Assembly (NCBI GenBank): GCA_027531565.1
Contig: JAPZSB010000007.1
Location: forward strand, 434,001-498,000
Direction of reading: 5' to 3'
Length of the DNA: 64,000 bases
Source: Beijerinckiaceae bacterium
GTDB taxonomy: Bacteria > Pseudomonadota > Alphaproteobacteria > Rhizobiales > Beijerinckiaceae
Both the position numbers and the translations under genes were made by a program. The notes beneath the pieces were generated by a model. That model was not told where the DNA came from. It made no database searches and saw only the letters and a program-made list of their open reading frames with translations. How positions within the stretch are numbered: the first letter of the stretch is position 1; every line of letters begins with the position of its first letter. This document shows, in pieces, positions 1 to 64,000 of the stretch.

Positions 1-23
1 ATGACGAACGATCAATCGCCTCC

Positions 24-1484
24 TCAGCGGAAGAAGATGAACGTCAGCACGACGAAGAGCGGGACGAGAATCCCGACCGACCAGACCATGTAGCCGAAGA
101 AGCTGGGCATCTTCACGCCCATATCCTTCGCGATGGCATAGACCATGAAGTTGGGGGCATTGCCGATATAGGAATTCGCGCCCATGAACACCGCGCCGCA
201 GGAAATGGCGGCAAGCGTCAGCGCCATCGGGCCCATCAGCGCCTTGGGGTCACCGCCCGCCAACTCGAAGAAGACCAGATAGGTCGGGGCATTGTCGAGG
301 AACGAGGAGAGGATGCCCGTCGCCCAGAAATAGGCGACATTGTTGGGCGTGCCGTCCGGGTTGGTGACAAGCGCGACCAGCGGGCCGAAAGCGCCCGCCT
401 TGCCGGCCTTGAGCATGGCGAGAACCGGGATCATGCAGATGAAGATGCCGGCAAAGAGCTTGGCGACCTCGAGGATCGGCCCCCAGGAGAATTCATTGCC
501 CGCCCTGACCGGCTTCGGCGTGATCTTCAGCGAAACGAGCGCGATGATCACGAGGGCGACGTCCCGGGCGATGTTCTGCAGTTCCATCTCACCACCCGGG
601 AATTTCACCGTGATGCCCGGCTTCCAAGAGGCGGAGACGAGGATGGCGACGATGATCGCGCCAAGCAGCGCGAAATTGGACGTGCCGAACAGCTTGATCG
701 GCCGGTCGGGCGTCTTGTCCTTCAGCGGCGGCAGCTTGTCTTCCTTGCCATGCAGGATGCTGTCCCAGATGTAGAACAGGATCAGCAGGGCAATGACGAG
801 GAAGAGCATCTCGCCGAACATGTGCGTGGTGGTCCAGAAGAAGTCGACGCCGCGCAGGAAGCCGAGGAAGAGCGGCGGATCCCCGAGCGGTGTCAGCGAG
901 CCGCCGATATTCGAGACGAGGAAAATGAAGAAGATGACGACATGCACGTTGGTGCGGCGGTCGTCATTGGCGCGGATGATCGGCCGGATCAGGATCATCG
1001 AGGCGCCGGTCGTTCCGACGATGCTGGCCAGTACCGTGCCGATGGCGAGCAGGCCGGTATTGACGGCCGGCGTCCCGCGCAGGTTGCCGGTGACAAGGAT
1101 GCCGCCGGCCACGGTGAAGAGCGCGACGAGCAGGATAATGAAGCTGACATATTCCAGCAGCATCGTGTGCAGCACGGCCGCGACCGCAATGCCGAAACCT
1201 TTCGAGAGAACCAGCGGCAGCACGGTCAGCACGGCCCAGAAGGCAGCGATCTTGCCGTAATTGTGTTCCCAGAAATGCGGAAAGAGCACCGGCCCGGTGG
1301 CAATGCAGAGCAGCAGCCCGCAGAAGGGCACCGCCCAGAGGAAGGAGAGGCCTGCGCCATCGAGTCCCTCGGCCGCGAAAGCCGGGCCCGCAAGGCCGAG
1401 GCTGATTGCCAGCATGGCCCCGATCACGGCCGCGAACCGGCCCGTCCCCTTGCGGCCCCGCATGGCCGAACGCATCCGAAGCAT
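24..1484 (-). CDS. CitMHS/NhaD-like sodium:proton antiporter or carboxylate carrier
   Basis: Protein of 486 aa in the ion transporter superfamily. A hydrophobic N-terminus (residues about 14-38, ending AFAAEG) looks like a signal peptide, followed by roughly a dozen hydrophobic segments. The conserved half-site NIGGSLTPLGDPP and a later NAPTYLVFFE block are typical of the family annotated as sodium:proton antiporter or putative citrate transporter. The open frame runs much further upstream, but the ATG at 1484 is chosen because GGGGGAG lies a few bases before it and the signal-like segment follows; ATGs at 1475 and 1463 are also possible. It probably acts in the inner membrane exchanging Na+ and H+, but the substrate cannot be read from sequence. 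It is divergent from the amidotransferase gene to its right. Confidence 0.8.
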   Translation of the reverse strand: MLRMRSAMRGRKGTGRFAAVIGAMLAISLGLAGPAFAAEGLDGAGLSFLWAVPFCGLLLCIATGPVLFPHFWEHNYGKIAAFWAVLTVLPLVLSKGFGIAVAAVLHTMLLEYVSFIILLVALFTVAGGILVTGNLRGTPAVNTGLLAIGTVLASIVGTTGASMILIRPIIRANDDRRTNVHVVIFFIFLVSNIGGSLTPLGDPPLFLGFLRGVDFFWTTTHMFGEMLFLVIALLILFYIWDSILHGKEDKLPPLKDKTPDRPIKLFGTSNFALLGAIIVAILVSASWKPGITVKFPGGEMELQNIARDVALVIIALVSLKITPKPVRAGNEFSWGPILEVAKLFAGIFICMIPVLAMLKAGKAGAFGPLVALVTNPDGTPNNVAYFWATGILSSFLDNAPTYLVFFELAGGDPKALMGPMALTLAAISCGAVFMGANSYIGNAPNFMVYAIAKDMGVKMPSFFGYMVWSVGILVPLFVVLTFIFFR

Positions 1485-1765
1485 AGGCTCCCCCACCCTG
1501 TTTTTCGCTTGCAGGACAGAAGCGGGGCCGCGCGGCAAGGTCAAGGGGGGAAGCCGGCCACGGGAGGCCTCCTCCCCGGATTTCGGATCGCGCCATCGCC
1601 GATCCGTTCCGGCCGGGCTGCAAGGCGCGGATCGACAGGAATCAAGGCCGGAACGGACTGACGGCTTCACTTGCGGTTCATTTTTCTGATGGCATGATAT
1701 TTTCCAGAAGATTCCTCTGCCAGCATATTGTTTCCGAGAATTTCCTACCCGAGAGAATCCTGCCG
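1485..1765. promoter_or_regulatory. Divergent intergenic region, weak promoter candidate
   Basis: This 281-base gap separates two divergent genes and must hold both promoters. For the rightward gene, TTGCGG (1671-1676) and TGATAT (1695-1700) are separated by 18 bases and form a weak sigma70-like candidate. No good box is visible for the leftward gene. No open frame here looks real. Confidence 0.3.
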
Positions 1766-2545
1766 ATGTGTCGCTTCCTCGCCTATCAGGGCCAGCCCGT
1801 GCTGCTCGAGACCGTGGTCTCCAAGCCCTGCCATTCGCTGATCCACCAGTCGATCTGCGCGACGGAGGCGAAAACCTCGACCAATGGCGACGGGTTCGGC
1901 CTCGGCTGGTATGGCGAGCGACCCGAGCCGGGCATCTACCGCGACCTGCGCCCGGCCTGGTCGGACGAGAACCTGCTCTCGATCTGCGCGCAGGTGCGTT
2001 CACCGCTCTTCTTCGCCCATGTCCGGGCCGCCACAGGCACCGCGACGGCGCGCGCCAATTGCCACCCGTTCAGCCACGAGACCTGCATGTTCATGCATAA
2101 CGGGCAGATCGGCGGCTACGGGCAGATCCGCCGGGCAATCGAGAACCTCATCCCCGATCCGATGTATCGCCACCGCCATGGCACGACGGATTCCGAGGCG
2201 ATCTTCCTCGCCGCCATGGCGCGCGGCGCGGCGAGCGATGCCGCGCGGGCCTTCGCCTCGGTGCTCTCGGCGATCCGCGGCATGACGAAGGATGCGGGCA
2301 TCAACGACGCGCTGCGCTTCGCGGCGGCTTTCACCAATGGCGATACGCTGCATGCCTTCCGCTGGGCCTGCGACGAGAAGGCGCCGACGCTCTACTGGCG
2401 GCATGACAGCAACGGCCTGCATGTCGTTTCCGAACCGCTGGACGAGACGCGCGCCATGTGGAACGCCCTGCCGCAGGGTTCGGTGCTGGTGGCAGACCGG
2501 CACGGCCCGCCGCAGGTGCGCGAGTTCAACCCGGCCTGCCACTGA
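1766..2545 (+). CDS. Class II glutamine amidotransferase, EgtC/YafJ-like
   Basis: Protein of 259 aa. The ATG at 1766 gives MCRFLAY, putting Cys2 in position to become the N-terminal nucleophile after Met removal; this decides the start over an in-frame ATG at 1694. Typical class II glutaminase blocks follow in order: NGDGFGLGWY, HVRAAT, HNGQI and TTDSEA, and VVSEPLD near the end. Members hydrolyse glutamine or gamma-glutamyl amides; EgtC does so in ergothioneine synthesis. No other egt gene is present here, so the specific substrate is unknown and the general family call is safer. The next rightward gene begins 162 bases later. Confidence 0.85.
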   Translation: MCRFLAYQGQPVLLETVVSKPCHSLIHQSICATEAKTSTNGDGFGLGWYGERPEPGIYRDLRPAWSDENLLSICAQVRSPLFFAHVRAATGTATARANCHPFSHETCMFMHNGQIGGYGQIRRAIENLIPDPMYRHRHGTTDSEAIFLAAMARGAASDAARAFASVLSAIRGMTKDAGINDALRFAAAFTNGDTLHAFRWACDEKAPTLYWRHDSNGLHVVSEPLDETRAMWNALPQGSVLVADRHGPPQVREFNPACH

Positions 2546-2707
2546 GCGGCGCGGGGGGCATTTCCGCCGCCCCCCAACAAAGATCCGGTATTCAGGCTCA
2601 AGGCGTGCTACTGCTGAGGCGGCTGCAACCGCCGGGCCGCCCGGCCTGCCCTGCCCTGCCGTATTCCCGGCCTGGCGCCACGCTGCGGCAGAAAAGATCA
2701 GGCACGC

Positions 2708-3523
2708 ATGAAGCTGCGCATCGGCTACGAGCTTCACTACCGGCTCGAGCATCCCACCCCGGCCATCCTGATGCTCAATGTCCATGCCAGCCGTGCCATG
2801 GATCTCGTCCTGCCCGACCATGTGGAGACCATCCCTCCTGTCATCCTGTCCGGTTACCATGACGGGCATGGCAACTGGTGCACGCGGCTTGTCATGCCGG
2901 CCGGCGACGTCACCCTCCGCGGCGATGCGATCATCCGCGACAGCGGCCTGCCCGATCCGGAGAGCACCCGTTACTGGCAGGTGCCGGTCGAGGCGCTGCC
3001 GGATGACACGCTGGTCTTCCTGCTGCCCAGCCGGTTCTGCGACAGCGACCGGATGCTGGACCTGGCCTGGCAGCTCTTCGGCATGACCCAGCCCGGCAGG
3101 GCCCGGGTCCAGGCCGTCTGTGACTTCGTGCACCGGCATATCACCTTCGGCTATGCCCATGCCTCGGTCGGGCGCAATGCCACGCAGGCGTATGAGGAAC
3201 GGCGCGGCGTCTGCCGGGATTATGCCCATCTTGCCATCGCCTTCTGCCGCGCGCTCAACATTCCTGCCCGCTATTGCACCGGCTATGTCAGCGATATCGG
3301 CACGCCGCTCCCGCATCCGCCGGGCGATTTTGCCGCCTGGATGGAAGTCTATCTCGGAGAGGAATGGCAGATGTTCGACCCGCGCAACAACCGGCCCATG
3401 ATCGGTCGGGTGCTGATGGCGCGTGGCCGCGATGCCGCGGATGTCGCCATGACGACCACGTTCGGGCCCAACACGCTGACCGGGTTCCGTGTCTGGACCG
3501 ATCCGGTGGAAGATGGCGTCTGA
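2708..3523 (+). CDS. Transglutaminase-like protein lacking the usual His
   Basis: Protein of 271 aa with an N-terminal bacterial transglutaminase beta domain (about 1-110) and a papain-like core. The nucleophile block GVCRDYAHL places Cys169, and FDPRNN gives Asp224. Where most members have D-x-HAW, this protein reads DFAAW, with Ala209 in the position of the catalytic His. From memory, an alphaproteobacterial subgroup has Ser there, so this may be a subfamily property and not decay; the rest of the domain is intact. It may be a protease or amidase with altered chemistry, or a binding protein. It converges with the EamA gene, with 8 bases between them. Confidence 0.8.
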   Translation: MKLRIGYELHYRLEHPTPAILMLNVHASRAMDLVLPDHVETIPPVILSGYHDGHGNWCTRLVMPAGDVTLRGDAIIRDSGLPDPESTRYWQVPVEALPDDTLVFLLPSRFCDSDRMLDLAWQLFGMTQPGRARVQAVCDFVHRHITFGYAHASVGRNATQAYEERRGVCRDYAHLAIAFCRALNIPARYCTGYVSDIGTPLPHPPGDFAAWMEVYLGEEWQMFDPRNNRPMIGRVLMARGRDAADVAMTTTFGPNTLTGFRVWTDPVEDGV

Positions 3524-3531
3524 CCGGGCGT

Positions 3532-4407
3532 TCAGGCTGCCCGGCGGCCTGGCCCGAGGCCCAGCACGAGCATGCAGCCGGCGATGATGACGACGCCGCC
3601 GGCGAGCTGCGGCCAGGACAGTCTCTCGTCGAGCCAGAGCGCTCCGACCAGCACGGCGACCACCGTCACGGCAAATTCGACGCTGATCGTCCGTGTGGCG
3701 CCGATCGAGCCGACAAGCCCGAAATAGACGACATAGGTCAGGCCGCTCATGCCGCCGCCGAGGATCAGCAGATAGAGGAAATCCATCGGCACCAGCGGCC
3801 CCGGCACGGGAACGAGCAGGATCAGCGGCAGGGCCATGATCCCCCCGGCGAGGAAGGCGAGAATCGTCACCTCCCACGAACCCGCCGTTTTCAGATGGCG
3901 GCTGGCATAGACCGAGCCGAAGGCAGCGCAGAGCGCGCTGGCGATCATGGCGACGCAGCCGATGGCGAAAAGCGGCGTGAAGGGCACAGCCGGGAAGCCG
4001 ACCAGCAGGATCACGCCGACAAAGCCGAGCGCGAGGCCGGCGAGCTTGCGGCCATCCAGGGTCTCAAGGCCCCAGAGCCGGCTGATCAGCATCGAGAAGA
4101 GCGGGATGGTGGCCACCAGGATCGCGGCCATGGCGGTGCCGATGATCGGTGTCGCATAGGAGAGGCCGACCAGCTGCCCCGCAACCGTGGTGGCGCCGAC
4201 CATCAGGCCATGGCGGAGCGGGAAGCCGAAATCGAGCCGGCGACCAAGGCCCTTCGCCAGAAGGTAGAGAAAGGCCGCCGCGAGGATGCAGCGGAATGTG
4301 ACCGCGCCGACCCAGCCGAAGGCATCGACCACGCGGACGAGGACGAGGAAGGACAGGCCCCACACGATGGCAAGGAAGAGGTAGGCGGCGAGATCACGGG
4401 GAGACAT
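3532..4407 (-). CDS. EamA/DMT-family transporter
   Basis: Protein of 291 aa with about ten hydrophobic helices in two similar halves, as in the drug/metabolite transporter superfamily. The first half contains IVWGLSFL and the second GGGMSGLTYVVYFGLVGSIGA, followed by WLDERLSWPQ, a common EamA pattern. It is likely an inner-membrane exporter of small metabolites such as amino acids; the substrate cannot be predicted. The ATG at 4407 lacks a clear Shine-Dalgarno sequence. It lies 57 bases downstream of polA on the same strand and could be read through from it. Confidence 0.85.
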   Translation of the reverse strand: MSPRDLAAYLFLAIVWGLSFLVLVRVVDAFGWVGAVTFRCILAAAFLYLLAKGLGRRLDFGFPLRHGLMVGATTVAGQLVGLSYATPIIGTAMAAILVATIPLFSMLISRLWGLETLDGRKLAGLALGFVGVILLVGFPAVPFTPLFAIGCVAMIASALCAAFGSVYASRHLKTAGSWEVTILAFLAGGIMALPLILLVPVPGPLVPMDFLYLLILGGGMSGLTYVVYFGLVGSIGATRTISVEFAVTVVAVLVGALWLDERLSWPQLAGGVVIIAGCMLVLGLGPGRRAA

Positions 4408-4464
4408 GGGGAACTGGGGGAATCAGGGGCGGAGCGGGTGACGGGCGAGCCGGAGGCACCCGCC

Positions 4465-7431
4465 TCAATGCGCCTCGTCCCAGTTGCGGGCGGCGCGGGC
4501 ATCGACCTTCAGCGGCACCTTGAGCTGGAGCAGCGGCAGCGGCGCCTCCTCCATCACCCGGGTGATGACGGGGATGGCGCGCTCGGCCTCGGCTTCGGGC
4601 ACCTCGAAGATCAGTTCGTCATGCACCTGCAGCAGCATGCTGGCGGGGATGTTCCGTTCGGCGAGGACGGCATCCATCCGCAGCATGGCGCGGCGGATGA
4701 TATCGGCCGCCGAACCCTGGATCGGCGCATTGATGGCCGCGCGCTCCATGAAGGCGCGTTCGGACGGGTTCTTTGAGTCGATGGCGGGATAATGGCACTT
4801 GCGGCCGAAGATCGTCTCGACAAAGCCGTCCTTGCGGACCTTCGCCTTCATCGCCTCCATGTAATCCTTGATGCCCGGGAACCGCTCGAAATACTTGCGG
4901 ATATAGGCGCCGGCCTCCTCGCGCGGGATCGAGAGCTGGTTGGCGAGGCCGAAAGCGGAAATACCGTAGATGATGCCGAAATTGATCGCCTTGGCACGGC
5001 GGCGGATCTCCCCCGTCATTTCGGCGAGGGGAACTCCGAACATTTCCGACGCCGTCATGGCGTGGATGTCGACGCCGTCCTCGAAGGCCTTCCGGAGCTG
5101 CGGGATCTCGGCGATATGGGCGAGGATGCGCAGCTCGATCTGGCTGTAATCGGCCGAGACCAGCAGCCGGCCCGGCTCGGCCACGAAGGCCGTGCGGATC
5201 TTGCGGCCCATCTCGTTGCGGACCGGGATGTTCTGGATATTCGGCTCGGAGGATGCAAGCCTCCCGGTCGTCGTCGAGGCGAGCGAGAACGAGGTATGGA
5301 CCCGGTTCGTGCGCGGGTTCACATAGCCCGGCAGCGCATCGGTATAGGTCGATTTCAGCTTCTGCATCTGCCGCCATTCGAGCAGGCGCGCGGGCAGTTC
5401 GTGGCCTTCGGCCGCGAGATCCTCCAGCACATCCGCGCCGGTGGACCAGGCGCCGGTGGCGGTCTTCTTGCCCCCCGAGAGGCCCATTTTCCCGAACAGG
5501 ATATCGCCCAGCTGCTTGGGCGAGCCGAGATTGAAGCTCTCGCCGGCCAAAGCGTGGATCTCCGATTCGAGCCGGGCCATTCCTTGCGCGAATTCGCCCG
5601 AGAGGCGGGAGAGGATCTGCCGGTCGATGGCGATGCCGCGCGCCTCCATCCGGGCGAGGCAATCGGGCATGCCGCGTTCCAGCGTCTCGTAGACCGAGAC
5701 CATTCCTTCCGCGACAAGGCGCGGCTTCAGGGCGAGCCAGAGGCGCAGGGTGATGTCGGCATCCTCGGCGGCATAATGCGTCGCCTTGTCGAGCGGCACC
5801 TGGTCGAAGGTGACGGCCCCCTTGCCCTTGCCGGCCACCTCGGAAAACGGGATCGGCCGGTGATGCAGATGGAGCGTCGACAGCTCGTCCATGCCATGGC
5901 CATGGCGCCCGGCATCGAGCACGTAGGAGAGAAGCATCGTATCGTCGACCGGCGCGATATCGACGCCGTGCTGGCGCATGACCAGCAGATCGAACTTGAT
6001 GTTCTGCCCGATCTTCAGCACCGCAGGATCTTCCAGCACGGGCTTGAGCAGGGCCAAAGCCTCGGCCAGCGGAATCTGCCCGGCGACAAGACCGGAATCG
6101 AACAGGCCATCACCGCTGCGATGCTGGAGCGGGACGTAAGCCCCCTCGCCGGGGGCCGTGCTCAGCGAGACCCCGACAAGATCGGCCTGCATCGGATCAA
6201 GGCTGTTCGTCTCGGTATCGAAGGCAAGGATGCCGCGCTCGCGGGCGCGGTCCAGCCAGGCCTCGAGTGCGGCAACGGTCTGCACGGCTTCATAGGCCTC
6301 GTGCTTGACCGGCATGGCGCGCAGGGCGGCAAGCCGGGTGGCGGCGAGGCCGGCCGGGCCTTCGGGTGCCTTTTCAGCGAGCGGTGCGGCGCCAGGCTGA
6401 GTGCCGGGTTCCGGCGGGGCAGCGGCTTCGGCCGGCGCTCCGGCCGCACCCTTGGCATAGGCGGGATCGGGATCGACCTTGTCGACCGTCACGCCGTAGA
6501 GTTCACCGACGCGGCGGGTCAGCGTGGTGAATTCCATGGCCTTGAGGAAGGCGACGGCCGCCTCGGCGGTGGGATCATGCGCCACCAGCGTCTCGAGCGG
6601 CGCCTCGACCGGCACGTCGCGGACCAGCGTGACCAGTTTCCGCGAGATGCGGACCTTCTCGACCACCTCCGGGTCGGTCAATGTCTCGCGGCGCTTCGGC
6701 TGCTTGATCTCGCCGGCGCGGGCGAGGAGCGTGTCGAGATCGCCATATTCGGCGATGAGCTGCGCAGCGGTCTTCACGCCGATGCCGGGCGCTCCGGGGA
6801 CATTGTCGGTGGAATCGCCGGCCAGCGACTGCACATCGACAACGCGGTCAGGCTTCACGCCGAAATACTCGACGACTTCGGCCTCGCCGATCAGCCGTTC
6901 CTCGCGCTCGCCGGACGCGGGATCATAGAGGACCACGCCGGGCTCGATCAGCTGCATCAGGTCCTTGTCGGCGGAGACGATCGTCACCTCTGCCCCGGCA
7001 CGGACCGCCTGGCCGGCATAGGTGGCGATCAGGTCATCCGCCTCGTAGGTATCCATCTCGATCGGCTGGTAGCCGAACGCCCGGACGACCGCCCGCATCA
7101 GCGGGAATTGCGGCACGAGGTCCTCGGGCGGCTCGGAACGGTTCGCCTTGTAGGCGGGGTAAAGCGCCTTGCGGAAGGAATTCTCGCTCTTGTCGAAGAT
7201 CATCGCGAGATGGGTGGCCTTGCGGCCGCGTGCACCCTCGCGGATGAACTGGACGAGCTTGGTGGCGAAGATGCGCACGGCCCCGGTGGGCAGGCGATCT
7301 GACCGGTAATTGTAGCGCTGGTCCTGCCGGATCGACTGGAAATAGGCCCGGAAGACGAAGGACGAGCCATCGATCAGGATGACATGGTCGCCGGGACCGG
7401 GCGGATTGATGCGGGGCGTTTCGCTGGACAT
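4465..7431 (-). CDS. polA: DNA polymerase I
   Basis: Protein of 988 aa with all three PolA domains. Residues about 1-320 are the 5'-3' exonuclease (ILIDGSSFVFRAYF, YEADDLIATYA, SADKDLMQL). Residues about 400-580 are a DnaQ-like 3'-5' exonuclease with an intact FDTETNSLD motif. The remainder is the family A polymerase with motif A SADYSQIELR, motif B RRAKAINFGIIYG and motif C VHDELIFE. It fills gaps and removes RNA primers in replication and repair. The frame is open 42 codons further upstream, but MSSETPR at 7431 is chosen because the exonuclease homology begins soon after. A proline/alanine-rich linker (residues about 360-400) joins the first two domains. Confidence 0.97.
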   Translation of the reverse strand: MSSETPRINPPGPGDHVILIDGSSFVFRAYFQSIRQDQRYNYRSDRLPTGAVRIFATKLVQFIREGARGRKATHLAMIFDKSENSFRKALYPAYKANRSEPPEDLVPQFPLMRAVVRAFGYQPIEMDTYEADDLIATYAGQAVRAGAEVTIVSADKDLMQLIEPGVVLYDPASGEREERLIGEAEVVEYFGVKPDRVVDVQSLAGDSTDNVPGAPGIGVKTAAQLIAEYGDLDTLLARAGEIKQPKRRETLTDPEVVEKVRISRKLVTLVRDVPVEAPLETLVAHDPTAEAAVAFLKAMEFTTLTRRVGELYGVTVDKVDPDPAYAKGAAGAPAEAAAPPEPGTQPGAAPLAEKAPEGPAGLAATRLAALRAMPVKHEAYEAVQTVAALEAWLDRARERGILAFDTETNSLDPMQADLVGVSLSTAPGEGAYVPLQHRSGDGLFDSGLVAGQIPLAEALALLKPVLEDPAVLKIGQNIKFDLLVMRQHGVDIAPVDDTMLLSYVLDAGRHGHGMDELSTLHLHHRPIPFSEVAGKGKGAVTFDQVPLDKATHYAAEDADITLRLWLALKPRLVAEGMVSVYETLERGMPDCLARMEARGIAIDRQILSRLSGEFAQGMARLESEIHALAGESFNLGSPKQLGDILFGKMGLSGGKKTATGAWSTGADVLEDLAAEGHELPARLLEWRQMQKLKSTYTDALPGYVNPRTNRVHTSFSLASTTTGRLASSEPNIQNIPVRNEMGRKIRTAFVAEPGRLLVSADYSQIELRILAHIAEIPQLRKAFEDGVDIHAMTASEMFGVPLAEMTGEIRRRAKAINFGIIYGISAFGLANQLSIPREEAGAYIRKYFERFPGIKDYMEAMKAKVRKDGFVETIFGRKCHYPAIDSKNPSERAFMERAAINAPIQGSAADIIRRAMLRMDAVLAERNIPASMLLQVHDELIFEVPEAEAERAIPVITRVMEEAPLPLLQLKVPLKVDARAARNWDEAH

Positions 7432-7607
7432 GCCCCGGTTTATAGGCCCGCAAAACGCAAAGGTCAGCCGGGTTTTCGGACAAATCACGGCAGGATTCGA
7501 TTGACCGGCCGGCAGGTCAGGCCTTGTCCCATGGATAGGACAAATCCGTCGGTGCAAGGCGTTGCGACCGGAGCCCCCTCATCTGCCGCCGGCCGAGACG
7601 GCCAATG

Positions 7608-7637
7608 AAAAAGGCCGGCAGGTTGCCCTGCCGGCCT
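7608..7637 (-). terminator. Rho-independent terminator of rpsA
   Basis: On the minus strand an 11-bp perfect stem (7612-7622 with 7627-7637) with a 4-base loop is followed by a run of T (7608-7612), 47 bases after the rpsA stop codon. This is a textbook intrinsic terminator and separates rpsA from polA. Confidence 0.85.
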
Positions 7638-7684
7638 GATTCCGCTCGTCGTGGATGGCCGGGCGAACCCGGCGGTCCGGCGAC

Positions 7685-9379
7685 TTACTTGGTCTTCTTC
7701 AGCGCGGCGCCGAGAATGTCGCCGAGCGTGGCACCCGAATCGGCCGAGCCGTACTGGGCCATGGCTTCCTTCTCTTCGGCCATTTCCAGCGCCTTGATCG
7801 ACACCTGGACCTTGCGGGCCTTCTTGTCGAACAGGATGACGCGGGCATCGAACTTCTCGCCGGCGGCGAAGCGGTCCGGACGCTGGTCCGCACGGTCGCG
7901 GGCCAGTTCCGAGCGCTTCACGAAGGTGGTGAGATCCGAGCCGACGAGCTTCACTTCAAGCCCGCCATCCTTCACTTCCAGCACTTCGCAGGTGACAACG
8001 CCACCGCGCTTGATCGAGTCGCCGGCATCGGCGAAGGGATCGCCCGAAACCTGCTTGATGCCCAGCGAGATGCGCTCCTTCTCGATATCGACGTCGAGCA
8101 CGATGGCGCGAACCATGTCGCCCTTCTTGAACTCGTCGATGACCTGCTCGCCCGGGCGGTTCCAGTCGAGATCCGAGAGATGGACCATGCCGTCCACATC
8201 GCCTTCGAGGCCGATGAAGAGGCCGAACTCGGTCTTGTTCTTGACCTCGCCTTCGACAACCGACCCGACCGGGTGGCGATCGATGAAGCTTTCCCACGGA
8301 TTGTTGAGGGTCTGCTTGAGGCCGAGGCTGATGCGGCGCTTCGAGGGATCGACCTCGAGAACCTGCACCTCGACTTCCTGGCTGGTCGAGAGGATCTTGC
8401 CCGGATGGACGTTCTTCTTCGTCCAGGACATTTCCGACACGTGGATCAGGCCTTCGATGCCCGGCTCCAGCTCGACGAAGGCACCGTAATCCGTGATGTT
8501 GGTCACGCGGCCGGTGAACTTGCCGTTGATCGGATACTTGGCTTCGATGCCTTCCCACGGATTGCCCTGCAGCTGCTTCATGCCGAGGCTGATGCGGTGG
8601 GTATCCTGGTTGATCTTGACGATCTTGACCTTCACGGTCTGGCCGACGGTCAGCACCTCGGTCGGGTGGTTGACGCGGCGCCAGGCGATGTCGGTCACGT
8701 GCAGCAGGCCATCGATGCCGCCGAGATCCACGAACGCACCGTAATCGGTGATGTTCTTGACCACGCCGTCGATGATCTGGCCTTCCTCGAGATTCGAGAC
8801 CAGTTCCTGGCGCTGGCCGGCGCGGGTCTCTTCAAGGACCGTGCGGCGCGACACGACGATGTTGCCGCGGCGGCGATCCATCTTCAGGATCTCGAACGGC
8901 TGCAGAACGCCCATGAGCGGGCCGACATCGCGGATCGGGCGGATATCGACCTGGCTGCGCGGCAGGAACGCCACGGCGCCATCGAGATCGACGGTGTAGC
9001 CACCCTTGACCTGGTTGAAGATCGTGCCGGTGACCTTTTCCTTGGCCTCGTAGGCCTTCTCGAGGCGGACCCAGCTTTCCTCGCGGCGGGCCTTGTCGCG
9101 GCTGATGACCGCTTCGCCCATCGCGTTCTCGACGCGCTCGAGATAGACCTCGACCTTGTCACCGACCTTGATGACCTGGTCCTTGTTCGGACCGGCAAAT
9201 TCCTTCAGCGCCACGCGGCCTTCGGTCTTGAGACCGATATCGATGACGGCAACGTCCTTTTCGATCGCGACAACGGTGCCGGTGATCACCGAACCTTCGG
9301 CCGTATCGGCCGAGAGAAAGGACTGTTCGAGCAGAGCCGCGAAATCCTCGCGGCTGGGAGACATAGCAGTGGTGGACAT
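7685..9379 (-). CDS. rpsA: 30S ribosomal protein S1
   Basis: Protein of 564 aa, the usual length for S1. Six S1 RNA-binding repeats are visible; repeats 3 and 4 share the block ITDYGAFV, and repeat 5 reads KTEFGLFI. The ATG at 9379 (MSTTAMSPS) is chosen because GGAG precedes it with a 5-base gap; the frame continues upstream without other support. S1 binds mRNA leaders on the small ribosomal subunit. In many alphaproteobacteria rpsA directly follows aroA and cmk; here four unrelated genes lie between cmk and rpsA, all on the same strand. Confidence 0.97.
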   Translation of the reverse strand: MSTTAMSPSREDFAALLEQSFLSADTAEGSVITGTVVAIEKDVAVIDIGLKTEGRVALKEFAGPNKDQVIKVGDKVEVYLERVENAMGEAVISRDKARREESWVRLEKAYEAKEKVTGTIFNQVKGGYTVDLDGAVAFLPRSQVDIRPIRDVGPLMGVLQPFEILKMDRRRGNIVVSRRTVLEETRAGQRQELVSNLEEGQIIDGVVKNITDYGAFVDLGGIDGLLHVTDIAWRRVNHPTEVLTVGQTVKVKIVKINQDTHRISLGMKQLQGNPWEGIEAKYPINGKFTGRVTNITDYGAFVELEPGIEGLIHVSEMSWTKKNVHPGKILSTSQEVEVQVLEVDPSKRRISLGLKQTLNNPWESFIDRHPVGSVVEGEVKNKTEFGLFIGLEGDVDGMVHLSDLDWNRPGEQVIDEFKKGDMVRAIVLDVDIEKERISLGIKQVSGDPFADAGDSIKRGGVVTCEVLEVKDGGLEVKLVGSDLTTFVKRSELARDRADQRPDRFAAGEKFDARVILFDKKARKVQVSIKALEMAEEKEAMAQYGSADSGATLGDILGAALKKTK

Positions 9380-9699
9380 GAAAACTCCGAATGCGCCTGC
9401 TGCCTCGGGCAGCCTCCGGCGCGGACACTGGTGCTTCGTCGGTTGCGTTTCACCCCGTTCCGCCAGCCGCCGCAGCGATGCGGCGAAGCCCTTGAAGGCG
9501 ACCAGTGCAGGAAAAACACCGGCGGGCGGGATGCATGGTTTCCCTTCCGGCCTGGCTGGCGGGCCCCGTCCTGCCACCACTGGTGGAAACGACGAAACCG
9601 CCGGCACCCCGTGAAGGGCCCGGAAGATTGCCGCGGGGAATACCAGAGACCGGGGTCGAGGTAAAGCGGAAGCGGCCCGGATTGCGGCCGGGCGCCGCT
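9380..9699. other. 320-base rpsA leader and intergenic region
   Basis: The gap between the GNAT gene and rpsA has no convincing gene. It should contain the rpsA promoter and a 5' leader, but I could not pick a confident -35/-10 pair. A strong hairpin sits at the GNAT end (separate entry). Other inverted repeats here are short and expected in GC-rich DNA. Confidence 0.5.
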
Positions 9700-9701
9700 T
9701 C
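9669..9701 (-). terminator. Hairpin overlapping the GNAT stop codon
   Basis: On the minus strand, 12 paired bases with a 2-base bulge (9696-9701 plus 9688-9693 against 9669-9680) close a 7-base loop and are followed by CGCTTT. The stem overlaps the GNAT stop codon. The T-tract is poor, so it may be a weak terminator or an mRNA 3'-end stabiliser upstream of rpsA. Confidence 0.5.
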
Positions 9702-10161
9702 AGGGCAGATCGCGCCGCATGAAGGTGGAATTCGGATCGGGGCGGTAATCCCCGAAAGGCGGGCATTCGACAAAGCCATGCCGGGCATAGAGTTCGCGCG
9801 CCGGACGGAAATAGTCGAAGGAGCCGGTCTCGAGATAGAGGCGGCGGAGGCCCATCGTGCGGGCGGTCTCGAGGATATGGCCCAGCATGAACGCCGCGAT
9901 GCCGCGCCGCTGGGCATGGTCCCAGGTGCGCATCGACTTGACCTCGCCGGCCGCTGCATCAAGCCGGCGCAGCGCCCCCATGCCGAGCAGCTCCTCGCCC
10001 TCCCAGACGGTCCAGAAGGCAATGTCCGGCTTCTGCATCGCCGTCAGGTCGAGCACATGGGCAGAGCCTTCCGGCGTGACAGCGCGGTTGGTCTCGAAAT
10101 GATGGCGAAGCAGGGCGACCACGCGGTCATCCGAGAAATCGCCGGGGCGGATCGTCAACAT
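9700..10161 (-). CDS. GNAT-family N-acetyltransferase
   Basis: Protein of 153 aa covering one GNAT domain. The acetyl-CoA pyrophosphate loop is QRRGIAAFML, preceded by the beta-4 strand GEVKSMRT, and ARELYARHGFVEC is the usual C-terminal part of the fold. It likely transfers an acetyl group from acetyl-CoA to an amine; the substrate is unknown. It starts 6 bases after the stop codon of the XRE-cupin regulator, so the two are probably cotranscribed and the regulator may control it. Confidence 0.85.
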   Translation of the reverse strand: MLTIRPGDFSDDRVVALLRHHFETNRAVTPEGSAHVLDLTAMQKPDIAFWTVWEGEELLGMGALRRLDAAAGEVKSMRTWDHAQRRGIAAFMLGHILETARTMGLRRLYLETGSFDYFRPARELYARHGFVECPPFGDYRPDPNSTFMRRDLP

Positions 10162-10167
10162 GCAGCC

Positions 10168-10737
10168 TCACACCAGGAAGAGGAAATAGCGGGCGCCGGT
10201 TTCCGGCGGGGTTTCGAAGAGGGAAGGCCCATACAGCCGGTAGCGGAGGCAATCGCCGGGGCCAAGATCATGGCGAGTTCCCTCGATGGTCAGGTGCAGC
10301 CGCCCCTCCAGCAGGACAAGATGGTGCTCGTGGCCCTGTTTCGCCGGCCCGTCATAGGCAATGCGCTGGCCCGACGGCAGCCGGGCCTCGACGACCTCGC
10401 CGCTCAGCCCGTCGGAGGGCGGCGAGACAAGCCGGCGCTCGAAGCCATTGGTCGGATCCTGCCAGACCGGCTGCTGCGATCGGGGCAGGAACGGATCGAC
10501 CTGCTGCTCGGCAAGGTGCAGAAGCCGGGAGATCGTGATTCCGTAAGCGGTCGCGAGTTTGCCGAGCGTGCTGGCGGTGGCGCTGGTCTCGGCGTTTTCC
10601 AGCCGCGAGAGCGTGGCACGGCTAATGCCCGATCGGGTAGCCAGATCATCGAGCGACCAGTTCCGCGCAATCCGCAGCCCCTTGAGATGGGTGGCGATGC
10701 GGCTGTCGAGATCAGCGTCGTTGATGGATTTTTCCAT
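10168..10737 (-). CDS. XRE-family regulator with C-terminal cupin domain
   Basis: Protein of 189 aa. Residues about 14-68 form a Cro/C1-type helix-turn-helix (WSLDDLATRSGISRATLSRLE). Residues about 110-185 form a small cupin barrel (EHHLVLLEGRLHLTIEG, LGPGDCLRY) that probably senses a small ligand. This layout is typical of single-domain-plus-cupin repressors of metabolic or polyamine genes. The start codon lies inside a 29-base near-palindrome (10734-10762), suggesting autoregulation. It is followed at 6 bases by the GNAT gene, its most likely partner. Confidence 0.9.
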   Translation of the reverse strand: MEKSINDADLDSRIATHLKGLRIARNWSLDDLATRSGISRATLSRLENAETSATASTLGKLATAYGITISRLLHLAEQQVDPFLPRSQQPVWQDPTNGFERRLVSPPSDGLSGEVVEARLPSGQRIAYDGPAKQGHEHHLVLLEGRLHLTIEGTRHDLGPGDCLRYRLYGPSLFETPPETGARYFLFLV

Positions 10738-10762
10738 AAACGAGAAATTTTCTCATTTATGG
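10734..10762. promoter_or_regulatory. Near-perfect palindrome over the XRE-cupin start codon
   Basis: Arms CCATAAACGAGAAA and TTTCTCATTTATGG match at 13 of 14 positions around one central base. The site is AT-rich in a GC-rich window and covers the ATG at 10735-10737. With no GC-rich stem or T-tract it is an operator and not a terminator. The likely binder is the regulator it precedes. Confidence 0.7.
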
Positions 10763-10786
10763 ATCAAAGTCAAGTCTGGATCAAGA

Positions 10787-11368
10787 TCAGGCCATGCGCG
10801 GCCGGAGGATCAGCGCGAGCACGGCACCGCCGAGGAACCCGCCGAGATGGGCCTGCCAGTCGATGCCCGGCACGAAGATCGTCACGGCGATGTTCAGCCC
10901 GATATTGATCGCGAAGAACGAGACCGGCAGGGCAATGTCGCGCAGGAGCCAGAACGTGAAGAGCGCGCCGAGCAGGCCGGAGGCACCGCCCGAGGCGCCG
11001 GCGCTGATGAAGGGCTGGCTGTGCAGCATGAGCGAGCCGAAACTTCCCGCGAGGATCGAGCCGAGGAAGAGGATGGTCATCCGCGCGGGCCCGAGGCCCC
11101 GCTCCAGCGGCACGCCCCAGGCAAGCAGGCAGATGCCGTTGGCCACGAGATGCATCAGGCCGAAATGGAGGAAGCCTGCGGTGAGCATCCGCCAGTACTG
11201 GCCATCCAGCCATTCCAGCGGCAGAAGCCCACCCCAGGCCGCGATGGTGCGCGTGGACATGTCGAGCCCGCCCTGCGCGACAACGAGGCCGAGATAGACC
11301 AGCGCGTTCAGGGCAAGGAACACCCCCGTGGCGGGCGGCATGCCCCGCGGTCCGGCGTCGGTCTCCAT
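10787..11368 (-). CDS. Rhomboid-family intramembrane serine protease
   Basis: Protein of 193 aa with six or seven hydrophobic helices. The Ser/His dyad is present: SAGASGGASG gives Ser126 in the GxSG motif, and WQAHLGGFLGG gives His174. HLVANGICLL in helix 2 supplies the usual conserved His and Asn. It cleaves membrane proteins within the bilayer; the substrate is unknown. It sits 18 bases after the nitroreductase gene on the same strand and 49 bases before the XRE-cupin gene. Confidence 0.9.
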   Translation of the reverse strand: METDAGPRGMPPATGVFLALNALVYLGLVVAQGGLDMSTRTIAAWGGLLPLEWLDGQYWRMLTAGFLHFGLMHLVANGICLLAWGVPLERGLGPARMTILFLGSILAGSFGSLMLHSQPFISAGASGGASGLLGALFTFWLLRDIALPVSFFAINIGLNIAVTIFVPGIDWQAHLGGFLGGAVLALILRPRMA

Positions 11369-11386
11369 CAGGCAGGTACTCCGGGT

Positions 11387-12070
11387 TCAGGTGAGAAAGC
11401 TCGCGATCTCGGCAAGCGGTTTCTTCTCGGTGGCATGGCGGGGAATATGGGCATCCTCGGCCGGATAGCCGGTGACCAGCAGGATATAGGGCTTTTCCTG
11501 AGCGGGGCGCCGGCAGATCTCGTTGAGGAAGCCCATCGGGCTCGGCGTATGTGTCAAGGTCGCGAGGCCGGCATGGTGCAAAGCCGCGATCAGGAAGCCT
11601 GTCGCGATCGAGACCGATTCCGGCACGTAGTAGTTCTTGCGCATCACGCCGTCGGCGCTGGGGCTCGAGCGCGCACCGAAGATCGCGATCAGCCACGGCG
11701 CAATCTCGAGGAAGGGCTTCTGCGGATCCGTGCCCAGCGGCCGGAGTGCGCCGAGCCATTCCTCGCCGGCCTTGCCGGCATAGAAGGCGCGCTCCTCCTC
11801 CTCGGCCGCGGCGCGGATGCGGCCCTTGAGCGCGGGATCGCCGATCACCGCGAAATGCCAGGGCTGGTGATTGGCGCCGTTCGGGGCGGTTCCTGCCGCA
11901 CGGAGGCAGGTTTCGATAATGTCGTGCGGGACGGGCCGGGGCGAGAAATCCCGGACCGTATGCCGCCGGGCAATATCGGCGCGGAAGGCCTCGGCCCGCG
12001 CGCGCATCTCCTCGACCGGATATTCCCGGTAATCCGGCAGCGGAACGGGCTCGAAATCGCGGGTCGGCAT
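11387..12070 (-). CDS. Nitroreductase-family flavoprotein, iodotyrosine-deiodinase-like
   Basis: About 227 aa. The FMN-binding blocks RRHTVRDFS and [13 protein letters not shown] define the nitroreductase fold. The segment [17 protein letters not shown] and the later [17 protein letters not shown] are characteristic of the iodotyrosine deiodinase (IYD) branch, which includes bacterial flavoproteins able to act on halogenated phenols. Three consecutive ATGs (12076, 12073, 12070) follow a GGAG; 12070 or 12073 has the best spacing, and a GTG at 12106 is an alternative. The natural bacterial substrate is unknown. It lies just downstream of cmk and upstream of the rhomboid gene. Confidence 0.85.
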
Positions 12071-12115
12071 CATCATCGCTCCGTGCGAGGCAGGGCCAGC
12101 GGTCACCGGGGCCCT

Positions 12116-12748
12116 TCAGGCGGGAGACTGCCCCGCCCGGGCCAACACGGCAAGCACCTCCGCAAGGGCGCGGGCAAAGGCGGCCTCGGCGTCCAGGGCC
12201 GAGGTGTCGATCCGGACGGCATCGGGCGCGACCTGCATGTTCGGCGCATCGCGCGCATCGCGCGCCACGAGATCGGCAAGGATCGCCGCCTCGGTCACGG
12301 GCTCCCCGCGCGAGACCAGTTCGCGGTAGCGGCGGCCGGCACGGATGGCGACATCGGCATCGACCCAGAGCTTGGCGGTGGCGTCCGGTGCGATGACCGT
12401 ACCGATATCGCGACCGTCCAGCACGGCTCCGTCGGGCTGGTGCGCGAAATCCTGCTGGAAGCGCCGCAGCGCGACGCGCACGCCATCGACCCTGGCGACC
12501 CGGCTCGCCGCCTCGCCCGCCTCGCGCCGGCGCAGGCGGTCATCCTCCAGCCATGCGGCATCGAAGCGCGCGGCGATCCGGGTCGCGGCCTCGCCGTCAT
12601 CGAGATCGCCGCCCTCATCGCGCAGGCGCTGGCCGACCGCCCGGTAAAGCAGCCCGGTATCGAGAACGGGCAGGCCGAAATGCGCCGCCAGCCTCTTGGC
12701 CAGCGTGCCCTTGCCGGAAGCGGCCGGCCCATCGACAGCGATGATCAT
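12116..12748 (-). CDS. cmk: Cytidylate kinase
   Basis: Protein of 210 aa. The N-terminus MIIAVDGPAASGKGTLAKRL contains the P-loop and the body has the CMP-kinase blocks LDTGLLYRAV and LDGRDIGTVI with the GRDIGT signature. It phosphorylates CMP and dCMP with ATP. The ATG at 12748 matches the family start; an in-frame GTG at 12760 that overlaps the aroA stop codon is an alternative. The aroA-cmk adjacency is conserved in alphaproteobacteria; rpsA usually follows directly but here is about 2.7 kb away. Confidence 0.95.
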   Translation of the reverse strand: MIIAVDGPAASGKGTLAKRLAAHFGLPVLDTGLLYRAVGQRLRDEGGDLDDGEAATRIAARFDAAWLEDDRLRRREAGEAASRVARVDGVRVALRRFQQDFAHQPDGAVLDGRDIGTVIAPDATAKLWVDADVAIRAGRRYRELVSRGEPVTEAAILADLVARDARDAPNMQVAPDAVRIDTSALDAEAAFARALAEVLAVLARAGQSPA

Positions 12749-12756
12749 CGCGGGGC

Positions 12757-14097
12757 TCACCGCAGGGTCCCCCCCAGCCGCGTCATCATCGGCACGAAAT
12801 CCGGGAAGGAGGTGGCGATGAAGCTGGTGTCATCCACGGCGACCGGCTTGTCCGACGCCAGGCCCATGACCAGGAAGCTCATGGCGATGCGGTGGTCCAT
12901 ATGCGTGGCGACAAGGCCGCCGCCCGGGGCCGGCTGGCCACCGCCGGAGACGATGAGATCATCCCCGACGATCTCGTGCGCGACGCCGTTGGCCGCGAGG
13001 CCATCGGCCACGGCGGCGAGGCGATCGCTTTCCTTGACGCGCAGTTCCTGCAGGCCCCGCATGCGCGTCTCGCCCGCGGCGAAGGACGCGGCAACGGCGA
13101 GGACAGGGTATTCGTCGATCATCGAGGGCGCGCGCTCGGCCGGGACATCGACACCCCTGAGTGCGGAATGCCGCACACGCAGGTCGGCCACGCGCTCGCC
13201 GCCCTCGACACGGCTGTCCAGTTCCTCGATCGAGGCCCCCATCTCGAGGAGGGTGGTGAGCAGCCCGGTCCGGAGCGGGTTCATCATCACCGATTCGATG
13301 ATTACCTCGGAGCCGGGGACGATCAGCGCCGCGACAATCGGGAAGGCGGCGGAAGACGGATCTGCCGGAACGACGATCGGGCGCGGCACCAGCTCCGGCC
13401 GGCCCTTCAGCGTGATGCGGCGGCCATGGGGGCCGGCGGGTTCGCTGCGGATCTCGGCGCCGAAATAGGCGAGCATCTTTTCGGTATGGTCGCGGCTGGC
13501 CTCCGGCTCGACCACCACGGTCTCCCCCGGGGCATTGAGGCCGGCGAACAGCACGGCGGACTTGATCTGCGCCGAGGCGACCGGCGTCGTGTATTCGATC
13601 GGGATGCTGTCCTTCGCGCCCTGCAGGGTCAGCGGAAGGCGGTTGCCCTCGGCGACGTCAAGCACCGTGACACCCATGCGCTTCAGGGGATCGAGGATAC
13701 GGCCCATCGGGCGCTTGCGGAGCGAGGCATCGCCATCGAAGGTCGCGCGAATCGGATGGCCGCCGATCACGCCCATCATCAGGCGCGAGCCGGTGCCGGC
13801 ATTGCCGAAATCCAGGATGCCGCGTGGCTCCAGCAGCGTGCCGATGCCCATGCCGCGCACGCGCCATTCGCCCAGGCCGAGATGCTCGACCGTGGCCCCG
13901 AGGGCGCGGGCGGCCTCGGCCGTCCGCAGGACATCCTCGCCCTCGAGCAGGCCCGTCACACGCGTCTCGCCGACGCTGAGCAGCCCGAGGATCAGCGAGC
14001 GATGGGAAATCGACTTGTCACCGGGGACGCGCACCCGGCCCCGGAGCGGCCCGCCCCGTTCCGCCTGGAGGGGAAGCGCTTCGGAACCATGGGCCAT
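12757..14097 (-). CDS. aroA: 3-phosphoshikimate 1-carboxyvinyltransferase (class II EPSP synthase)
   Basis: Protein of 446 aa, catalysing the EPSP-forming step of the shikimate pathway. Blocks resemble the CP4-type class II enzyme: [44 protein letters not shown] and APSMIDEYP. At the glyphosate-discriminating position the protein reads GNAGTG, with Gly101 where CP4 has Ala, and NPLRTG replaces the CP4 NPTRTG. So the fold is class II but the best known insensitivity residue is missing. GAGG 8 bases before the ATG at 14097 supports the start. Confidence 0.96.
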
Positions 14098-14291
14098 GTC
14101 TCGATCCTCGAACGATGCTCCGCAGCGACCGAAAAAACCCGGGCGGGGCGGGAAAATTCGCTTATCCGGGTCTTGCCCGCAACAAGCATTTGACAGGAAA
14201 GTGCGAGGCCACTAACGGGCTTCATCCCGACTTTGCAAGCGGAAGTTTTTGCCCCGGCCCGCCCCCCGGGCCCCATGACAGGAACGCGACA

Positions 14292-14669
14292 TTGCCCAAG
14301 GCTGAACTCGGCACCAAGCGCATCTGCCCCGTGACGGGCAAGAAGTTCTACGATCTCGACAAGGATCCGATCGTTTCGCCCTATACCGGGCAGAGCTATC
14401 CCCGCGCCTATTTCGATCCGCAGCCCAAGGTCGCCAAGGCCGAAGTGGCCGAGGACGAGGAACTGGCCACGGATGAAGTGGCCGCGCCGGAACTCGTGCC
14501 GCTAGAAGAAGCGGACGAGGCCGATGACGCCAAGGTCGTGGCCGATGACGATGATATCGACATCGATGGCGATGATGACGATACGTTCCTCGAAACCGAG
14601 GAAGACGAGGATGACAGCGACGTCGCCGACCTGATCGACGGCGATCTCGAGGAAGACGAGGAAGGCTGA
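14292..14669 (+). CDS. FYDLN (TIGR02300-type) acidic protein
   Basis: Protein of 125 aa. The N-terminus LPKAELGTKRICP, then GKKFYDLDKDPIVSPYTG, is the hallmark of this alphaproteobacterial family of unknown function. The rest is a low-complexity Asp/Glu-rich tail, probably disordered. The TTG at 14292 is chosen because homology begins at PKAELGTKR and AGGA lies 8 bases upstream; no ATG fits. Two Cys-containing turns expected of a small zinc site are not evident. The position between aroA and tRNA-Ala is typical for the family. Confidence 0.88.
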   Translation: MPKAELGTKRICPVTGKKFYDLDKDPIVSPYTGQSYPRAYFDPQPKVAKAEVAEDEELATDEVAAPELVPLEEADEADDAKVVADDDDIDIDGDDDDTFLETEEDEDDSDVADLIDGDLEEDEEG

Positions 14670-14724
14670 TCCTCGACCGTTCCGGGCCGCGGCGAAAAAG
14701 ATCGACCTCCGGCCGGAAAGGCTC

Positions 14725-14753
14725 TTGCGGCGCGCGGGGTCTTGTGACAATAA
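14725..14753 (+). promoter_or_regulatory. Possible tRNA-Ala promoter
   Basis: TTGCGG (14725-14730) and CAATAA (14748-14753) are separated by 17 bases and lie about 57 bases before the mature tRNA 5' end. Both boxes are weak matches, so this is a suggestion only. Confidence 0.3.
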
Positions 14754-14809
14754 GCGCGCCTCCGGACGCCGTCCGGTTCCGGCATGCTTCCCAGGCATGT
14801 CTGTGATGT

Positions 14810-14885
14810 GGGGCTATAGCTCAGCTGGGAGAGCGCCTGCATGGCATGCAGGAGGTCAGCGGTTCGATCCCGCTTAGCTCCACCA
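14810..14885 (+). tRNA. tRNA-Ala (anticodon GGC)
   Basis: A 76-base cloverleaf. The acceptor stem GGGGCTA pairs with TAGCTCC, the anticodon arm CTGCA-TGGCATG-CAG gives anticodon GGC, the T arm contains GGTTCGATCC, and the CCA end is encoded at 14883-14885. It reads GCC and GCT alanine codons, which are very common in this GC-rich genome. Confidence 0.97.
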
Positions 14886-14961
14886 TCCCCCTCCCCGGTC
14901 ATTTCCCGGCTACCCGACGTGAAGCCAGCCGGATCGGCCAGCGCGCGGCGTTTGCCCGAGA

Positions 14962-15630
14962 TCAGGCCTGCATGGCCTGCAGCCGGGCCCGCGCCGCCCC
15001 GAGTTCATCCGCGTTGATGCCGTGGCCGAAGCCGGGATAGATCCGCTCGTCCACATCGGCGCCCATGGCCCGCATCAGGGCCGTGGTTTCCTGCACCCGC
15101 GCCAGCGGGATATGCGAATCAACATCCGAGCAGCCGATCAGCACGGATGCGCCGGCAAGCGCCCGTTCGCTGCCCGGCACGGGGCGGCGCGGCTCGCCCA
15201 GCGTGCCGATATAGCCGCCGCTGAACCCGAAGACGGCCCCGTAGGCGCGCGGCTGCCGGATGGCGGTTTCGAGCGCGAGGCAGGCGCCCTGCGAGAAGCC
15301 GCAGATCCCCGTCCGCGCGGCGGGCACGCCGCCCTGCTCCAGCGCGTCGAGCACGCCTGCCGTCAGCGCCAGCGCGCGGGAAAGATGCGGCTCGTTCGCC
15401 GCCAAGGGGGCGATGAAGGGATAGGGATACCAGCTGAAGCCCGGCGCCTGGGGCGCCAGGAAACAGAGGTCAGGCTGGGCGAAGGCCTCGGCAAGGTCGA
15501 GAATCGATTCGGCGCTCGCGCCGCGCCCGTGGAGCATCAGCACGAAACCGGCAGCCCGGGTCGGCGGGGTGCCGATCCGCTTGAGGGGAAACCGGGAGAG
15601 CAGGGCATCGGCATGGTTCGGGCTGAGCAT
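14962..15630 (-). CDS. Phospholipase/carboxylesterase family hydrolase, MhqD-like
   Basis: Protein of 222 aa with an alpha/beta hydrolase fold. The oxyanion block is LMLHGRGAS, the nucleophile elbow GFSQG gives Ser113, an Asp lies in SDVDSH (169 or 171), and GFGHGI gives His203. It starts 8 bases after the ring-cleaving dioxygenase-like gene on the same strand, the same partnership as MhqO and MhqD in the Bacillus quinone-resistance system, so it may hydrolyse a product of its partner. Esters or thioesters are the likely substrates. AGGAGAG precedes the ATG at 15630. Confidence 0.85.
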   Translation of the reverse strand: MLSPNHADALLSRFPLKRIGTPPTRAAGFVLMLHGRGASAESILDLAEAFAQPDLCFLAPQAPGFSWYPYPFIAPLAANEPHLSRALALTAGVLDALEQGGVPAARTGICGFSQGACLALETAIRQPRAYGAVFGFSGGYIGTLGEPRRPVPGSERALAGASVLIGCSDVDSHIPLARVQETTALMRAMGADVDERIYPGFGHGINADELGAARARLQAMQA

Positions 15631-15638
15631 GGCCTCTC

Positions 15639-16538
15639 CTATCCGGCGGGGGTGAGCGGCGCGAGGCGCCGCTCGATGGCGGCCCGCTGGGGTTCAAGTT
15701 CCGGCGGCAATTGCAGGCCGGTGCCCAGCCGATCCGCCGGCTCGTCGATGGCGAAACCCGGCGGATCGGTGGCGAATTCGAACAGGATGCCACCGGGTTC
15801 GCGCACATAGACCGACCGGAAGTACCGTCGGTCGAGCACCGGAGTCGGATCGAGGCCCCAAGCGAGCAGCTCGGCACGGATCGCCCCGAGGCTTGCGTCG
15901 TCGGGCACCCGGAAGGCGAGATGATGGACAGTGCCGGCGCCGGGCTCGACCGGCGGCAGCGCCCCTCCCCGGGCGAGATCCAGCGTCTGGCCGCCTCCGG
16001 GCGCGGCAAGGCGGCGGAGGCCCGGCTCCTCGCCCGCCGGCTCGTAGCCCATCAGCCGGACGAGCAGGGCCTCGGTAGCATCCGGCGCCTGCGAGGCCAG
16101 GGTTGCCCCGGCAAGGACGGGGTGCGGGCCCGGCGCAACACCTTCCCGCCCGACCAGATCCAGGGCAAGGCCGAACGGATCCTCGAAACGGAGCACGGGC
16201 TCGCCGAAACGCTGCGACGGCCCGAATGTATCGATCCCCTGTTCGGCAAGGTGCAGGATCCAGTCCTCCATCGCTTCCGCCGGGATCGCCAGCGAGAGGG
16301 CCGCCGCCGCGCCGCCGCCGGCATGGCCGCGGGCGGCATCGGTGAAGGGAAAGAATGTCAGAAGGGTTCCGGGGCGCCCGTCCCGGTCTCCGAAATAGAG
16401 ATGGTGGATGTCCGGCGCGTCGAAATTCACCGTGCGTTTGACAAGATGCAGCCGCAGGACCTCGCAGTAGAAGCGGAGCGTCTCGACGGGGTCGCTCGAC
16501 AGCATCGTGACATGATGCAACCCGAAACTTTGCTTCAT
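15639..16538 (-). CDS. VOC-superfamily ring-cleaving dioxygenase, MhqO-like
   Basis: Protein of 299 aa with two tandem vicinal-oxygen-chelate modules (about 1-145 and 150-280). Metal ligand candidates are His8 or His9 in GLHHVTM, His in TVHHLAFRV in the second half, and Glu in ILFEFATDPPG. Family members are annotated as ring-cleaving or glyoxalase-like dioxygenases acting on hydroquinones. The ATG at 16538 is chosen over an upstream in-frame start because GGAAGG precedes it by 8 bases and the fold starts at MKQSFGLHH. It forms an operon with the carboxylesterase gene. A quinone detoxification role is an inference from the pairing. Confidence 0.85.
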   Translation of the reverse strand: MKQSFGLHHVTMLSSDPVETLRFYCEVLRLHLVKRTVNFDAPDIHHLYFGDRDGRPGTLLTFFPFTDAARGHAGGGAAAALSLAIPAEAMEDWILHLAEQGIDTFGPSQRFGEPVLRFEDPFGLALDLVGREGVAPGPHPVLAGATLASQAPDATEALLVRLMGYEPAGEEPGLRRLAAPGGGQTLDLARGGALPPVEPGAGTVHHLAFRVPDDASLGAIRAELLAWGLDPTPVLDRRYFRSVYVREPGGILFEFATDPPGFAIDEPADRLGTGLQLPPELEPQRAAIERRLAPLTPAG

Positions 16539-16647
16539 CCCGATGACCTTCCCGCTCCGCCCCGGGAAAATGGGGCTTTCCCGGCATTGCACAAGGGCGG
16601 CCGCGCAGACGATGTTCCCGGGCAGATTGCCTGAAAAATGCGCAGAC

Positions 16648-16677
16648 TTGTGATCACAGTTACAAAATATATACTAT
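16648..16677 (+). promoter_or_regulatory. Promoter candidate for the chemoreceptor gene
   Basis: TTGTGA (16648-16653) and TACTAT (16672-16677) are separated by 18 bases in an unusually AT-rich stretch about 45 bases before the chemoreceptor ATG. The perfect 10-base palindrome TGTGATCACA (16649-16658) overlaps the -35 box and may be an activator site. It lacks the 6-base spacer of a CRP site. Confidence 0.45.
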
Positions 16678-16721
16678 CATCATCACAAGAATGAGGGGCC
16701 TTCTTCAACAAGGACCCTGTC

Positions 16722-18404
16722 ATGTATGCATTCGGAAACCGGCTGTTCCTCTCGCTGCAGGGGTCGATTGCAGCGCTTGGCCTGCTCTGCTGCCTGCTGG
16801 CGGGCAGCATCTGGATCGAGAACACGTTCCGCGCCGAGACCGCCGGCGAGATCCGGGACACGCTCCGGAAGCAGGCCCTGATCGAGAAGGCCAATGCCCT
16901 TGTCTATGCCGTGGTGATGGAATCCCGCGGGCTCTACATGAGCGACGATCCCAAGCGGATCCAGCAGTTCGGCGGCGGCCTTGAGAAGCACCTCGTGGCG
17001 CTTCAGGCCACGATGACCGAATGGAAGGGCCTGGTGACCGACATCGACCGCGCGAACTTTGCCGAACTGGAAAAGCAGGGAAAGACTTTTGTCGAGCTGC
17101 GCACGCAGCTGGTGGCGGCAGCCCGGGCGCAGGGCTCGAAAGCTGCGCGGGAGATCGGCGACAATGACGCCAACCGCGCCACGCGAACCGCCTTCAACAA
17201 GGCGCTGGAGGCCCTGGCTGCGGCCTATCAGGCCCGCATGGTGGAGATGGATGCGCGCCTGACCGCCGTCGCCCAGATGATCAGCTCGGCGCAATGGGCC
17301 ATCATGTTCGCGGCCTGCGCCGTGGTGCTGGCCTTGCTGATCTGGACCAACCGCGCCATCGCGCGGCCCTTCGCGGATCTGGCGCGCGACATCAGCCGGA
17401 TCGGCCGGGGCGAGACCGAATTCACTGTCTCGCATGATCACCGGAAAGACGAGCTCGGCAATATCGCCAAGGCCGTGGAGGGCTTCCGGCAGGCGCAGGC
17501 CGAACGGGCCGGCCTCCGTCGGGCCGAGCAGGACGAGCTGGCGGCCCGTACCGAACGGCAACGGCAGGTCGAGGCGGCGATCGCCGCGTTCGAGAGCAGC
17601 GCCCTTGCCCGCGTGAACGCGCTCGCCTCCACGTCGAACCAGCTTCACAACGCGGCCGCCACGCTGTCGACGGGTGCCGAGGAAACGGCGCGTCAGGCCG
17701 GAGTGGTCACGGAGGCCTCGACGGAGATGTCTGCCACGGTGGATTCGCTGGCGGAATCCGGGCGGCAACTCGCGCAGGCGATCGGCGGGATCGCGTCCGG
17801 CATGACGAAAGCGAGCGAGGTGTCGGCGCAGGCCTCCGATCTCAGCGCGGCGACCGCCGGCAAGTTTTCGGAACTGGCGCAGGCGGTTTCGGCGATCGGC
17901 CAGGTGGTCGACCTGATCAACTCGATTGCGAGCCAGACGAATCTCCTCGCGCTGAATGCCACGATCGAAGCGGCCCGCGCCGGGGAAGCCGGCAAGGGCT
18001 TTGCCGTCGTGGCCAGCGAGGTCAAGGAACTTGCCACGCAAACAACGCGAGCCACAGCCGAGATCGGCGCCAACATCGCCCATGTCCAGAGCGTGACCCG
18101 GGATTCCATCGCGGCGGTGGAGGCGATCGGCAGCACGATCGAGGAAATGCGCAGGATCGCCGCCGATGTCTCCCATGCGGTCGAGGACCAGCGCCGGGCG
18201 AGCGAAGGCATCGCCGATGGCGTGATCCACGCTGCCGAGCGGACACAGCAGGTCACCAGCAACATTTCCGGCGTCTCGGACGCAGCCGACCAGAATGGCA
18301 GCGCGGCCATGCAGGTCCTGCAATCGGCCAGCCAGCTTTCCGAGGCGGCGGCCGACATCAAGAGCGAGATGGACCGCTTCCTCGGACAGATCCGCGCGGC
18401 CTGA
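16722..18404 (+). CDS. Methyl-accepting chemotaxis protein
   Basis: Protein of 560 aa. A first membrane helix (about 12-32) and a second (about 190-210) flank a helical periplasmic sensor of about 155 residues. A HAMP domain follows ([20 protein letters not shown]), then a long coiled-coil signalling domain whose tip contains [19 protein letters not shown]. It senses a ligand or energy state and signals through CheA and CheW, which are not in the window. The C-terminus has no pentapeptide tether for CheR. It is transcribed alone; a weak terminator follows. Confidence 0.93.
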
Positions 18405-18418
18405 TCCACCCTCCCCGG

Positions 18419-18444
18419 CGGGGCAGCGGAAGGCGCCCCGTTTT
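18419..18444 (+). terminator. Weak terminator after the chemoreceptor gene
   Basis: CGGGGC (18419-18424) pairs with GCCCCG (18435-18440) around a 10-base loop, followed by TTTT (18441-18444). The stem is only 6 bp, so this is plausible and not certain. Confidence 0.45.
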
Positions 18445-18615
18445 GGTAGCGGACTATCAACCGTTTCGACGGAAACCGCCCGTTCCGCCCGGACCTTCCG
18501 TTCACCACGGCGTGATCGGGCGCCTTTGAGGCCGTGAACAAAGCCATTTGTTAGGAGATGGGGGAGACACTCCGGCCCCAAGCGGCACATCCCCGCAACC
18601 GGATTCCGACGACCC

Positions 18616-19611
18616 ATGCTCGATTTCGTGACGGCGAAAATTCTCGCCCGGCTGTCGACCGAGAACCTCATTGCCTCCGGCCTCCTGCTGGCCACGGCCC
18701 TGGGCTCGGCGCTCTATGTCTATTTCCGGACCATCGAGAAGCGCTCGTTCCGGGAGTTCTTCGAGTTTCTCATCCCGCACGAGATCATCACCCATCCCTC
18801 CGCCAAGGCGGATTTCCTGTTCTGGATCACCAAACGGGCGATCACGCCCTTCCTGATGTTCCCGGCGGGCGCGGTTTTTGTCGGGGCCATGGGCTATGCG
18901 ACCCACCAGGTTCTGGGCGGCCTGTCCGGCATCACCGAACCGCTGCTCGGCCAGCCCGGTCCGCTGACCATCGTGATCTTCACCATCACGATGCTGCTTG
19001 CCTATGACATCTCCTATTACACCTATCACTGGGCGCAGCATAAGTTCCCCTTCCTGTGGGAGCTGCACAAGGTGCATCATTCCGCGGAAGTGATGGTCGG
19101 CATCACCAAGGATCGCGTCCATCCGCTGGACGAACTGATGAACCGGGCGTGGGACGGGGTCATTGCCGGGTTCTTCTTCGGGCTCTGGACGCTGATCTCG
19201 CTCAATCCGGTCGAGGCCACGATCTTCGGCGTCAATGTCTATGTTATCCGCAACATCCTGATGATGGATTTCGTGCGGCACACGCATCTCAAGATCTCGT
19301 TCGGCGCGCTCAACAGCATCGTGCTGTGTCCGCATTATCACCAGCTCCATCACAGCGCGGACCCGAAGCACTACGACAAGAATTTCGGCCTGCTCTTCAG
19401 CTTCTGGGATCGCTGGTTCGGGACGCTGGCCGTTCCGGAAAAGGACGAGAGCTTCACCTTCGGCCTGATGGAACGCGAGAGCCGGGAATACCAGTCCCTG
19501 TTCGGCCTGTGGGTCCTGCCGGTCATCAAGATGGGCGGGCATATCCAGCGGTGGCTCCGGCTCGACCGCGGACGCAAGGCCGCGGAGCCGGCCAAGGAGC
19601 CTTCGGCATGA
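18616..19611 (+). CDS. Sterol desaturase/fatty acid hydroxylase superfamily protein
   Basis: Protein of 331 aa, an integral membrane di-iron enzyme. The histidine clusters are intact: HWAQH (138-142), HKVHH (151-155) and HYHQLHH further on. Several hydrophobic helices surround them. Members hydroxylate or desaturate lipids using O2. The gene stop codon overlaps the ATG of the following acyltransferase gene (ATGA), so the two proteins are made together and probably act in one lipid-tailoring pathway. The substrate is unknown; sterols are not expected in most alphaproteobacteria, so a fatty acyl or ornithine/glycolipid target is more likely. Confidence 0.88.
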   Translation: MLDFVTAKILARLSTENLIASGLLLATALGSALYVYFRTIEKRSFREFFEFLIPHEIITHPSAKADFLFWITKRAITPFLMFPAGAVFVGAMGYATHQVLGGLSGITEPLLGQPGPLTIVIFTITMLLAYDISYYTYHWAQHKFPFLWELHKVHHSAEVMVGITKDRVHPLDELMNRAWDGVIAGFFFGLWTLISLNPVEATIFGVNVYVIRNILMMDFVRHTHLKISFGALNSIVLCPHYHQLHHSADPKHYDKNFGLLFSFWDRWFGTLAVPEKDESFTFGLMERESREYQSLFGLWVLPVIKMGGHIQRWLRLDRGRKAAEPAKEPSA

Positions 19612-20765
19612 ACGGGCCTTTCGAGATCGTCCCCGAAGCCCTTGCCGGGTCATCCGCCGGGATCCGGGTGGAGATTGTCCGGACCGCCGAGGCGCTGTCC
19701 GCGCTGGAGCCGGACTGGCAGCAGCTCTGGGCCGCCTGCGGCGCCCTGATCTTCCAGAGCCATGGCTGGATCGAAGGCTGGTGGCTGCACATTGCCGATC
19801 GCGAGACGCGGCAATTGCTGATCGCGACCGCCTGGGACGGATCGATGCTCGTCGGCGTCATGCCGCTGGCGATCCATCGCCACCGCGGCCTTCGCCTGCT
19901 GGAATGGGCCGCGCGCGACCATGCCGATTATTGCGACATGCTCATCCACCCCGCCGCTTCGCCGGATGTCACCAGTGCCCTGTGGAACGCGGTGACCCGG
20001 CAGCGGGGCTATGACCTGATCCTGCTGAACCGGCTGATGCCGGATGCCCGCGCCCATGCTCTGCTGACCGCCGGCGAGCGCCCGGTCCTGATGCCCAATC
20101 ATCGCAGCGAGATGAGCCTCCGGGTGGTCGGCCCGCATGCCGATGGCGAAGCCTGGTTCAATGCCCAGACCAAGAAGACCCGCCAGAACTACCGGCGGGG
20201 CGTGGCCTATCTCTCGGAAGGGGCGGAACTCCGGTTCCGGCTGCTGCCCCCGGATGCCGAACTCGAACCGGTTCTCGCCCGCCTTGCCGCGCTGAAGCGT
20301 GCCTGGCTGGAGAAAATGGGGCTCGACGCCCCGCTCTTCGACGAGGGGGCGCCGCTGCTCGGGGCGCTGGTCGAGACCCTGCGCCGGGCCGGGCAGCTGC
20401 GGATCTTCGTGCTCGAACGGGGCGACGAGACCATCGCGATCTCGATCAACTTCATCGACGGCAGGAAGATGATGGCCTTCGTAACCACCTATGACCCTGC
20501 GGTCGAGAAGGGCTCGCCGGGCATGGTCCTGATGGTCGACTATATCCGCTGGGCCTTCGACAACGGGCTGGATCTCGTCGACTTCCTGTGCGGCGCGGAA
20601 GACTTCAAGTCACGCTTTGCCTCGGAGACCGTGACCCTGACCTCGATGGCCGGAGCGGCCTCCCTTGTGGGGACGGCCGCGCTGACCACCGACCGGCTGG
20701 TGCGCTTCATCCGCACCTGCCGCGCCGGGCTCGCCGAGCGCCGCGCGGGCGCCCGGGCTGCCTGA
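19608..20765 (+). CDS. CelD/BcsL-type GNAT acyltransferase
   Basis: Protein of 385 aa with the Acetyltransf_6 (CelD/FemAB-like) fold in its second half. Diagnostic segments are TKKTRQNYRRGVAYL around residues 185-200, GDETIAISINFIDG, and DLVDFLCGAEDFKSRF near the end. The first third (LSALEPDWQQLWAACG, IFQSHGWIEGWW) is the usual N-terminal half. The ATG at 19608 overlaps the hydroxylase stop codon and follows AAGGAG. Members attach acyl or aminoacyl groups in polysaccharide or lipid modification. It converges with the DapA-like gene after 6 bases. Confidence 0.85.
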   Translation: MNGPFEIVPEALAGSSAGIRVEIVRTAEALSALEPDWQQLWAACGALIFQSHGWIEGWWLHIADRETRQLLIATAWDGSMLVGVMPLAIHRHRGLRLLEWAARDHADYCDMLIHPAASPDVTSALWNAVTRQRGYDLILLNRLMPDARAHALLTAGERPVLMPNHRSEMSLRVVGPHADGEAWFNAQTKKTRQNYRRGVAYLSEGAELRFRLLPPDAELEPVLARLAALKRAWLEKMGLDAPLFDEGAPLLGALVETLRRAGQLRIFVLERGDETIAISINFIDGRKMMAFVTTYDPAVEKGSPGMVLMVDYIRWAFDNGLDLVDFLCGAEDFKSRFASETVTLTSMAGAASLVGTAALTTDRLVRFIRTCRAGLAERRAGARAA

Positions 20766-20771
20766 CGCCGC

Positions 20772-21707
20772 TCAGGCCGAAAAGACGGCACGCGGATCGT
20801 GCCGGGCGAGACGGGCGAGCAGGTATTCCACCTCCTCGCGCGCCATGACCGAGAGCGAACCGGCAGGACGCCGCTGCGCATCGGAGGCCAGCAGGCCGCG
20901 ACGCATCAGCACGTATTTCCGGACAGCAAGACCAACGCCCGGCTGCTGCTCGTAGCGCAGAAGCGGCAGATGCGCATCGAACAGGTCATGCGCGGCATCG
21001 CGATGCCCGGCCTTGGCGAGGCGGACGACATCGACCAGCATTTCCGGGAAGGCATAGCCGGTATTGGAGCCGTCGGCGCCGCGATCCATCTCGAAATCGA
21101 GGAAGAGGCCGCCATTCGCCGTCATGATGGAAACCGGGCGGAGGCTGCCTTCCGCCTGCCATTTGCGCAGGGTGCTGATCTTCTCGAGGCCGGGCCAGTC
21201 CTCGGCCTTGAGCATGACGCAGGACGGGTTGTCGGTGATGATCCGGCGGATCACCCCCGGCGTCATGACGACGCTGGTGATCAGCGGATAATCCTGGATG
21301 ACGAAGGGGATGTCGCGGCCGATGGCCTGCACGGCATCGGCATAGTAGCCGACGATCTGGTCATCGGTGCGCAGCGTGTTCGGCGGGGCGATCATCACTG
21401 CCGCAGCGCCGGCCTCGACTGCCTCGCGCGCCAGCGCCCGCATGGCTGCGAAACCGGGCGCGGAGACCCCGACGATTATCGGCCGGCCTGCCATGACCGC
21501 CACGGTGCGGCGGATCATCTCGAGGGATTCCGCCGCCTCGAGCTTGGGGGCCTCTCCCATGATCCCGAGGATCGTGACGCCCTCCGCGCCGACAGCGAGG
21601 TAATGCGCCAGCAGCCTCTCGAGGCTGGCCCAGTCGATCTCGCCGCCCGGCAGGAAGGGCGTGGGGGCGATGGGGAAGACACCCGTAAAGGCCTCGTGGG
21701 AGATCAT
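20772..21707 (-). CDS. Dihydrodipicolinate synthase-family aldolase/lyase
   Basis: Protein of 311 aa with the class I aldolase TIM-barrel. The Schiff-base lysine is Lys167 in CVMLKAEDWPG and the catalytic Tyr is Tyr140 in VIQDYPLITS. The N-terminus FPIAPTPFLPGGEID is typical. The family also contains N-acetylneuraminate lyase-like and keto-acid aldolases, and this protein is not a clear DapA, since its context is catabolic. Its ATG overlaps the stop codon of the RraA-family gene. It probably cleaves a 2-keto acid produced by its partners. Confidence 0.87.
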   Translation of the reverse strand: MISHEAFTGVFPIAPTPFLPGGEIDWASLERLLAHYLAVGAEGVTILGIMGEAPKLEAAESLEMIRRTVAVMAGRPIIVGVSAPGFAAMRALAREAVEAGAAAVMIAPPNTLRTDDQIVGYYADAVQAIGRDIPFVIQDYPLITSVVMTPGVIRRIITDNPSCVMLKAEDWPGLEKISTLRKWQAEGSLRPVSIMTANGGLFLDFEMDRGADGSNTGYAFPEMLVDVVRLAKAGHRDAAHDLFDAHLPLLRYEQQPGVGLAVRKYVLMRRGLLASDAQRRPAGSLSVMAREEVEYLLARLARHDPRAVFSA

Positions 21708-22441
21708 TCGCCCTTCCCCTTCGTGGCTTCGTAGCGCGCCTTGGTCTCGGCATTCATCGGGTAGAGGCCCGGCAGTGGCACGCCCCGGTTCACCTCGTCC
21801 ATGATCCAGGCTTCCATGCGCTCCTGCTCGATGGCGAGCGGGACGATAGCGTCGACCAGCGCCTCGGGAATGAGGACGGCGCCGTCATCATCGGCCACGA
21901 TGACATCGTTCGGGAAAACGGCCACGCCGCCGCAGCCGATCGGGCGCTGCCAGTCGACGAAGGTCAGCCCCGCGACGGAAGGCGGGGCCGCCGCGCCGCT
22001 GCACCAGACCGGCAGGCCGGTGCCGAGCACACCGGCGAGATCACGCACCACGCCATCGGTGACAAGCGCCGTCACCTTCCGGTTTTTCATGCGGGCGCAG
22101 AGAATATCGCCGAAGATCCCCGCATCCTGCACGCCCATCGAATCGACCACGGCAATCACGCCTTCCGGCATCGCCTCGATCGCGCCGCGGGTCGAGATCG
22201 GTGAGGACCAGCTTTCCGGCGTGGCGAGATCCTCGCGCGCCGGCACGAAGCGCAGCGTGAAAGCGCGGCCGACGAGGCGGGGCTGGCCGGTGCGGATGGG
22301 CATGGCGCCGCGCAGCCAGACATTGCGCAGGCCCTTCTTCAGCAGGATCGTGGTGAGGGTGGCCGTGGTGATGGTGGCGAGCGCCGCGCGGATCTCGGCA
22401 GCGAGCGGCTTTGCAGCCGGCATGTCAAAGGTAACGGACAT
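21704..22441 (-). CDS. RraA-family protein, probable HMG/CHA-type aldolase
   Basis: Protein of 245 aa. The RraA fold is shown by GVIAVVDSMGVQDAGIFGDI, ALVTDGVVRD (with the substrate-binding Arg and metal-binding Asp) and NDVIVADDDGAVLIP. The family includes the RNase E inhibitor RraA and class II 4-hydroxy-4-methyl-2-oxoglutarate or oxaloacetate-type pyruvate aldolases. At 245 aa it is longer than true RraA (about 160 aa), with an N-terminal and a C-terminal extension as in the aldolases. Its neighbours, an SDR and a DapA-family gene, support a catabolic aldolase role. Confidence 0.85.
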   Translation of the reverse strand: MSVTFDMPAAKPLAAEIRAALATITTATLTTILLKKGLRNVWLRGAMPIRTGQPRLVGRAFTLRFVPAREDLATPESWSSPISTRGAIEAMPEGVIAVVDSMGVQDAGIFGDILCARMKNRKVTALVTDGVVRDLAGVLGTGLPVWCSGAAAPPSVAGLTFVDWQRPIGCGGVAVFPNDVIVADDDGAVLIPEALVDAIVPLAIEQERMEAWIMDEVNRGVPLPGLYPMNAETKARYEATKGKGE

Positions 22442-22455
22442 CGGATTTTCCGGGT

Positions 22456-23241
22456 TCAGATGTTGGGGAGAGCGCCGCCATCGACCCGGATGACCGAGCC
22501 GGTGACATAGGAGGCGCGCGGCGAGGCCAGGAAAACGGCCATGTCGGCGAATTCACGCGGATCGCCATAGCGGCCGACGGGGATGGTCGCCTGGCTGGCG
22601 GCCGAGACCTCCTCGACCGGGCGGCCTTCGCGCTTGGCCTGGTTGGCATCGATCGAGCGGACGCGGTCGGTGAGGATGCGGCCAGGCGCCAGCACGTTGA
22701 CGGTGATCCCGTCGCGTGCGACCTCGCGGCTCAGCGTCTTCGACCAGCCGACCAGCGAGGCACGGAGCGTGTTCGACATGCCGAGATTGGGAATCGGCGC
22801 CACAACGCCCATCGAGGTCGAGGTGATGATGCGGCCCCAGCCGCGCTGGCGCATGCCAGGCAGCACCCGGTCGGTGATGGCGAGCACGCAGAGCACCATC
22901 GACTGGAAATGCGCCTGCCACGTCGCGATCGATTGTCCGGCCGCCGGCGAAGGCGGCGGGCCGCCGGTATTGTTGACGAGGATGTCGATCGGGCCGAGCT
23001 TCGCCTCGATCTCGGCGATGGCGGGCTCGATCCGGCCGAGATCGGCCAGGTCCCAGACCAGCGGCAGAACCTCGCCCCCCTTCGCGCGGATCGCCGCCGC
23101 CGTCGCCTCGAGCTTCTCCGCCTTCGTGCCGGTGATGGCGACACGCGCGCCTTCTTCGGCCAGCACCTCGGCGATCGCGGCACCAAGCCCGCCCGATGCC
23201 GCGGTGACCAGCGCCACCTTGCCCTTCAATCCCAGATCCAT
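22456..23241 (-). CDS. SDR-family oxidoreductase with altered catalytic pair
   Basis: Protein of 261 aa with a Rossmann fold. The cofactor loop is TAASGGLGAAIA, the NNAG-equivalent is NNTGGP, and the C-terminus SYVTGSVIRVDGG is standard. At the active site the usual YxxxK is replaced by SNTLR (Ser156, Arg160), while an upstream Ser (TSTS) is retained. A subgroup of SDRs with this pattern exists as far as I recall; activity may be changed. It is first in a minus-strand operon with the RraA-family gene (14-base gap) and the DapA-like gene. AGGAAGGA precedes the ATG at 23241. Confidence 0.87.
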   Translation of the reverse strand: MDLGLKGKVALVTAASGGLGAAIAEVLAEEGARVAITGTKAEKLEATAAAIRAKGGEVLPLVWDLADLGRIEPAIAEIEAKLGPIDILVNNTGGPPPSPAAGQSIATWQAHFQSMVLCVLAITDRVLPGMRQRGWGRIITSTSMGVVAPIPNLGMSNTLRASLVGWSKTLSREVARDGITVNVLAPGRILTDRVRSIDANQAKREGRPVEEVSAASQATIPVGRYGDPREFADMAVFLASPRASYVTGSVIRVDGGALPNI

Positions 23242-23602
23242 GGAAAATCCTTCCTTGTCCCGCCGTAACGGCTTTGTGCCTTTCTAGCGGGCAGGGGCTG
23301 CCGCCGGAAAGGGCAAAACGCGAAAACCGTGCGGGCATGGATGCCCGCAACGACGACCATGTCGTTGCGGGAATCAATCAAATCCGGCCAAAAAGGCCCG
23401 ATCGGGTGGACCGGAGGGCGGTTGTTGCGCACGAAACCGCTTCAACCCTTCCGGGACATGCGCATTTTGACACGGCTCTGGCATGGCGATTGCCAGAACC
23501 AAAACCCGTGTCTAGTCTTTCGCCATCCGCTGCCGGGACAACAACAAAATCCCCGGCGGCCCGAAAGTCCCGGCCCGGCCGGGTTGTCCAGGGGAGACCA
23601 TC
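23242..23602. promoter_or_regulatory. 361-base divergent control region, SDR operon and ABC importer
   Basis: No gene is seen. Two overlapping inverted repeats occupy 23330-23371: an 8-bp stem (23330-23337 with 23342-23349) and an 11-bp stem (23344-23354 with 23361-23371) that share bases 23344-23349, so only one can form. Rightward, TTGCCA (23490-23495) and TAGTCT (23513-23518) with a 17-base spacer form a promoter candidate for the importer. Read leftward, the 8-bp stem is followed by CGGTTTTCGCGTTTT, resembling a terminator. Confidence 0.5.
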
Positions 23603-25198
23603 ATGACGACGTTCCGCAAATCGCTGTGGCTCGCGCTCATCGCCTCGACCTTCGCGGTCGGCGTGGCCGAAGCCCGCACGCTCAAATGGGCCCGCTCGGG
23701 GGATTCGCTGACCCTCGATCCGCATGCCCAGAACGAAGGGCCGACGCATACGCTCAGCCACCAGATCTACGAGCCGCTGATCATCCGCGACCATACCGGC
23801 AAGCAGCTGCCCGCTCTGGCCACCTCGTGGAAGGTGACCTCCGACCCGACGGTGTGGGAATTCAAGCTGCGCACCGGCGTGAAGTTCCATGACGGCGCCG
23901 AATTCGATGCGGATGACGTGGTCTTCTCGCTCGAGCGCGCCATGCAGCCGACCTCCGACATGAAGGGCCTGCTGACCTCGATCGAGAAGGTCTCGAAGGT
24001 CGATGCGCACACCGTCCATATCAAGACCAAGGCACCGAACCCGCTGCTGCCGAACAATCTCGGCGACCTGTTCATGATGGACAAGGGCTGGTCCGAGAAG
24101 AACAACGTGACCAAGGTCCAGGACTTCAAGAACAAGGAAGAGAATTTCGCGGTCCGCAATGCGAACGGCACCGGCGCCTTCATGCTTGTCAGCCGCGAGC
24201 CGGACGTGAAGACCGTGCTGAAGCGCAATGACAATTACTGGGGCAAGAGCGAGGTTCCGCTGGAAATCACGGAAGTCGTCTATACCCCGATCAAGGCCGA
24301 TGCGACGCGCGTTGCCGCGCTGCTCTCGGGCGAGGTCGATTTCGTGCAGGACCTGCCGGTGCAGGATATCGAGCGCCTCCGCAAGGACAACAAGCTGCGC
24401 GTGAATTCCGGCCCCGAGAACCGCACGATCTTCTTCGGCTTCAATATCGGCGACAAGGACCTCAAGTCCGACAATGTCGAGGGGAAGAACCCGTTCGCGG
24501 ATGTCCGCGTCCGCCAGGCCATGAACATGGTCGTCAACCGCCAGGCGATCCAGCGCGTCGTGATGCGCGGTGAATCCGTGCCGACCGGCGTGATCGCCCC
24601 GCCCTTCGTGAATGGCTGGACCAAGGAACTCGACACGCCGCCGGCCGTCGATGTCGCCGCCGCCAAGAAGCTGATGGCCGATGCCGGCTATCCGAACGGC
24701 TTCTCGGTGACGCTGCATTGCCCGAACGACCGCTACGTCAACGACGAAGCGATCTGCCAGGCCGCCGTCGGCATGTGGGGCCAGCTCGGGATCAAGGTGA
24801 ACCTCGTCAGCCAGTCCAAGTCGATCCACTTCACGCTGATCCAGAAGCAGCCGCCGGAATCCGACTTCTACATGCTCGGCTGGGGCGTCCCGACCTTCGA
24901 CTCGGACTACATCTTCTCGTTCCTCTACCACACCCGGGCCGGCAGCCGCGGCAGCTGGAACGCCACGCGCTACACGAACCCGGAAGTCGACACGATGATC
25001 CAGTCGCTGTCGGGTGAAACCGATCTCGCCAAGCGCAATGCGACGATCGCCAAGATCTGGTCGATCCTGCACAAGGATGTCGTCTACATCCCGCTGCATC
25101 ACCAGACGCTGGCCTATGGCATGAAGAGCGACCTCGACATTCCGGTCGACGTCTCGAACCAGCCGAAGCTGAAGATGATCTCCTTCAAGCGCAGCTAA
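23603..25198 (+). CDS. ABC transporter substrate-binding protein, family 5
   Basis: Protein of 531 aa with a cleavable signal peptide (residues 1 to about 24, ending AEA before RTLKWA). It is a periplasmic solute-binding protein of the dipeptide/oligopeptide/nickel type, shown by SLTLDPHA, FKLRTGVKFHDGAEF and DADDVVFSLERA. Two cysteines in the C-terminal half (near HCPNDRY and EAICQAA) may form a disulphide. It is first of a five-gene importer operon; a strong hairpin and T-tract after it probably boosts its level over the membrane parts. The ligand is unknown; the amidase and aldolase genes around it suggest an amide or peptide-like carbon source. Confidence 0.93.
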   Translation: MTTFRKSLWLALIASTFAVGVAEARTLKWARSGDSLTLDPHAQNEGPTHTLSHQIYEPLIIRDHTGKQLPALATSWKVTSDPTVWEFKLRTGVKFHDGAEFDADDVVFSLERAMQPTSDMKGLLTSIEKVSKVDAHTVHIKTKAPNPLLPNNLGDLFMMDKGWSEKNNVTKVQDFKNKEENFAVRNANGTGAFMLVSREPDVKTVLKRNDNYWGKSEVPLEITEVVYTPIKADATRVAALLSGEVDFVQDLPVQDIERLRKDNKLRVNSGPENRTIFFGFNIGDKDLKSDNVEGKNPFADVRVRQAMNMVVNRQAIQRVVMRGESVPTGVIAPPFVNGWTKELDTPPAVDVAAAKKLMADAGYPNGFSVTLHCPNDRYVNDEAICQAAVGMWGQLGIKVNLVSQSKSIHFTLIQKQPPESDFYMLGWGVPTFDSDYIFSFLYHTRAGSRGSWNATRYTNPEVDTMIQSLSGETDLAKRNATIAKIWSILHKDVVYIPLHHQTLAYGMKSDLDIPVDVSNQPKLKMISFKRS

Positions 25199-25210
25199 TC
25201 CTGCGGACAG

Positions 25211-25245
25211 GCGCGGCTCGCCCCGGGTGAGCCGCGCCCTTTTTT
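25211..25245 (+). terminator. Terminator-like hairpin inside the ABC operon
   Basis: A perfect 9-bp stem (25211-25219 with 25229-25237) with a 9-base loop is followed by CC and six T (25240-25245). It lies between the binding-protein gene and the first permease. Partial termination or 3'-end protection would give more binding protein than permease. Confidence 0.8.
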
Positions 25246-25254
25246 GAGAGTGTC

Positions 25255-26241
25255 ATGTTTGCTTTTGCCATCCGCTCGCTGGCCCAGGGCGTGCTCGTCC
25301 TGGTCACGGTCGCGTTCATCGCCTTTTCCATGTTCCGCTTCGTGGGCGACCCCGTCGTCAACATGCTCGGCCAGGAGGCGACCCAGCAGGACCGCCAGGA
25401 ACTGACCGAGCGGCTCGGGCTCAACGATCCCTGGCCGATCCAGTTCGCCCGATTTCTCGGCGATGCCGCGCAGGGCGAATTCGGCGTCTCCTACCGGCAG
25501 GGCCGCAAGGTGTCCGACCTGATCAAGGAACGCCTGCCGGCCACGCTTGAACTCGCGGTGCTCTCCGCGATCTTCGCCACCGGGCTGGGGGTGCTTCTGG
25601 GGGTCTATGCCGCGATCAACCGGACCGGCATCCTGAGCAACCTGATCATGTCACTCAGTCTGATCGGGGTCTCTCTCCCCACCTTCCTGATCGGGATCGG
25701 GCTGATCTACATTTTCGCAGTCGAGCTGCGCTGGCTGCCCTCCTTCGGGCGGGGCGAGGTGGTGCGGCTCGGCTGGTGGAGCACGGGCCTGCTCACCGAA
25801 TCGGGGCGGAAATCGCTCATCCTGCCGGTGCTGACGCTCGGCTTCTTCCAGCTCACGCTGATCATGCGGCTTGTGCGCGCCGAGATGCTGGAAGTGATGC
25901 GGGCCGATTTCATCCGATTCGCCCGGGCACGCGGCATTTCCGACCGCTCGATCGAGTTGAGCCATGCGCTGCGCAACACGCTGATCCCCGTTGTCACCAT
26001 TGCCGGCCTGCAGCTCGGCTCGGTCATCGCCTTTGCCATCGTCACGGAGACGGTGTTCCAGTGGCCGGGTCTCGGCGCGCTGTTCGTCAATGCGGTGCAA
26101 TTCGCCGATGTGCCCGTCATGTCGGCCTATCTGATGTTCGTGGCCGCCGTGTTCGTCATCGTGAACCTGACGGTCGACCTTCTCTATTTCATCCTCGATC
26201 CGCGCCTGCGCTCCGGGCGCCGCGTGGCGAAAGGACATTGA
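25255..26241 (+). CDS. ABC transporter permease, DppB/OppB type
   Basis: Protein of 328 aa with six predicted membrane helices. The N-terminal MFAFAIRSLAQGVLVLV and the EAA-like loop RAEMLEVMRADFIRFARARG are characteristic of the DppB-like first permease. It pairs with the DppC-like product of the next gene, 2 bases downstream, to form the inner-membrane channel. Confidence 0.93.
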   Translation: MFAFAIRSLAQGVLVLVTVAFIAFSMFRFVGDPVVNMLGQEATQQDRQELTERLGLNDPWPIQFARFLGDAAQGEFGVSYRQGRKVSDLIKERLPATLELAVLSAIFATGLGVLLGVYAAINRTGILSNLIMSLSLIGVSLPTFLIGIGLIYIFAVELRWLPSFGRGEVVRLGWWSTGLLTESGRKSLILPVLTLGFFQLTLIMRLVRAEMLEVMRADFIRFARARGISDRSIELSHALRNTLIPVVTIAGLQLGSVIAFAIVTETVFQWPGLGALFVNAVQFADVPVMSAYLMFVAAVFVIVNLTVDLLYFILDPRLRSGRRVAKGH

Positions 26242-26243
26242 CC

Positions 26244-27206
26244 ATGGCCGAGATGCCCTCCCCTGCCACGCCCGATAGCAGCGCCGTGCGCCGTTCCGCG
26301 CTGGCGCGCTTCCTCGACAGCGACCTGTTCTTCGCCTTCAAGAGCTCGCCAGTGGCGATTGTCTCCTTCATCGTGTCGGTCGTGATGATCGGCGCCGCGC
26401 TGCTCGCGCCGCTGATCTCGACGCAGAACCCGTTCAACCCGGCCGAACTGAACCTCATGGAGGGGATGACCAAGCCGGGCACCGCGAATGAGTTCACCGG
26501 CAAGACCTTCATCTTCGGTACCGATCCGCAGGGCCGCGACATGTATTCCGCCGTGCTCTACGGCACCCGGGTCTCGCTGCTCGTCGGCGCGGCCTCGGTG
26601 CTGTTCTCGGCGACGATCGGCGTGTTCCTCGGGCTGATGGCCGGCTATCTCGGCGGCCGCACGGAAGCCGTGATCATGCGGATCGCCGATATCCAGCTGT
26701 CGTTCCCGGCCATCCTGATCGCGTTGCTGGTCTTCGGGGTGGCGCGCGGCATCATCCCGCCGGCCCAGCAGGAGGGGGCGACGCTGATCCTGCTGATTGT
26801 CGCGATCGGCCTGTCGAACTGGGCGCAATATGCGCGCACGGTGCGCGGCTCCACGCTGATCGAGAAGGGCAAGGAATATGTGCAGGCCGCCCGGGTGATC
26901 GGGCGTTCGCCACTTGTCATCATGATCCGCCATATCCTGCCGAACGTGATGGGCCCGGTGCTGGTGATCGCGACGATCAACCTCGCGCTCGCCATCATCG
27001 AAGAGGCGACCCTGTCCTTCCTCGGCGTCGGCATGCCGCCGACCCAACCCTCGCTCGGCACGCTGATCCGGATCGGCCAGCAATTCCTGTTTTCGGGCGA
27101 ATGGTGGATCCTGTTCTTCCCGGCCATCACGCTGGTGATCCTTGCACTGGCGATCAACCTGCTGGGCGACTGGCTGCGCGATGCATTGAATCCGAGGCTG
27201 CAGTGA
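26244..27206 (+). CDS. ABC transporter permease, DppC/OppC type
   Basis: Protein of 320 aa. It has an N-terminal extension with one helix (residues about 35-58), the marker FGTDPQGRDMYSAVLYG of DppC-like proteins, and five further helices with the EAA loop KEYVQAARVIGRSP. The ATG at 26244 is preceded by AAGGA at 8 bases and gives a start just after the previous stop codon, so an upstream in-frame start is rejected. Its stop codon overlaps the start of the first ATPase gene by one base. Confidence 0.93.
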   Translation: MAEMPSPATPDSSAVRRSALARFLDSDLFFAFKSSPVAIVSFIVSVVMIGAALLAPLISTQNPFNPAELNLMEGMTKPGTANEFTGKTFIFGTDPQGRDMYSAVLYGTRVSLLVGAASVLFSATIGVFLGLMAGYLGGRTEAVIMRIADIQLSFPAILIALLVFGVARGIIPPAQQEGATLILLIVAIGLSNWAQYARTVRGSTLIEKGKEYVQAARVIGRSPLVIMIRHILPNVMGPVLVIATINLALAIIEEATLSFLGVGMPPTQPSLGTLIRIGQQFLFSGEWWILFFPAITLVILALAINLLGDWLRDALNPRLQ

Positions 27207-28216
27207 TGGCGACGGGTGATACGGGGATGGAGCCGGTTCTCTCGGTCCGCAATCTCAGCCTCGAATTCGTGACACGTCGCGGCGTGCTGCGGGCGCTGAA
27301 CGAGATTTCCTTCGACATCGCCCGCGGCGAGGTGCTGGGAGTCGTCGGCGAATCCGGCGCCGGCAAATCCCTCACCGGAACGGCGATCATCGGGCTGATC
27401 GACAAGCCGGGCCGGCTCTCCGGCGGCGAGATCTGGCTCAAGGGCCAGCGGATCGACAATATCGGCCATGACGGCTTGCGGAAGATCCGCGGCCGGCGGA
27501 TCGGGATGATCTTCCAGGACCCGCTGACCTCGCTGAACCCGCTCTTCCGGGTGGGAGACCAGATTGCCGAGACGATCCTGACGCATATGCCGGTCAGCAA
27601 GGCGGAAGCGCGGTCCCGGGCGCTGGCGCTGCTTACCGAGGTGGGCATTCCCGCACCAGAAAGCCGGATCGATGCCTATCCGCACGAGTTTTCCGGCGGG
27701 ATGCGCCAGCGCGTCGTGATTGCCCTCGCACTGGCAGCGGAACCGGACCTGATCATTGCCGACGAGCCGACCACCGCGCTCGATGTCTCGGTACAGGCGC
27801 AGATCATCACGCTGCTCAAGCGCCTCTGCCGGACGCGCGGCACCTCCGTCATGCTGATCACGCATGATATGGGCGTGATCGCCGAAACGGCCGATCGGGT
27901 GGCCGTGATGTATGCCGGCCGGATCGTCGAGATCGGCCCGGTGGCTGATGTCATCCGCCATCCCCGACATCCCTATGCAACAGGCCTGATGGGCGCGATT
28001 CCGGCTTTGGGGGCGAAGGTCCAGCGCCTGACGCAGATTTCCGGGGCGATGCCGCGGCTGAATGCCATTCCGGCAGGCTGCGCCTTCCGTCCGCGCTGCA
28101 CCGTGGCAATCGGGAAATGTGCCGAGGCGATCCCGCCGCTTGTGCCGGTGGGGGCCACATCGGCGCGATGCTGGCTTCATGAAACGCCGGTCGAATGGAG
28201 TGCGTCCCATGGCTGA
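27206..28216 (+). CDS. ABC transporter ATP-binding protein, DppD type
   Basis: Protein of 336 aa. Walker A is GESGAGKS, the signature FSGGMRQRV and Walker B LIIADEPTTALD are intact, and the C-terminal oligopeptide-type extension has a Cys cluster (GCAFRPRCTVAIGKC) that may bind a 4Fe-4S cluster as in related transporters. The ATG at 27206 shares a base with the preceding stop codon. It energises import together with the next ATPase. Confidence 0.93.
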   Translation: MATGDTGMEPVLSVRNLSLEFVTRRGVLRALNEISFDIARGEVLGVVGESGAGKSLTGTAIIGLIDKPGRLSGGEIWLKGQRIDNIGHDGLRKIRGRRIGMIFQDPLTSLNPLFRVGDQIAETILTHMPVSKAEARSRALALLTEVGIPAPESRIDAYPHEFSGGMRQRVVIALALAAEPDLIIADEPTTALDVSVQAQIITLLKRLCRTRGTSVMLITHDMGVIAETADRVAVMYAGRIVEIGPVADVIRHPRHPYATGLMGAIPALGAKVQRLTQISGAMPRLNAIPAGCAFRPRCTVAIGKCAEAIPPLVPVGATSARCWLHETPVEWSASHG

Positions 28217-29186
28217 GCCCGTGCTGCGCGTCGAGAATGTCCGCCGGCTCTTCGATGTCTCGAAGCCATGGCTGGAACGCGTGATCTCGCGCGAGAAGCC
28301 GCAGTTCCTGCGGGCTGTCGACGAGGTTTCCTTCGAGATCCGCCCCGGCGAGACCTTTGCCCTTGTCGGCGAATCCGGTTCCGGCAAATCGACCGTCGCG
28401 AAGATGGTGGTCGGCCTGCTGCCGCCCAGCGCGGGCGCGGTGCATTTCTCCGCCTCGATGGGCGGTGCAAAGGTCCGCCCCGGCGCGATCCAGATGATCT
28501 TCCAGGATCCCTATGCCAGCCTCAATCCGCGCTGGCGGATCCGCGATATCATCGCCGAGCCGATGGAAGCGCTGAACCATCCCGCCGACCCGGCTGCGCG
28601 AGAGGCACGCGTTGCCGATCTGCTTACGCTGGTCGGGCTGTCGCCGCTGGATGGCGAGAAATATCCGCACCAGTTTTCCGGCGGCCAGCGCCAGCGTGTC
28701 GCGATTGCGCGGGCCCTTTCATCAGAACCGCAATTCCTGGTTTGCGACGAGCCGACCTCCGCGCTCGACGTCTCCGTCCAGGCACAGATCCTCAACCTGA
28801 TGCGCGACCTGCAGGAGCGGCTTGGGCTGACCTATCTCTTCATCTCGCACAATCTGGCGGTGGTCCGGCACATGGCCCACCGGATCGGCGTGATGTATCT
28901 GGGCCGGCTGGTCGAGGTGCAGGAGACGGAAGCGCTGTTCGCGGCGCCGCGCCATCCCTATACGCGGCTGCTGATCGACGCGGTGCCCGATCTCGAGCAG
29001 ATCGGGCGGGACCGCGTGCCCGTGCAGGGCGAGGTTCCGAGCCCGATCAACCCGCCCTCCGGCTGCACCTTCCATCCCCGCTGCCCGCTGGCGATGGAGA
29101 TCTGCAGGCGGGAGGTGCCGGCATTTGACGGCTCGGTGGCCTGCCATGCCGCCAACGACCGGGCGGTCAGCCCGTCCCTCGCCTGA
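28209..29186 (+). CDS. ABC transporter ATP-binding protein, DppF type
   Basis: Protein of 325 aa. Walker A GESGSGKST, signature FSGGQRQRV and Walker B FLVCDEPTSALD are intact, and the C-terminus ends in the oligopeptide-type Cys cluster (GCTFHPRCPLAMEIC). Residues about 13-35 form a longer lead-in than in DppD. It overlaps the previous gene by 8 bases and completes the five-gene importer. It converges on the amidase gene after 3 bases. Confidence 0.93.
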   Translation: MAEPVLRVENVRRLFDVSKPWLERVISREKPQFLRAVDEVSFEIRPGETFALVGESGSGKSTVAKMVVGLLPPSAGAVHFSASMGGAKVRPGAIQMIFQDPYASLNPRWRIRDIIAEPMEALNHPADPAAREARVADLLTLVGLSPLDGEKYPHQFSGGQRQRVAIARALSSEPQFLVCDEPTSALDVSVQAQILNLMRDLQERLGLTYLFISHNLAVVRHMAHRIGVMYLGRLVEVQETEALFAAPRHPYTRLLIDAVPDLEQIGRDRVPVQGEVPSPINPPSGCTFHPRCPLAMEICRREVPAFDGSVACHAANDRAVSPSLA

Positions 29187-29189
29187 GGT

Positions 29190-30485
29190 TCAGGGGCGCA
29201 GTGCAGCCTCGACCGAAGCACCGAGCGCCATCAGCCGGCGATCCTGCATCGGCGCGCCGATCAGCATCAACCCGACCGGGAGACCCGCCACGGGCAGCGG
29301 CAGCGAGAGCGCCGGGCAATCGAAGAAATTGGCCGGGCTGGTGTTGCGCAGGGCGAGCATATTCTTCCGGGCGAAGAGATCGGGATCCGCCTCGAGGGCA
29401 GCGATGGAGGGCGCCTGCAGCGCGCAGGTTGGGAGCAGGAGCGCGTCGAACGGCTCGATCCGGCGTTGGAACTCGCCCTTGAGACGCTCGCGTTCGCGCA
29501 TCGCAGCGATATAGGCCGGAGCGGGCACCGCCGCGCCCGGCCGAATCCGCGCAAGCACCCGCGCGTCGAAATCCGCGGCGCGGCTTTCGAGCCAGGCGCG
29601 GTGAATCTCGGCAGCCTCACAGGCGGCGATCGGCGCACCGGCGAGAGCCCCGCGCATCGCCAGAACGAGATCATCGATCGTGACCTCGTTCGCTCGCGCC
29701 CCTGCTTTCGTCAGCTGGCTTACGGCTTTCTCGAAGGCCTCGGCAACCGGCGCTTCCGTTTCCTCGAAGAGCAACCCGCGCGGGATGCCGAGGCGCAGGC
29801 CTGCAACCGGCGGCTCCGGCAGTGTGCCGGGCTCTATTCCGGCGAGAATCGCATCCATCGCGGCGCAACTTTCGACATCCGGACCGAGCGGGCCGATGGA
29901 ATCGAGCGTGTAAGAGAGCGGGAAGGCACCGGCCTTCGAGACGCGGCAGCTCGTGGGCTTGAAGCCGACAATCCCGTTGAAGGCGGCGGGGATGCGGGTC
30001 GAGCCGCCGGTATCCGTGCCGAGCGTCAGATCGGCGAGGCCCAGCGCGACGGAAACCGCGCCGCCGGAGGTCGATCCGCCGGGCACGCGGGTCGGGTCGA
30101 TGGCATTGCCGGGGGTGCCCCAATGCGGATTGAGGCCGATGCCGGAAAAGGCGAATTCGCTCATATTGGTGCGGCCGATCAGGATCGCGCCGGCCCGACG
30201 GAGCGCCGCGACGGTCGGCGCATCGGCCAGCGCAGGCGGCCTGTCCTTCAGGATGACGGAACCGGCGGTCGTGACCTGGCCGGCCATGTCGAACAGGTCC
30301 TTGATCGAGATGATCCGGCCATCCAGCGGGCCGAGCGAAAGGCCGGCCTTGCGGCGGAGATCGGCCGCATCGGCCTCGGCACGGGCGCTGTCCGGCAGGA
30401 GCCGGGTGAAGACGTGGCGGGCGCGGGGTTCCGCGGCGGCGCTGAGTTTCTGTTCCAGGCGCTCGCGGTGAAGGGGGCTCGACAT
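29190..30485 (-). CDS. Amidase signature-family amidase
   Basis: Protein of 431 aa. The Ser-cisSer-Lys triad is complete: Lys62 in SIKDLFD, Ser138 in PGGSTSGG and Ser162 in GTDTGGSTRIPA. The C-terminal half is the usual variable substrate lobe. The ATG at 30485 is taken because the family start (MSSPLHRERLEQ) fits and the upstream open frame belongs to the opposite strand's genes. It could hydrolyse an amide imported by the neighbouring transporter, but it is transcribed towards that operon and not with it. A GatA role is unlikely, since no gatB or gatC is nearby. Confidence 0.88.
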   Translation of the reverse strand: MSSPLHRERLEQKLSAAAEPRARHVFTRLLPDSARAEADAADLRRKAGLSLGPLDGRIISIKDLFDMAGQVTTAGSVILKDRPPALADAPTVAALRRAGAILIGRTNMSEFAFSGIGLNPHWGTPGNAIDPTRVPGGSTSGGAVSVALGLADLTLGTDTGGSTRIPAAFNGIVGFKPTSCRVSKAGAFPLSYTLDSIGPLGPDVESCAAMDAILAGIEPGTLPEPPVAGLRLGIPRGLLFEETEAPVAEAFEKAVSQLTKAGARANEVTIDDLVLAMRGALAGAPIAACEAAEIHRAWLESRAADFDARVLARIRPGAAVPAPAYIAAMRERERLKGEFQRRIEPFDALLLPTCALQAPSIAALEADPDLFARKNMLALRNTSPANFFDCPALSLPLPVAGLPVGLMLIGAPMQDRRLMALGASVEAALRP

Positions 30486-30553
30486 CGGACCTGCTCGGCT
30501 CGGGGGGAGGACGATCAGGCTATAGCCGATGGCGAGCCCCGGTTGAAGGCCCG

Positions 30554-31096
30554 TCACAGGGCGGCGAGCCGGGCCTTCAAGGCCTCGAAGCGGGCGAGCT
30601 GATCCGGCAGGAGGTTCCGCTCGCGATCCCGCCGGACAAAGACCTTGAACATGGCCTCGCCCTCGCCGTTGAAGAACTGGATCGAGCAGGAGCGCCGGCC
30701 ATGGAAGGCGCGGTCCACCAGATAGATGGCCCGGCAATTGGCGGCGCGGATATGCCCGCCGATCGGGCTGTCGCCATGGATGTTGTAATAGCCCTGCCCG
30801 AACGTGCCGGCCGGGAGGCTGCCTTCGCATTCCAGCACGATATCGGGCGTATGGACGATGAACAGGATCTGGCCCCAGCCGCCGACCTCGCGCCAGATCG
30901 CCTCGAACTGCTCGGCCGGCGCGAACAGGCGCTGCGATTCGGGCATGGCCTCGAGCGCGACCTGCGTCGGCACGCCGGCCTCGCGCGCCATGGCCTCGAC
31001 CACGCCATCGGGCTTCTTCGCGATGATCTCGTGCAGCAGGGCCATGCGGTCGGCGGTTTCGGCCACAGCGGGCCGGAGAGGTGTGACATTGCTCAT
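30554..31096 (-). CDS. hutX: Heme utilization cytosolic carrier HutX
   Basis: Protein of 180 aa in the HutX/ChuX family, cytosolic heme carriers linked to heme degradation. Recognised from the N-terminal LLHEIIAKKPDGVVEAMARE, the VGGWGQILFIVHTPDIVLE strand region and FNGEGEAMFKVFV near the end. The ATG at 31096 follows GGAG at 8 bases, and it begins 5 bases after the heme-monooxygenase gene ends. It is last in the heme receptor operon and would accept heme from the HmuUV importer or pass it to the monooxygenase. Confidence 0.88.
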   Translation of the reverse strand: MSNVTPLRPAVAETADRMALLHEIIAKKPDGVVEAMAREAGVPTQVALEAMPESQRLFAPAEQFEAIWREVGGWGQILFIVHTPDIVLECEGSLPAGTFGQGYYNIHGDSPIGGHIRAANCRAIYLVDRAFHGRRSCSIQFFNGEGEAMFKVFVRRDRERNLLPDQLARFEALKARLAAL

Positions 31097-31101
31097 CGGA
31101 T

Positions 31102-31440
31102 TCACTCCGCCGCCGCACGCGGGGTGCGGTTGTCGTCGAGGAGCACAACCTCGAACCCCTCGAATTCCGGATGCCCCATCGAGACCGGCCGACCCTGCCC
31201 GGCCCGGGCATGGGCCTTGCGGAACTGCTCCGACTGTGTCCATGCCGTGAATTCCGCCTTGCTGGCCCAGACCGTGTGCGAGGCATAGAGCGTGTGGTCC
31301 TCGCGTTCCGGGCCCTTCAGCAGCGAGAACTCGATGAAGCCAGGCAATTCGTGGAGATAGCTCTCGCGCGAGCGCCAGATCGTCTCGAAATCGGCTTCGT
31401 TGCCGCGGGCGACACGGAAGCGGTTCATGGCAATGAACAT
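31102..31440 (-). CDS. Antibiotic-biosynthesis-monooxygenase fold protein, heme-degrading (HmuQ/IsdG-like)
   Basis: Protein of 112 aa with an ABM ferredoxin-like barrel. MFIAMNRFRVARGNEADFE starts the fold and the segment HTLYASHTVWASKAEF is typical of IsdG/HmuQ-type proteins that open the heme ring to release iron. The IsdG-type Asn/Trp/His set is partly visible (Asn6, Trp in VWAS, His in ASHTV). AGGAAAGGA precedes the ATG at 31440. Its place between tonB and hutX in a heme locus supports the call; catalytic activity is inferred. Confidence 0.85.
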   Translation of the reverse strand: MFIAMNRFRVARGNEADFETIWRSRESYLHELPGFIEFSLLKGPEREDHTLYASHTVWASKAEFTAWTQSEQFRKAHARAGQGRPVSMGHPEFEGFEVVLLDDNRTPRAAAE

Positions 31441-31459
31441 GGGAGGTCCTTTCCTGGGT

Positions 31460-32521
31460 TCAGTGGAGGTCGTAGCCAATCGAAAGCTGGAAACTGATGG
31501 TGGCCGGCCCGCCTTCCGGCAGGGCGGGGAAGGGCTGCGCGCGGCGCACCGCAGCCAGCGTGGCGGCATCAAGCAGCGCGTGGCCGGAGCCTTTCGCGAC
31601 GGTGACCGAAGCGAGTTTGCCGTCCCGCGTGATGACAAGGGCGATGGTGGTGCGGCCAGTCTGGCCGCGATCCTGCGCGGCTTCCGGATAGGATTTCTGC
31701 CGCTCGATCAGCGCGCGCACGCGGGCGCCATAGCCTGCCGTCACGGCCAAGCCGGCAACGGGGCCGGCGCCGCCGGTACCCGCGCGGCTCGTCGCCTGAC
31801 GGTTCGCGGCCTGCTGACCGGCACCTTCCCGCCCCCGGCCCGGGCCCTCGGCCGGGCGAACGGCAGCCGGTTCGTTGCGCTTTGCCTTCGGCCCCGCGAC
31901 GCGCTTCGGTTCAACCTGCGGCTTCGGCCTTGGCTTCTGCTTCAGCTCGGGTAGCGGAGCCGGTGCAACCACAATCTCGGCGGGAGATGCCGGAGGCGGC
32001 TCGGGAATGACGACCGCCGGCAGGGGAGGCTCGGGCGCGAGGATGACCGGCTCGGGGAGAGGTGGAACTTCCGGCACGGCAACTGTCGGGACGGGTTCCG
32101 TCACAACGGGCTCAATCGCCGGCAACTCCGGCAAGGCCAGAGAGACCGGTTGGGCGCGCGCGCCTTCCGTTGTCGCGAGAGCCTCGGCTTCTCCGACAAG
32201 GGTGACGTCAAGCACGGAAGGGGGGCCGCCCCGCTCCGCCTCGTCGGCCGGGGGGGCAGGCAGGATGATCAGCGCGGCAGCAGCAATCCCCGCGTGGAAC
32301 AGCGTGGAGAGCCCGAGCCCGAGCCCGGTCCGCCTGATGATCCGCGGTACCGGGCACGGCCGTTCCCGTGCCTCGGGCACCGGAACCTGCAGCGGGTCCG
32401 GCAGCGGAGCGGTCCGCCGCGCCGGCAGGACCGGCCAGGGACAGCCCGCCTGCAGCGGCGCCATCGCGCGGTGGAGCGCGAGGCCGGTCTCCGCCTTCAG
32501 GGACAGCAGGCCGGCCGCCAT
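31460..32521 (-). CDS. TonB-family energy transducer
   Basis: Protein of 353 aa. A cytoplasmic N-terminus of about 65 residues precedes a membrane helix (about 66-88), then a long Pro/Glu/Lys-rich periplasmic stretch (to about 240), then a TonB C-terminal domain (YPEAAQDRGQTGRTTIALV, ending SIGYDLH). It passes proton-motive energy to the heme receptor. Its ATG at 32521 comes one base after the receptor stop codon, so the pair is tightly coupled. The unusually long cytoplasmic lead may be overestimated; ATGs inside the first 20 codons are possible. ExbB/ExbD are not in the window. Confidence 0.87.
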   Translation of the reverse strand: MAAGLLSLKAETGLALHRAMAPLQAGCPWPVLPARRTAPLPDPLQVPVPEARERPCPVPRIIRRTGLGLGLSTLFHAGIAAAALIILPAPPADEAERGGPPSVLDVTLVGEAEALATTEGARAQPVSLALPELPAIEPVVTEPVPTVAVPEVPPLPEPVILAPEPPLPAVVIPEPPPASPAEIVVAPAPLPELKQKPRPKPQVEPKRVAGPKAKRNEPAAVRPAEGPGRGREGAGQQAANRQATSRAGTGGAGPVAGLAVTAGYGARVRALIERQKSYPEAAQDRGQTGRTTIALVITRDGKLASVTVAKGSGHALLDAATLAAVRRAQPFPALPEGGPATISFQLSIGYDLH

Positions 32522-32522
32522 G

Positions 32523-34595
32523 TCACATCCCCAGCCGGGCGGAGAGGCCGAACTTGGCGACGAGCCCGGGGCTGCGGTCGCTGTCGCGATAGCGCTTGTA
32601 GCGGACATCGCCGAGGTTATCGACCTGCGCGAAGGCCCGCATGTCCTTCGCGAATTCATAGCTGGTGAAGATATCGACCAGCGCATAGGCCTTGCTGGCA
32701 TTGGCGGCGAGTGTCGCGGCGGGCAGGCGGCGCTGCTTGTCCACCAATGTGAGCCGGCTACCGACCAGCAACTTCTCATCGAAGAACCGCAGACCGCCGC
32801 CAAGGATGACCTTGTCCGGATAGACCGATTCCAGCGGCGTGCCCGCATTGAGATTGTCGCCGCGGATGGTCGAGCCCGCCAGCGAGACATACCAGCGCCG
32901 GGCATCGTAGACGAACTCGCCTTCGATCCCGCGCAGCCGGGCGCGCGCGACGTTCGAATAGCGGAAGGTGGCATCCGCGCAGCCGGCCGGAATGGCCGGG
33001 TTGCCGCAATCATTGCCCGGATCCGACAGGGCGCCTTCGATGAAGTTGCGGACCCTGTTCTCGAAGATCGAGACCTTGCCGCGGAAGGCATCGCCCTTCC
33101 GGAAAACATCATTGTATTTCAGGTTGATGCCGGCCTCGATCGTCTTGCCGATTTCGGGGCGGAGGTTCGGGTTCGGAATGAAGGTGAAGGTCGAGGGCGC
33201 GGGATGGGCGCCATTGACCAGCGTTTCCGTGATGGCCGGGGCGCGGTATCCCTCGGCATAGGTGACATAGGGCTGGAGGCCCTCGATCGGGGTCACGCCG
33301 ATGGTGATCTTGGGCGAGAGCCGCTGGCCATCGGAGGAATTGCCCCCGCCGCTGAGCGAATAGCCGTCATAGCGGAGCGCGGCGATCACATCGACGATCG
33401 ACCAGCTGAAATGGTTCTGGACGAAGCCGCCATAGACGTGCCGCCGTCCACCCGGTGTCGTCTCGTCGCCGTTCGAGAACGGATCGAACGTCCGGACCCG
33501 ATCCTGGAACCAGTCGACACCATAGGTCGAGGCGAGCTTGACCGGGCCCAGGCTGAAGCGCGACGTGTTGTGGGCGTCGATGCCGATCGTCTCGATCCGG
33601 AAATAGCGTGCATTGCCGATCTGCGCCGGCGTGCCGCTGACCCGGACCTGATCCGTATCCGTCGTGGTGCGATAGACCGTCGTGCTGAGATTGAGCCAGT
33701 CATTGTCCGGCCGCGAGAAGATGTAGCGCGCGACGAGATTGGTGGTCTCGACATCGTTGATCCGGCGCGGCGCGGTGGACGTGCCGAGGCCATTCACGAA
33801 CTCGTATTTCTGATACTGGCCTGAGAGCCTGATCGTGTGCCCATCGCCCGGCGTGAGGACAATCTTTGCGAGGCCTGAGCCGAGATCCTGCCCGGAATCG
33901 CGGATCGGGAAGCTGCCGCCATCCTTGTAGGGATTGAGATCGCGGAAGCTGAGCCCGATCAGCGCCGAAGCCCAGTCAACGGGGCGGGCGGCACCGATCA
34001 CCGAGCCGTAGACACCGTTCTGCCGTCCGCCCAGCAGCGCAGTAAAGCCCAGCTCTCCCGCGACCTTCTCGCGCGGGCGGAGGATATCTTTCGGCTCTAC
34101 CGTCTCGAACGAGACGACACCCCCGATTGCTCCGGAACCATAGATGTTGGCGACGGGGCCGCGGGTGACATCGATGGTCCGGACAAAGGCCGGATCGAGG
34201 AAGAACGCGCCATTGGCATTGTGACCGGAGCGCTGGAAATTCTGCCGGGCGCCATCGACTGTCACCGCGACGCGGCCGAAATCCTGCAGTCCGCGGACAT
34301 TGACCGCCGTCGCCGGATCGTTCGGGTTTTCCTGCGTCGTCACGCCCGGATTCTGGCTCAGCATCGAGCCGATACGCTGCGGGTTCTGACGGCGGACTTC
34401 CTGCCGGTTTGTCACTGAAACGGAAGCGAGTGCATCGACCGCCCGTTCCTCCTGCCGGGTCGCCGTGACGCTGATATCATCCAGCGCGGTTGTTCCCGGT
34501 GTGCCCGTCTGCTGCGCCTGAACCGCAGGCGATGCCGCCATACCCATAACCAGCGATACCGAGGCCATCAGCCCCTGTCGAAATCCAGATCCCAT
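32523..34595 (-). CDS. TonB-dependent heme/hemoglobin receptor
   Basis: Protein of about 690 aa. A signal peptide (MGSGFRQGLMASVSLVMG..., ending AVQAQQ) leads into a plug domain (ISVTATRQEER to IYGSGAIGGVVSFE) and a 22-strand barrel with the final aromatic-ending SARLGM. The heme-receptor signature is visible: YRAP then NPNL with a His (NGAHPAP) between them, plus RSGHNANGAFF in the plug. The ATG at 34595 is used because the alternative at 34721 falls between likely -35 and -10 boxes, which would make it non-coding. It takes up heme across the outer membrane with TonB. Confidence 0.92.
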   Translation of the reverse strand: MGSGFRQGLMASVSLVMGMAASPAVQAQQTGTPGTTALDDISVTATRQEERAVDALASVSVTNRQEVRRQNPQRIGSMLSQNPGVTTQENPNDPATAVNVRGLQDFGRVAVTVDGARQNFQRSGHNANGAFFLDPAFVRTIDVTRGPVANIYGSGAIGGVVSFETVEPKDILRPREKVAGELGFTALLGGRQNGVYGSVIGAARPVDWASALIGLSFRDLNPYKDGGSFPIRDSGQDLGSGLAKIVLTPGDGHTIRLSGQYQKYEFVNGLGTSTAPRRINDVETTNLVARYIFSRPDNDWLNLSTTVYRTTTDTDQVRVSGTPAQIGNARYFRIETIGIDAHNTSRFSLGPVKLASTYGVDWFQDRVRTFDPFSNGDETTPGGRRHVYGGFVQNHFSWSIVDVIAALRYDGYSLSGGGNSSDGQRLSPKITIGVTPIEGLQPYVTYAEGYRAPAITETLVNGAHPAPSTFTFIPNPNLRPEIGKTIEAGINLKYNDVFRKGDAFRGKVSIFENRVRNFIEGALSDPGNDCGNPAIPAGCADATFRYSNVARARLRGIEGEFVYDARRWYVSLAGSTIRGDNLNAGTPLESVYPDKVILGGGLRFFDEKLLVGSRLTLVDKQRRLPAATLAANASKAYALVDIFTSYEFAKDMRAFAQVDNLGDVRYKRYRDSDRSPGLVAKFGLSARLGM

Positions 34596-34702
34596 CTCTT
34601 TGCCCCAAACCCGTTCTTGATGACGTCTGGCTGGCTGGCGGGCCGGAATGGCGGGGCGCTGGCTGGCTGCTCGCGGCGGCTCTGATCGCCTCCGCTTGAC
34701 CG

Positions 34703-34771
34703 GCTCTATATATTCTGACATCTGAAGTCAATTAATTCTCTGATTTTCCTCATGTTTTGAGGATTTCTAAA
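34703..34771 (-). promoter_or_regulatory. Iron-responsive (Irr/ICE-like) box and promoter for the heme receptor
   Basis: On the minus strand, TTGACT at 34731-34726 and TATAGA at 34710-34705 (15-base spacer) form a promoter candidate. Upstream, 34755-34771 reads on the minus strand TTTAGAA-N3-CTCAAAA, a perfect half-site and a 5-of-7 second half of the Irr iron-control element (ICE). Because hemP starts on the other side, the box could serve both directions. Confidence 0.55.
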
Positions 34772-34798
34772 CTGACCTTCACTCTGGAATGTCTCCAA

Positions 34799-35008
34799 AT
34801 GCCGCGAAATCATCTTGAATCTCATTCGGCTGACAGGGCCCGCAGCACGCCGCCCCGCGATCGGCCTCCGGTCGATCCTGCGTCCGGCCTCGGGCTGATC
34901 GATGTTGCCGATCTGCTCGGCGCCGGGCGGGAGGCCATTCTTCTCCACAATGGCGAACGCTATCGGCTGCGCGTCACCGCCAATAACCGGCTCATCCTGA
35001 CCAAGTGA
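34799..35008 (+). CDS. hemP: Hemin uptake protein HemP
   Basis: Protein of 69 aa. The C-terminal block GREAILLHNGERYRLRVTANNRLILTK is the HemP signature. HemP is a small protein found at the head of heme uptake operons and reported as an activator in Burkholderia and rhizobia. An in-frame TTG lies at 34757, but the ATG at 34799 gives a HemP-like size. It is 8 bases ahead of hmuT. The Irr-like box lies just upstream at 34755-34771. Confidence 0.88.
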   Translation: MPRNHLESHSADRARSTPPRDRPPVDPASGLGLIDVADLLGAGREAILLHNGERYRLRVTANNRLILTK

Positions 35009-35016
35009 GGCTCACC

Positions 35017-35904
35017 ATGCGTGCCATGCTGCACAGATATGCTCTCGCCCTTCTCGCCACGCTTGCGCTGGGGCTGACCTCCGTGATCGCCGAGCCCCAG
35101 CGCATCGTCGCAGCGGGGGGCGTCGTGACCGAGACGATCCATGCCCTGGGCGAGGGCGACCGACTCGTGGGGGTGGACTCGACTTCGCTGCATCCGGCCG
35201 ACGCGCTGAAACGCCTGCCGAATATCGGGTATGTCCGCGCGCTTTCAGCCGAGGGCGTGCTTTCGCTCCGGCCAGACCTCGTCGTCGCCATCGAGGGGGC
35301 CGGGCCGCCGGATGTGCTGGCGCTGATCCGGCAGGCCGGCATTCCCGTCCGGATGCTCACCGAGGAGCCGAGCGAGGCGGGCGTGCTGGCGCGGATCCGG
35401 ACGATCGGCGCGGTTGTCGGACAGCAGGCGGCAGCTGAATCGCTGGCCGAACGGATCGCCGGCGACTTTGCCCGGCTGGCGCAGGACCGGGCGCGGATCG
35501 CGCGACCCAAGCGTGTGATGTTCGTCCTGTCGATGCAGAATGGCCGCGTGATGGTGGCGGGCCGGAGCAGTTCCGCGGCGGCGATGATCGGCCTCGCCGG
35601 CGGGATCAATGCGGTCGACTCGCTGGAGGGGTTCAAACCCGTCTCCGATGAGGGCATCATCGCGGCGGCTCCGGATGTCATCGTCATGATGCAGCGCGGC
35701 GACCATGCCATGGCAGCAGCCGACCTGTTCGTCCATCCGGCCTTCCGCCTCACGCCAGCCGCGGCGGATCGGGCGCTGATCACGATGGATGGTCTCTATC
35801 TCCTCGGTTTCGGTCCGCGCACGGCCGACGCCGCGCGCGAGTTGATGAGCCGGCTCTATCCCGACTTGACGCGCCATCGCGCGGAAGCGGCACCCCGGCC
35901 ATGA
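35017..35904 (+). CDS. hmuT: Hemin ABC transporter substrate-binding protein
   Basis: Protein of 295 aa with a signal peptide (about 1-24, ending VIAEPQ). It is a periplasmic class III binding protein: RIVAAGGVVTETIHALG, LPNIGYVRALSAEG (with the likely heme-ligand Tyr) and TMDGLYLLGFGPRTADA. It hands heme to HmuUV. The ATG at 35017 follows GAGG; a GTG at 35005 overlapping the hemP stop is less likely. Four genes, hemP, hmuT, hmuU, hmuV, are overlapping or nearly so. Confidence 0.93.
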   Translation: MRAMLHRYALALLATLALGLTSVIAEPQRIVAAGGVVTETIHALGEGDRLVGVDSTSLHPADALKRLPNIGYVRALSAEGVLSLRPDLVVAIEGAGPPDVLALIRQAGIPVRMLTEEPSEAGVLARIRTIGAVVGQQAAAESLAERIAGDFARLAQDRARIARPKRVMFVLSMQNGRVMVAGRSSSAAAMIGLAGGINAVDSLEGFKPVSDEGIIAAAPDVIVMMQRGDHAMAAADLFVHPAFRLTPAAADRALITMDGLYLLGFGPRTADAARELMSRLYPDLTRHRAEAAPRP

Positions 35905-37028
35905 GCCCCGAGGCCTTGCGCGAGACCCTTCACGGCGGGCAGGCCGGTTCCGGTCGGGGAGGCGTTGTTGCCATCCTGACCATGTCCCGCCACCGCCGGG
36001 CGCTGTTCTGGGCGGTGCTGGGCTCGGGACTGCTGGCCGGCCTCATCCTGCTGTCGCTGTTCAAGGGCGCCATCGCCCTGCCGGCAGCAAGCCTGCTGCA
36101 GACCCTCGGCAGCCTGATCGAGCTTGGCCGCCTGCCCGACACGCGGGAAGCGCTGATCCTCGTCAATATCCGCCTGCCGCGAACGCTGCTGGCCATGCTT
36201 GTCGGGGCGGCGCTCGCGGTATCGGGCGCGGTGCTGCAAGGGCTGTTCCGCAACCCGCTGGCCGATCCGGGCCTGATCGGCGTCTCGGCGGGAGCCGCCC
36301 TCGCCGCCGGACTCACCATTGTTCTCGGCGAAACGCTGCTGGCGCCGGCTTTCGGCAAGATGCCCTTCGCCGTGCTGCCTGTCGGCGCGTTTCTGGGCGG
36401 TCTCGGCTCGACGCTCATGCTGTATGGAATCGCGACACGCGCCGGCCGGACCTCCATCGCCACGATGCTGCTGGCCGGTGTGGCCATGGGGGCGCTGAGC
36501 GGCGCGTTGTCGGGCTTCCTCGCCTATCTCTCCGATGACCGGCAATTGCGTGACCTGACCTTCTGGGCTCTCGGCAGCTTTTCCGGCGCCAGCTGGACCA
36601 AGCTCGCAGCGGTGGCACCGGCCATGATCGCCATTCTGGTGGCGGCGCCCTTCCTTGCCCGCGGTCTCGACGCTCTGGCCCTCGGCGAGGCGGAGGCCTA
36701 CCATCTCGGCCTGCCCGTCCAGCGCGTGAAGGCGGCAGCCATCCTGATCGCTGCCGTGGCCGTGGGTGCCTCGGTGGCGGTGGCCGGGATGATCGGCTTT
36801 GTCGGCATCGTCGTGCCGCATGTCCTGCGCATCCTCCTCGGGGCCAGCCATCGCCTCCTGCTGCCGTTCAGCGCGCTGGGCGGTGCCGTGCTGCTGCTCG
36901 GCGCGGATATCGTCGCACGGCTTGTCGTGGCACCGGCCGAACTTCCCATCGGCATCCTCACCGCCGCGATCGGCGCCCCGTTCTTCCTGTGGCTGTTGCT
37001 GCGACGCGAGGTGAGGTCCTTCGAATGA
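35901..37028 (+). CDS. hmuU: Hemin ABC transporter permease
   Basis: Protein of 375 aa of the FecCD permease family, with about ten membrane helices. LPRTLLAMLVGAALAVSGAVLQ and GVSAGAALAAG, and PHVLRILLGASHRLLLP near the end are typical. About 28 residues before the first helix form an unusual polar N-terminus; an in-frame ATG at residue 28 could be the true start. The ATG at 35901 overlaps the hmuT stop codon by 4 bases. It forms the heme channel with HmuV. Confidence 0.92.
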   Translation: MSPEALRETLHGGQAGSGRGGVVAILTMSRHRRALFWAVLGSGLLAGLILLSLFKGAIALPAASLLQTLGSLIELGRLPDTREALILVNIRLPRTLLAMLVGAALAVSGAVLQGLFRNPLADPGLIGVSAGAALAAGLTIVLGETLLAPAFGKMPFAVLPVGAFLGGLGSTLMLYGIATRAGRTSIATMLLAGVAMGALSGALSGFLAYLSDDRQLRDLTFWALGSFSGASWTKLAAVAPAMIAILVAAPFLARGLDALALGEAEAYHLGLPVQRVKAAAILIAAVAVGASVAVAGMIGFVGIVVPHVLRILLGASHRLLLPFSALGGAVLLLGADIVARLVVAPAELPIGILTAAIGAPFFLWLLLRREVRSFE

Positions 37029-37840
37029 ATGCCTGGCTGATGGCTGAAAATGCCGGCTACACAACCGGCGGGCGCTGGCTCGTCGAAAGGGCCGACCTCG
37101 CCTTGCAGGGCGGCGCGCTGACTGTCGTGATCGGCCCGAACGGCGCCGGAAAGAGCACCTTGCTCCGGCTGTTATCGGGTGAATTGACGCCACAGCGTGG
37201 CCGGATCACAAGCCTCGGCGCCCCCCTAGCCGAGGTGCCGGCCTGGCAACTCGCCGCGCGGCGCGTGGTGATGGCGCAGAGCGGGCGGCTCGGCTTCCCG
37301 TTCCGGGTCCATGAAGTCGTGGCCCTCGGAATTCTCTCAATCGGCCGCCGGCTGCCCCGCACCGAGCGGGACAGCCTTGTCGAGGCGAGCCTGCATTCGG
37401 CAGACATGCTCGCGCTGGCGGATCGGGATTTCCAGACGTTGTCGGGAGGCGAGCAGCAGCGCGTCCATTTCGCGCGGGCGCTCTGCCAGCTCGAGGCTGC
37501 CCGCCGGATCGAGGCGCGGCAGGTGCTGATGCTCGACGAACCGATTGCCAGCCTCGATCTTGAACATCAGTTCGCACTGCTGGATGCCGCCCGCGCCCTG
37601 ACGCGCCGTCCGGACAGCCCCGTGGCCGTGCTGGCGATCCTGCATGATCTCAATCTTGCCGCCTGCTATGCTGACCATCTGGTCGTCCTCAGCCGCGGGC
37701 GGATCGCCGCGCAGGGGCCCGTGCAGAAGATCCTCGACGAGGCCTTGCTGGCGGAGGTGTTCGGGGTCCGGCTGGGCATTACCCGGCATCACGGGCTGCC
37801 GGTGATCCTGCCGCAGGCGCGGCGGGTCGCGGGTGCCTAG
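37025..37840 (+). CDS. hmuV: Hemin ABC transporter ATPase
   Basis: Protein of 271 aa. Walker A is GPNGAGKST (37-45), the signature is LSGGEQQRVHFARAL and Walker B is VLMLDEPIASLD; the D-loop and H-loop (AILHDLNLA) are complete. The ATG at 37025 overlaps the hmuU stop codon. Its end overlaps the end of the convergent Rrf2 gene by 4 bases. Confidence 0.95.
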   Translation: MNAWLMAENAGYTTGGRWLVERADLALQGGALTVVIGPNGAGKSTLLRLLSGELTPQRGRITSLGAPLAEVPAWQLAARRVVMAQSGRLGFPFRVHEVVALGILSIGRRLPRTERDSLVEASLHSADMLALADRDFQTLSGGEQQRVHFARALCQLEAARRIEARQVLMLDEPIASLDLEHQFALLDAARALTRRPDSPVAVLAILHDLNLAACYADHLVVLSRGRIAAQGPVQKILDEALLAEVFGVRLGITRHHGLPVILPQARRVAGA

Positions 37841-38256
37841 GCCTCGAGGCGACGGTGGCCCTCGCCGTTGAGGGAGGGCAGGTCGAGATCCGCCAACGTC
37901 GTCGCCTCGAGCGGCTGGAAGAAGCCCCGATGTGCCTTGAAGAGCAAGGCCGAGATGCCGGCGCTCACGGTCGAGGCGACGAGAAAATTCACCGGGCAAT
38001 CCTTCGGCTCGAAAGCGCGGACGATCTCGCCGATCGTGATCTCGTCGGGCCCGCGTGCCAGCCGGATGCCGCCATGCCGGCCGCGGCTCGTCTCCAGCAG
38101 GCGGGCCAGCGCCAGGGCATGAACCGTCTTCTGGATGTTGACGAAGGAAATCCCCGTGACATCGACCAGATCCGAAGCGCGGGTCAGCCGGGGCCAGCGG
38201 GTCGCCAGCTCGGCCATGATCCGGATCGCATCAAGCGTTTGCTGGTTCAGCCACAT
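37837..38256 (-). CDS. Rrf2-family regulator without Fe-S cysteines
   Basis: Protein of 139 aa. The start MWLNQQTLDAIRIMAELA matches the family N-terminus, so the ATG at 38256 is chosen over the one at 38274. The winged helix (ASDLVDVTGISFVNIQKTVHAL) and the wing GRHGGIRLARGPDEITIGEIV are clear. Unlike RirA, IscR or NsrR, it has a single Cys (Cys87), so no Fe-S cluster is expected. It is divergent from the cys operon, with a perfect inverted repeat between them, so a CymR-like role in sulfur control is likely. Its 3' end overlaps hmuV. Confidence 0.88.
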   Translation of the reverse strand: MWLNQQTLDAIRIMAELATRWPRLTRASDLVDVTGISFVNIQKTVHALALARLLETSRGRHGGIRLARGPDEITIGEIVRAFEPKDCPVNFLVASTVSAGISALLFKAHRGFFQPLEATTLADLDLPSLNGEGHRRLEA

Positions 38257-38380
38257 CGTTTCGCGATACCGCATAGCTATCGGAAACGGAAGCCGGAATG
38301 GCCGGGAGAAAATCGTTCTCCGCAGGGCCCGAAGTTTGAAAGCCCAGGCTCCGGACCCCGAATTGGAAGAGAACGGCGGG

Positions 38381-38414
38381 TATAGTATCCATTTTGTTCG
38401 GAATAACGAACAAA
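38381..38414 (+). promoter_or_regulatory. cys operon promoter and probable Rrf2 operator
   Basis: TATAGT (38381-38386) is a possible -10 box. Directly after it lies a perfect inverted repeat, TTTGTTCG (38393-38400) and CGAACAAA (38407-38414), with a 6-base spacer. The site would cover the transcription start and sits between the Rrf2 gene and the cys operon, so it is a good candidate operator. Confidence 0.6.
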
Positions 38415-38456
38415 TGCGAGGCCGATCCCGGCTTCGCAAAGGACCCGGAACCCGCC

Positions 38457-38807
38457 ATGTCCTCGGCCAAGCTCCCTCCCCTGCCGGCGATCCTGATCGC
38501 CAATGACCTGCTGACCGGGGATACCGTCTTCTATTCCGGCCAGGGCTGGACCCGCCATCCCGGCGAGGCGCAGATCGCGGAGGACGAGGCCGCCTCCCTC
38601 GGTCTGGAGGCTGCCGGGCAGGAAGCCATGCGGCTGAACCGGGTGGTCGATGCCTATCTCGTCGATGTTGTCCTGTCCGCCGGCGGGATCCCTGTACCCC
38701 GCCATTTCCGCGAACGTTTCCGCCTTCTGGGCCCGACGATCCGCCCTGATCTCGGCAAGCAGGCAGAGTTTCCCGGCCTCGCCGCGCAGGCCGGCCAAAC
38801 GAGGTAA
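38457..38807 (+). CDS. DUF2849 domain protein (cys operon)
   Basis: Protein of 116 aa. The N-terminal half (PAILIANDLLTGDTVFYSGQGW) is the DUF2849 domain, a small family almost always found at the head of the alphaproteobacterial cys operon just before the sulfite reductase gene. Function is unknown; it could be an assembly or electron-transfer helper. The ATG at 38457 gives MSSAKLPPL; the frame is open upstream but only through the operator. It ends 3 bases before cysI. Confidence 0.85.
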   Translation: MSSAKLPPLPAILIANDLLTGDTVFYSGQGWTRHPGEAQIAEDEAASLGLEAAGQEAMRLNRVVDAYLVDVVLSAGGIPVPRHFRERFRLLGPTIRPDLGKQAEFPGLAAQAGQTR

Positions 38808-38810
38808 CCC

Positions 38811-40484
38811 ATGTACCGCTATGACGAATTCGATGCCGCTTTCGTGCGCGATCGTGTGGCGCAATTCTCGGCGCAGGTGGAGCGCCGGCTTTCGGGCGCC
38901 CTGACGGAGGACGAGTTCAAGCCGCTCCGCCTGCAGAACGGCGTCTATCTGCAGCTCCATGCCTACATGCTCCGCATTGCCATTCCCTATGGCACGCTCT
39001 CGGCCCGGCAGCTGCGGCAGCTGGCGCTGATCGGCGAACGGTTCGACCGCGGCTATGGCCATTTCACGACCCGGCAGAACCTCCAATTCAACTGGATCCA
39101 ACTCAAGGACGTTCCGGAGATCCTGTCTCTGCTCGCCGATGTCGAGATGCATGCCATCCAGACCTCCGGCAATTGCATCCGCAATGTCACGGCGGACCAG
39201 TTTGCCGGCGTGGCGGCCGACGAGATCGAGGATCCGCGCCCGGTTGCCGAGCTGATCCGCCAATGGTCGACCGCGCATCCGGAATTCAGTTTCCTGCCCC
39301 GCAAGTTCAAGATCGCGGTGACCGGTGCGGAAGAGGACCGGGCCGCTGTTGCCGTGCACGACATCGGGCTGCGCATCGTCCGCCACCCGGAGACCGGAGA
39401 GACCGGCTATGCCGTGCTGGTCGGCGGGGGCCTCGGGCGGACACCGATGGTCGGTAAATGGGTGCGCGACTTCCTGCCCAAACCGCATCTGCTCGCCTAT
39501 CTCGAAGCGCTGATGCGCGTCTACAATGCCGAGGGGCGGCGGGACAACAAGTACAAGGCCCGCGTGAAGATCCTCGTCCACGAGATCGGGATCGAGGCGT
39601 TCCGGGCCCGTGTCGAGGCGGAATTCGCTCAGCTCGATCCGCAGCGGATCCAGGCGGATGCCTCGGAGGTCGAGCGGATCGCACGGTATTTCGCGCCGCC
39701 AGCCCATGCCGATCTGCCGGACAATCCGCCCGCTCTCCGCCGGGCGCGCGCGGCGAACCCGGATTTCGATCGCTGGGTGGAGCAGAACGGCTTCCCGCAC
39801 AAGGTGCCGGGCTATCAGGCGGTCACGCTGTCGCTGAAGGGCATCGGCGAGGCGCCGGGCGATATCAGTTCGGCCGGCATGCGCCTCGTCGCCGATCTTG
39901 CCGATCGCTACTCCTTCGGCGAAATCCGCGTCACGCATGCGCAGAACCTCGTCCTGCCTCATATCCGGCAGGAGGATCTCCACGACCTCTGGCAGGCACT
40001 CGCCGCCGGGGGGCTTGCCACCGCGAATGCCGGCCTGATCACCGACATCATCGCCTGCCCCGGCCTCGATTACTGCGCGCTGGCGACGGCCCGCTCGATC
40101 CCCATCGCGCAGGCGCTGGCGACGCGGTTCGCCGCCCCCGAACGCCAGCGGGAAATCGGGCCGCTGGCCATCAAGATCTCCGGCTGCATCAATGCCTGCG
40201 GCCATCACCATGTCGGGCATATCGGCATTCTCGGCCTCGAGAAGCGCGGCGAGGAATCCTACCAGATCACCCTTGGCGGCGATGCCGGCAATGCCAGCGC
40301 GATCGGGGAGATCCTCGGGCCGGGGCTTGTCGCGGGCGACGTGCCCGACGCGATCGAGCGGCTGGTTGCCGTCTATCTCGCGCATCGCAAGCCGGGCGAA
40401 GTGTTTGTCGAATCCGTGCGGCGGCTGGGTATCCAGCCGTTCAAGACGGCCTTCAACGCGGAGATTCGCCATGACGCTGCTTGA
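38811..40484 (+). CDS. cysI: Siroheme-dependent nitrite/sulfite reductase
   Basis: Protein of 557 aa with the two ferredoxin-like and two siroheme/Fe-S repeats of the family. The siroheme-4Fe-4S ligands are Cys416 and Cys422 (CPGLDYC) and Cys459 and Cys463 (CINACGHH). GHFTTRQNLQFNWIQL is the N-terminal siroheme arginine segment. The length and operon indicate sulfite reduction to sulfide, with an external electron donor since no cysJ is present. CysG downstream makes its siroheme. Confidence 0.93.
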   Translation: MYRYDEFDAAFVRDRVAQFSAQVERRLSGALTEDEFKPLRLQNGVYLQLHAYMLRIAIPYGTLSARQLRQLALIGERFDRGYGHFTTRQNLQFNWIQLKDVPEILSLLADVEMHAIQTSGNCIRNVTADQFAGVAADEIEDPRPVAELIRQWSTAHPEFSFLPRKFKIAVTGAEEDRAAVAVHDIGLRIVRHPETGETGYAVLVGGGLGRTPMVGKWVRDFLPKPHLLAYLEALMRVYNAEGRRDNKYKARVKILVHEIGIEAFRARVEAEFAQLDPQRIQADASEVERIARYFAPPAHADLPDNPPALRRARAANPDFDRWVEQNGFPHKVPGYQAVTLSLKGIGEAPGDISSAGMRLVADLADRYSFGEIRVTHAQNLVLPHIRQEDLHDLWQALAAGGLATANAGLITDIIACPGLDYCALATARSIPIAQALATRFAAPERQREIGPLAIKISGCINACGHHHVGHIGILGLEKRGEESYQITLGGDAGNASAIGEILGPGLVAGDVPDAIERLVAVYLAHRKPGEVFVESVRRLGIQPFKTAFNAEIRHDAA

Positions 40485-40983
40485 TCGCCACGGGTTCCGG
40501 CCCGACCCCTTCCGGCGGCTTCCGGCGTCGGAGATTGCCGGGCATCCGGCCGTCATCCTGCCGCTGGCGGAGCTGCAATCCGGGCTGCTGGTCCGTACCG
40601 GCGGCCAGCGGATCGGCATCGACATCGCCAACACCGTTCCGGCGGAAGAGGCGGCGTCGCTGGCCAACCAGGTTGACCTGATCGCCATCGCCTTCCCGGG
40701 CTTTGCCGATGGTCGCGGGTTCACGCTTGGCCGCCGCCTGCGCCAGGCCGGCTTCCGCGGCATTCTCCGGGCCGTGGGGCCGCTGATCCCGGACCAGTTT
40801 GCCTATGCCCTTGCCTGCGGCTTCGACGAGGTGGAACTGCCCGATGCGGTGGCAGCGCGGCAGGGCGAGGCGGCGTGGCTCGCCGATCTTTCGATCTACC
40901 GGCACAGCTACCAGCGGGACTATGCCCGCGGCCGGAACATCCTCGACGCCCGGCGCGCGGCCCGGAACGGCGGTGCCGCATGA
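40471..40983 (+). CDS. DUF934 domain protein (cys operon)
   Basis: Protein of 170 aa. Recognised by the DUF934 pattern: GIDIANTVPAEEAASLANQVDLIAIAFPGFADGRGF, GFRGILRAVGPLIPDQFAYALACGFDEVEL and YQRDYA near the end. The family is found next to cysI and cysH in many proteobacteria and is suggested to help sulfite reduction; its role is unproven. Its start overlaps the cysI end by 14 bases and its stop overlaps the cysH start. Confidence 0.87.
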   Translation: MTLLDRHGFRPDPFRRLPASEIAGHPAVILPLAELQSGLLVRTGGQRIGIDIANTVPAEEAASLANQVDLIAIAFPGFADGRGFTLGRRLRQAGFRGILRAVGPLIPDQFAYALACGFDEVELPDAVAARQGEAAWLADLSIYRHSYQRDYARGRNILDARRAARNGGAA

Positions 40984-41717
40984 CGGAAGCCAGCGCCAAC
41001 GACCTCGCCCTCGCGCTGGCCGAGTTGCCGCTCGCAGCGAGGCTGCGGAAGATCCGGATGGCTTTCGAAGGCAAGCTCGTCTTCACGACCAGCCTCGGGC
41101 TTGAGGATCAGGTCCTGACCCATCTCATCTTCAGCGAGGGACTGGATATCGAGGTGGCGACGCTCGACACTGGCCGCCTGTTCCCGGAAACCTATGCGCT
41201 CTGGGCCGACACGGAGATGCATTACGGACGGCGGATACGCGGCTATGCGCCGGACCGGATCGCCATCGAACGGCTGCTCGACGACCAGGGCATCAATGGT
41301 TTCCGGCTCTCGCCGGACGCACGGAAGGCCTGCTGCCATGTGCGCAAGGTCGAGCCGCTCCAGCGCGTTCTCGCCGGGGCGGAGGGCTGGCTGACAGGCC
41401 TGCGCGCCAACCAGTCGAGCTTCCGGCAGGGAACCGGTGCGCTGCGTTTCGACCCGGAATTCGGACTTTGGAAGATCAACCCGCTCTTCGACCAGACCCG
41501 CGAGGGCCTCGTTGACCTCGCGGGGCGTTGGTCGATCCCCGTCAATCCGCTCCACGCCGCCGGTTTCCTGTCGATCGGTTGCCAGCCCTGCACCCGGGCA
41601 GTCCAGCCGGGCGAGGACGAGCGCGCCGGGCGCTGGTGGTGGGAGGCGGATGCGAGCCGCGAATGCGGCCTCCATCTCGCCCGCAGCGAACCCGATTCCG
41701 AAGGCCGGAGGGCCTGA
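40980..41717 (+). CDS. cysH: Phosphoadenylyl/adenylyl-sulfate reductase (APS type)
   Basis: Protein of 245 aa. The catalytic Cys is in ECGLH (Cys229). Four more cysteines, Cys118 and Cys119 (KACCH) and Cys201 and Cys204 (GCQPC), match the 4Fe-4S motif of APS reductases, which use APS directly. PAPS-type enzymes lack it. This fits the absence of an APS kinase gene in the operon. The PP-loop region [14 protein letters not shown] binds the adenylyl group. Confidence 0.93.
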
Positions 41718-41718
41718 C

Positions 41719-42621
41719 ATGCACCAGACCAGCCATCTCCGGCGCCTCGAAGCCGAGGCCATCTTCATTTTCCGTGAGGTCTTCGCCACCTGCGACCGGC
41801 CGGTCCTGCTCTATTCGATCGGCAAGGATTCGGCCGTGCTGCTGCATCTGGCGCTGAAGGCTTTCGCGCCGGGGCGGCTGCCCTTCCCGGTGCTGCATGT
41901 CGATACCGGCTGGAAATTCCGCGAGATGATCGCCTTCCGCGATGAAACCGCACGCCGGCTCGGGCTCGACCTGATCGTCCATACCAATCCGGAGGGGCTG
42001 GCTGCCGGCATCGGCCCGCTCACCCATGGCTCGGCCGTCCATACCGACGTGATGAAGACGCAGGCGCTCAAGCAAGCGCTGGACAAACATGGCTTCGATG
42101 CGGCCTTCGGCGGCGCCCGGCGCGACGAGGAGAAATCCCGCGCGAAGGAGCGCATCTTCTCGCTGCGCACGCCGGACCATCGCTGGGATCCGCGGTCGCA
42201 GCGCCCGGAGCCCTGGCTGCTGTTCAATACACGCAAGGCACAGGGCGAGAGCTTCCGTGTCTTCCCGCTCTCGAACTGGACCGAAGCGGATGTGTGGGAC
42301 TACATCGCGCTCGAATCCATCCCGGTCGTGCCGCTCTATTTCGCGAAGCCCCGGCCGGTCGTGCAGCGCAACGGCGCCCTGATCATGCGGGATGACGACC
42401 GCCTGACGCTGCTGCCGGGCGAGGCTCCCGAAATGCGGATGATCCGGTTCCGGACGCTCGGCTGCTACCCGCTGACCGGGGCCGTCGAAAGCCGGGCGGA
42501 CACGCTTGAGGCCGTGCTCGCGGAAATGCGCGAGAGCCGCGTTTCGGAACGCCAGGGCCGTGTGATCGACCACGATTCCACCAGTTCGATGGAAAAGAAG
42601 AAGCAGGAAGGATACTTCTGA
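41719..42621 (+). CDS. cysD: Sulfate adenylyltransferase subunit 2
   Basis: Protein of 300 aa, the ATP sulfurylase catalytic subunit. [20 protein letters not shown] carries the SGGxDS-like PP-loop (here SIGKDS); [16 protein letters not shown] and [17 protein letters not shown] are family blocks, and the C-terminus [10 protein letters not shown] is typical. It makes APS from ATP and sulfate with the CysN GTPase. Its stop codon overlaps the cysN start by one base. Confidence 0.95.
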
Positions 42622-44225
42622 TGCTGCCCGCCGTGCTTGCCGCGCGCCACCCCGAACCGGACCTGCCGCAGGTCGCCCAGGCCATCCGCCCGGCCGAACG
42701 CAGCCTCCTCCGTTTCATCACCTGCGGCTCGGTAGATGACGGCAAGTCGACGCTGCTCGGCCGCCTGCTCTGGGAAACCGGCGCCGTCTACGAGGACCAG
42801 GCCGAGGCGCTGGCGCGGGATTCCGCCCGGTTCGGCACGGACGGCAAGAACCGTGACTACGCGCTGCTTGTCGACGGGCTCTCCGCCGAACGCGAGCAGG
42901 GCATCACGATCGATGTCGCCTATCGCTATTTCGCGACGCCCCGTCGTGCCTTCATCGCCGCCGATACGCCGGGCCACGAACAATATACCCGGAACATGGC
43001 GACGGGGGCCTCGACGGCGGATGTGGCGATCCTGCTGGTGGATGCGCGCAAGGGGGTTCTGCCACAGACGCGCCGGCATTCCTCGATCGTCTCGCTGGTG
43101 GGGGTGAAGGATATCATCGTCGCCATCAACAAGATGGATCTTGTCGGGTTCGACGAGGCCGTCTTCCGGCGGATCGAGGCCGAGTATCGCGCTCTGGCGG
43201 AACAACTCGGCTTCCGGTCGATCCATGTCCTGCCGTTGGTGGCGCGGGATGGCGACACCCTCACCCGCCGCTCCGGGCGCATGCCGTGGTATGCCGGGCC
43301 GACGCTGCTCGACCTCATCGAAACGCTCGAGCCGGTCCTTCCGACCGACGGCCGGTTCTTCCTGCCCGTCCAGTGGGTGAACCGCCCGGATGCCGATTTC
43401 CGCGGCTTTTCCGGAACCATTGCCAGCGGGCAGATCCGGGTCGGCGATCCCGTCACCATCCTGCCGCAGGGCCGCGCGAGCCGGATCGCGGAGATCCTGA
43501 CGCCGGAAGGCACCCGGAGCGCCGCGAAAGCCGGCGAGGCCGTGACCGTCACGCTTGCCGACGAGACCGATGTCGTGCGCGGTGACGTGATCACGCTGGG
43601 GCACCGGCCGGGCCACACAACCGGAACGCTGACCGCCCGGCTGCTGGTGCTCGGCGAGCGTCGGCTCGCGCCCGGAGACCGAATGCTGATCAAGCTCGGA
43701 TGCGCGACGGTTCCGGCACGTTTCGAGGCGCTCGCCCATGAATTGTCCGTCGAGGACCTTTCGCCCCGGCCCGCCGGGCATCTCGCGATGAACGGGATCG
43801 GGAAGGTTGTCCTGCGGCCCGAAGCCCCGCTCTTCGCCCTGCCCTATGAGGAATGCCGGACGCTGGGCAGCTTCCTGCTGATCGATCCGATCACCCATGC
43901 CACCCTGGCCATGGGCGTCATCGACACGGTCTCGGGCCCCTCCCGCGAAGCCTCCACAAGGCCGGGCAAGCCGGCACCTGCCGTGCTCCCGCGGTTCTGG
44001 CCGAAGAGCCGGGTGGAACGGACGCGCCTTGCCGTCACGACCCTTGCCTTCGCGCTGGCCGGGTTCCTGCTCACCGGTACGCTGGCCGGCGCGCTGGCTC
44101 TCGCAGCCCTCGACGCAATCGGGCGGCCGCTGCTGCATGCGCTGCAGGACCGGTTCTGGCCTGCCGGCGAAAGGCCGGCCTCTGCCCCGGTTCCGGAACC
44201 GGGCCTCGACGGAGGCGGCATATGA
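42621..44225 (+). CDS. cysN: Sulfate adenylyltransferase subunit 1 (CysN) fused to a DUF2061-like membrane tail
   Basis: Protein of 534 aa. Residues 1 to about 444 are a normal CysN GTPase: GSVDDGKST (P-loop), DTPGHEQY and NKMDLVGF, then the EF-Tu-like barrels. CysN alone is about 475 aa and CysNC fusions carry an APS kinase here; this protein instead has about 90 extra residues, with a basic segment (KSRVERTRLA), a hydrophobic stretch (about 469-495) and GRPLLHALQDRFW. That resembles DUF2061, a small two-helix membrane domain. Its Walker-type kinase motif is absent. It would anchor ATP sulfurylase to the membrane, which is an inference. The next gene overlaps it by 4 bases. Confidence 0.9.
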   Translation: MLPAVLAARHPEPDLPQVAQAIRPAERSLLRFITCGSVDDGKSTLLGRLLWETGAVYEDQAEALARDSARFGTDGKNRDYALLVDGLSAEREQGITIDVAYRYFATPRRAFIAADTPGHEQYTRNMATGASTADVAILLVDARKGVLPQTRRHSSIVSLVGVKDIIVAINKMDLVGFDEAVFRRIEAEYRALAEQLGFRSIHVLPLVARDGDTLTRRSGRMPWYAGPTLLDLIETLEPVLPTDGRFFLPVQWVNRPDADFRGFSGTIASGQIRVGDPVTILPQGRASRIAEILTPEGTRSAAKAGEAVTVTLADETDVVRGDVITLGHRPGHTTGTLTARLLVLGERRLAPGDRMLIKLGCATVPARFEALAHELSVEDLSPRPAGHLAMNGIGKVVLRPEAPLFALPYEECRTLGSFLLIDPITHATLAMGVIDTVSGPSREASTRPGKPAPAVLPRFWPKSRVERTRLAVTTLAFALAGFLLTGTLAGALALAALDAIGRPLLHALQDRFWPAGERPASAPVPEPGLDGGGI

Positions 44226-44347
44226 ACCCGCCCCCCGCCCATCGCCACGAATGGGCCTTCCGCCTGCTGCTGCTGGCGCTGACGTTGCTCTGGCTGCTCC
44301 TGCCATCGGCGCGGGCCTATGCCCTTGCCGCCATGGTGCTGGCATGA
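44222..44347 (+). CDS. Small membrane peptide between cysN and cysG
   Basis: A 41-codon gene. Its ATG overlaps the cysN stop codon (ATGA) and its stop codon overlaps the cysG start codon (ATGA), which strongly suggests coupled translation. The peptide has a polar N-terminus (MNPPPAHRHEW), one hydrophobic helix (AFRLLLLALTLLWLLLP) and a short tail. No family is recognised. Together with the hydrophobic tail of CysN it may form a membrane platform. It could instead be a spacer frame without a function, but the double coupling argues against that. Confidence 0.6.
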   Translation: MNPPPAHRHEWAFRLLLLALTLLWLLLPSARAYALAAMVLA

Positions 44348-45795
44348 TTCCGCGTCGCGCCCCGACAACCCAGCCGCCGGCACGGATCGCGCCCCTCGCG
44401 ACGCTGCCCGTTTTCCACAAGGTGCAAGGCCGCTTCGTCGTGCTGGCCGGGCATTCGGACGGCGTACGCTGGAAAGCAGAGCTGCTTGCCGCAGCCGGCG
44501 CCGAGATCCGGCTGTTCTCGCCGGATGGCGCGCCCGCCGATGCCTCCGGCGATCCGCAGATCGTCCGGATTGCCCGGTCCTGGCAGGAAAGCGACTTTGC
44601 CGGCGCGGCCCTCGCGGTCGGCGATTTCGACACGGACGAGGAAGCCGGCACCTTTGCTGCTGCAGCCCGGAAGGCCGGCATCCCGGTCAACCTGATCGAT
44701 CGTCCCGCCTTCTGCGATTTCCAGTTCGGCGCAATCGTCAACCGCTCGCCGCTTGTCATCTCGATCTCGACCGACGGCGCGGCACCTGTTTTCGGGCAGG
44801 CGATCCGCGCGCGGATCGAGGCCCTGATCCCGCCCGGGCTCGCCCATTGGGCGGCCGCAGCGCGCGACTGGCGACGTTATGTCCAGGCCAGCCGGCCGGC
44901 CTATGCGCTCCGGCGGCTGTTCTGGGAACGCTTCACCGAACGGGCCATGGCGGAACCCGAACGACGCCCGGATGCCGGCGACCGGCGCGACCTCCTGCGC
45001 GCCTTCGCCCGTGACCGGCAGGCCCCGCCTTCCGGACGGGTCATCCTCGTCGGGGCGGGCCCCGGGGATCCGGAACTGCTGACGCTGAAGGCGTTGCGCG
45101 CGCTGCATTCCGCCGACATCATCCTGCATGACGATCTTGTCGCGCCGGAAATCCTCGATCTCGCCCGCCGCGAGGCCGAGCGGATTCGGGTCGGCAAGAC
45201 CGGGCATGGCCCGTCCTGCCGGCAGAGCGACATCTGCGCGCTGATCGTGCGCGAGGCGCTGGCGGGCAAGCGCGTGGTGCGGCTCAAGGGTGGCGATCCG
45301 CTGATCTTCGGCCGCGCGACCGAAGAGATCGATGCCTGCCGCGCGGCTGGCGTTGCGGTGGACATCATCCCGGGGATTTCCTCCGCCCAGGGTGCCGCGG
45401 CGTCGCTGGGAGTCTCGCTGACCGAGCGACGGACGGCCCGGCGGATCCAGTATGTCACCGGGCACGGGGAGGACGGACGCCTCCCGACGGACATGAACTG
45501 GGCCGCGCTCGCCGACCCTGTGGCGACCACGGTGGTCTATATGCCCCGTCGCACGCTCGACGGCTTCGTCCGGGAAGCACTGGCGGCGGGGCTCGACCCG
45601 GCCACGCCGGCGATTGCGGTGGTCAACGCCACCCGCGCCACGCAGACGCACCGCCGTGCCCGGATCGACGCGTTGCCGGCGGCGCTGGGCGACCTGCCGG
45701 AAGCCGGCCCGATGCTGGTGATGATCGGCGCGGCGATGCGAGAGGCGGATATTGCCGAAATCGAGATGAACCCTCTGCAGATGGCCGCAGAGTAG
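44344..45795 (+). CDS. cysG: Siroheme synthase (trifunctional CysG)
   Basis: Protein of 483 aa. Residues about 20-215 are the precorrin-2 dehydrogenase/ferrochelatase half, and about 230-470 the uroporphyrinogen-III methyltransferase half (VGAGPGDPELLTLKALRAL, VRLKGGDPLIFGR, PGISSAQGAAASLGVSLTER). In the first half the usual glycine-rich GGGxVA loop reads AGHSDGVRWKAELL, a form common in alphaproteobacteria as I recall, so NAD use may differ. It makes siroheme for CysI. The start at 44344 overlaps the small-peptide stop codon. Confidence 0.93.
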   Translation: MIPRRAPTTQPPARIAPLATLPVFHKVQGRFVVLAGHSDGVRWKAELLAAAGAEIRLFSPDGAPADASGDPQIVRIARSWQESDFAGAALAVGDFDTDEEAGTFAAAARKAGIPVNLIDRPAFCDFQFGAIVNRSPLVISISTDGAAPVFGQAIRARIEALIPPGLAHWAAAARDWRRYVQASRPAYALRRLFWERFTERAMAEPERRPDAGDRRDLLRAFARDRQAPPSGRVILVGAGPGDPELLTLKALRALHSADIILHDDLVAPEILDLARREAERIRVGKTGHGPSCRQSDICALIVREALAGKRVVRLKGGDPLIFGRATEEIDACRAAGVAVDIIPGISSAQGAAASLGVSLTERRTARRIQYVTGHGEDGRLPTDMNWAALADPVATTVVYMPRRTLDGFVREALAAGLDPATPAIAVVNATRATQTHRRARIDALPAALGDLPEAGPMLVMIGAAMREADIAEIEMNPLQMAAE

Positions 45796-45848
45796 GGAAT
45801 TTTTCTTTCTACTCGCCGATTCTTCAGACGCAAAAGAAAATCATTCCC
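45795..45848 (+). promoter_or_regulatory. AT-rich inverted repeat between cysG and the Lrp gene
   Basis: GGGAAT-TTTTCTTT (from 45795, overlapping the cysG stop codon) pairs with AAAGAAAATCATTCCC (ending 45848) over 14 bp with a 2-base bulge. The stem has a long loop of about 24 bases. Being AT-rich and 32 bases before the Lrp gene, it may be an operator for that autoregulated regulator or a weak terminator of the cys operon. Confidence 0.4.
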
Positions 45849-45880
45849 TGATACATTCAGGCCCTGGAAGGGATTCTGCC

Positions 45881-46342
45881 ATGGACGCCATTGACCGGAA
45901 GATCCTGACGGTTCTCCAGGAGGATTGCACCGTCAGCCTCGCGGAGCTTTCCCATCGCGTCGGCCTGTCCCAGACGCCATGCTGGAAGCGCATCCAGCGG
46001 CTCGAGTCCGGCGGCGTGATCATGCGCCGCGTCGCGCTGGTCTCGCCGGAGAAGATCGGCCTCGGCCTGACGGTCTTCGTGCAGATCGAAACCGGCGACC
46101 ATTCCGGCCCGTGGCTGCAGAATTTCGCCCGGACGGTCTCGTCCATGCCGGAGGTGATGGACATCTACCGGATGGCGGGAGATGTCGACTACATGCTGCG
46201 CGTGGTGGTCCGGGACATGGCGGAGTTCGACAGCTTCTACAAGCGCCTGATCGAGGTGATCCCGCTCAAGAACGTGACCTCGCGCTTCGCGATGGAACGC
46301 GTGAAATCCACAACGAGCTACCGGGTGCCGGAACTGGCATAG
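45881..46342 (+). CDS. Lrp/AsnC-family transcriptional regulator
   Basis: Protein of 153 aa. Residues 1 to about 60 form the helix-turn-helix (DAIDRKILTVLQEDCTVSLAELSHRVGLSQTPCWKRIQRLE) and the rest the AsnC ligand-binding (RAM) domain with the MAGDVDYMLRVVVRDMAEFD block. It probably responds to an amino acid. It is convergent with ilvD, and an AT-rich inverted repeat lies upstream (45795-45848). GGAAGG precedes the ATG by a few bases. Confidence 0.92.
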   Translation: MDAIDRKILTVLQEDCTVSLAELSHRVGLSQTPCWKRIQRLESGGVIMRRVALVSPEKIGLGLTVFVQIETGDHSGPWLQNFARTVSSMPEVMDIYRMAGDVDYMLRVVVRDMAEFDSFYKRLIEVIPLKNVTSRFAMERVKSTTSYRVPELA

Positions 46343-46362
46343 CCACATAAATCCGGAACGAC

Positions 46363-46389
46363 CCGGAGCGCCGCCTCGCCGCGCTCCGG
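46363..46389. terminator. Convergent hairpin between the Lrp gene and ilvD
   Basis: CCGGAGCGC (from 46363) pairs with GCGCTCCGG (to 46389), a 9-bp stem with a 9-base loop in the gap between two convergent genes. No T-tract follows on either strand, so efficiency is uncertain. Confidence 0.45.
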
Positions 46390-46401
46390 ATCCCGTGATC
46401 C

Positions 46402-48237
46402 TTATTCCGGCAGGATGCGGACGGCGCCCGTATCCGCGCTCGACGCGAAAAGGGCATAAGCCTTCAGCGCGGTCGTCACGTTGCGCTTGCGCGGCTTGGC
46501 CGGCTTCCAGCCCAGCTTGTCCTGTTCGGCCCGGCGGGTTGCGAGGTCGGCATCGCTCACCTTGAGATGGATTGTCCGGTCCGGGATGTTGATCTCGATG
46601 ACGTCGCCATCGCGCACAAGCCCGATCGTACCGCCCGAGGCCGCTTCCGGCGAAACATGGCCGATGGAGAGCCCCGACGTGCCGCCGGAGAAACGCCCAT
46701 CCGTAACGAGAGCGCAGGACGTGCCCAGCTTCTTCGATTTGATGTAGCTGGTGGGATAGAGCATTTCCTGCATGCCCGGCCCGCCCTTCGGCCCCTCGTA
46801 GCGGATCAGCACGACATCGCCGGCGACGACGCCACCGTTGAGGATGCCATCAATCGCCGAATCCTGGCTTTCGAAAATCCGGGCCTTGCCGGAGAATACG
46901 AGAACCGACGGATCGACGCCGGCCGTCTTCACGATACAGCCCTTCTCGGCGAGGTTGCCGTAGAGCACCGCGAGGCCGCCATCCTTGGAGAAGGCATGGC
47001 TTGCCTTGCGGATCACGCCCTTCTCGCGGTCAGTATCGAGTTCCTTCCAGCGGGCGGACTGGCTGAAGGCGGTCTGCGACGGCACGCCACCGGGCGCGGC
47101 CTTGAAGAAGGTAGCCACGGATTCCGAATTGGACTGCGTGATGTCCCAGCGCGCGAGAGCCGCCGACATCGTCTCGGCATGGACCGTCCGGCATTCGCCA
47201 TGCAGAAGGCCGGCGCGGTGCAGTTCGCCGAGGATGCTCATGATGCCGCCGGCGCGATGCACATCCTCGATGTGGACATCGCCGACCGCCGGCGCGACCT
47301 TGCACAGCACCGGAACCTTCCGGGAGAGACGGTCGATATCCTTCATGGTGAAATCGAGGCCGGCCTCGTGGGCCGCCGCGAGCAGATGCAGCACGGTGTT
47401 CGTCGAGCCCCCCATGGCGATATCGAGCGTCATCGCGTTCTCGAAGGCCTTGAAGCTGGCGATGTTGCGCGGCAGCACGCTCTCGTCGTTCTGCTCGTAA
47501 TAGCGCCGCGCGAGATCGACGATCAGATGCCCCGCTTCGACAAACAGGCGGCGGCGATCGGCATGGGTCGCCAGGACGGTGCCGTTGCCCGGCAGCGAAA
47601 GGCCGAGGGCCTCGGTCAGGCAGTTCATCGAATTGGCCGTGAACATGCCGGAGCAGGAGCCGCAGGTCGGACAGGCGGATTGCTCGACCTTCTGCACTTC
47701 CTCGTCGGTGTAGCTGTCATCCGCCGCCCAGACCATGGCATCGACGAGGTCGACAGCCTTCTCCTTGCCCTTCACGGTAACCTTGCCGGCCTCCATGGGT
47801 CCGCCGGAGACGAAGACCACCGGAATATTGAGGCGCAGCGCCGCCATCAGCATGCCTGGGGTGATCTTGTCGCAGTTCGAGATGCAGACGAGCGCATCGG
47901 CACAATGGGCGTTGACCATGTATTCGATGCTGTCGGCAATGATCTCGCGCGAGGGCAGCGAATAGAGCATGCCGTCATGGCCCATCGCGATGCCGTCATC
48001 GACCGCGATGGTGTTGAATTCCTTCGCCACGCCGCCGGCCGCCTCGATCTCGCGCGCCACCAGTTGCCCCAGCGGGTGCAGATGGACATGGCCTGGCACG
48101 AATTGCGTGAAGGAATTGGCGACGGCAATGATCGGCTTGCCGAAATCACCGTCCTTCATGCCGGTGGCGCGCCAGAGGCCGCGGGCACCGGCCATGTTGC
48201 GGCCATGGGTGGTCGTACGCGAACGATATGCGGGCAT
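46402..48237 (-). CDS. ilvD: Dihydroxy-acid dehydratase
   Basis: Protein of 611 aa catalysing the fourth step of valine and isoleucine synthesis. The Fe-S cysteines are in [10 protein letters not shown] (Cys122) and [11 protein letters not shown] (189, 192, 195); the length matches the Enterobacteria-type long enzyme (about 616 aa). [19 protein letters not shown] and the C-terminal region are intact. AAGGAAAC precedes the ATG at 48237. It is divergent from the gamma-glutamylcyclotransferase-like gene and convergent with the Lrp regulator, a likely controller. Confidence 0.95.
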
Positions 48238-48398
48238 GGGGTTTCCTTCGTGAAGCCGGCCTTCGGAGCCACTGGTCTTGTTCCACCCGCTTTAGGTGAA
48301 AAGCAGCCATCGGGCAATCTGGCGATCGGTTGCGCGGCTGTCCGAATTCCGCTACCCGCTCCCTATTCACGACCTTGTTTTTGATTGGAGTTTTAAGA

Positions 48399-48746
48399 AT
48401 GACATTGCCAATGCCGATCTATCTCTTTTCCTATGGCACGCTGCAGACGCCGCAGGTCCAGCTCTCGCAGTTCGGCCGCCTCCTCGCTGGCAGGCCGGAC
48501 ATCCTGCCGGGTTACCGCAAAGCGATGGTCGAGATCACCGATCCGGAGGTCATCGAGGCGAGCGGCGAACGCTTCCACCCGATCCTGCTGCGCACCGGCC
48601 TCGAACTGGATGAGGTTGCGGGTACCGTTTTCGAGGTTACGGCGGAGGAACTCGCCGCGGCCGATGCCTATGAGGTCTCGGATTACAAGCGGGTCGCTGT
48701 CCGCCTGCGTTCCGGCCTCGAAGCGTGGGTCTACGTGAAGGCCTGA
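48399..48746 (+). CDS. Gamma-glutamylcyclotransferase (AIG2-like) family protein
   Basis: Protein of 115 aa. YLFSYGTLQ (Tyr12-Gln16) is the substrate-binding motif and the acidic residues around VTAEELAAADAYE, before the last strand YKRVAVRLRSG, are in the position of the catalytic Glu. The fold covers the whole protein. Members cyclise gamma-glutamyl amines to pyroglutamate, though many small ones are untested. GGAG lies 8 bases before the ATG at 48399. It converges on the mutase gene after 4 bases. Confidence 0.87.
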   Translation: MTLPMPIYLFSYGTLQTPQVQLSQFGRLLAGRPDILPGYRKAMVEITDPEVIEASGERFHPILLRTGLELDEVAGTVFEVTAEELAAADAYEVSDYKRVAVRLRSGLEAWVYVKA

Positions 48747-48750
48747 TCGC

Positions 48751-50910
48751 TCAGGCCACCTTGGGCTGGGCGAAGCCGAGCTTGTGGTTGAGGCCGTCGA
48801 GCAGCTTCTCGGCGGCATCGGCGATGACCGTGCCCGGCGGGAAGATGGCCGCCGCGCCGGCATCGAGCAGGGCCTGGAAATCCTGAGGGGGAATGACACC
48901 GCCGACCACGATCATGATGTCGGGGCGCCCTTCCTTCTCCAGCGCGGCCTTTAGGGCCGGCACCAAGGTCAGATGTCCGGCTGCCAGTGACGAGACGCCG
49001 ATGATGTGCACGTCGCCCTGAACCGCCTGCGCGGCGGCTTCCTCGGGCGTTGCGAAAAGCGGCCCGATCTCGACATCGAAGCCGAGATCGGCAAAGGCCG
49101 AGGCGATCACCTTCTGGCCGCGGTCATGGCCGTCCTGCCCCATCTTGGCGACGAGGATCTTCGGCCGCCTTCCGTCATTCTCGGCGAAGGCGCGGGTCAT
49201 GCCCATCACGCGCTGCACGGCGGCGTTCTTCTCGCCGACCGCTTCGCGGTAGATGCCGGAGATGGCCTTGACCTCGGCACGATGCCGCGAGAAGGCGCGC
49301 TCGAGCGCGAGGCTGATCTCGCCCACCGTGGCCTTGGCCCGCGCCGCGGCCACCGCCAGCGCGAGGAGATTGCCAGTCTTGCTGCGGGCGGCATGCTCGA
49401 GCGCGGCAAGGTTCGCCCGAACCTCGTCCGGGTTGCGCTCGGCGCGGAGCCGTTCGAGCTTGGCGATCTGCTGCGCCCGGACGGCCGCATTGTCGACCTT
49501 CAGCACATCGATCGGCTTCTCGTTTGCAAGGATGAAGCGGTTGACGCCGATGATCGTCTGCTCGCCGGAATCGATCCGCCCCTGCGTCCGGGCTGCGGCT
49601 TCCTCGATCCGGAGCTTGGGGATGCCGGCCTCGATGGCCCTGGCCATGCCGCCGAGTTTCTCGACCTCCTCGATATGGGCCCAGGCACGGGTCGCGAGGT
49701 CATGGGTCAGTTTCTCGACCATCCGCGAGCCCCCCCAGGGGTCGATCAGGCGGTTCGTACCGGCTTCCTGCTGGATCAGCAGCTGCGTGTTCCGGGCGAT
49801 GCGCGCGGAGAAATCCGTCGGCAGGGCGAGCGCCTCGTCGAGCGCATTGGTGTGCAGCGACTGCGTGTGCCCCTGCGTGGCCGCCATGGCCTCGATGCAG
49901 GTGCGGATCGCGTTGTTGAATACGTCCTGCGCAGTGAGGCTCCAGCCCGACGTCTGGCAATGGGTGCGCAGCGGCAGGGATTTCGGGGATTTCGGATCGA
50001 AGCCCTTGACCAGCTTCGACCACAGCAGCCGCGCCGCACGCAGCTTCGCCACCTCCATGAAGAAATTCATGCCGATGGCCCAGAAGAAGGACAGGCGTGG
50101 AGCGAAAGTATCGATGTCGAGCCCCGCCGCGCGGCCGGTGCGGATGTATTCCACGCCGTCCGCCAGCGTGTAGGCCAGTTCGAGATCCTGCGTCGCGCCG
50201 GCTTCCTGCATGTGGTAGCCGGAAATCGAAATGGAATTGAATTTGGGCATGTGCTCCGCCGTGTACGCGAAGATGTCCGAGATGATGCGGAGCGAGCCTT
50301 CCGGCGGGTAGATGTAGGTGTTGCGGACCATGAACTCCTTGAGGATGTCGTTCTGGATGGTCCCCGACAGTTTAGCCGGCGCAACGCCCTGCTCTTCCGC
50401 AGCCACGATGAACAGCGCGAGAACCGGCAGGACGGCCCCGTTCATCGTCATGGAAACGGACATCTGGTCGAGCGGGATGCCATCGAACAGGGTGCGCATG
50501 TCGTAGATCGAATCGATCGCCACCCCGGCCATGCCGACATCCCCCGCGACACGCGGATGGTCGGAATCATAGCCGCGATGGGTGGCGAGATCGAAGGCGA
50601 CCGAGAGGCCCTTCTGCCCCGCAGCGAGGTTGCGGCGATAGAAGGCGTTCGAATCCTCCGCCGTGGAAAAGCCGGCATATTGCCGGATCGTCCAGGGCTG
50701 GTTGACATACATGGTCGGATAGGGCCCCCGGAGGAAGGGCGGCAACCCGGGATGCGTATCAAGGAAATCGATCCCTGCAAGATCGGCTTCGGTGGCCAGC
50801 GGCGGGATGGCAATTCCCTCGGGCGTCAGCCACGGCTCGGCAGGAACCGCGACCGCCGACGGATCCGGGCGACGGAAGGCCAGGGAGGTGAAATCGGGCA
50901 GGCGGCTCAT
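48751..50910 (-). CDS. Methylmalonyl-CoA mutase large (catalytic) subunit
   Basis: Protein of 719 aa. The N-terminal TIM-barrel contains [16 protein letters not shown] and the B12-tunnel residues; the C-terminal B12-binding domain has [14 protein letters not shown], the DxHxxG base-off motif near residue 600. It isomerises (R)-methylmalonyl-CoA to succinyl-CoA with adenosylcobalamin. It follows the small subunit gene by 11 bases. The epimerase and MeaB are not in the window. Confidence 0.95.
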
Positions 50911-50921
50911 GGGTTTCTCCC

Positions 50922-52811
50922 TCAGGTGCCGATTGCATCGAGTGCAGCCTCAAGCGAGGCTAGCACATCACAGCCGACATACGAAAATCCGTCGATCCCG
51001 GCCGCGCGGTAAGCCACCTCGTCGGCGCCGGGGCGGCCGGCCAGCCAGACCTGCCGGGCGCCGGCCGCGCGCAGGGCCTGCGCCACTGCTGCCGCAAGCA
51101 TGCGGCCTTCCGGCCCGGACGGGCTGCGGTAGACATCGTCGGACGAGCAAAGGCAGGCGAGCGCCGCACCGCTGGCGCGGAAGGCCGCGAGCAGGGCGGC
51201 GAGATCGGTCCTGCCGTCGGAGCCGGTAAAACCGTCATTCCCAAGACCCTCGATGCCCGCTGCCTCGAAGAAGCTCTTCGCGAAGGTCGCTCGGGCCGTG
51301 AAATCGGCGACGCGACCAAGATTGGCGAGGAAAATCCGGGGCGTCCTGCCCTGCCCGAGGCGGAGCGCGCGATCCCGCAGGCGCTCGTAGGGCCCGGCCA
51401 GCCGGACCGAGGGCAACGCGCCTTCCGGCACCGCATGCGGGCGCGCTTCCGCCAGAACGGCAGGTGGGGTTTCCGTGAGATCCGGGAATTCGCTCACCCC
51501 CGTCAGCGGCTGGCGCCGGGTTGCCAACAGCCGCAGGCGGGCATCGCGGGCATCACGCAGCATCTCGGCAACGAAGCCGTTCTCGAGCGCGGCGGGCAGG
51601 CCGCTCAACCGGTTGCCGGCCTGCCCCTCCAGAATGCCGAACAGCGACCACGCCTTCTCCGCCAGCGCGTCGGTCATCGCCTCCAGGCTGCCCGCACCGG
51701 CGGCAGGATCCACCATGCGGGCGAGGTTCGATTCATCGAGCAGGATGAGGCTGGTATTGCGGGCAAGGCGGCGGGCGGCGGCATCCGGCAGGCCCAGCGG
51801 CGCCGTGAACGGCAGGACCTCGACCGAATCCGCGCCACCGATCCCGGCCGCGAAAGCAGCAATCGTATTGCGCAGCAGGTTCACATGGACGTCATGCCGG
51901 GTCAGCATGCGCCAGGCGGTTTCCGCGTGGATCGCAACCGGCAAGGGGTTCAGGCCGCTCGCTTCCTCGATCCGGGCCCAAAGGAGGCGCAGGGCCCGCA
52001 GCTTGGCGATGCCGAGGAAGAAGTCGTCATCAACCGCGATCGTGAAGGAGAGCCAGCACCGCGCTTCGTCGAGCGGGATACCGGCTTCCTCGAGCGCGCG
52101 GAGATAGGCCACGCCCTGCGCAACGAGCAGGGCCAGTTCCTGCGCCTCTGTGGCGCCGGCTTCATGAAAGGGGCGGGAATCGCAGCGCAGGAAGGGGCCG
52201 GCAAAGCCCTCGGCCTGCCGCTGGCGGATGATCTCCACCGCATGGGTCATCAGCGTGGCGAAGGCGAGCGGGAAATGCCCGAGGGCGGCAAAATCCGCCA
52301 GAGGCTGGAGACCGAAATCGACCTTCAGCGTCGCACCCGGCAGGCGGCTGGCCTGTGCGAAGGACGCGAAGGAATCGGCCAGCGCGCGGCCGCCGAACGG
52401 CGCCCCCTCGAGGCGGAGGGCCACGAGGTCGCAATGGACATTGCGCAGGGCCTGCGACCAGCTGGCCGGAGAGGGCTCACGCAGGCCGAAACCGCGCGCA
52501 TGGGGGGAGCCCGCGAGGGTGGCGGTGATCATGTCCGTGCCGCCAAGCAGGTCCTCGTGCAGGAGCGTGTTGCCGCGCTCGGCATCGGGATCGGCGATGC
52601 GCGCGGCAATCCGCCAGCGTTCCGCCCCGCGCTGCCCGGCAATCGCACCGACCTCCTTCCGCCGCGGATGCAGCGGAAGGACGGGCAAGCCATCCGCCGT
52701 CCGCCCCACCATCACCTTCTCGAAATCCGCGCCCTTGAGCACCTGCTCGACGGCCTTGCGCCAGTCAGCTTCGGTCGTGGGCGGGAAGATGTTGTGGCGG
52801 GTCGCCGTCAT
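50922..52811 (-). CDS. Methylmalonyl-CoA mutase small subunit
   Basis: Protein of 629 aa, related to the large subunit. Segments such as [13 protein letters not shown] and [24 protein letters not shown] match the family. It lacks the DxHxxG cobalamin histidine, as is normal for the non-catalytic subunit. It lies 24 bases downstream of bioY and 11 bases upstream of the large subunit gene, within the propionate run. GGGAGAC precedes the ATG at 52811. Confidence 0.92.
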
Positions 52812-52835
52812 GGGCTGTCTCCCTCGCGAGAAGGC

Positions 52836-53426
52836 TTAGCGGTGCCGGCCCCTGGCCCGGGCGAAGGCGATCCCCGTGGCCACGACCAGAGCGGATTTGA
52901 TGAGCGTGCCCAGGAGGAACGGCATCAGCCCGACGGCGATCGCCTTCTCCACGCCGGTGAAGCTGGCAAGCCAGGCGAGGCCGCCGGTAAAGATCACCGC
53001 ATGGGCCACGAGCATCACGGCGAAAGCGCCGGCGACATGGCGAGCCCAGCCGCGCTCAACGCACCAGCCGACCAGCATCGCCGCCAGCGGGAAAGCCGCG
53101 AGATAACCGGCGGTCGGACCGAGGAACGGCTTCAGGCCGAAGGCGCCGCCAGCAAGCACCGGCAGGCCGGCAAGGGCCTCCCCGAGATAGAGCAGGACCG
53201 AGGCCCCCGCGAGACGCCAGCCGAGCAGGACACCGAGCAGCAGGACACCATAGGTCTGCATGGTCATCGGAACCGGAATCATCGGGACGCTGATCCAGGA
53301 ACACAGAGCCAGCAGGAGGCTGCCGGCAACAATTGCGGCGGCCTTCCTGGCGAGGGCGTGATCGCCTTCGAAACGAAGGACCGGCGTGGTGGCATGGGCA
53401 AGAAAAGGCTGGGCGAGCAATGTCAT
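52836..53426 (-). CDS. bioY: Biotin transporter BioY
   Basis: Protein of 196 aa with six membrane helices and the BioY marker GPTAGYLAAF. It is the substrate-specific part of an ECF biotin importer; no BioM or BioN is nearby, but stand-alone BioY proteins also work. It sits between the mutase and carboxylase genes, which fits supplying biotin to propionyl-CoA carboxylase. AAAGGA precedes the ATG at 53426. Confidence 0.92.
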   Translation of the reverse strand: MTLLAQPFLAHATTPVLRFEGDHALARKAAAIVAGSLLLALCSWISVPMIPVPMTMQTYGVLLLGVLLGWRLAGASVLLYLGEALAGLPVLAGGAFGLKPFLGPTAGYLAAFPLAAMLVGWCVERGWARHVAGAFAVMLVAHAVIFTGGLAWLASFTGVEKAIAVGLMPFLLGTLIKSALVVATGIAFARARGRHR

Positions 53427-53438
53427 GGTGAAATCCTT

Positions 53439-53894
53439 TCAGGAAAGGGATGGCACGGGAGGCAGGAGCCGCGTGCCGGCAAAGCCGGCTGACGCGACCT
53501 GATCGCAGAGGTCACGCCAGGCGCAGCCCGAACAGGCCGTGCGCAGCGTTCCCCCGGCAAAGGCGGCCCGCAACGCGGCCAGACGGTCCACGAGCCCGGG
53601 CAGTTCTGCGCCGGCGGGAAGCGCCTGCCCGAGGAAGGGCGCGAGATCCGCCGCGGCCTGCCGGTCGCGCCAGGCCAGCCGCTCGTCATGGCAATGGCAG
53701 CCGGGCTCGCCAAGGCGCGAGGCGCAGATCGCATCCGGCCCTTCGACGATCCGGATCGGCGCGCCGGCGGCGAGGCGTCCGATCACCCGGTCGTAGCCGG
53801 CAATGAAGGCGGCGCTGTAGCCCTCCCCGCGATAGGTGAGGCTGCACAGCAGATGGTGCGGCCGGAGCGGGATGGAGGCCTGCGCCGTGGCCAT
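53439..53894 (-). CDS. DUF1284 domain protein, cysteine-rich
   Basis: Protein of 151 aa. RPHHLLCSLTYRGEGYS and RIVEGPDAICASRL are the DUF1284 signature. Seven cysteines (17, 57, 66, 68, 121, 124, 130), including CHCH (66-69) and CSGC (121-124), suggest a bound metal or Fe-S site. The function is not known. It is placed between bioY and pccA, and its ATG shares one base with the pccA stop codon (TGATG), so it is translated with the carboxylase. Confidence 0.85.
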   Translation of the reverse strand: MATAQASIPLRPHHLLCSLTYRGEGYSAAFIAGYDRVIGRLAAGAPIRIVEGPDAICASRLGEPGCHCHDERLAWRDRQAAADLAPFLGQALPAGAELPGLVDRLAALRAAFAGGTLRTACSGCAWRDLCDQVASAGFAGTRLLPPVPSLS

Positions 53895-55909
53895 CAGGCG
53901 AATTCCATGATCACGGCATCCACGGCAAGGCTGTCGCCGGCCCTGGCCTTCAGCTTGCCGATTGTCACGTCCTTCTCGGCGCGCAGAACATTCTCCATCT
54001 TCATGGCCTCGACAATGGCGAGGGTCTCGCCCGCCTTGACCTCCTGCCCCTCGGCAACGGCGATGCTCTTGACGAGGCCCGGCATCGGGCAGAGCAGCAC
54101 CTTCGAGGTATCGGCGCCCTTTTTCTCGGGCATGAGGGCCGCCAGCTCCGCTTCGCGCCTCGTGTAGACGCGGAAGGCCGCCGCGCTGCCACCCTGCGCC
54201 AGCCGGACACCGTTCGGGATCGGCGAAACCTGCACGGCAAAGGCCTCGCCGTTGATCGCGCCGTTCCAGACGAGATCACCCGGGCGCCAGCCGGAATCGA
54301 GCGCCATGACCGTGCCCTCCGCAAAGCGGATGCGCAGACCCTCGCCCTGCGGTTCGACGACGAGATCCAGCCGCTGCGCAGCCGGACCTTCGCCCACCAG
54401 CACCACACGCTCGGTTTCGAAGATGACCGGGCGCATGGTCGACATCTGGCCCGAGATCTGACGCTTTCGCGCGTTGAGGGCATGGTCGATCGCAGCGGCG
54501 ATCGCGCCGAGCCGGCGAGCGGCCTCCCCTGCGGGCAGCGGGATCTGGAACCCTTCCGGAAATTCCTCGGCGATGAACCCGGTCGAGAGCGCACCGGAGC
54601 GCCAGCGCGGATGCGCCATCAGCGTCGCCAGGAACGGGATGTTGTGGCGGATGCCGTCGATCGCGAAGCCATCGAGCGCCCGGGCCTGCGCCTCGATCGC
54701 CTCGAGGCGCGTCGGCGCATGCGTGACCAGCTTGGCGATCATCGGATCGTAGAACATCGAGATCTGCCCGCCTTCCTCGACACCGGTATCGTTGCGGACA
54801 GTGATGCCGCCCTGCGCGCCTTCGGCAGGCGGACGATAGCGGGTGAGCCGGCCGATCGAAGGCAGGAAGTTGCGCGTTGGATCCTCGGCATAGATGCGGC
54901 TTTCCACTGCCCAGCCATGCAGGCGGATCTCCTCCTGCCGGTAGCGCAGGGCCTCGCCATGGGCGACGCGGATCATCTCCTCGACGAGGTCAAGCCCGGT
55001 GACCATCTCCGTCACGGGATGCTCCACCTGGAGGCGGGTATTCATTTCGAGGAAATAGAAGCTGCGGTCCTGCCCGGCGACGAATTCCACCGTGCCGGCG
55101 CTGTCATAGTTGACCGCCTTCGCAAGGGCGACCGCCTGAGCGCCCATCTTCGCGCGGGTCGCCTCGTCGAGCAGCGGCGAGGGCGCTTCCTCGACAACCT
55201 TCTGGTTGCGGCGCTGCACCGAGCATTCACGCTCGCCGAGATGGATCACGTTGCCATGCTTGTCGCCAAGCACCTGGATCTCGATATGGCGCGGATTGAC
55301 AATGAATTTCTCGACGAACATCCGGTCATCGCCGAAGGAGGATTTGGCTTCCGACCGCGAGCGCTCGAAGCCTTCCTTCACCTCGTCGGCCGACCAGGCA
55401 ATGCGCATGCCCTTGCCGCCACCGCCGGCCGAAGCCTTGATCATCACGGGATAGCCGATCTCGTCCGCGATCTTCGTCGCGTGCGCGGCATCGGCAATCT
55501 CGCCGAGATAGCCGGGAACGGTCGAGACGCCGGCGGCGGCCGCCGCCTTCTTCGACTCGATCTTGTCGCCCATGGCCGCAATGGCATGGGGATTGGGGCC
55601 GATGAAGGTGATCCCGGCCGCCTTCAGCGCATGGGCAAAGGCCTCGCGTTCCGAGAGGAAGCCATAGCCGGGATGCACGGCCTCGGCGCCGGTCCGCTTG
55701 CAGGCCTCGATGATCTTCTCGATGACGAGATAGGATTCCGCCGCGGCCGGCGGGCCGATATGAACCGCCTCGTCTGCCATGGCGACATGCATCGCGTCCT
55801 TGTCGGCATCCGAATAGACCGCAACCGTGGCGATGCCCATCCGGCGTGCCGTCTTGACGACCCGGCAGGCGATTTCCCCGCGATTGGCGATCAGGATCTT
55901 CTTGAACAT
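53894..55909 (-). CDS. pccA: Propionyl-CoA carboxylase alpha (biotin carboxylase/BCCP) subunit
   Basis: Protein of 671 aa. The N-terminal biotin carboxylase (about 1-450) includes FKKILIANRGEIACRV and the ATP-grasp segment KASAGGGGKGMRI; the C-terminus carries a biotinyl domain with EAMKMEN, where Lys is biotinylated. It carboxylates biotin and passes CO2 to PccB, making methylmalonyl-CoA. The propionyl-CoA specificity is inferred from pccB and the mutase genes. AGGAGACAACG precedes the ATG at 55909. Confidence 0.94.
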   Translation of the reverse strand: MFKKILIANRGEIACRVVKTARRMGIATVAVYSDADKDAMHVAMADEAVHIGPPAAAESYLVIEKIIEACKRTGAEAVHPGYGFLSEREAFAHALKAAGITFIGPNPHAIAAMGDKIESKKAAAAAGVSTVPGYLGEIADAAHATKIADEIGYPVMIKASAGGGGKGMRIAWSADEVKEGFERSRSEAKSSFGDDRMFVEKFIVNPRHIEIQVLGDKHGNVIHLGERECSVQRRNQKVVEEAPSPLLDEATRAKMGAQAVALAKAVNYDSAGTVEFVAGQDRSFYFLEMNTRLQVEHPVTEMVTGLDLVEEMIRVAHGEALRYRQEEIRLHGWAVESRIYAEDPTRNFLPSIGRLTRYRPPAEGAQGGITVRNDTGVEEGGQISMFYDPMIAKLVTHAPTRLEAIEAQARALDGFAIDGIRHNIPFLATLMAHPRWRSGALSTGFIAEEFPEGFQIPLPAGEAARRLGAIAAAIDHALNARKRQISGQMSTMRPVIFETERVVLVGEGPAAQRLDLVVEPQGEGLRIRFAEGTVMALDSGWRPGDLVWNGAINGEAFAVQVSPIPNGVRLAQGGSAAAFRVYTRREAELAALMPEKKGADTSKVLLCPMPGLVKSIAVAEGQEVKAGETLAIVEAMKMENVLRAEKDVTIGKLKARAGDSLAVDAVIMEFA

Positions 55910-55929
55910 CGTTGTCTCCTGATTGCCGC

Positions 55930-57459
55930 TTAGAGCGGCATGTTGTCGTGCTTGCGCCAGGGCTGCTCGACCTTCTTGGTGCGCAGCATGGCGAGCGCAC
56001 GGGCGATGCGCGGCCGCGTCGAATGCGGCATGATCACCTCGTCGATATAGCCGCGCTCGGCCGCGACGAAGGGCGAGAGGAAGCGTTCCTCGTATTCGCG
56101 GGTGCGCTTCTCGATTTCCTCCGGCGTCTGGCCGCGGAAGATGATCTCCACCGCACCCTTGGCACCCATCACCGCGATCTGCGCCGTGGGCCAGGCATAA
56201 TTCACGTCGCCGCCGATATGCTTCGAGGCCATGACATCATAGGCGCCCCCGAAGGCCTTGCGGGTGATGCAGGTGACGAGCGGCACCGTGCACTGGCTGT
56301 AGGCGAAGAGCAGCTTCGCGCCATGCTTGATGAGCCCGCCATATTCCTGCGCCGTGCCCGGCAGGAAGCCCGGCACATCGACGAAGGTGACGATGGGAAT
56401 TTCGAACGCATCGCAGAAGCGGACGAAACGCGCGGCCTTGCGGCTGGCATCGCTGTCGAGCACGCCGGCCAGCACCATCGGCTGATTGGCGACGATGCCG
56501 ACCGTGCGCCCCTCGATCCGGCCGAAACCGGTGATGATGTTGCCGGCATGTTTCTCCGAGACCTCGAAGAAGTCGCCCTCGTCGACGACCTTCAGGATCA
56601 GTTCCTTCATGTCGTAGGGCTGGTTGGCATTGTCCGGCACCAACGTATCGAGGCTCATGTCGCGGCGGAGAGGATCATCCGCGCTCGGCCATTCCGGCAC
56701 GCCTTCCTGGTTGTTGGCCGGCAGGAAATCGATCAGACGGCGGATCTGCAGCAGGGCTTCGACATCGTTGTCGAAGGCGCCATCCGAGATCGAGGATTTC
56801 GTCGTGTGGACCGAGGCCCCGCCCAGTTCCTCGTGGGTGACGATCTCGTTCGTCACGGTCTTCACCACGTCCGGGCCGGTCACGTACATGTAGGAGGTGT
56901 CACGGACCATGAAGATGAAGTCGGTCATGGCCGGGGAATAGACGTCGCCGCCGGCACAGGGCCCCATGATCACGGAGATCTGCGGGATCACGCCCGAGGC
57001 GGTGACGTTGCGCTTGAAGATGTCGGCATAGCCGGCAAGGCTGGCCACGCCTTCCTGGATGCGGGCGCCGCCGGAATCATAGAGGCCGATGATCGGGGCC
57101 CGCATGCGCAGGGCGAGTTCCTGGATCTTGCCGACTTTCTGGGCATGCGTCTCGGAGAGCGAGCCTCCCAGCACCGTGAAATCCTTGGCGAAGACGAAGA
57201 CCTTGCGGCCATTGACCGTGCCCCAGCCGGTCACAACCCCGTCGCCCGGCGCCTTGGGCTGCTTGTCCATGCCGAAATCGACGCAGCGATGCTCGACAAA
57301 CATGTCGAACTCCTCGAAGGAGCCATGGTCGAGCAGCAATTCGAGCCGTTCGCGCGCGGTAAGCTTGCCCTTGGCATGCTGCGCCTCGATCCGTTTCAGG
57401 CCGCCGCCGAGGCGGGCCTCCTTGCGGCGGGACTCGAGCCTGTCGAGGATTTCCTTCAT
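55930..57459 (-). CDS. pccB: Propionyl-CoA carboxylase beta subunit
   Basis: Protein of 509 aa, the carboxyltransferase subunit. [19 protein letters not shown] starts the family homology; the ATG at 57459 (MKEILDRLE) is chosen over the longer frame because GGGAGAG precedes it by 7 bases. [18 protein letters not shown] and [11 protein letters not shown] are typical. It is first gene of the run pccB, pccA, DUF1284, bioY, mutA, mutB. Confidence 0.95.
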
Positions 57460-57544
57460 GAGCCATCTCTCCCAAGGCACAAACCGGTGCCGGCCACCGA
57501 TAGGCAGGGTGCCGGCCTCGGTCAATTCGGTCTTTTGACCAAGG

Positions 57545-58633
57545 TCAGCGCATCTCCAGCGTGAAAACGACGAACTGCGTGACCTGGCCGTTCCGGTTGA
57601 AGTTGTTGTCAGAGGCGAAGACGAGCGTCTGTCGTCCATCCAACACTGGGCCGAGGGCGAGGCCCTCGATATTGTCGAGATTCAGCCCGAAATCGCCCTC
57701 GCGCAGCGTCAGCAGCAACTCCTTGGCCAAAGGGATAACGGGCCCACCCTCCTTCAGGCTGGCCCGGCCGAGCACATCGGTGCCGCCTTCCGGCCGGACC
57801 CGGAACAGGTGGATCATATTCCCGGCGCCGAGGGCGAAGGTGCGCTCGACGACAATCAGCTGGCCGTCCGGCAACATCAGGATCTCGGAGACGCCGTTAT
57901 CCTCGACCGGCGGATTGCGCGTCGAAGCCAGCCGCACCGGTTCGGTGCGGTAGGCATATTCCGCCAGAGGCTGGCCGCTGGCAAAATCAAGCACCAGCAG
58001 CCGCGAGAGCGAGCCTTCCTGTCGGTTGGCCACAGGGCCGTCCTGCGCGAGGGCGTTCTCGGTCAGCGCGTAGAGCCGGCGACCATCGGGCGAGAAGGCG
58101 ATGCCCTCATGGCCGAGATTGCTGACGACACCGCGCGTCCTGCCCGCATCGGGCATGTAATAATCCGGCAGCGTGAACCTGCGCAGCGTGCGCCCCTGCC
58201 GGTCGGCCTCGTAGAGCGCCGGACGGCCCTGCTGGTCGCGCTCCGAACTCCACGCGATGTTGCCGTTCGGCGCGAGGCGGATCGCCTCGGGATCTACCGC
58301 ATCGCGCGGGAAGGGCTGGCCCTGCTGGTCGGTGAGCGCGATCATGCGCTGCACCTCGAATTTCGAGATGCCGCGGGCATCGATGGCGAGATCGATCTCG
58401 TAGAACCGCACCGGCCCGGTTTCGGCCCGGTCATCCGACAGGGCGAGATAGCGCCCGCTCGCCGGATCGCGTTCGAGGCCGGAAATGCCGCCGAATTCTA
58501 CGCCGTTGATATGGAGCCCGGTCGACATCCGGAACTCGCCGATCCGGCGGAGGGGGCCGGGGGCCTGGGCAAGCGCGATGCCCGCGGTGAACAGGGCGAA
58601 GGCCAGACCGGCCAGCTTCATTCCACGTTGCAC
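57545..58633 (-). CDS. Esterase-like phytase-domain secreted protein
   Basis: Protein of 362 aa with a signal peptide (about 1-23, ending ALAQAP). The GTG at 58633 is chosen because GGGAGA lies 5 bases before it; an ATG at 58621 is an alternative. The body is a beta-propeller-like phytase-like domain ([51 protein letters not shown]), the family annotated esterase-like activity of phytase. Location is likely periplasmic. It is the odd member in a run of valine/propionate genes; function and substrate are unknown. Confidence 0.85.
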
Positions 58634-58673
58634 GTCATTCTCCCGAGGACCTGGAACCGGAAGGAGCCCCCTG

Positions 58674-59579
58674 TCAGCCGGGGGCCTTGCCGGGCGTGCC
58701 ATTGAGGAACGTGACGATGGCCGAGAAGTCCATTCCGCCATGCCCCTGGGCCGCAAACAACTCGTAAAGCTGCGCCGCCGCCGCGCCAAGGGGGGTTACG
58801 GCGCCGCTTCCCTGCGCTGCCTGCTGGCTGAGTTTCAGGTCCTTGAGCATCAGGTCTGCCGCGAAGCCCGGTGCGTAATCGCGGTTGGCCGGCGAGGTCG
58901 GGACCGGGCCCGGGACAGGGCAATAGGTATTGAGCGACCAGCACTGACCCGACGAGGTCGAGGCCACATCGAACAAGGCCTGATCCGAAAGGCCGAGCTT
59001 GCGCGCCAGCACGAAGGCCTCGCCCACGCCGATCATCGAAATGCCGAGCAGCATGTTGTTGCAGATCTTGGCCGCCTGCCCGTTCCCGGGACCGCCGCAA
59101 TGGACGATCTTCTTGCCCATCGCCTCGAGGATCGGCTTGGCCTTGGCAAAAGCCTCTTCGCTGCCGCCGACCATGAAGGTCAGGGTCCCGGCGGCTGCAC
59201 CGCCGACCCCGCCGGAGACCGGAGCATCCACCGCCAGCATGCCCGCCTTGGCCGCCGCCTGGCTGGCCTCGCGGGCCGAGCCGATATCGATGGTCGAACA
59301 ATCGATGAAGAGCGTACCGCGGGCAGCCTTCGACAGGAGATTCATGCGGCCGGCATAGGCATCGAGGACATGCCGGCCCGCCGGCAGCATCGTGACGACG
59401 ATATCGGCCTTGCGCACGGTGACATCGGCATCGCCGGCCACGGTCAGCCCGGCCTCGCGGCTGGCTTCGCAGGCCTCGGCGGAGAGATCGAAACCGATCA
59501 CCTCATGGCCGGCCTTCACGAGATTGAGCGCCATCGGGCGCCCCATATTGCCCAGACCCAGAAACCCGATCGTCGCCAT
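58674..59579 (-). CDS. mmsB: 3-hydroxyisobutyrate dehydrogenase
   Basis: Protein of 301 aa. The NAD-binding GLGNMGRPMALNL motif begins the protein; DAPVSGGVGGAAAGTLT and the catalytic Lys171 in GQAAKICNN follow. It oxidises 3-hydroxyisobutyrate to methylmalonate semialdehyde in valine breakdown. GGAGG precedes the ATG at 59579. It lies 29 bases after the acyl-CoA dehydrogenase gene and 40 bases before the phytase-like gene. Confidence 0.95.
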   Translation of the reverse strand: MATIGFLGLGNMGRPMALNLVKAGHEVIGFDLSAEACEASREAGLTVAGDADVTVRKADIVVTMLPAGRHVLDAYAGRMNLLSKAARGTLFIDCSTIDIGSAREASQAAAKAGMLAVDAPVSGGVGGAAAGTLTFMVGGSEEAFAKAKPILEAMGKKIVHCGGPGNGQAAKICNNMLLGISMIGVGEAFVLARKLGLSDQALFDVASTSSGQCWSLNTYCPVPGPVPTSPANRDYAPGFAADLMLKDLKLSQQAAQGSGAVTPLGAAAAQLYELFAAQGHGGMDFSAIVTFLNGTPGKAPG

Positions 59580-59608
59580 GTTGTCCTCCGCTCTTGTGTC
59601 TTCTCGTC

Positions 59609-60754
59609 TCAGGCTTTTTCGGCGATCAGGCTGCGTGCCACGATCAACCGCATGATTTCGTTGGTGCCCTCGAGGATCTGGTGGACCCGGAGATCCCGGA
59701 CGATCTTCTCGATGCCGTATTCCGAGAGGTAGCCATAGCCGCCGAGGATCTGCAGCGCGCCATTGGCGACCTCGAAGCCGGTATCGGTCACGAAACGCTT
59801 GGCCATGGCGATGCGGCTCGTCCGGTCGGCATCGCCGCGATCATACGAGGCGGCCGCCGCGTAAAGGAACAGCCGCGCGGCTTCGAGCTCGGTAGCGAGA
59901 TCCGCCAGCCGGAACTGCAGGGCCTGGAACTCGTTGAGCTTGCGCCCGAACGCCTTGCGCTCGCCCGCATAGACAAGCGCCTTGTCGAGAGCCGCCTGCG
60001 CCCCGCCGACCGAGCAGGCCGCGATGTTGAGCCGGCCGCCATCGAGCCCCGACATGGCGATCCGGAAGCCATCCCCCTCCTCGCCGAGGCGGTTGGCGAC
60101 GGGGATACGGCAGGATTCGAAGATCACCGCCCGGGTCGGCTGGGCGTTCCAGCCCATTTTCCGCTCGTTGGCGCCGAAACTCAGGCCGGGGGTGCCACCC
60201 TCGACAATGAAGGTCGAGATGCCCTTCGGGCCGTCAGCGCCGGTCCGCGCCATCACGACATAGAAATCGGCTTCATTCCCGGCTCCGGAAATGAACTGCT
60301 TCTGGCCATCCAGGACATAATGATCGCCCTCGCGCCGCGCGCGGGTCGAGAGAGCGGCGGCATCGGAACCGGCGCCGGGTTCCGTCAGGCAATAGCTCGC
60401 GCAGCGCTCCATCGTCGCAAGCGCCGGCAGCCAGGACTGACGTTGCGCCGGATTGCCGTAGGTATCGATCATCCACGCGCACATGTTGTGGATGGAAATA
60501 TAGGCTGCAACGGTGGGGCAGCCGGTCGAGAGCGCCTCGAAGATCACGGCCGCATCCAGCCGCGTCAGGCCGGAGCCGCCGACATCGTCGCGGACATAGA
60601 TGCCGCCCATGCCGAGCGCGGCCGCCTCGCGCATCACATCGATCGGGAAATGCTTCTTCTCGTCCCATTCGAGGGCATGCGGCGCCAGTTTTTCCGCCGC
60701 GAAGGCCCGGGCCATATCCTGGATGGCGCGGGCATCATCACTCAACTGGAACAT
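59609..60754 (-). CDS. Acyl-CoA dehydrogenase, probable isobutyryl-CoA dehydrogenase
   Basis: Protein of 381 aa. Family blocks include YCLTEPGAGSDAA, GGYGYLSEYGIEKIVRDLRVHQI and LEGTNEIMR with the candidate base Glu362. The ATG at 60754 has GGGGAGG 5 bases upstream and is preferred over an upstream start. The neighbour mmsB makes isobutyryl-CoA (valine pathway) the likely substrate, but other short branched acyl-CoAs are possible. Confidence 0.9.
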   Translation of the reverse strand: MFQLSDDARAIQDMARAFAAEKLAPHALEWDEKKHFPIDVMREAAALGMGGIYVRDDVGGSGLTRLDAAVIFEALSTGCPTVAAYISIHNMCAWMIDTYGNPAQRQSWLPALATMERCASYCLTEPGAGSDAAALSTRARREGDHYVLDGQKQFISGAGNEADFYVVMARTGADGPKGISTFIVEGGTPGLSFGANERKMGWNAQPTRAVIFESCRIPVANRLGEEGDGFRIAMSGLDGGRLNIAACSVGGAQAALDKALVYAGERKAFGRKLNEFQALQFRLADLATELEAARLFLYAAAASYDRGDADRTSRIAMAKRFVTDTGFEVANGALQILGGYGYLSEYGIEKIVRDLRVHQILEGTNEIMRLIVARSLIAEKA

Positions 60755-60871
60755 GCAAGCCTCCCCGATGGCGGTCGGCAAGGCTTACAAACTGCGAAGA
60801 TCGAACGAAAGAGGGAAATTCGGCGAGCCGGCTCTGCGGAATTGGATACTCCTCGGGCTCGCCCTCCCCTG

Positions 60872-61282
60872 TCAGGCCATCAGCGATTTCAGCGCGAAGC
60901 CTTCATCGACCCAGCCCGTGATGCCGCCGATCATCACCTTGACACGGCAGCCGAGTTCGCCAAGGCGCAGGGCCGCCTTGTCGGTGCCGTTGCAATGCGG
61001 GCCGGCACAATAGACCACGAAGAGCGTGCCTTCCGGCCATTCCGCCATCTTGCGGGCGGTCATCTTGCCGCGCGGCAGGTTGATAGCCCCCTCGATATGG
61101 CCCCGGGCAAAGAGGGCCGGCCCGCGCACATCGAGCAGCACGAAACCGGGCTCGGCCGAGGCCAGCGCTTCGTGCACGTCCCAGCAATCGGTCTCGAACC
61201 GCAGCCTCTCGGCAAAGCGGGCCCGGATCTCCTCGGGGCTGGCCACGGGAATTTCGGTCACGGCGTTCACGGCATCCTCCAT
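60872..61282 (-). CDS. Rhodanese-like sulfurtransferase domain protein
   Basis: Protein of 136 aa with one rhodanese domain. DVRGPALFARGHIEGAINLP and the active loop YCAGPHCNGTDKA carry Cys92 and a second Cys97. It moves sulfur or acts as a thiol carrier; a standalone rhodanese of this type often has unknown partners. The ATG at 61282 has AGGA 9 bases upstream; a GTG at 61270 with GGAGG at 5 bases is an alternative. It is 89 bases downstream of the FtrA-like regulator on the same strand. Confidence 0.88.
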   Translation of the reverse strand: MEDAVNAVTEIPVASPEEIRARFAERLRFETDCWDVHEALASAEPGFVLLDVRGPALFARGHIEGAINLPRGKMTARKMAEWPEGTLFVVYCAGPHCNGTDKAALRLGELGCRVKVMIGGITGWVDEGFALKSLMA

Positions 61283-61371
61283 CAGGTGTTGTCCTGCGTG
61301 GTATGCCGCATAGCCGGGGAGCCGACGACTGGCCGGACAGCCAGGCAGCGTCAGGATTCAGCCAGAATCCA

Positions 61372-62364
61372 TCATGCCGCCCGGGCGGGGCGCCGGTCGC
61401 GGAAAAAGCGGTCGCGGTATTGCCCGGGGCTGACGCCAAGGCGCAGCCGGAAATGATGCCGCAGGGCTGCGACCGTCCGGAAGCCGGTCGCCTCGGCGAT
61501 GTCGTCCAGCGAGCGGTCTTCGGGTGCCTCCAGCAATTCCTGCGCGCGGGCAAGCCGGAGTTGCAGCAGCCAGCTTCCCGGCGGCAGGCCGGTCGTTTCC
61601 TCGAAGCGGCGCTGGAAGGTGCGGATGCTCATGCCCGCACGGCGGGCGAGATCCGGCACCTTCTGTTCCCTGTCGAGATGGGCCTGCATCCATTCCATCA
61701 GGGCCGAAAGGCGTGCGCCCTCGCGCGGCTTCGGCACGGGGCGCTCGATGAACTGCGCCTGCCCGCCCTCCCGATGTGGCGCCACGACCAGCCTCCGCGC
61801 GACACGATTGGCGATCTCCGCCCCGAAATCGCGGCGGACGAGATGCAGGCAGAGATCGATACCGGCGGCACTTCCGGCAGCGGTGAGGATCCGGTCTTCC
61901 TCGACATAGAGGACATCCGGTTCGAGCCGGACCTCGGGAAACCGTTCGGCCATGGCGTCGAAATAGCGCCAGTGGGTCGTGGCGCGGCGGCCATCGAGCA
62001 GGCCCGCGGCGCCAAGGACGAAGGCGCCCGAGCAGAGCGAGGCGATCACCGCCCCGCGGGCATGGGCCTCGCGCAGGGCCTGGAGGAGCGGCGCCGGAAC
62101 CGGCGCGGCGATGCCGCGCCAGCCGGGGACGATGATGAGATCGGCCTCGGCGAGAATGCCGAGATCCGCCGCTGCCTCGACCGCAAGTCCGCTGGCCGAG
62201 CGCAGCGGCCCCGATTCGACGGCGCAGGGGCGGTAGCGATACCAGCCCGGCCCCATTTCCGGCCGTGGCAGGCCGAACACCTCGTAGGCGATGGCGAACT
62301 CGAAGGCGCAGAGCCCGTCATAGGCGAGGACGGCAACAAGCGGCGCGGTGGGCAAGGCGGTCAT
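61372..62364 (-). CDS. GlxA/FtrA-type AraC-family regulator with DJ-1/PfpI domain
   Basis: Protein of 330 aa. The N-terminal half is a PfpI/DJ-1 fold with the Cys elbow IASLCSGAFVLG, and the C-terminal half an AraC-type HTH (DLARRAGMSIRTFQRRFEETTGLPPGSWLLQLRLARAQELL). The ATG at 62364 has GGGAG 7 bases upstream. It resembles FtrA, which I recall next to a rhodanese gene in several genomes; here a rhodanese gene follows. The inducer is unknown. An upstream start at 62388 is less likely. Confidence 0.9.
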   Translation of the reverse strand: MTALPTAPLVAVLAYDGLCAFEFAIAYEVFGLPRPEMGPGWYRYRPCAVESGPLRSASGLAVEAAADLGILAEADLIIVPGWRGIAAPVPAPLLQALREAHARGAVIASLCSGAFVLGAAGLLDGRRATTHWRYFDAMAERFPEVRLEPDVLYVEEDRILTAAGSAAGIDLCLHLVRRDFGAEIANRVARRLVVAPHREGGQAQFIERPVPKPREGARLSALMEWMQAHLDREQKVPDLARRAGMSIRTFQRRFEETTGLPPGSWLLQLRLARAQELLEAPEDRSLDDIAEATGFRTVAALRHHFRLRLGVSPGQYRDRFFRDRRPARAA

Positions 62365-62493
62365 GGCGCATCTCCCGAAAGCTGGCATTTTCTACATGCC
62401 AATGAGGATCCTGCCAACCGGCAAGCCTCGAGCCTTGCCGCGCCGGAAGGGCTGTGACAGGGTGCCGGTCCTTTCCGGAGATCCTTCAGCCCC

Positions 62494-63606
62494 ATGTTTG
62501 AACAGAACGCGATCCTCGCGCATATCCGCCGGTGGGTGGAGATCGAGAGCCCGACCGAACGCCCCGACCAGATCAATCGCCTTGTCGACATGGTCATGGC
62601 CGATCATGCCGGGCTCCCTGTGATGCTTGAACGCATCCCCGGCACGGACGGATGCGGCGACCATCTTGTCGTCCGGTCAAGCTGGGGGCAGGACCGGCCC
62701 GGCATCCTCGTCCTCAGCCATCTGGACACCGTGCATCCGATGGGGTTCCTGACCAGCCGCCTTCCCTGGCGGGAAGAAGGACCGATCGCCTACGGCCCTG
62801 GCATCTACGACATGAAATCCGGGGCCTGCATTGCCCATCATGCCCTGCGTGCCACGGCGGAAGCGGGCGGTGGCCCTCTCGGCGTGACGCATCTCTATGT
62901 CTCGGACGAGGAAATCGGCAGTCCGACCTCCCGACCGCTGATCGAGGCATTGGGCCGGACGGCGAAATACGTGCTGGTGACCGAACCCGCCCGCGATGGC
63001 GGCAAGATCGTCACCGCGCGCAAGGGCGTCGGGCGGTTCGATGTCCATATCCGCGGCGTGGCCTCGCATGCGGGGGCGAAGCCGCATGAGGGACGCAGTG
63101 CGATCCGCGAACTGGGCCATGTCATCCTCGCGCTCGAGGGCCTCTGTGACGAGGCGCGCGGCGTCACGGTGACCGTCGGCGTCGTGCAGGGCGGGACCAA
63201 GGCGAATGTCATTCCGGAAGAGGCAACTGCCGCGATCGACCTGCGCGTGCCCACGGCGGAACTGGCCAACGAACTCTGCGGAAAGATCCTCGGCCTGAAG
63301 CCGAAAACCGAGGGCGTGACGATCACAGTCACCGGCGGCATGAACCGGCCGCCCTTCGAGCAGACGCCGGCAGCGAAGGCGCTGTTCGACCATGCCGCAC
63401 AGCAGGCGGCGGAGATCGGGTTCGAGCTGATCGGCGTGCATACCGGTGGCGGGTCGGATGGCAATTTCACCGCACCGATGGCCGCGACGCTGGATGGCCT
63501 CGGCGTCGATGGCAAGGGTGCCCATACGGATTACGAACAGATCGACTGCCGGACGATCGTGCCGCGTGCCGAATTGCTGCGCCGCCTCATGATGACGCTG
63601 TCCTGA
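62494..63606 (+). CDS. M20-family metallopeptidase (glutamate carboxypeptidase-like)
   Basis: Protein of 370 aa with the dizinc site visible: His76 in SHLDTV, Asp106 in YDMKSG, Glu139/Glu140 in SDEEIGS, Glu164 in VTEPARDG and a His in GKGAHTDYEQ near residue 343. The dimerisation lid (GVASHAGAKPHEGRSA) is present. It hydrolyses a peptide or N-acyl amino acid; the substrate is unknown. It is divergent from the FtrA-like gene and 8 bases before the SelO gene. Confidence 0.93.
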   Translation: MFEQNAILAHIRRWVEIESPTERPDQINRLVDMVMADHAGLPVMLERIPGTDGCGDHLVVRSSWGQDRPGILVLSHLDTVHPMGFLTSRLPWREEGPIAYGPGIYDMKSGACIAHHALRATAEAGGGPLGVTHLYVSDEEIGSPTSRPLIEALGRTAKYVLVTEPARDGGKIVTARKGVGRFDVHIRGVASHAGAKPHEGRSAIRELGHVILALEGLCDEARGVTVTVGVVQGGTKANVIPEEATAAIDLRVPTAELANELCGKILGLKPKTEGVTITVTGGMNRPPFEQTPAAKALFDHAAQQAAEIGFELIGVHTGGGSDGNFTAPMAATLDGLGVDGKGAHTDYEQIDCRTIVPRAELLRRLMMTLS

Positions 63607-63614
63607 GCGCCGCC

Positions 63615-64000
63615 ATGCCCGCCGACCCCGCCTACCGGCCGGAGCGGATCCATGCGGATCTCGGCCCCGCCTTTTCGGACCCGGTGAAACCGGCGGCGTT
63701 TCCGGCAGCCATCCTGCGCTACCGGAATGACCGCTGGGCGCGTCGCGTCGGGCTCGCGGGGCTGGATGACGCGGAATGGACCGGCCATTTCGGGCGGTTC
63801 GAGCCGCTGCCTGGCTCGTTCGAGACCCCGCTGGCCTTGCGCTACCACGGCCACCAGTTCCGCAGCTACAATCCGGATCTCGGCGATGGCCGCGGTTTCC
63901 TGTTCGCGCAACTGCGCGACGAGGCCGGCCGCCTGCTCGATCTCGGCACCAAGGGCAGCGGCAAGACGCCCTATTCGCGCGGCGGAGACGGGCGGCTGAC
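63615..64000 (+). CDS. selO: SelO/YdiU-family protein adenylyltransferase, 3' end outside window
   Basis: The first 128 codons are present and the frame is open to the window edge. LALRYHGHQFRSYNPDLGDGRG and GTKGSGKTPYSRGGDGRL are the N-terminal markers of the SelO pseudokinase family, which transfers AMP to proteins. The start ATG at 63615 follows the M20 gene by 8 bases, so the two may be cotranscribed. Only the N-terminal region can be judged. Confidence 0.88.
   Translation, partial: MPADPAYRPERIHADLGPAFSDPVKPAAFPAAILRYRNDRWARRVGLAGLDDAEWTGHFGRFEPLPGSFETPLALRYHGHQFRSYNPDLGDGRGFLFAQLRDEAGRLLDLGTKGSGKTPYSRGGDGRL

Follow-up and report, generated by a model that had tools for sequence, protein, structure and literature searches.

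A predicted membrane-tethered ATP sulfurylase subunit with a conserved C-terminus that may dock CysK

Introduction

Beyond its GTPase core, the ATP sulfurylase large subunit CysN of a Beijerinckiaceae bacterium continues in frame into an additional C-terminal tail. This raises the question of what the tail is and what it does for sulfate activation. An earlier note on this DNA, made from the sequence alone, described the tail as a membrane anchor. Its last five residues, which the note overlooked, turn out to be conserved and to resemble the ends of serine acetyltransferase (SAT).

Results

The locus and the CysN core

The window, i.e. the whole stretch of 64,000 nucleotides that was analysed (G000:C13:434001-498000), belongs to a genome of 3.67 Mb. 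It carries a sulfate-assimilation cluster consisting of a hemoprotein ORF, an ORF that we take to be DUF934-like, cysH, cysD and cysN.

38811-40484, plus strand: hemoprotein of the sulfite/nitrite-reductase type (CysI-like), located upstream within the cluster
40980-41717, plus strand: cysH, APS-type reductase, from profile matches
41719-42621, plus strand: cysD, ATP sulfurylase small subunit, from its translation; start inferred from the ORF; homologues in relatives
42621-44225, plus strand: cysN-DUF2061 gene, 534 aa plus stop, with a 1-base overlap with the cysD stop
42708-43922, plus strand: CysN GTPase core, residues 30-434, from its TIGR02034 match; PDB 1zun_B is the best match in sequence and fold

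Of the NCBIfam models listed for the hemoprotein, none is matched above its cut-off. The ORF that ends at 42621 and adjoins cysN is assumed to belong to the CysD family. A 41-aa hydrophobic ORF (44222-44347, plus strand) begins within an ATGA sequence that it shares with the stop codon of cysN.

CysN matches TIGR02034 with 542.5 bits (curated cut-off 336.1) over residues 30-434. Its translation contains GSVDDGKST, DTPGHEQ and NKMD, presumably the GTPase motifs. The best relative in the PDB, in terms of both sequence and fold, is the ATP sulfurylase of Pseudomonas syringae (1zun_B). The best 50 matches of the PDB fold search comprise ATP sulfurylases and translation-factor GTPases, and none of them is informative for the tail.

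The in-frame extension of CysN claimed in the earlier note is real: the ORF is intact and a tail of 97 residues follows residue 437. Four genomes of the same genus (L002-L005) keep the tail in frame, with identities of 87, 86, 83 and 76% over residues 1-534. Because these relatives carry the same in-frame tail, an artefact near it, i.e. a frameshift or the joining of two genes, which the earlier note had named as one case against its reading, is ruled out.

APS kinase and APS reductase

No match to the APS kinase domain (PF01583) was found in the window CysN, nor in its genome at E 1e-10. Among 33 tail-bearing genomes, PF01583 has no match in 24, a full domain in seven and partial matches alone in two. 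In six of the seven, the full domain belongs to an open frame 642-697 aa long, which is the size of a CysNC. The notion that the tail takes the place of a kinase thus holds for the genome of origin but is not absolute, as 7/33 tail-bearing genomes possess a full kinase domain.

The window CysH scores 212.9 bits against the APS_reductase model TIGR02055, below the cut-off of 235.3, and 219.9 bits against the general model PRK02090, above the cut-off of 154. Paired-cysteine motifs are visible in its sequence and presumably mark an APS-type reductase. Together with the missing PF01583 match, these scores agree with the kinase-free pathway and APS-type reductase suggested before.

A probable DUF2061 hairpin in the tail

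The tail is divided as follows.

43932-44009, plus strand: linker, residues 438-463, mostly of low confidence (AlphaFold pLDDT < 50 for 441-460)
44010-44156, plus strand: predicted two-helix hairpin, residues 464-485 and 488-512, probably a diverged DUF2061 (profiles, AlphaFold, hydropathy)
44157-44222, plus strand: flexible tail, residues 513-534 (pLDDT < 50), little conserved across relatives except for the last five residues
44208-44222, plus strand: C-terminal DGGGI, a SAT-like candidate CysK-docking peptide (SAT-end profile, conservation, codons)

Against DUF2061 (PF09834), the tail alone reaches 17.4-17.5 bits (E 0.006), which is below the curated gathering cut-off of 23.1. Seven of 13 window-type tails match DUF2061 at E values of up to 1, the best being 1.5e-7. 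The CysN tails of relatives from other genera of the family score between 22 and 81 bits, with the match lying in frame with CysN; the architecture for which the earlier note had proposed a search is thus found in relatives. A profile of the 13 window-type tails, aligned by hhalign with a profile of seven DUF2061-bearing CysN tails, gives 96.3% (E 1.7e-9). The DUF2061 assignment of the earlier note therefore falls short on the HMM score of the window tail itself and is sustained by the profile-profile comparison and by the tails of relatives. Judged from these profiles, the tail appears to be a diverged DUF2061. In the excerpts of the literature available, DUF2061 is mentioned in passing and no function is given.

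The AlphaFold model (single chain, 18-row alignment, mean pLDDT 78) comprises the GTPase, a disordered linker, the helices 464-485 and 488-512 (block-mean pLDDT 65-78) and the disordered residues 513-534. The hydropathy of the tail has one strong peak (KD19 1.98) across the hairpin turn. What had been described as one hydrophobic helix (about 469-495) is indeed a hydrophobic segment, but the model has two helices there. Helix 2 holds conserved charged residues, and a KD19 of 1.6 is passed by 25 of the 34 DUF2061-type representatives. For both reasons full membrane insertion is not certain. The two-helix model and the hydropathy nevertheless make it likely that the tail is a membrane anchor, as proposed earlier, although anchoring alone leaves its CysE-like end unexplained.

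The conserved end of the tail

In alignments, a variable linker after the hairpin is followed by a fixed end, which is DGGGI, DGAGI, DGDGI, DGSGI or LGDGI and, in one sub-clade, DDAGL or DDPGL. For comparison with SAT, a profile was derived from 33 unique 5-mers ending in I or L, taken from the 76 SAT loci of the genomes studied, with a scoring threshold of 5. Of these loci, 43 end in I or L, including 26 in G[IL], and 33 end otherwise. Nine of the 26 G[IL] ends come from proteins below the TIGR01172 cut-off; the sole one of these tested, the EpsC-type SAT of Rhodoblastus, reaches 152.6 bits with an EpsC cut-off of 150.

Of a total of 267 CysN loci, 153 closed CysN without CysC (some places are represented twice) formed 43 groups when clustered at a core identity of 75%. 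The tail counts leave out ten loci that lack a closed ORF or a good core, as well as 104 loci with CysC or a tail longer than 150 aa. Among kinase-less CysN representatives whose tails span 85-125 aa, 30 of 36 fit the SAT-end profile, as opposed to 2 of 311 background genes, all of which were taken from the surroundings of cysN (Fisher 5.5e-35). With stricter training (64 SATs over the TIGR01172 cut-off, 12 loci removed, 25 unique 5-mers) the counts are 23/36 and 2/311. The plain rule of GI or GL at the end is followed by 28/36 representatives and by 0/311 background genes. Counted per distinct sequence, a SAT-like end is present in 100 of 125 CysN (L097, L103 and L112, which are not DUF2061-like, are excluded here). 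The six representatives missed by the profile are L097 and L103, which do not have DUF2061 tails, and four DUF2061 tails (L031, L054, L132 and L316); the latter are the 4/34 DUF2061-type representatives without a SAT-like end.

Most of the 30 scoring ends share I at -1 (29 ends) and G at -4 (29) and -2 (27), and 19 have D at -5. The entropy is lowest at -1 and -4 (0.2 bits each), amounts to 0.6 at -2, reaches 1.7-1.9 at both -3 and -5, and is around 3 from -6 outward. In the g34/g58 sub-clade, the CysN have Leu ends that are partly decayed (DPSL, DDQSL). The last codon of the 30 genes is ATA (12), ATC (11), ATT (6) or CTG (1), all three stop codons are in use, and an overlap with a downstream ATG occurs in ten. 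The possibility that an ATGA overlap with the following gene dictates the terminal Ile is ruled out, because the overlap is restricted to 10/30 and three Ile codons are used.

Two observations lie outside this set. SAT-like ends (DGGGI, DDWSI, KGRGI, GGYSI) are found in 6 of 106 closed long-tail ORFs of the CysNC type (L093, L015, L072, L192, L197 and L186). A CysN from another family (L027, genome G025) with a 64-aa tail ends in PDYVI, comparable to SAT ends of the type FDYVI.

SAT-like ends on other proteins

The only two scoring background genes encode the CysI-like hemoprotein of L076 (EDGADI) and the CysA of L103 (EDYQI). Altogether, 8 of 21 CysI-like ORFs, from the genera g34/g58 and L076, end in EDGADI, ENGADI, EDGSDI or EDGSGI.

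L076 764-2819 and L375-L381: SAT-like-ended hemoproteins, part of these 8/21 CysI-like ORFs

No SAT-like score was obtained for 18 DUF934, 77 CysH, 263 CysD and 9 CysG ORFs; these labels, like CysI-like, reflect resemblance to the ORFs of the window. A set of 20 loci (8.5-13.5 kb) has a scoring CysN in 18 and a scoring hemoprotein in seven, and two more ORFs score (L379 at 2122 and L391 at 11361, both minus strand). Four distinct stand-alone DUF2061 proteins (L033, L034, L036 and L055/L058, from 11 loci of which the rest have no trusted ORF) do not have such an end. Within the window, two of the 247 stop-to-stop ORFs of at least 120 aa reach a score of at least 5. One is cysN. The other runs out of frame over the ORF 28062-29186, which we take from its translation to be of the ABC-transporter type, and was rejected as a second protein with such an end. 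The Geobacter CysA (L103 1724-2896), which ends in FVEDYQI, is a single example.

Since the GGGI core is low in complexity, the conserved end might instead bind a partner other than CysK (e.g. CysD, CysH or a transporter subunit), and its SAT likeness would then be convergence on a small, flexible and glycine-rich end. To our knowledge, no structure exists for such a complex. This explanation is improbable. The acidic residue at -5 (D in 19/30) and the terminal Ile often match SAT ends, internal 5-mers of background proteins attain a SAT-like score in 0.65% of cases, and both background genes with such ends encode sulfur-assimilation proteins, albeit in a background taken from around cysN. CysK is the partner to which the conserved CysE-like end, as a sequence feature that goes beyond anchoring alone, seems to point.

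SAT and CysK in the same genomes

In the genome of origin, SAT ends in IDSGI and CysN in DGGGI. The respective ends are CGGGI and DGAGI in Bosea. Rhodoblastus has DGAGI on both its EpsC-type SAT, which lies just after cysK, and its CysN. In G173, the SAT ends are NGGGI, DPGL and SYSI. SAT ends in I or GL in 17/22 genomes with a scoring CysN and in 2/8 without (p 0.03). With the rule of I or GL applied to both proteins, 19/25 genomes with such a CysN have such a SAT as compared to 0/5 (p 0.003). Both are hand tallies that ignore kinship; the ends of CysN and SAT are loosely associated across genomes. The CysK of the genome of origin (G000) matches TIGR01139 with 439 bits (cut-off 351) and contains TSGNTG and QQFRNPANP, loops that presumably line the peptide pocket.

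According to the available part of PMC12895370, the C-terminus of SAT is located in the CysK active site when both form the cysteine synthase complex, and its C-terminal Ile provides ~80% of the binding energy. The same part describes similar Ile ends on CdiA-CT (GYGI), CymR and EGL-9; the CdiA-CT end is also covered in an excerpt of PMC4961446. The Salmonella SAT peptide YGDGI binds CysK, and GDGI-type peptides alone are weak binders (11.8 for YGDGI and 306 for MNDGI with Salmonella CysK; table values with the unit unstated in the part of PMC9547175 that was available). A literature search, with most subscription papers outside its reach, returned no description of CysK-CysN binding, a CysN-DUF2061 protein or a CysN-Sbp fusion.

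Phylogeny and the CysN of genus g9

In a CysN tree of 68 rows (midpoint root only), the 34 DUF2061-type representatives and five rows of genus g9 form one group of 39 (support 99/99). Within it, a sub-clade of 29 rows (98/93) has the SAT-like end in 29/29. Eight other kinase-less CysN (e.g. L025-L027, L103 and L115) fall outside the group of 39. CysN sampling leans to the own family; a class-wide search of 385 genomes gave, among the matches listed, few full-length ones outside this family.

The window tail stays under the DUF2061 cut-off and tails diverge much among genera, as would be expected from a decaying, functionless remnant of a DUF2061 fusion. Such a remnant is highly improbable, given that the open frame and the terminal motif are kept throughout the sub-clade of 29 with varied Ile codons and stops.

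The CysN of genus g9 has no hairpin. In 16 of 21 genomes (L396, L403, L404, L406, L408-L413 and L415-L420) its tail of 29-38 residues has a terminal short basic stretch (e.g. GGLLAGIKRLFGG), which is amphipathic in 11/11 measured of these 16 and might serve as another kind of membrane anchor. A SAT-like score is attained by 0/16 of these short tails; an FGGI end, present in 7/16, scores 2.7. In the remaining 5 of 21 genomes, CysN runs in frame through a basic stretch and a hydrophobic, signal-peptide-like segment into a periplasmic sulfate-binding protein.

L398 (G608), L399 (G648), L401 (G641), L407 (G137) and L414 (G775): CysN-sulfate-binding-protein fusions

At E 1e-20, none of these five genomes has a TIGR00971 match other than the fused sulfate-binding protein, and the L398 fusion matches SBP_bac_11. 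The proximity to a sulfate importer conjectured in the earlier note gains indirect support from these fusions, whose CysN belongs to the same clade; the sulfate-binding protein of the genome of origin lies on another contig (C11). The fusions have no SAT-like end. Their C-terminus would be outside the inner membrane and beyond the reach of CysK. A hairpin would bring the C-terminus back to the cytoplasmic side, and it is in tails with a hairpin that the SAT-like end occurs. The exception to this rule is the short tail of g9, which is presumably cytosolic yet not SAT-like.

Genus g9 bears on a simpler explanation, in which the tail is a membrane anchor alone, holding ATP sulfurylase close to the sulfate importer, and DGGGI has another partner or none. 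CysN of this genus may reach the membrane otherwise (basic tails in 16/21, fusions in 5/21), and its short ends are SAT-like in 0/16, both in line with anchoring as the common theme. Pure anchoring, which we regard as possible though rather doubtful, offers no explanation for the last five residues being more conserved than the rest of a variable tail end, nor for their similarity to SAT ends.

Discussion

A possible link between the first and last steps

On balance, we favor a predicted membrane-tethered ATP sulfurylase whose tail would dock CysK, at somewhat better than even chances. We infer membrane insertion, orientation, CysK binding and the regulatory consequence from what was computed, i.e. 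the architecture, the hairpin model, the conserved SAT-like end, the missing APS kinase match, and the occurrence in the genome of both CysK and a SAT whose end is alike. A helical hairpin of the DUF2061 type would hold the large subunit at the inner membrane, both hairpin ends facing the cytoplasm. The free C-terminal DGGGI may enter the active site of CysK (O-acetylserine sulfhydrylase) in the fashion of the SAT tail. The tail would capture CysK when O-acetylserine is low and release it when O-acetylserine is high. Capture may lead to inhibition of ATP sulfurylase, mere co-localisation of CysK or protection of CysK. If CysK is recruited and released according to the O-acetylserine level, sulfate activation at the membrane would therefore follow the supply of the final sulfur acceptor. 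As the tail end is like the SAT docking tail, there may be a physical link between the first step of the pathway and the last.

More tentatively, and with the odds somewhat against it, the data can be read as a membrane assembly organised by CysK. Ile-ended ATP sulfurylase (in most of the group), SAT and the hemoprotein of one sub-clade would all dock CysK, which would sense O-acetylserine and control the flux through the first, the reductive and the last step. Through the hairpin, the amphipathic end or the fusion, this assembly would be tied to import.

Docking of CysK through C-terminal Ile peptides has precedents in SAT and a small number of unusual partners. That the sulfate-committing enzyme has kept such an end throughout much of a large clade hints at direct feedback of the last step on the first, and also at a membrane-bound route from the importer to cysteine. 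DUF2061, a family without known function, gains a concrete context.

Comparison with known systems

With the GTP-regulated ATP sulfurylase CysDN (TIGR02034; PDB 1zun), the window protein shares the whole GTPase core and a cysD directly upstream, and the same reaction is expected. It differs by the additional 97-residue tail of predicted hairpin plus peptide. The entry title of 1zun_B is sulfate adenylate transferase subunit 1/adenylylsulfate kinase. The bifunctional ATP sulfurylase/APS kinase CysNC likewise combines this core with a C-terminal module, which is PF01583 there and a DUF2061-like hairpin here. A two-helix module (in the tail, as modelled), a HERxW-like end and profile homology are common to DUF2061 (PF09834) and the tail, whereas the window protein scores below the curated cut-off.

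The cysteine synthase complex (CysE tail in CysK), CdiA-CT, CymR and EGL-9 offer the closest parallel for the end of the tail, as all have a free, flexible, Ile-ended peptide and CysK is encoded in the genome studied here. Unlike in these systems, the peptide sits on ATP sulfurylase, and its docking to CysK is putative. In Arabidopsis, cysteine synthase (OASTL) contacts SULTR1;2 and affects an early step of sulfate acquisition, as described in the available part of PMC4212615. There, the contact is made through the STAS domain of the transporter and not through a C-terminal peptide of ATP sulfurylase.
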